From NCBI GenBank assembly GCA_026770585.1, contig MU646365.1, positions 407,466 to 435,652 on the forward strand: a stretch of 28,187 nt of DNA. The letters run 5' to 3'. Below are positions 1 to 28,187 of the stretch, piece by piece. Numbering within the stretch: the stretch's first letter is position 1; the number at the start of each line of letters is the position of its first letter. The notes under the pieces are model-generated. The model saw nothing but the letters and a program-made list of their open reading frames with translations, was not told the origin of the DNA and searched no databases. This DNA comes from Baffinella frigidus. Taxonomy: Eukaryota > Cryptophyceae > Cryptomonadales > Baffinellaceae. A program made the position numbers and the translations under genes.

Positions 1-104
1 AGGGTTTAGGGTTTAGGGTTTAGGGTTTAGGTTTTAGGGTTTAGGGTTTAGGGTTTAGGGTTTAGGGTTTAGGGTTTAGGGTTTAGGGTTTAGGGTTTAG
101 GGTT
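1..104 (+). repeat. Perfect to near-perfect TTTAGGG telomeric array
   Basis: About fifteen head-to-tail TTTAGGG units, with one slipped unit near position 31. This is the plant/alveolate-type telomere heptamer. The G-rich strand runs 5' to 3' into the window, whereas a chromosome end on the left would show CCCTAAA on the + strand. It is therefore probably an interstitial array or an inverted or joined end, not a terminal telomere. Confidence 0.95.
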
Positions 105-301
105 TCACGAGCTCGAGCAAAGCCCACCCCAGAAGGCTCTTGGTGTCCTCGTTTGGCGTGGTTTCGCGCACGAAAGTCCTGGTTTGGGGTTTTGGGTTTG
201 GGTTCGGGGTTCGGGGCTCGGGGCTTGGGGCCTGTGGTCCGGGGTTCGGGGCGTGGGGTTTTGGGCTTGGGGCGTGTGGCTTGAGGTGCGGGGTTCGGGG
301 G
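105..301. repeat. Degenerate G-rich telomere-like sequence, 3' flank of the gene
   Basis: After a short unique stretch (105-175) the sequence is made of GGGGTTT/GGGGCTT variants. It lies just beyond the stop codon of the minus-strand gene. No AATAAA-type polyadenylation signal is evident. Confidence 0.6.
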
Positions 302-671
302 TCACATGACTCTTCGCGCAGACACGACGCCAGAAACGGGGCCGCATCTCCGCATTGCGTCTCTCAGTCTGACCACAGTGCAGTCAATCTTCGTCGCAGA
401 AACACGCACGAGGCCGTCTAACCCCCCCAGGAACTTTTTCCCGCGCGAGACCACGTCGTCCACGACCACCCAGCACGCGCCCACTCCGTCCATCAATTCG
501 CCCACGTCCCATCGGCACACCCCGTGACCGGCTTCGTGCGCCCCGGGATGAGTAGTAAAGAGCGCGGAATGTGTAGTAACGACCCCCCCGTCGGCAATCT
601 CCGAAATCTCCGAGGTCGTTTCCGTGATCGCGTCCGGATGCACGGGCTTTGCGACCCCCGTCATTTCGGAC
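302..671 (-). CDS. E43, terminal exon with stop codon and an HEAGH motif
   Basis: Acceptor CAG at 672-674; one base completes the codon started in E42, then 122 codons to TGA at 302-304. The C-terminus is rich in Val, Gly and Asp. HEAGHGVCRW lies at 538-509; HEXXH is the zinc-binding core of several metallopeptidases, and HEAGHA-x-C-G-W occurs in M41-like proteins. No third ligand can be assigned, so enzymatic function is unproven. The first bases resemble the start of E25 (CGAAATGA-GGGG), suggesting paralogous exon starts. Confidence 0.65.
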
Positions 672-3625
672 CTGGTTTCGGGTTTGGGAATCAGGGTGTG
701 GGATTTAGGGTTTATGGTTTAGGGGTTCGAGTCTAGGGTTTTAGGTTGAGGGTTGAGGGTTACCGGGGTTCGGGTGTAGGGTTCAGGGTGTAGGGTGAAG
801 AGTTTGGGGTTTAGGGTTTGGACCAGATGCACTCGTTTTGGGGAAGTTCGAGGGTTCGGGTTTCGTTTCAAGGGTGTAGGGTGTAGGGTATGGGGTTACC
901 AGATACACTCGTCTTCGGGTTCAAGGGAGACGATTTCATATGAAAACGGGTTTAATTTGAAACCTTGGGAATCAATGAAAATTACTACACGAATGATTTA
1001 ATATTACTAATAAAGATCATGCTGTGTAGTAAATTTCATTGCCCAGAAGTTTTAAATTGAAACCGTTTTCATGTGAGATTGCGCGCACCAGTTGCCTACT
1101 TTGCTGACTACAAGTCTCCTTTTTAAAAGTCAACTTGCCCAGAGGCAATTGACTGCAAGGCCTTTTCTGGTGCAAATTTGATCACGTGACCCCCAGAATC
1201 TGCTCTTGGTCGTGAAAGGTTCGTAGTCAGGGTTCAGGGGGTTTCGGGTCTCGGGTTCAGGGTTTGGGGTTTAGGGTTACCAGATGCACTCGTCGTCTGG
1301 AAGTTCGAGGGAGGCGATTGCGCGCGCTATTTGCACCACTTTGTTTACCAGCGTTGACCCCTGGAGGTAGCGTTTTGGGGATTAGGAATTAGTGTATTGG
1401 GCGATGAAAACATTTTTTGAGAAGCGCCATTTGCACCACTTATGAGAAGCGGCATTTGCACCACTTTGTTCACCAACGTCGAACCCTGATGGATTCGGGT
1501 TTGGGATTTAGGGTTTAGGAAAGACCTTTAGTAATACGATTTGGGGTTTGAGGTTGGGGATTCAGCGTTTTGGGAGCTATTTGCACCACTTTCTTCACCA
1601 AGGTTGAGCCCTCGAGGTTCTGGGTTTGGGGATTAGGGATTAGGGTTGAGGGTTTGGGGTTTGACCTGGAGATTGTAATATCCAACAAACCGGGATCGGT
1701 GCGGTAAGCCCCGAAAGCATTTAAATCATTTAAATGATTTTTCGCATTTAAATGCTTTCCGGCACGAAAATATATCCCCGGGATTAGATCGGGGCGGGGT
1801 TGACCTGGAGGCTGCCGCATGTCTGCATGAAGGACAGCATGGCCTTACTCGAGACGTTGGGCGAGGAGTATCATTTTGTATGCTATGTGAGCTTAAATTT
1901 GTGGCATATGAGGGTGGTTGATGCTATCTTGGGCATAACACCCATGCCTCGCATAGCATAAAAGTGATACAGATTCAGTAATCTTCCGAAATCGGCCTTG
2001 CTCGAGACGTTTGGCGAATCACCTTTGAATCACCGTATAGCTATCGTAGGTGGTGGTAGTGGGGGGGAGGGTTATGGTAAAGCTATGCCCGGGCTAAGAT
2101 AGCAAATTCTACCCTTCAGGTAGCACAGACCAGTAGTTGAAATTGAAGCTAATTTCGCATTATATTGATTGACCTCGAGGTTGCCGCGTGTCTGCATGAA
2201 GGTCATCATCGCCTTGCTCGAGACGTTCGGCCAGGATTGCCTCTTCTTAGTCAGACTGTCTGTCACTAATGCGTATCTTCTTACTCAGTCAGTCAGTCAG
2301 TTAGGACCAACTGGCAGACGGACATACAGACTGACTGACCGACCGAGTGACTGACTGACTGACTGTCTGACTGACTGGTCGACTGACTGACTGAACGAAT
2401 AACTGACTGACTGACACCTGGAGGGTGCCGCATGTCTGCATGAAGGTCATCATCGCCTTGCTCGAGACGTTCGGCGAGGAGTGCTTCTTCTTGACCAGAT
2501 CCTCCATCTGGGGTTTGGGGTTTGAGGGAGGTTTAGGGGGGTTGTAGTTTAGGGAGGTTGTAGTTTAGGGTTATGTGATTAGTGTGTAGGGGTTTGGGGT
2601 TTGGGGTTTGGGGTTTGGGGTATGGGGTTTAGTGTGTACTTAGTGTGCGGAGTTGAGAGGGTTTAGGGTTTAGGGTTTAGATTTTAATGGGATATGGTTT
2701 AGGGTTGGGCGAGGAGTGCCGCTTCTTGACGAGGTCCTCCATCTGCACACCGCCCAAACCATAAAAAAACACCTCTTTAAAATGGAAAATGGCACCAATG
2801 CAAGGTAGTTTCGATAAGACGGTGCACGCATTCGTTCAGAAAAAATCGTCCATTTGCTAAGAATATGCAAGTCTACTTTTTATGTGGAGTACATGTATTT
2901 TTTGAGGACGCACGCATCTTTTGTTTTTTTGGGGGAAGCAGTAACCTGTTCCATAGCGTGGAAGATCGAGATGGTGCGCGCCTTCCCGGGCGAGCCGCTG
3001 ATCCACGCGTGCTGGTTCAGGAGATTCTTGATCGACGCGAAATCCAACTCGACTTCGAGTTGCCTGTGTTTCGGGTTAGGGTTTATGGTTCAGGGTTGCA
3101 GGTTTAGGGTTTAGGGTTTAGGGATGAGGGGTTGGTAGTGTCAGAGGTGGTTCAGGAGGTTCTTGATCGTCGCGAAATCCAACTCCACTTCCAGATGCCT
3201 GCTCTAGAATTTAGGGTTCGTGGGTAGGGGTTGAGGGGTTGGAGTTTTGTTGGCGGTGTTGGCGGTCCCCGGGCGAGCCGGGTGGTTCGTCGCAATGGTT
3301 AGAGGTTAGGAGTTCGGGGTTCGGGGTTAGGGGCTAGGGGTTAGGGGTTAGGGGTTAGGGGTTAAGGGTTAGGGGTTAGGGGCCAGGTGTCAGGTGTTAG
3401 GTGTGAGGGGTTAGGGGTTAGGTGCTAGTGTTAGGTGTTAGAGGTTAGGAGTTAGGCTTTAGGAATTTGTAGTGTCGGAGGTTCCCGGGCGAGAGATTGG
3501 CCCACGCGTGCTAGTTCAGCAGGTTTGCGATCGTGGCAAAATAAAGTCCATCTCGATCTGCTTGCTTTTCGGGGTAGGGTTTAGCGCACAGGCAGCCCCC
3601 AATCGCCGAAGGGCAGAGCAAGAGC

Positions 3626-3674
<49 letters not shown>

Positions 3675-6600
3675 AGCGAGGGATGAGGAGGGGTGAGGGG
3701 GGCTGCCTGTGCGCGTCGACGGATTTGTTGCAGGTGTCGACTACCGGACTGTACCGCACGTGCCCGCATACCTGCCAACAAGATTCCGGTTTAGGGTCTG
3801 AGGTTTGGGGTTTGAGGTTTGGGGCATACACGAGATAGGATCTTGGGTTCTGGGTTTTGGGTGTAGGGTTTCGAGTTTTCGGGTTTGGGGTTTGGGTCAC
3901 GTGACGACGCCTGACCCCAGAGTCCTACGGCGTTGTTGAGGGTTTGAGGTTTGAGGTTTTGGGTGTAGGGTGTACGGTGTAGGGTTTAGAAAGGTGTGGG
4001 GTGCAGGGTTCCAAACCGAGAGCTTGTTGAGGATGGTGTCCCAGCCACTCTCTTTCTCCAGGTCAAACGCAGACCGCAAAAGCAAACCGGAGTCCCCTGT
4101 ACGAAAGACACCCTAAACTTGAAACCCCAAACCCTGAACAGCATACCGAGAGGTTGAGGAGGATGGTGTCCCATGCGCTCTCTTTCTCCAGTTCCGTGCG
4201 TCACGCAAGCTCTTCCAGGACGAGACAGGTTCAACAGGAAGCTTCTCGAGGACGAAACAGGTACAAAGGGATGATATTCGAGGACACGACAAGTCACGAG
4301 GGGCGTCTGACCGAGAGGTTTGAGAGGATGGTGTCCCAGGCGCTCTCCTTCTCCAGGGCCGCAACGGCTGCCAGGATCGTGCGTGCTTCCAACACCTGCT
4401 TCCAGGTTTCGGGGTTAGCAGACTATTCTCAAGTTGACATGGGGTTGGAAGACTATTGTCAAGTTGACATGCTGGGTCCGTGGTGCAAATATGTTAACTT
4501 TAGGGCGGAAACAAGTGAGACCAAATCAGACTGAGACAGAGCTAGGAGGATGGTGTCCCAGGCGCTCTCTTTCTCCAGGGTCGAAACGGCTGCCAGGATC
4601 GTGCGTGCTTCTAAAACCTGCGAGCATTTTGGGCTATCTTACGTTTTTTTTTTTTGCTATATTGAAGCTATGTCGAGGCCAAGATAGCAAATTCCACAAG
4701 TCAGATAGTACGAAATGGTGGTGCAAGGATGGTGTGCCAGGCGCTCTCCTGCCAACACCTGCAACATCGTTTATGCTATCTTCAGAGTAGAATTTGCTAT
4801 CATAGCCTCGGTATATCTCTAGTATAGAACACACTCCATCCCAAAGATAACCCACCCTAAGATAACACGGCTGCCAGGATCGTGCACGACTCCAACACCT
4901 GCTTCCGGGTTTTGGGGTGAGGGTTTACAAATCATAATTCCTGTAATGCACTGCAAGATAGTCGCTATCATGCCCTGGCACACGGTTTCCGCGCGTTTGG
5001 TGGACGCGACCACACCCCTCCAACGCGTTCAAACGCCAGTAAACACGCGTCGAGTGTCGGACACACTCGCGGCGACTAAACGCGCGTGTTTTCGAAAAAC
5101 ACGCGCTTGAAAAGGCGTGGTTTCGGGGGGCACGTCCGAAATGGAGAGGCACTGCGCGCAGTAGCGCTGTAACTCTCGAGTTGGCCAACTATCCAAAAGT
5201 TGACGTTCTGGGTTCGTGGCACGAATCCGTCAACTTGAGTGCGGGAAAGAGCCCAGTATCACCCAAATAGTGGGTCCAAATATACTGAGTGAGCTCTAAA
5301 AGCCAACAAGAAGCACGCGATTTCGGGGATGTGACCTCGGGCACGTCCGAGATAGAATGGCACTGCGCGCAGCAGCGCTGCATCGTGCGCACGTCGTCTT
5401 CCTCTATCCGGACGCGACTCCTCCCATCACGTCCGTCACGTCCTTCCTCAAGACGGACGCGACTCGTGTCGTGTCCTTCCTCAAGACGGTCGTGACCCCC
5501 TTCATGTCCTTTCTCAATCCTGACGTGACCCTCGATGCTGACGATACCCACATCACATCCTTCCTCAGTACGGACGTGCTCTCCGTCGTGTCCGCCGCCG
5601 CGTCCAGAAAACGCGACGCTTGGGAGGTCGTGTCCTTCCTCAATCCGGACGTGAACCCCGTCGTGTCCGGAAACCGCGGCGGTTGGTACGTCTTGTCCGG
5701 AAACCACGGCGGTTGGGAGGTCTTGTCTGGAAAACGCGGTGTTTGAGAGGAGCTTATTGTTACATATGTCGCGCGCGACTCGGAGAGCGTTCACGACGCG
5801 ATCGAACCTGCGGTACAGGTTATGGATTATGCACAGGTTATGAGGTTAGGGTTTGGGGTTTGGGGTTTGGGGTTTGGGGTTTGGGGTTTGGGGTTGGGGG
5901 TTGGGGGTTTGGGGTTTGGGGTTCGGGGTTTAGGGTTTGGGGTTTAGGGTTTGTGGTTTGTGGTTTGTGGTTTGTGGTTTGGTGTTTGGTGTTTGGGGTT
6001 TGGGGATCGAACTAAACCCTAAACCCTGAACCCCACCCAAGGTTCGCGCAAGAAAAATCAGGAGTTGGGGTTTACATCGCGTTCTGGATTATGCACAGGT
6101 TATGGGTTTGGTGTTTGGGGTTGGAACCTCGCCCACCACGCCACGAGGACCTCGCCAGGATCGACCTGGGTTAGGGTTTAGGGTTTAGGGTTTAGGGTTT
6201 AAGGCTTAGGGCTTAAGGTTTTGGGCTCATCACATAGCACGGCTGCGGAAAGCCAGGGGTTATGTTTTCTGATTTAGGGTCTAGGATTTATAATTTATGG
6301 TTTATGGTTTAGGGTTTAGGGTTTATGGTGTATGGCGTACCATACGGGGAGGAATGACGATCTCCTCCTCCCACCTTGCCTTCAGGCCTTCCGCTGAATT
6401 TGCCGAGAGAAGGCTGACAGCCGAGCGTTCGTCGTTCGGGAGGTGGAAGAACTCGCGCACCACTTCCCGGTCTTCGACTGGCGCCTCCGCGATTAGAAGG
6501 ATGAGATCCGAGGCGCACCACTCCGTGCGGAGCAGAAGGCGCTGTTGTTGGGTGTGGAGTTCAGTGCTCAGGGAGTTGAGGAGTCATACGTTTTTCATGT

Positions 6601-9600
6601 AGTTTTCATACTTTATTCATACGTGACTCATAAGTTGTTTATACGTGTTTTTATACGTTTTGGGAGGATGAGACTCCGTGCGGAGTAGGATCCGCTGGAC
6701 GGCGCGGGTTAGGCTTCATAGATTAGGTTGGGGGTTCAGGGGTCAGGATTTGAGGGTTGAGGGTTTATGCTTGAGGGTTGCGGGGTGACGGGTGACAGGT
6801 GACAGGTTGAGTGATGAGGTATTTGGGTTGAGGGATCAGGGGCTTGCCTGGACGGCGCGGGCAGCCGCGACGCCGCCGCGCACGTTGGGCGAGTCGCTCA
6901 GCCCGCAGCACACCTGACCCGCAACGATTCGTGTCAGCACACGCAACACGCAGCGTTTCATGGACGTGGAGGGAACAGCACACGTAACACGAACCGGTTC
7001 GTGGATGCTGACGCATTAGCACAGGAAACACGCAACGGTTGGGTGAATCGCTCAGCGCGCAACACACATGCCACATATTTCACGGCTGTCAAGATTTGCC
7101 CCGATTTTTACCCCAGGGGAGGGGTCGATTTCCCTTGTACAGATCTGCTCCAAACCACACAGCGGACTTCGAAGGGATTTCGAATAACCCCTAAGCGATA
7201 AGACCTAGGACCCTACGGTAGGAAACCCGTAGGGTCATAGGGGGGTTCCTACGGATAAGGTAGCGGAAACTCGGCCCCAAATGGGCCAAAAATCCCTTGG
7301 AAGCCCGCTGTATGACAACCAAACGCAGCTCACCTGGAGGGACGCGAGGAACACTACACCCCAGACCTTAATCCCTAATCCCTATACCCTAAAACCCAAA
7401 CTCTGATCTTAAACCCTAATAACTAAACCCCACACCCAATACACCAAACCCTAATCCCGAAAGCGCACCTGGAGGGATGCGAGGAGCACGGGGTATGACG
7501 ACCAGTGTCTCGGTTCATTGTCATGCTGTGGGAACGGCACACGCAACACGCAACAATTCGCGGATGTGGTTCGTAACACGCACCGTTTCACGGACGTGGA
7601 GAGAACAGCACACGAAACACGCAACGATTCGCGGATGTGATTCGGGGTACAACACATGTTACACGCAACGATTCGCAGTACACCTCGAGGGATGCGAAAA
7701 GCACGGGGTACGACCACCATTGCCTCGCAGACGTGACTCGGGGTACAGCACACGTAACACACAACGATTCGCGGATACACTCAATAACACGCACCGTTTC
7801 ACGGACGTGGAGAGAACAGCACAGGGAACACCCACCGGTTGACGGATGTGACGCGTGCTTTAGTGTTTAGGGTTTGAGGTTTTTGGTTTAGAAGCACACC
7901 TCGAGGGATGCGAGAAGCACGGGGTACGACGACGCGGACCCACCCACCATTGCCTCGTGCCGTAGATGTGACTTGGTGACTTGGTGTACAGCACACGAAA
8001 CACACACAGGTTCATGGCGATACTCAATAACACGCACCGTTTCACGGACGTGGATAGAACAGCATACGAAACACGCAACGATTCGCGGACGTGACTCGGG
8101 GAACAGCACACCTCGAGGGATGCGAGAAGCACGGGGTACGACGACGCAGACCCGCCCACCATTGCCTCGTGCCTGCATTCAGGGTTTAGGGTTTAGGGTT
8201 TGGGGTTTGGGGTTTGGGTTTGGGGTTCAAGAGTTTGTGGTCGGGATTCCAGAGTCTAAGTGTGGGGGTGTCGAGGATTGAGGGATCAGGTGTTGAGGGT
8301 TGAGGGATCAGGGTTCAGGGGTTTCGGGTTTCGGGTTTCGGGTTTAGCTCCGGGGTTTGGGTTTGGGTTTGGGTTTGGGGTTGGGTCAAGGGTTTAGGGT
8401 ATATGGTGAAGAGTTTCGTGCCTAAGGAGGTCCGCAATGTGCTGCATAACAGGCGAGCCTGTGCACACGCGCAAGTGCAAGGGATCGCAGGGTTTGGGGT
8501 TTTGGAGTTGATATTTGTTGTCCGCAAAGAGCGAGGTGAGGGTTGAGTGTTTCGGAGTTCGGGGTTTGGGTGTTGAGAATTGTTGTTTTTTGTTTTTGTT
8601 TTTCGTTTTTTGTTTAGTGTTTTGTGATTTGGGATTGGGGTTTAGGATGTGGTGTTTCCCTGGAAATTAGGGGTTAGGATGAGGGGTTTGCCTGAGGAGG
8701 TCGGCAACGTGCTGCATAACAGGCGATCCCTTGCACTTGCGCGTGTCCTGGTTTCGGGCTTCGGGTTCAAGGTGTAGAGTTTAGAACCCTGAACCTTGGG
8801 ATTCAGAACCCTGCACCTGAAGGTTTAGGGTTTAAAATGTAGAGTTTGAGGTCAAGGGTTTAAGGTTTGAGGTGTAGGGTTGATGGTTGATGGTTGAGGG
8901 TTGCTCGGAGCACAAGCGTACTTTGTGGTTGAGAGGTTAGGGTTGAGGGTTGAGGGTGAGGGTTTAGGGCTAAGGGTTGAGAGTTTAAGGTTTCGAGTTC
9001 AGAGCTCAGGGTTGCGGGTTTAGGGTTTAGGGTTTACAGCGACAAGCGAAGTGAGCATGGTGGTTCAGGAGTTAGAACCCCAAACCACGGGATTGATGGT
9101 CTAGCATTTGTTGTTGAGAATCCTATACCTTAGGGTATAGGATTCTATACCTTAGGGTAGGGTTTAGGGTGTAGGGACTACCGCGAGCAGCGAGGTGGAA
9201 TGGTGGTTTAGGAGTTCGAACCCAAACCTCAGGCTTTATGATTCATAGTTTAGTGTTGAGAATCCTGTGCCTTAGGTTGTAGGGTGAAGGGTGTAGAGTT
9301 TACAGCGATCAGCGAGGTGAGGAGCGTGGTGCGCCGTTCCGTCGTCATCCTATCGACCTGGAAACCCTACACCCCACGCCAAACCCTATACACCCCACGC
9401 CAGGTCGGCATTCGGGTTCAGGATTTAGAACCCTCAACTTGGGGGGGTTGGGCTTAGAGATTAGAACCCCAAACTTGGGGGGAAGAACCCTAAACTTGGG
9501 GGGTGTTGGGCCTAGAGATTGGGGGCTACCGCGAGGAGCGAGGTGAGGGTCGTGGTGCGGCGTTCCGTATTCATCCTGTCGACCTGGTGTGGAGTGAAGG

Positions 9601-12600
9601 GTTTGGGGCCAGCATGTCAACTTAAGAATAGTCCGCCAACACCAGCATGTCAACTTAAGAATAGTCCGCCAACACGAGTGGGAGACCTTGACCAGCGTGT
9701 CGCGGGTGTTTTCGACGGCCGTGTTGGTCACGTACCGAACTCCTGGTACAAACTACCCGTACCGCACTCAACTTCTGGTACAAACTTTCTGTACCGTACC
9801 AAACTCCTGGTACGAACAATCTGTACCGAAAGTAATAAAGAAAGAAGAAGAAGTGGAACTTTATCAGCGTGTCGCGGGCGCGTCCGACCGCGGTGTTGCT
9901 CACGTTCGCCTCAAAACCCTCAACCCTCAACCCTGAACCCTAAACCCTAAGACCTAAACCCAGTCGTTTTGACAGACTGTTCTCAAGTTGACAGTCTACG
10001 TTTCCGGTACAAATCCGTCAACTTTGGAGCGGAAAAGAGCCCTTGGAGTAAAAAAATGGAGTGAAAAAGAGGGTTATGGGTTAGGGGAGTGGACCTTGAT
10101 CCGTTGGTCGCGTGCGCGTTCGGCCGCCGTGTTGGTCACGTTCGCCTCAAAACCCTAAACCCTAACCCCAGTCGGATTGACAGACTATTCCCAAGTTGAC
10201 AGTCTGGGCACCCGGGCTCTTTTTCGCTCCGAAGTTGACGGGGGTGTACCACACACCCAGCATGTCAACTTAACAATAGTCAGCCAACCCGAGTGGGGTA
10301 TTGGACCTTGAGGAGTTTGTCGCGGGCGCGTTCGACCGCAGAATTGGTAACATTCGCCTTATACCTGGCGTTTAGAGTTTAGGGTTTAGGGTTCAGGGTC
10401 AAGGGTTTGGAATCTGGGGTTTGGGGGGTGGGGTTTCGGGATGAGGGATTTGGGTGCAGGGTTCACGGTGGCGTTGTGCCTGTGTGGGGGGTTGGGATTT
10501 AGGGTTTAGGTTACTGTAAAGCAACTGATGCAGAGAAACCCCCAAAACCCGCACTGTTAGTCACGTTGGCCTTATTCCTGGTGTCTAGGGTTTCCGGTTT
10601 GGGATTGGGGTTTCGGGTTTAGGGATAAGCGTTTGTGAATTAGGGTTTCAGATTTTCGGGGTACGTTCGCCTTGAACCTGGCGTGGGGGTTTGGGTTTGG
10701 GTTTTGGGATTAGAGATTCGGGTTTGGAGGCTCGGTGTTCGGGATCAGGGTTTAGGGTTTAGCGTTCATGGATCCGGGTTTAGGGTTAAGGATTTAGGGT
10801 TTCAGGATCAAGGTTTAGCGTCCAGGATCTACACTTGACGGTTCAAGAATCAAGGTTTGGGGATTAGGGTTCAGGGATTAGGGTTAAGGGTTGCACCGTC
10901 GGAGGTGCTTGAGCATCTTTCTGACATCGTCCTCGTACTCGAGCGAGGTCGCCGCGTCGATCGCCTCTTTTGCCTGTTTAAAAACGGAGTAAAATTTACA
11001 TGGCGCAAACACGGGGTGAATTTACCCCGCGCAAACGCAGGGTAAATATTTGTACTGCGAAAACGTGGGGTAAATTTTCACTGATCAAACGCGGGGTGAC
11101 ATCGTCCTCGAACTGGAGTGTAACGCGGGGCAAGTTTCCAACGCCAGAACGCGGGGTTAATCTTACCCCGCGAGTTTTGATTTAAAAAGCGGGGTGATGT
11201 TTCTCTGCGCGAACGCGGGTGCAGGATTGAGGGGATGAGATGGGTGGGATGGCTTGCATGGGTGAGGCGCTTGGAGTTGACGAGGCGCCCGCACTTCCGC
11301 ACAGTCTCGCGGAGGGAGTGTGAGGTGTGCGTTCCCGATGACAGGCGCGACTCTGCTTCCAGCCTGTTGGTGGGCTTAGGCTTTAGGACCAGCAAGCGCT
11401 CTTTTCAGAAGATGCTGCTGCGGCGGGCCCGTGAAACCCCTTTTCGAGAATAAACCGTATGAACCGCGCCAGACCCGTCCAAACCGCTCAGCAGAACAGT
11501 CTTTCAGAGGGAGTGTGAGGTGTGCGTTCCGGAGGAGAGGCGTGTCTCTGCCTCCAGCCTGTTTAGAGTTTAGGGTTTAGAGTTTAGGGATTAGGGTTAG
11601 TGTTCAGGGTTTGGGTTCGGGAGTGGTTTGGGGTGTGTTTCGGGTTTCTTGCTTCGGGTTTCGGGTTTCGGGATTAGGGAATGAACCTTCGGGTTTCTGG
11701 CTTCGGGCTTGATTTCGGGATGAGGGTTTCGGGTTGACCACACTAAGGGTTAGGGTTAGGGCTGAAGAATTGGGGTGTTGGGGTTAGGGGGGTTGTGTTG
11801 GGGTTCGAGGGTAGGGATGACACTGCGAATCCGGATATTTTGTAAAAGTCAACACCCCCACAAATCTGTCAACTTTAGAAACGAGATACACCATCGGTCC
11901 ACTTCGATTTTTGATTTGCGCCTTGAGTTGACTAATAAAAAACTTCGCCCTGGCAGTGGATTAGGATGTCGGGCGTACCACGCGCGGACGGTCCTGCGCT
12001 TGCCCATCGGGGGGAACACTGCCGACATCTCCGCACACACCTAGTTTGAGGGTTTAGTGTTTAGGGGTTGGGGTTCGGGTGTTGGGTCTAGGTTTGAGGG
12101 TTCAGTGTACAGGGTTCAGGGTTCAGGGTTCAGGGGTTAAAGCTTCCCCATCGGGGAGAACACTGCCGACATCTCCGCATACACCTGGGTTTGGAGATTG
12201 GGGGTTATGGTTTGGGGTTAGGAGTTAAGGTTCCGGGTTCCGGGTTCCAAGTTCCGGGTTCCTGGTGTGGGGTTAGGTGTTAGGGTTCCGGGTTCCGGGT
12301 TCCGGGTTCTGGGTTCCTGGTTTGGGGTGCGGGGTTCAGGGTACAGGGTTCAAAGCTTCCCCATCGGGGGGAACACAGCCGACATATCCGTGCACACCTA
12401 GTTGCAGGGTTTCGGGTTTCGAGTGTGGGGTTCAGAGGTCAGAGTTTGGGGTTTAGGAATCAGGGCTTAGGGTTCGGGGTTTAGGGTTTAGGGTTTAGGG
12501 TTTAGGGTTCTGGGTGCAGGGTGCAGGGTGCAGGGTGCAGGGTGCAGGGTGCAGGGTGTAGGTTCTGGGGTCTAGGGTTAAGGGTTCAAACCGACAGGGC

Positions 12601-14038
12601 CGCCGCGTCCGTCTCCTTATCGACGATCATATCCGCGAGTATGGCCTGGGGTGGGGTTTGGGGTTCAGGGTTCAGGGATGAGGGTTTAGGGATTGGTGAT
12701 TAGGGATTGGGGATTCGGGTTAGGGGACTTCGGCGCACAGTAACATGTCCAAACCGTAGGGTTTAGGGGTTGGGGGTTAGGATTACCGCCTCGCCACGCT
12801 CCTCGGAGGTAACCTCCCCCATCATTTCGTACCTGGTTTCGGGGTTGGGGTTTAGGATTTTGGGGTTTGGGGTCTGGGGTTTGGGGTTTGAGGTTTGGGT
12901 TTTGGGGTTTGGGGTTTGGGGTTTGGGGTTTAGGTTTTGGGTTTTGGGGTTTGGGGTTTGGGGGGTAGGGTGTGGGGGTTACCACGCCCACAGCGCCTCT
13001 CGCAGCATCGGGCACGAGATAAGAAGACAGTCCACCTGTGCAGGCAATGGATTTAAATGATCATTTAATTAAATGATTTAATTTAATTATTCATTGTGCA
13101 AGGTTGGACACACCGAGAGCGGGGTTGGGCACATAGAGTGCTGGGTTGGACACACTAACTGCGAGGTCAGCCACACACAGCCAGCAGCGGGCACGAGATT
13201 AGGAGGCAGTCCACCTGAAGGGTTCAGGATTTAGGGTTTAGGGTCAGAAGACAGTCCGCCTGCCCACCGTGGTGTTAGACTGCGAGATCGGACACACTAA
13301 CTGCGAGGTCCGACACACCGAGTGCGGGATTGGACACACTAACTCTAGCTCTGCCCGACTTTTATTCTGGCTCGTCCTAAAGGCTTTCTTTTCTCCCTTT
13401 TGTACTGAATTTCTGCTCTTAAATACATTTGAGGACTAGCCGAAAAAAAACTCAGACAGTGCTAGTAACTGTGCGCCAACCGCCACAACATGCCCCCGGA
13501 AGAGTCTCGCCTGAGTGAGCACAAGATCGGCACCGTTAGGAGATTCGAAAAGACGAAGAAAGAAGACATTCACCTGGCCGCTGCGGTAGCGCCGCATCGT
13601 GACGATCCTCGGGTTGGGCACACCAAGTGCGGTGTTAGACACACTAGCTGCAAAGACAGACACACCAACTCCGGGGTGGGACACACCGAGTCGAGGGTTG
13701 GACACACTAACAGAGATCAGAAGGCAGTCACCTGGCCGCCGCGGAAGCGCCGCATCGTGACAATGTTTGCCAGGTCCGCTAACGCAGCCCGCACCTTCGC
13801 CGGAGGCACTTCGAGCGGCCCAGGGTCCAGAGTCCGTTTTGTAAAGTGCGAAGCCTCGACAAAGTCGACCATCACGTCTGTGAACGAGAGGCCGGTCTGC
13901 ACCTGGGGTTAGGTTTCAGGGGTTAGAGTGAGGGGTTTGGGGGTTGGAAGAAGGAGAAAGCCAGGCAGCGCCTGTTTCTAAAACGGTTCGTGCAAAGAGT
14001 AAGGTCAACTGGGCGACCACTTTAGAATGCTTTTGTAA

Positions 14039-14098
<60 letters not shown>

Positions 14099-17000
14099 AT
14101 CGCCCCGTCCCCTCTCACTCTCTACGTCTCACTAGCTTCGACGAAGTCCACTATCACGTCTGTAAAGGAGAGCCCTGTCTGCACCTGGTTTGCAGTTTTA
14201 GGATTTAGAGGTTTGTTTGGGGTTTGGGGTTTGGGGTTTGGTGCTTGGTGTTTGGTGTTTGGAGTTTGGTGTTTGGGGTTTGGGGATAGGGGTTGCGGGT
14301 TGGGATTGAGGGTTTGGAGTTTGGAGTCTGGAGTTTGGTGTGTGGTGTGTGGTGTTTGGTGTNNNNNNNNNNNNNNNNNNNNNNNNNNNNNNNNNNNNNN
14401 NNNNNNNNNNNNNNNNNNNNNNNNNNNNNNNNNNNNNNNNNNNNNNNNNNNNNNNNNNNNNNNNNNNNNNNNNNNNNNNNNNNNNNNNNNNNNNNNNNNN
14501 NNNNNNNNNNNNNNNNNNNNNNNNNNNNNNNNNNNNNNNNNNNNNNNNNNNNNNNNNNNNNNNNNNNNNNNNNNNNNNNNNNNNNNNNNNNNNNNNNNNN
14601 NNNNNNNNNNNNNNNNNNNNNNNNNNNNNNNNNNNNNNNNNNNNNNNNNNNNNNNNNNNNNNNNNNNNNNNNNNNNNNNNNNNNNNNNNNNNNNNNNNNN
14701 NNNNNNNNNNNNNNNNNNNNNNNNNNNNNNNNNNNNNNNNNNNNNNNNNNNNNNNNNNNNNNNNNNNNNNNNNNNNNNNNNNNNNNNNNNNNNNNNNNNN
14801 NNNNNNNNNNNNNNNNNNNNNNNNNNNNNNNNNNNNNNNNNNNNNNNNNNNNNNNNNNNNNNNNNNNNNNNNNNNNNNNNNNNNNNNNNNNNNNNNNNNN
14901 NNNNNNNNNNNNNNNNNNNNNNNNNNNNNNNNNNNNNNNNNNNNNNNNNNNNNNNNNNNNNNNNNNNNNNNNNNNNNNNNNNNNNNNNNNNNNNNNNNNN
15001 NNNNNNNNNNNNNNNNNNNNNNNNNNNNNNNNNNNNNNNNNNNNNNNNNNNNNNNNNNNNNNNNNNNNNNNNNNNNNNNNNNNNNNNCAGGGTCCAGGGT
15101 TCAGGGCTCAGGGTTCAGGGTTTAGGGTTTAAGGTTTAGGGTTTAGTGTTCAGGGTTCAGGGTTTAGGGTTTACCATGCGCGTCCTCAAGCGCCCAGAGC
15201 AGTCCCTGATTTAGGGTTTAGGGTTGAGGGTCTAGGGTTTAGTGTATCAGATTTGATGTTTAGGGTTCAGAGGGCAGCGTGCCGCAAAAAGGGGATTCAG
15301 GGTTTAGGTTAACAAAGTGGACACAGAGGGTTTAGGGTTTACCCGCTCCCCCCCGAGCAGCTCCGCCGCGGTCTCCCCACAGGACACGATCACTTCGTGG
15401 GTGTTCTTATCGCCGCGGAGCCGGACGCGACTCAGTGCGTAGTCCAGGTAGCGCGGGTTGCCTGCGGGTGGTGGTTAGTGTTTAGGGTCTGGGGTTCAAG
15501 AGCTCAAGGTTTGAGGATCTAGGGTGTATGGTGTAGGGTGTGGGTTGTAGGGTGTGGTGTGCAGGGTGTAGGATTCGGGTTTAGGGGTTACGTGCATGCT
15601 GCAGGGTTTAGGGGGTAGGGTTTACGGTCTACGGTTGAGGGTATAGCGTGTAGAATGTAGGTTGTAGGGTGTAGGGCGTAGGGTGTAGCGTGTCGGGTGT
15701 AGCGTGAAGGGCGTAGGGTGTAGGGTGTGGGGTTTCCTGCGTCGCGCTTGGCGATGAGGGCCGCGACGTCCTGCTCCGAAAGGCTGAGGGCGAGGCCCGC
15801 AGATAGATGTACAACCACGTCCCGCCTGCCGGGGTGTAAAGCAACTCAGGTCTCAGAGGGGTCACGGAACCGAACATCTTTATCCATGAACCAGGCGGGT
15901 TCTCAAGATCCTCCACCCCCCACCCTCAAACCCTAAACCCTGAAGGGCGAGGGACAGGCTTTTGGATACGTGTATGACCACGTCCCGCCTGTAAAGCGGC
16001 TGGATCCAGGGTCTACAGTAAAAAACCCTCTACGCTTTTAAGGTTCAGGGTTAACAGAAACCTTAGGCAGGGTCCAGGGTTTAGAGCTGAAACCCCCCTC
16101 AGGGTAGGGAAAGTGGACCTGTCGCGCTTGTCGAGCGGCAGCACCGTCTGGATCCACGTCTGGCGGGCGTTGCGGTCGGGGGTCTGGCAGCTCATCACCA
16201 CCAGCACCCGCCCGCTTCCGTGTAGGTACACCTGCAAACATGAAATATGAAATGAATATTGTATAGAAATCCGTGAATATTGTATAGAAATCTGTGAACA
16301 TTGTATATATTAAATCTGTGAATGTTGTATATAATATATTGGATGTTGTGGATGTGAATGTGTGGGGTTGGAGTGTAGGGTTAAGGGTGTAGGAGTGAGG
16401 GGGTCTGGCAACTCATCACCACCAGCACCCGCCCGCTCCCGTGTAGGTACACCTGCGAATATGAAATATGAAATCCGTGAATATTGTACAGAAATCTGTG
16501 AATATTGTATATATTAAATCTGAAAATGTTGTATATAATATATTGGATGTTGTGGATGTGAATATGTGGGGTTAGAGTGTAGGGTTAAGGGTGTAGGAGC
16601 GAGGGGGTCTGGCAACTCATCACCACAGAACCCGCCCGCTCCCGTGGAGGTACACCTGACTCAGGGTTTAGGATGTGAATGTGGATGTGACAGCATCTGG
16701 ATGCTAATGAATACGAATGAACACAGGATGCATGAATTGAAGATGGACGTGAAGGGGGTTTGGCAGCACATCACAACCAGCACCCGCCCGCTCCCGTGTA
16801 GGTACACCTGCGAACATGAATTTTGAATATGTGATTATTGTGCATACAATATAAATATACTGAATATTGTGAGTGTGAATGTGACAGTGGACTGTGAATT
16901 TGAATGTTAATATGCATACGAATATACATATGAATACGAATTGGTTGGGGGTCTGGCAGCTCATCACTACAAGCACCCGCCCGCTCCCATGGAGGTACAC

Positions 17001-20000
17001 CTGGTTTGGTGTTTAGAGTTATCTAGGACCTGTATCGAGAGTAATAAAGAAGAAGAGTTAGAGTTGATAGACGCAGGGTTGGTTGGTTGGCTCAACGAGA
17101 GCAGAAAGATGCTCTAGAGAGTCACCTACCCAGAGTCATATATCACCGAGTATACAACGTATATTCAGATTGGGGGTTGGGGATCATATAAATTGTGATT
17201 CATTTACATATGAAAAAAATATGCATGTGAATTGGTTGGGGTTGTGGCAGCTCATGACTGCCCACTCCCGTGGAGGTACACCTGGTTTGGTGTTTGAAGG
17301 TTAGGGATTGGGGTGAAGGGTTTAGGGTGACCACCAGCACCTGTCTGCTCCCGTTGTGGTACAGTCGCGAACATGAATGTGGATGTGAGGGTTTAGCCTA
17401 TGCACGTGTTGAGGGTTTAGGGTTCGAGGTTTAGCGTTTAGGGGTTAGGGTGTAGGGTGTAGGGCTTAGGGTATAGGGTTTAAGGTTCAATGTGCAGGGT
17501 TTAGGGTTCAAGGTTCAGGGTTCAGGGTCAAGGGTTGAGAGTTTAGGGTGCAGAGTGTAGGGTGTAGGGTGTAGGGTTTAGGATTGAGAGTTTCGGGATT
17601 GGGGTTTAGGGAAGAATACCGTATTGCCAAGCGTCTCTGCCTCGTCCTCAGAAAGCCCTGGTTTAGGGTTTAGGGTGTAGGGTTTAGGGTTAGGTTTTAG
17701 TGTTTAGATTGTAGAGTGTAGGTTGTAGGGTGTAGGTTGTAGGGTGTAGGGTGTAGGGTGTAGGGTGTAGAGTGTAGAGTGTAGAGTGTAGGATGTAGGG
17801 TGTAGGGTGTGGGATGAGGGTTTAGGGTTTACGATGCACAGATCAGGAATTTAGGTACTCCTTGGGTTGTTTTAGGGTTTAGGGTGCATGGTTTACCGTC
17901 GACGACAATCACTAGCCGCTTGGCCGAGGAGCGTGCAGCCCTGGGCACCAGGTTTAGGGTTCAGGGTTTGGGGTTTGGGGAATTAGGGTTTGGAGTGTAG
18001 GGTTTAGAATCGCTAAACCCGACCATTTGGGGGTTGGGGTTTAGGGTTCAGCGCAACGCTTGAGCCGTCGTCTGTAAGCCCGTCAACGGGTTCAGGGTTT
18101 GGGGCGTCGGGTTTAGGATCAGGAGCCCTAAACCCAATATTTCGAATTTAGGGTGCAGGTTTCAGCGCAACACTCGTGTCGCTGGGGTTTGGGATTGCTG
18201 AAAACCCGTCGACGACAATCACTAGCCGACCATCACTAGCTGCTTCGCCGAGGAGCGTGCAGCCCTGCGAAGCAGAGTTCTGTTTCAGGATATAGGGTGT
18301 GGTGTGTAGGGGTTAGTGTGTGCGGTTCCAACCCTAAACCCTAACCCCCAAACCATCCGCCCTGCGCACCAGGGCTCGATTTCAGGGTTGAGGGTATGGG
18401 GAATTAGGCATTGGGGTTTAAGGATTAGGGTTTGGAGTGTAGGGTTTGGGATCTGTAAATCTGAACGGTTGGAGGTTGGAGTTTGGGGTTGAGCGTAACG
18501 CTCGTACCGTTAGGGCTTAGGGTTTCTGAAAGACCGTCGATGACTATCGCCGGCCGCTTCGACGAGAAGCGTGCCGCTCTGGTGGTTTGGGGATTAGGGG
18601 CGAGGGTTGAGGGATTGGGGGATGAGTGTTCAGTGTTGAGTGTTTAGTGTTGAGGGTTTAGGGTTTAGGGTTTAGGTTGGGGGTTCAGGGTTTGGGGTGT
18701 AGGATTTAGGGCCCGAGACCCCCAAAAATATATATTCATGGTTTAGGGTTGAGGTGGTTCACCTGGTGCGGATGGTTTCCCAAAATTCTGAAAAATAGTT
18801 GCAACACCCCCGCAAGCGATTCAATCGTACTGTCTCCTCCAAGGGTTGGGTTTCAGGATCCATAACCACAATTGTGGATGCACGATACCTGGTGCAAGTG
18901 TACTAAGTACACTACTAAGTGTACTAGGTACATTAATAAGTGTACTAAGTACACTACCAAGTACACTACTAAGTTTAATAAGTACACTTCTAAGTGTGCT
19001 AAGAACATTAATCGGGGTACTAAGTGCACTAGTAACCTGGTGCGGATCGCCCCGGCAAGCGACTCGATGGTACTGTCTTCTCCGAAGATTAGCTCCCGCG
19101 CGAGGTACTGCCAGATGTCCTGCTCGGTAGGGTTCAGGGGGTTTGCTAAAGTCAACCCCCGCATAAACTTGTCAACTTCAGACGAAAATTCGCGCAGCGA
19201 CAACGCCGTTGTTGACACGTTTCCATGAGGGTTGGCTTTGGCAAAAAAAATCGGCTGGCAGTGAATGGGTTAACGGTTTGAAAATGGCTCAGGGCTCGGG
19301 GTTAAGGATTTAAGGTTTGGAGATGTGGCCCCGGCAAGAGATTCAATGGTACTGTCCTCTCCGAAGAGTAGCTCCCTCGCGAGGTACTGCCAGATGTTCT
19401 GTTGAAAGGGGTTCATTGCTCAGTGCTCGGGATGGTTTAGGGTTTCAGGGTTTAGGGTTTAGGGTCGAGGGTTGAGGGATCAGGGTTCAGGGTTCAGGGT
19501 TCAGGATCTAGGGTTCAGGGTTTAGTGACTCGATCGAATGGTCCTCTTCCAGCTCCCGCGCGAGATATTGCCAGATGTCCTGCTCAGTAGGGTGTGGCGT
19601 TTAGTGTTCATAGTTCAAGAGGGTTTATGGTATAAGGTTTAGAGTTTAGAGTTTGGAGTTTAGGAGGGTTTAGGCTTTAGGCTTTAGGGTTTAGGGTTTA
19701 GGGTTTGGGGTTTGGGGTTTGGGGTTTAGGGGTTAGGGGTTACGGTCGTGGAGTTAGGGTTCAGAACCTGTTCGGTATGCCAAGGCATCTTGAACAGCAC
19801 CACAACCTCAAACCCCTCCTCCTCTCAGGGCTTATGGATCAGGGTTTCCGGTTTAGTGTTAAGGAGGGTTTCCGGGGGAGTGTCTGGGGTTTAGAAGGGC
19901 TAACGATTCACGTTTCAGGGATTAGGGTTTACAGTTTACGGTTTTGAGGGTTTACGAATTAGGGTTCAGAACCTGTTCGGTATGCCAGGGCATCTTGACC

Positions 20001-27142: not shown

Positions 27143-28187
27143 CTGCCGTCCACAATCGTGTTGGTTAACTCACGGGTTTGTACCAAGGGGCCCCCCGATT
27201 TCCGGCGATTCGTGGTACAAAACGCTAACGACCAGGAAAAACGCGAATGATGCGGTAAGGGTCGTCCCCCTTGCCCCGCGTCGCCCGTTTCTTCCCCAGC
27301 CGTCCACATTCGGTTAGGGTTTAGGGTTTAAGGTTTATTCGTGATTGTTAAAACGCGGTTTTGTACCAAGGGCCCCCCGATTTCCGGCGAACCCTGGTAC
27401 AAAAAGCGGGTTGGCGAAACGACCCCAAATAATCCGTAAAGAGGCATACAAATCCGGTGGGGGGGGTTGAACCAGCTCTCTCGCGCCGATTGCCGCGGTA
27501 GAATGTAGGGCTTATTCGTGATCGGTTCCTTGCGGGTTTGTACCAAGCCCCCCCCGACTTCTGGTACACAACGCAGGTTGGCCAGAATCCCCAATAACCC
27601 GTTAACGAACCAGGGCGACGGCGAGGCGTAGGAACGCGCGGGAGCTCTCTCTCACTGATTTAAAATTTATCGTAATCGCTGTCTCTCTCGCCATTTTAGG
27701 GGTTATTCGTGGTAGGTTACTCGCATATTTTCGCCAAGGTTCCCCCGATTTCCGGCGACCTCCTGGTACAAAAAGTTGAGCCAAACGGCCCTCAATAATC
27801 CGTTAAGAGTCGGGGAAGAGAGCGGGCCAGAGCGTTGGCGAGGCGTGGGAAGGCGCGGGAGCTCTCTCTCGCTGATTGCCGCGGTATGGTTTAGGGCTTA
27901 GGGTTTATTCGTGGTCGATCCATCGCGGTGTTTGTACCAAGCCCCCCCCGACTTCCGGTACACAACGCGGGTTGGCCAGAATCCCCAATAACCCGTTAAC
28001 GAACCAGGGCGTCGGCGAGGCGTAGGAAGGCGCGGGAGCTCTCTCGCGCTGATTGCCGCGGGTCCGATATCGCCTGCGTTTCGGGTTTCGGGTTTAGAGT
28101 TTGGGGTTTGGGGTTCAGGGTTCAGGGTGTAGGGTCTAGGGTGTTGAGGTGCATGCCTCAGGGGTTAGGGGTTAGGGGTTAGGGGTT
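27143..28187. repeat. About 180-200-bp satellite with hairpin cores, plus end repeats
   Basis: Five units, with TTTGTACCAAG (or variant) at about 27177, 27360, 27538, 27730 and 27931. Each has a CCCCCCGA-TTCCGG core, usually a converging GGTACAAAA, then AATAACCCGTTAACG and GGCGCGGGAGCTCTCTC. 28079-28187 returns to TTTCGGG/TTTAGGG and GGGGTTA repeat. No gene is convincing here. Confidence 0.75.

Follow-up and report, generated by a model that had tools for sequence, protein, structure and literature searches.

Local tandem duplications in a minus-strand gene of Baffinella frigidus appear to have left half-exons within its introns, and new introns probably arose when complementary halves were spliced together, with the old exon-exon junction persisting in or near the new intron. 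The origin of the copies by local tandem duplication is likely and can be held with high confidence, and several introns appear, with moderate confidence, to be younger than some of the duplications.

The window, that is, the whole stretch of 28,187 nucleotides that was analysed (G000:C63:407466-435652, where contig C63 is MU646365.1), belongs to a genome of 382,457,362 bases in 1364 contigs and is spanned by this gene, whose exons are short. The rebuilt part of the gene comprises E11-E35 only, with exon numbers as in the first-pass annotation, and all of its splices are predicted from frame and splice signals (Table 1). The reading frame runs consistently over E11-E35 and breaks once, from E22 to E23, where a missing exon may be hidden in an N gap (14363-15087). 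Donors in the 24 modelled introns are GT in 20 cases, GC in three (after E28, E32, and E34), and GA in one (after E20), and G is the first base in 23 of the 24 exons downstream of E11. A nearly complete E31-like exon at 9305-9357, preceded by AG and followed by GT, may serve as an alternative or additional in-frame exon.

Protein searches, which required shared 5-residue words and similar length, returned no homologue at E<=1 for the 655-aa model (8000 candidates sharing most words scored) or for a 186-aa composite (783 candidates). Pfam gave no domain in the 655-aa model or in a rough 365-aa draft, PDB gave no match for the first 300 aa of the predicted protein, and Rfam gave no match inside the window. 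On the same contig, a partial eukaryotic SSU rRNA gene fragment was observed at 1479-1970 of stretch L029 (C63:514216). A paralogue search with a 272-aa part (E11 and E13-E21) produced 11 matches, all inside the window. Because these searches found neither homologue nor paralogue, no ancestral, still fused form of E17/E18, E23/E24, or E34/E35 is seen elsewhere.

Table 1. Gene model, exons, and exon copies on the minus strand (window positions; n+m nt, lengths on the two sides of a junction).
Feature	Position	Strand	Details
Gene model E11-E35	6341..22115	-	25 exons, 24 introns; splice sites and frame
E16 5′ copy with 10 nt resembling E15 end before it	19551..19589	-	weak
Fused E17/E18 copy A, intron 16	18525..18574	-	40+10 nt, 40/50 identical
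Fused E17/E18 copy B, intron 16	18200..18228	-	22 nt of E17 + 7 nt of E18, 28/29 identical
Fused E17/E18 copy C, intron 16	18066..18088	-	8+15 nt, 19/23 identical
Exon E17 (RAARSSAKRLVIVVDG)	17897..17940	-	donor GACG|GTAAACC; splice sites and frame
Intron 17	17658..17896	-	239 bp, 81% telomere-like (CCCTAAA in sense strand)
Exon E18 (LSEDEAETLGNT)	17620..17657	-	acceptor AAACCAG|GGCTTTC; splice sites and frame
Six upstream 5′-part copies of E19	16399..17363	-	the four with the highest similarity (90-96%) stop at E19 position 54-58
Exon E23	13732..13902	-	
Intron 23 start, copied from the E24 start and worn	13710..13731	-	GTGACTGCCTTCTGATCTC vs GTGGACTGTCTTCTTATCTC, one gap
Fused E23/E24 copy, intron 23	13560..13606	-	33+15 nt, 43/48 with one gap (90%)
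Fused E23/E24 copy, intron 23	13246..13272	-	13+14 nt, 23/27 (85%)
Exon E24	12983..13035	-	
E32 copy with 6 nt of E33	8416..8459	-	weak junction copy
Three E33 copies (7900-7960, 7684-7717, 7469-7502)	7469..7960	-	
Exon E34	6848..6913	-	GC donor CCAG|GCAAGC
Fused E34/E35 copy, intron 34	6673..6708	-	14+22 nt, 32/36 identical
Exon E35	6341..6541	-	

Two junctions provide strong evidence for intron-free copies. The E34/E35 copy that the first-pass annotation had reported is confirmed, and its junction (first right-hand base 6694) is at the midpoint of the 306-bp intron 34, with 153 nt to each splice site. The E23/E24 copies, absent from that annotation, are also strong, and in their case the start of intron 23 itself resembles a worn start of E24. 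Chance was rejected as the source of the E34/E35 and E23/E24 copies. Junction copies as a set exceed both the false-pair and the shuffled controls described below. The evidence at E17/E18 is of moderate strength. Here the first-pass annotation held that intron-free copies lie upstream of E17 and that a 239-bp intron now separates the two exons; all three copies and the intron were recovered at its coordinates. Counting against intron gain at this junction, the E18-side parts of these copies are just 7-15 nt long and mutually related. The other side of copy A carries 6 nt resembling the end of E16.

Other junctions are less clear. For the E32/E33 copy that had also been claimed, the E32 part (38 nt) is present, but the E33 part amounts to 6 nt (GCACGA), and E33 comes second among 25 exon starts as a match to this flank. 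Owing to this rank and to the short stretch past the junction, E32/E33 alone does not rise above control. Both the bases after the three E33 copies and the first bases of intron 33 resemble the start of E34 (GTGTGCTGCG). The E15/E16 copy is weak because its own intron end fits better than E15. The E15/E16 and E33/E34 sites are suggestive only, and a 27/28 junction site (19562) looks like chance. An identical inverted 24-nt copy of the E32 start was also seen at 8465-8488.

The first-pass annotation had proposed a comparison of gapless junction-spanning alignments with shuffled introns. As controls, the 24 real pairs of adjacent exons were compared with 576 false pairs built from the same exons and with 60 dinucleotide-shuffled introns. 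In ungapped alignments with a score of at least 6 (E31 being 3 nt short), real pairs gave 6 sites in 4/24 pairs and false pairs 5 sites in 5/576. Gapped alignments in which each side contributed 8 nt or more gave 8 sites in 6/24 real pairs and 34 sites in 28/576 false pairs; at 12 nt or more on each side these became 3 sites in 2/24 and 9 sites in 8/576. Shuffled introns gave a mean of 0.48 and a maximum of 2 at the 8-nt threshold, so the 8 real sites stand above the shuffled control. Several false pairs score high because the exons mostly start with GT or GC and have G as their last base, and several of their matches are real copies whose flank fits a second exon by chance.

The flanks of the copies provide a further comparison. 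Among the 14 copies that reach an exon 3′ end, the next exon ranked first among 25 exon starts in 6, against about 0.6 expected by chance, although these six (E17 twice, E23 and E30 once each, E33 twice) are not independent copies. The own intron fits better than the next exon for the E30 copy (7 vs 4), the two fit about equally for the E33 copies (own/next 7/7, 6/8, and 6/7), and neither fits the bases after the E31 copy. For E11, E12, and E15, the own intron is clearly the best fit, which indicates that these copies were made after the intron existed. At the other end, the previous exon ranked first in only 2 of the 18 copies that reach an exon 5′ end (a count that omits the complete E33 copy at 7960); both are E16 copies, for which the end of the own intron is an even better fit. 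These mixed flanks indicate that some duplications preceded the introns and others followed them, and that only a minority of the copies bears on intron gain.

A resemblance between intron starts and the start of the next exon is found on average (20,000 permutations, p 0.00055), and by eye it is clear for I23/E24, I33/E34, and I15. Counting against the intron-gain model, a score of at least 5 is reached by only 1/24 intron starts (I33/E34), compared with 5/552 unmatched combinations, and intron ends match upstream exon ends only weakly (p 0.078, 2/24). The junction sequence is AG|GT at E23/E24 and E33/E34 and AG|GC at E32/E33; E17/E18 and E34/E35 are not of the proto-splice type.

The position and shape of the copies point to how they were made. 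The introns of the gene contain 36 exon copies (E<0.01), all within 1.2 kb of their own exon and 35 on the same strand, the inverted E32 piece being the single exception; the fused E34/E35 copy falls outside this set because neither of its halves alone passes the threshold. The same-strand copies comprise 17 upstream copies with the 5′ part only, 10 downstream copies with the 3′ part only, 4 cut on both sides, 3 complete copies, and a single rule-breaker, the upstream piece of E17/E18 copy B. Expressed for the 28 copies cut on one side, upstream copies keep the 5′ part in 17/18 cases and downstream copies the 3′ part in 10/10. The exon of each family was taken as its most complete copy, a choice that does not fix the cut side of the others. 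Such a half-exon pattern results when the breakpoints of a tandem duplication fall inside the exon on one side and in the adjoining intron on the other. Comparison of the window with itself gave 69 direct and 0 inverted local repeats at the threshold used. Thirteen other stretches of the genome (7 further ones being all N) contained 137 direct repeats and 48 inverted repeats, a less pronounced excess of direct repeats than in the window. A self-comparison of the window with 68 rows brought out an identical 27-nt repeat (11461-11487 and 24626-24652), its sole far repeat, at a distance of 13 kb, and a 104-nt stretch at 27541-27644 that recurs at 27935-28038 with 96% likeness, with TTTGTACCAAG at several places nearby.

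The copies do not seem to have decayed freely. Mismatches between copy and exon fall at the third codon position in 110/179 cases, and among the changes found in a single copy 32 are synonymous and 34 are not, where free decay predicts about 25% synonymous; this excess counts against the proposed model. Possible reasons are a period of use of the copies or their descent, through unequal exchange, from an allele that had already diverged.

A second sequence component of the introns is telomere-like. With a mask for degenerate TTTAGGG-type repeats, in which sense-C denotes CCCTAAA on the sense strand of the gene, the introns of E11-E35 are 37.4% sense-C and 3.6% opposite, a ratio of about 10:1. 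The exons hold 0 sense-C bases in 1962 and 12 in the other orientation. The adjoining 20 intron bases are at least half telomere-like at 16/24 donors and 14/24 acceptors, and this filler may supply splice signals (GTAAACC, CCAG|G). CTAAAC within the repeat is what we take to be a branch-like sequence. Telomere arrays found no support as a general breakpoint, with just 8/36 cut ends adjoining the repeat (sense-C mask only). A nearly perfect TTTAGGG array occupies window positions 1-111, in the interior of the contig (position 407466 of 1,017,466) and not at its end. Some introns also hold the motif CAAGTTGAC with its inverse about 33 nt apart in a MITE-like arrangement (window 5196-5237, 9984-10025, and 10231-10272; L056 115-456). 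Within the window the motif has 18 matches with at most one mismatch, compared with 6.4 expected, and a related pattern occurs in 6/56 loci.

Kinase genes extend the comparison beyond this gene. From 108 kinase matches, 15 stretches with several exons were taken as the sample, on 15 contigs and with 33 exon segments; a single one of these loci, L052, lies on the contig of the window. Telomere-like sequence makes up 17.5% (sense-C) and 2.0% (opposite) of the 15 loci, with sense-C the larger in 14. A telomere-masked search identified 16 exon copies in 9/15 loci, all on the same strand, and all nine loci are on other contigs. The claim that intron gain was active inside one gene is in this respect too narrow. 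Nine copies are upstream and keep the 5′ part, one is downstream and keeps the 3′ part, and 6 are inner pieces, such that the half-exon rule is obeyed by 10/10 one-side-cut kinase copies. When telomere-like sequence was left unmasked, matches numbered 60 on the same strand and 21 inverted, the majority being repeat hits within L052 and L053.

Among these loci is a GSK3-like kinase (L041, L056). Its exons read LYMYQ..KPQ, NLL..VP, ESN..GAT, DYT..IIK, and VVGTPT.., separated by four introns at KPQ|NLL, G|ES, GAT|DY, and IIK|VVG, the second exon being followed by a GC donor; the splices were predicted from frame, splice signals, and relatives. The introns contain upstream 5′ parts and downstream 3′ parts. 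The closest database relatives (P0001-P0009, 90-94% identical) run uninterrupted across the first three junctions, as do 11/11 aligned relatives, though the database may favour uninterrupted versions, and the best match, P0001 (94% identity), is uninterrupted at all four. P0002-P0008 diverge from each other directly after NVDQ, as would a genomic ORF read into an intron. A search of viral_contigs found no GSK3 relatives. This comparison suggests that the GSK3-like gene has four lineage-specific introns, for which gain and loss are both possible.

The most probable course of events begins with local tandem duplication, which, with spacings mostly of about 125-330 bp, would repeatedly copy exon pieces along with adjoining intron. 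A breakpoint inside an exon would leave a half-exon next to the intact exon, an anatomy visible in the window. A half-exon with one splice site would presumably be ignored and decay in the intron. In some cases a 5′ half and a downstream 3′ half could jointly carry the whole coding sequence, and with GT or GC after the first half and AG before the second, the halves may be spliced. The original uncut exon would then decay inside or beside the new intron, as an intron-free junction copy such as those of E34/E35, E23/E24, and E17/E18. Splice signals may have come from duplicated coding sequence at E23/E24 and E33/E34 (AG|GT), and from telomere-like repeat at E17/E18 (GTAAACC and CCAG|G).

The first-pass annotation had left two origins open: introns younger than the duplications, or spliced sequence copied back. 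The former is supported for E17/E18, E23/E24, and E34/E35 and possible for E15/E16 and E33/E34, while most copies provide no evidence for gain. The latter, in which spliced RNA was reverse-copied and then pasted back into introns, has the existence of intron-free copies in its favour. However, retro-copies would be expected to be dispersed and in either orientation, and a cDNA origin of the copies is rejected because 36/36 are local and 35/36 on the same strand. Furthermore, several copies carry flanking intron, the one-side-cut copies are cut as tandem duplication predicts in both the window and the kinase genes, and none spans two junctions by 8 nt or more per side in a search of single exons and exon pairs, which leaves reverse copying scarcely credible. 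Exact loss from the copy of an intron present at duplication is compatible with data from one genome, but it can be argued that nothing would make an unused copy lose introns exactly at the splice sites, at three junctions, and we consider it very improbable.

Plain duplication of exon and intron, in which the introns are old and the junction matches reflect chance or boundary similarity (AG|G, GT), fits the copies of E11, E12, E15, E19, E27, and E28, which carry their own intron. The E32/E33, E30/E31, and E33/E34 sites can be read in the same way, and the 28/576 false pairs show that 8+8 nt is attained without a real junction. As a full account it is nonetheless unlikely, since E34/E35 (14+22 nt) and E23/E24 (33+15 nt) exceed what it allows. 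The next exon also ranks first for 6/14 copies, and junction matches are in excess over the controls. Insertion independent of the duplications, whether through a mobile introner or through addition of telomere repeats at a DNA break, would account for introns that are 37% telomere-like with a 10:1 orientation bias that recurs in kinase loci, and for the dispersed inverted-repeat motif in several of them. The introns that best fit a coding origin, 23 and 33, are instead only 6% and 2% telomere-like and start like the next exon, and insertion is accordingly rated as rather unlikely.

A broader form of the exon-splitting reading is tentative, and we hold it to be possible but doubtful: exon splitting through complementary half-exons would be ongoing across the genome, with a degenerate telomere repeat, in CCCTAAA orientation, as a ready-made filler that brings a donor-like GTAAAC, a branch-like CTAAAC, and an acceptor-like CCAG. 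Because introns 23 and 33 are not telomere-rich, the two halves of this reading, splitting and filler, rest on different introns. If it is true, almost any duplication inside an exon could become an intron, and the 10:1 strand bias would be a mark of selection for the spliceable orientation.

Among known systems, the case is best read as what may be a dense variant of the tandem-duplication route. Intron gain by tandem duplication is reported for a potato RdRp gene (PMC4974935) and fission yeast (PMC3629103) and has been reviewed (PMC3443670). Few gained introns have known source sequences, according to two of these reports (PMC4974935; PMC3629103). Worn source copies beside exons, at differing stages of decay, could allow intron birth to be ordered stepwise. 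Within titles and abstract openings, no description was found that combines telomere-like repeats, intron gain, and tandemly duplicated exon fragments. As in the tandem-duplication cases, a duplicated exonic segment would give the splice sites, exon-like sequence lies in the intron, the protein would be unchanged, and proto-splice sites are AG|GT or AG|GC. Unlike in those cases, several introns of one gene would be involved here and exon copies occur in genes on other contigs, the copies are mostly half-exons, with two or more fused junction copies in some introns, and certain other splice sites seem to derive from the telomere-like repeat.

Introners, as introduced for Amoebophrya and elsewhere (PMC7789003; PMC9860276), share with this case lineage-specific intron gain in protists and non-GT donors, but they consist of related introns at dispersed sites, frequently with inverted repeats, whereas the fragments here are local, direct, and exonic. 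Interstitial telomeric sequences likewise place telomere-like repeats away from chromosome ends, going by their summaries (PMC7215372; PMC6410037); the repeats described here differ in being degenerate, intronic, and strongly biased in gene orientation. The intron-rich chlorarachniophyte Amorphochlora also features lineage-specific gains at AG|G and simple repeats in introns; according to that report, the repeats are [AT]n and the gained introns are probably not introners, with their source left unclear (PMC12730881).
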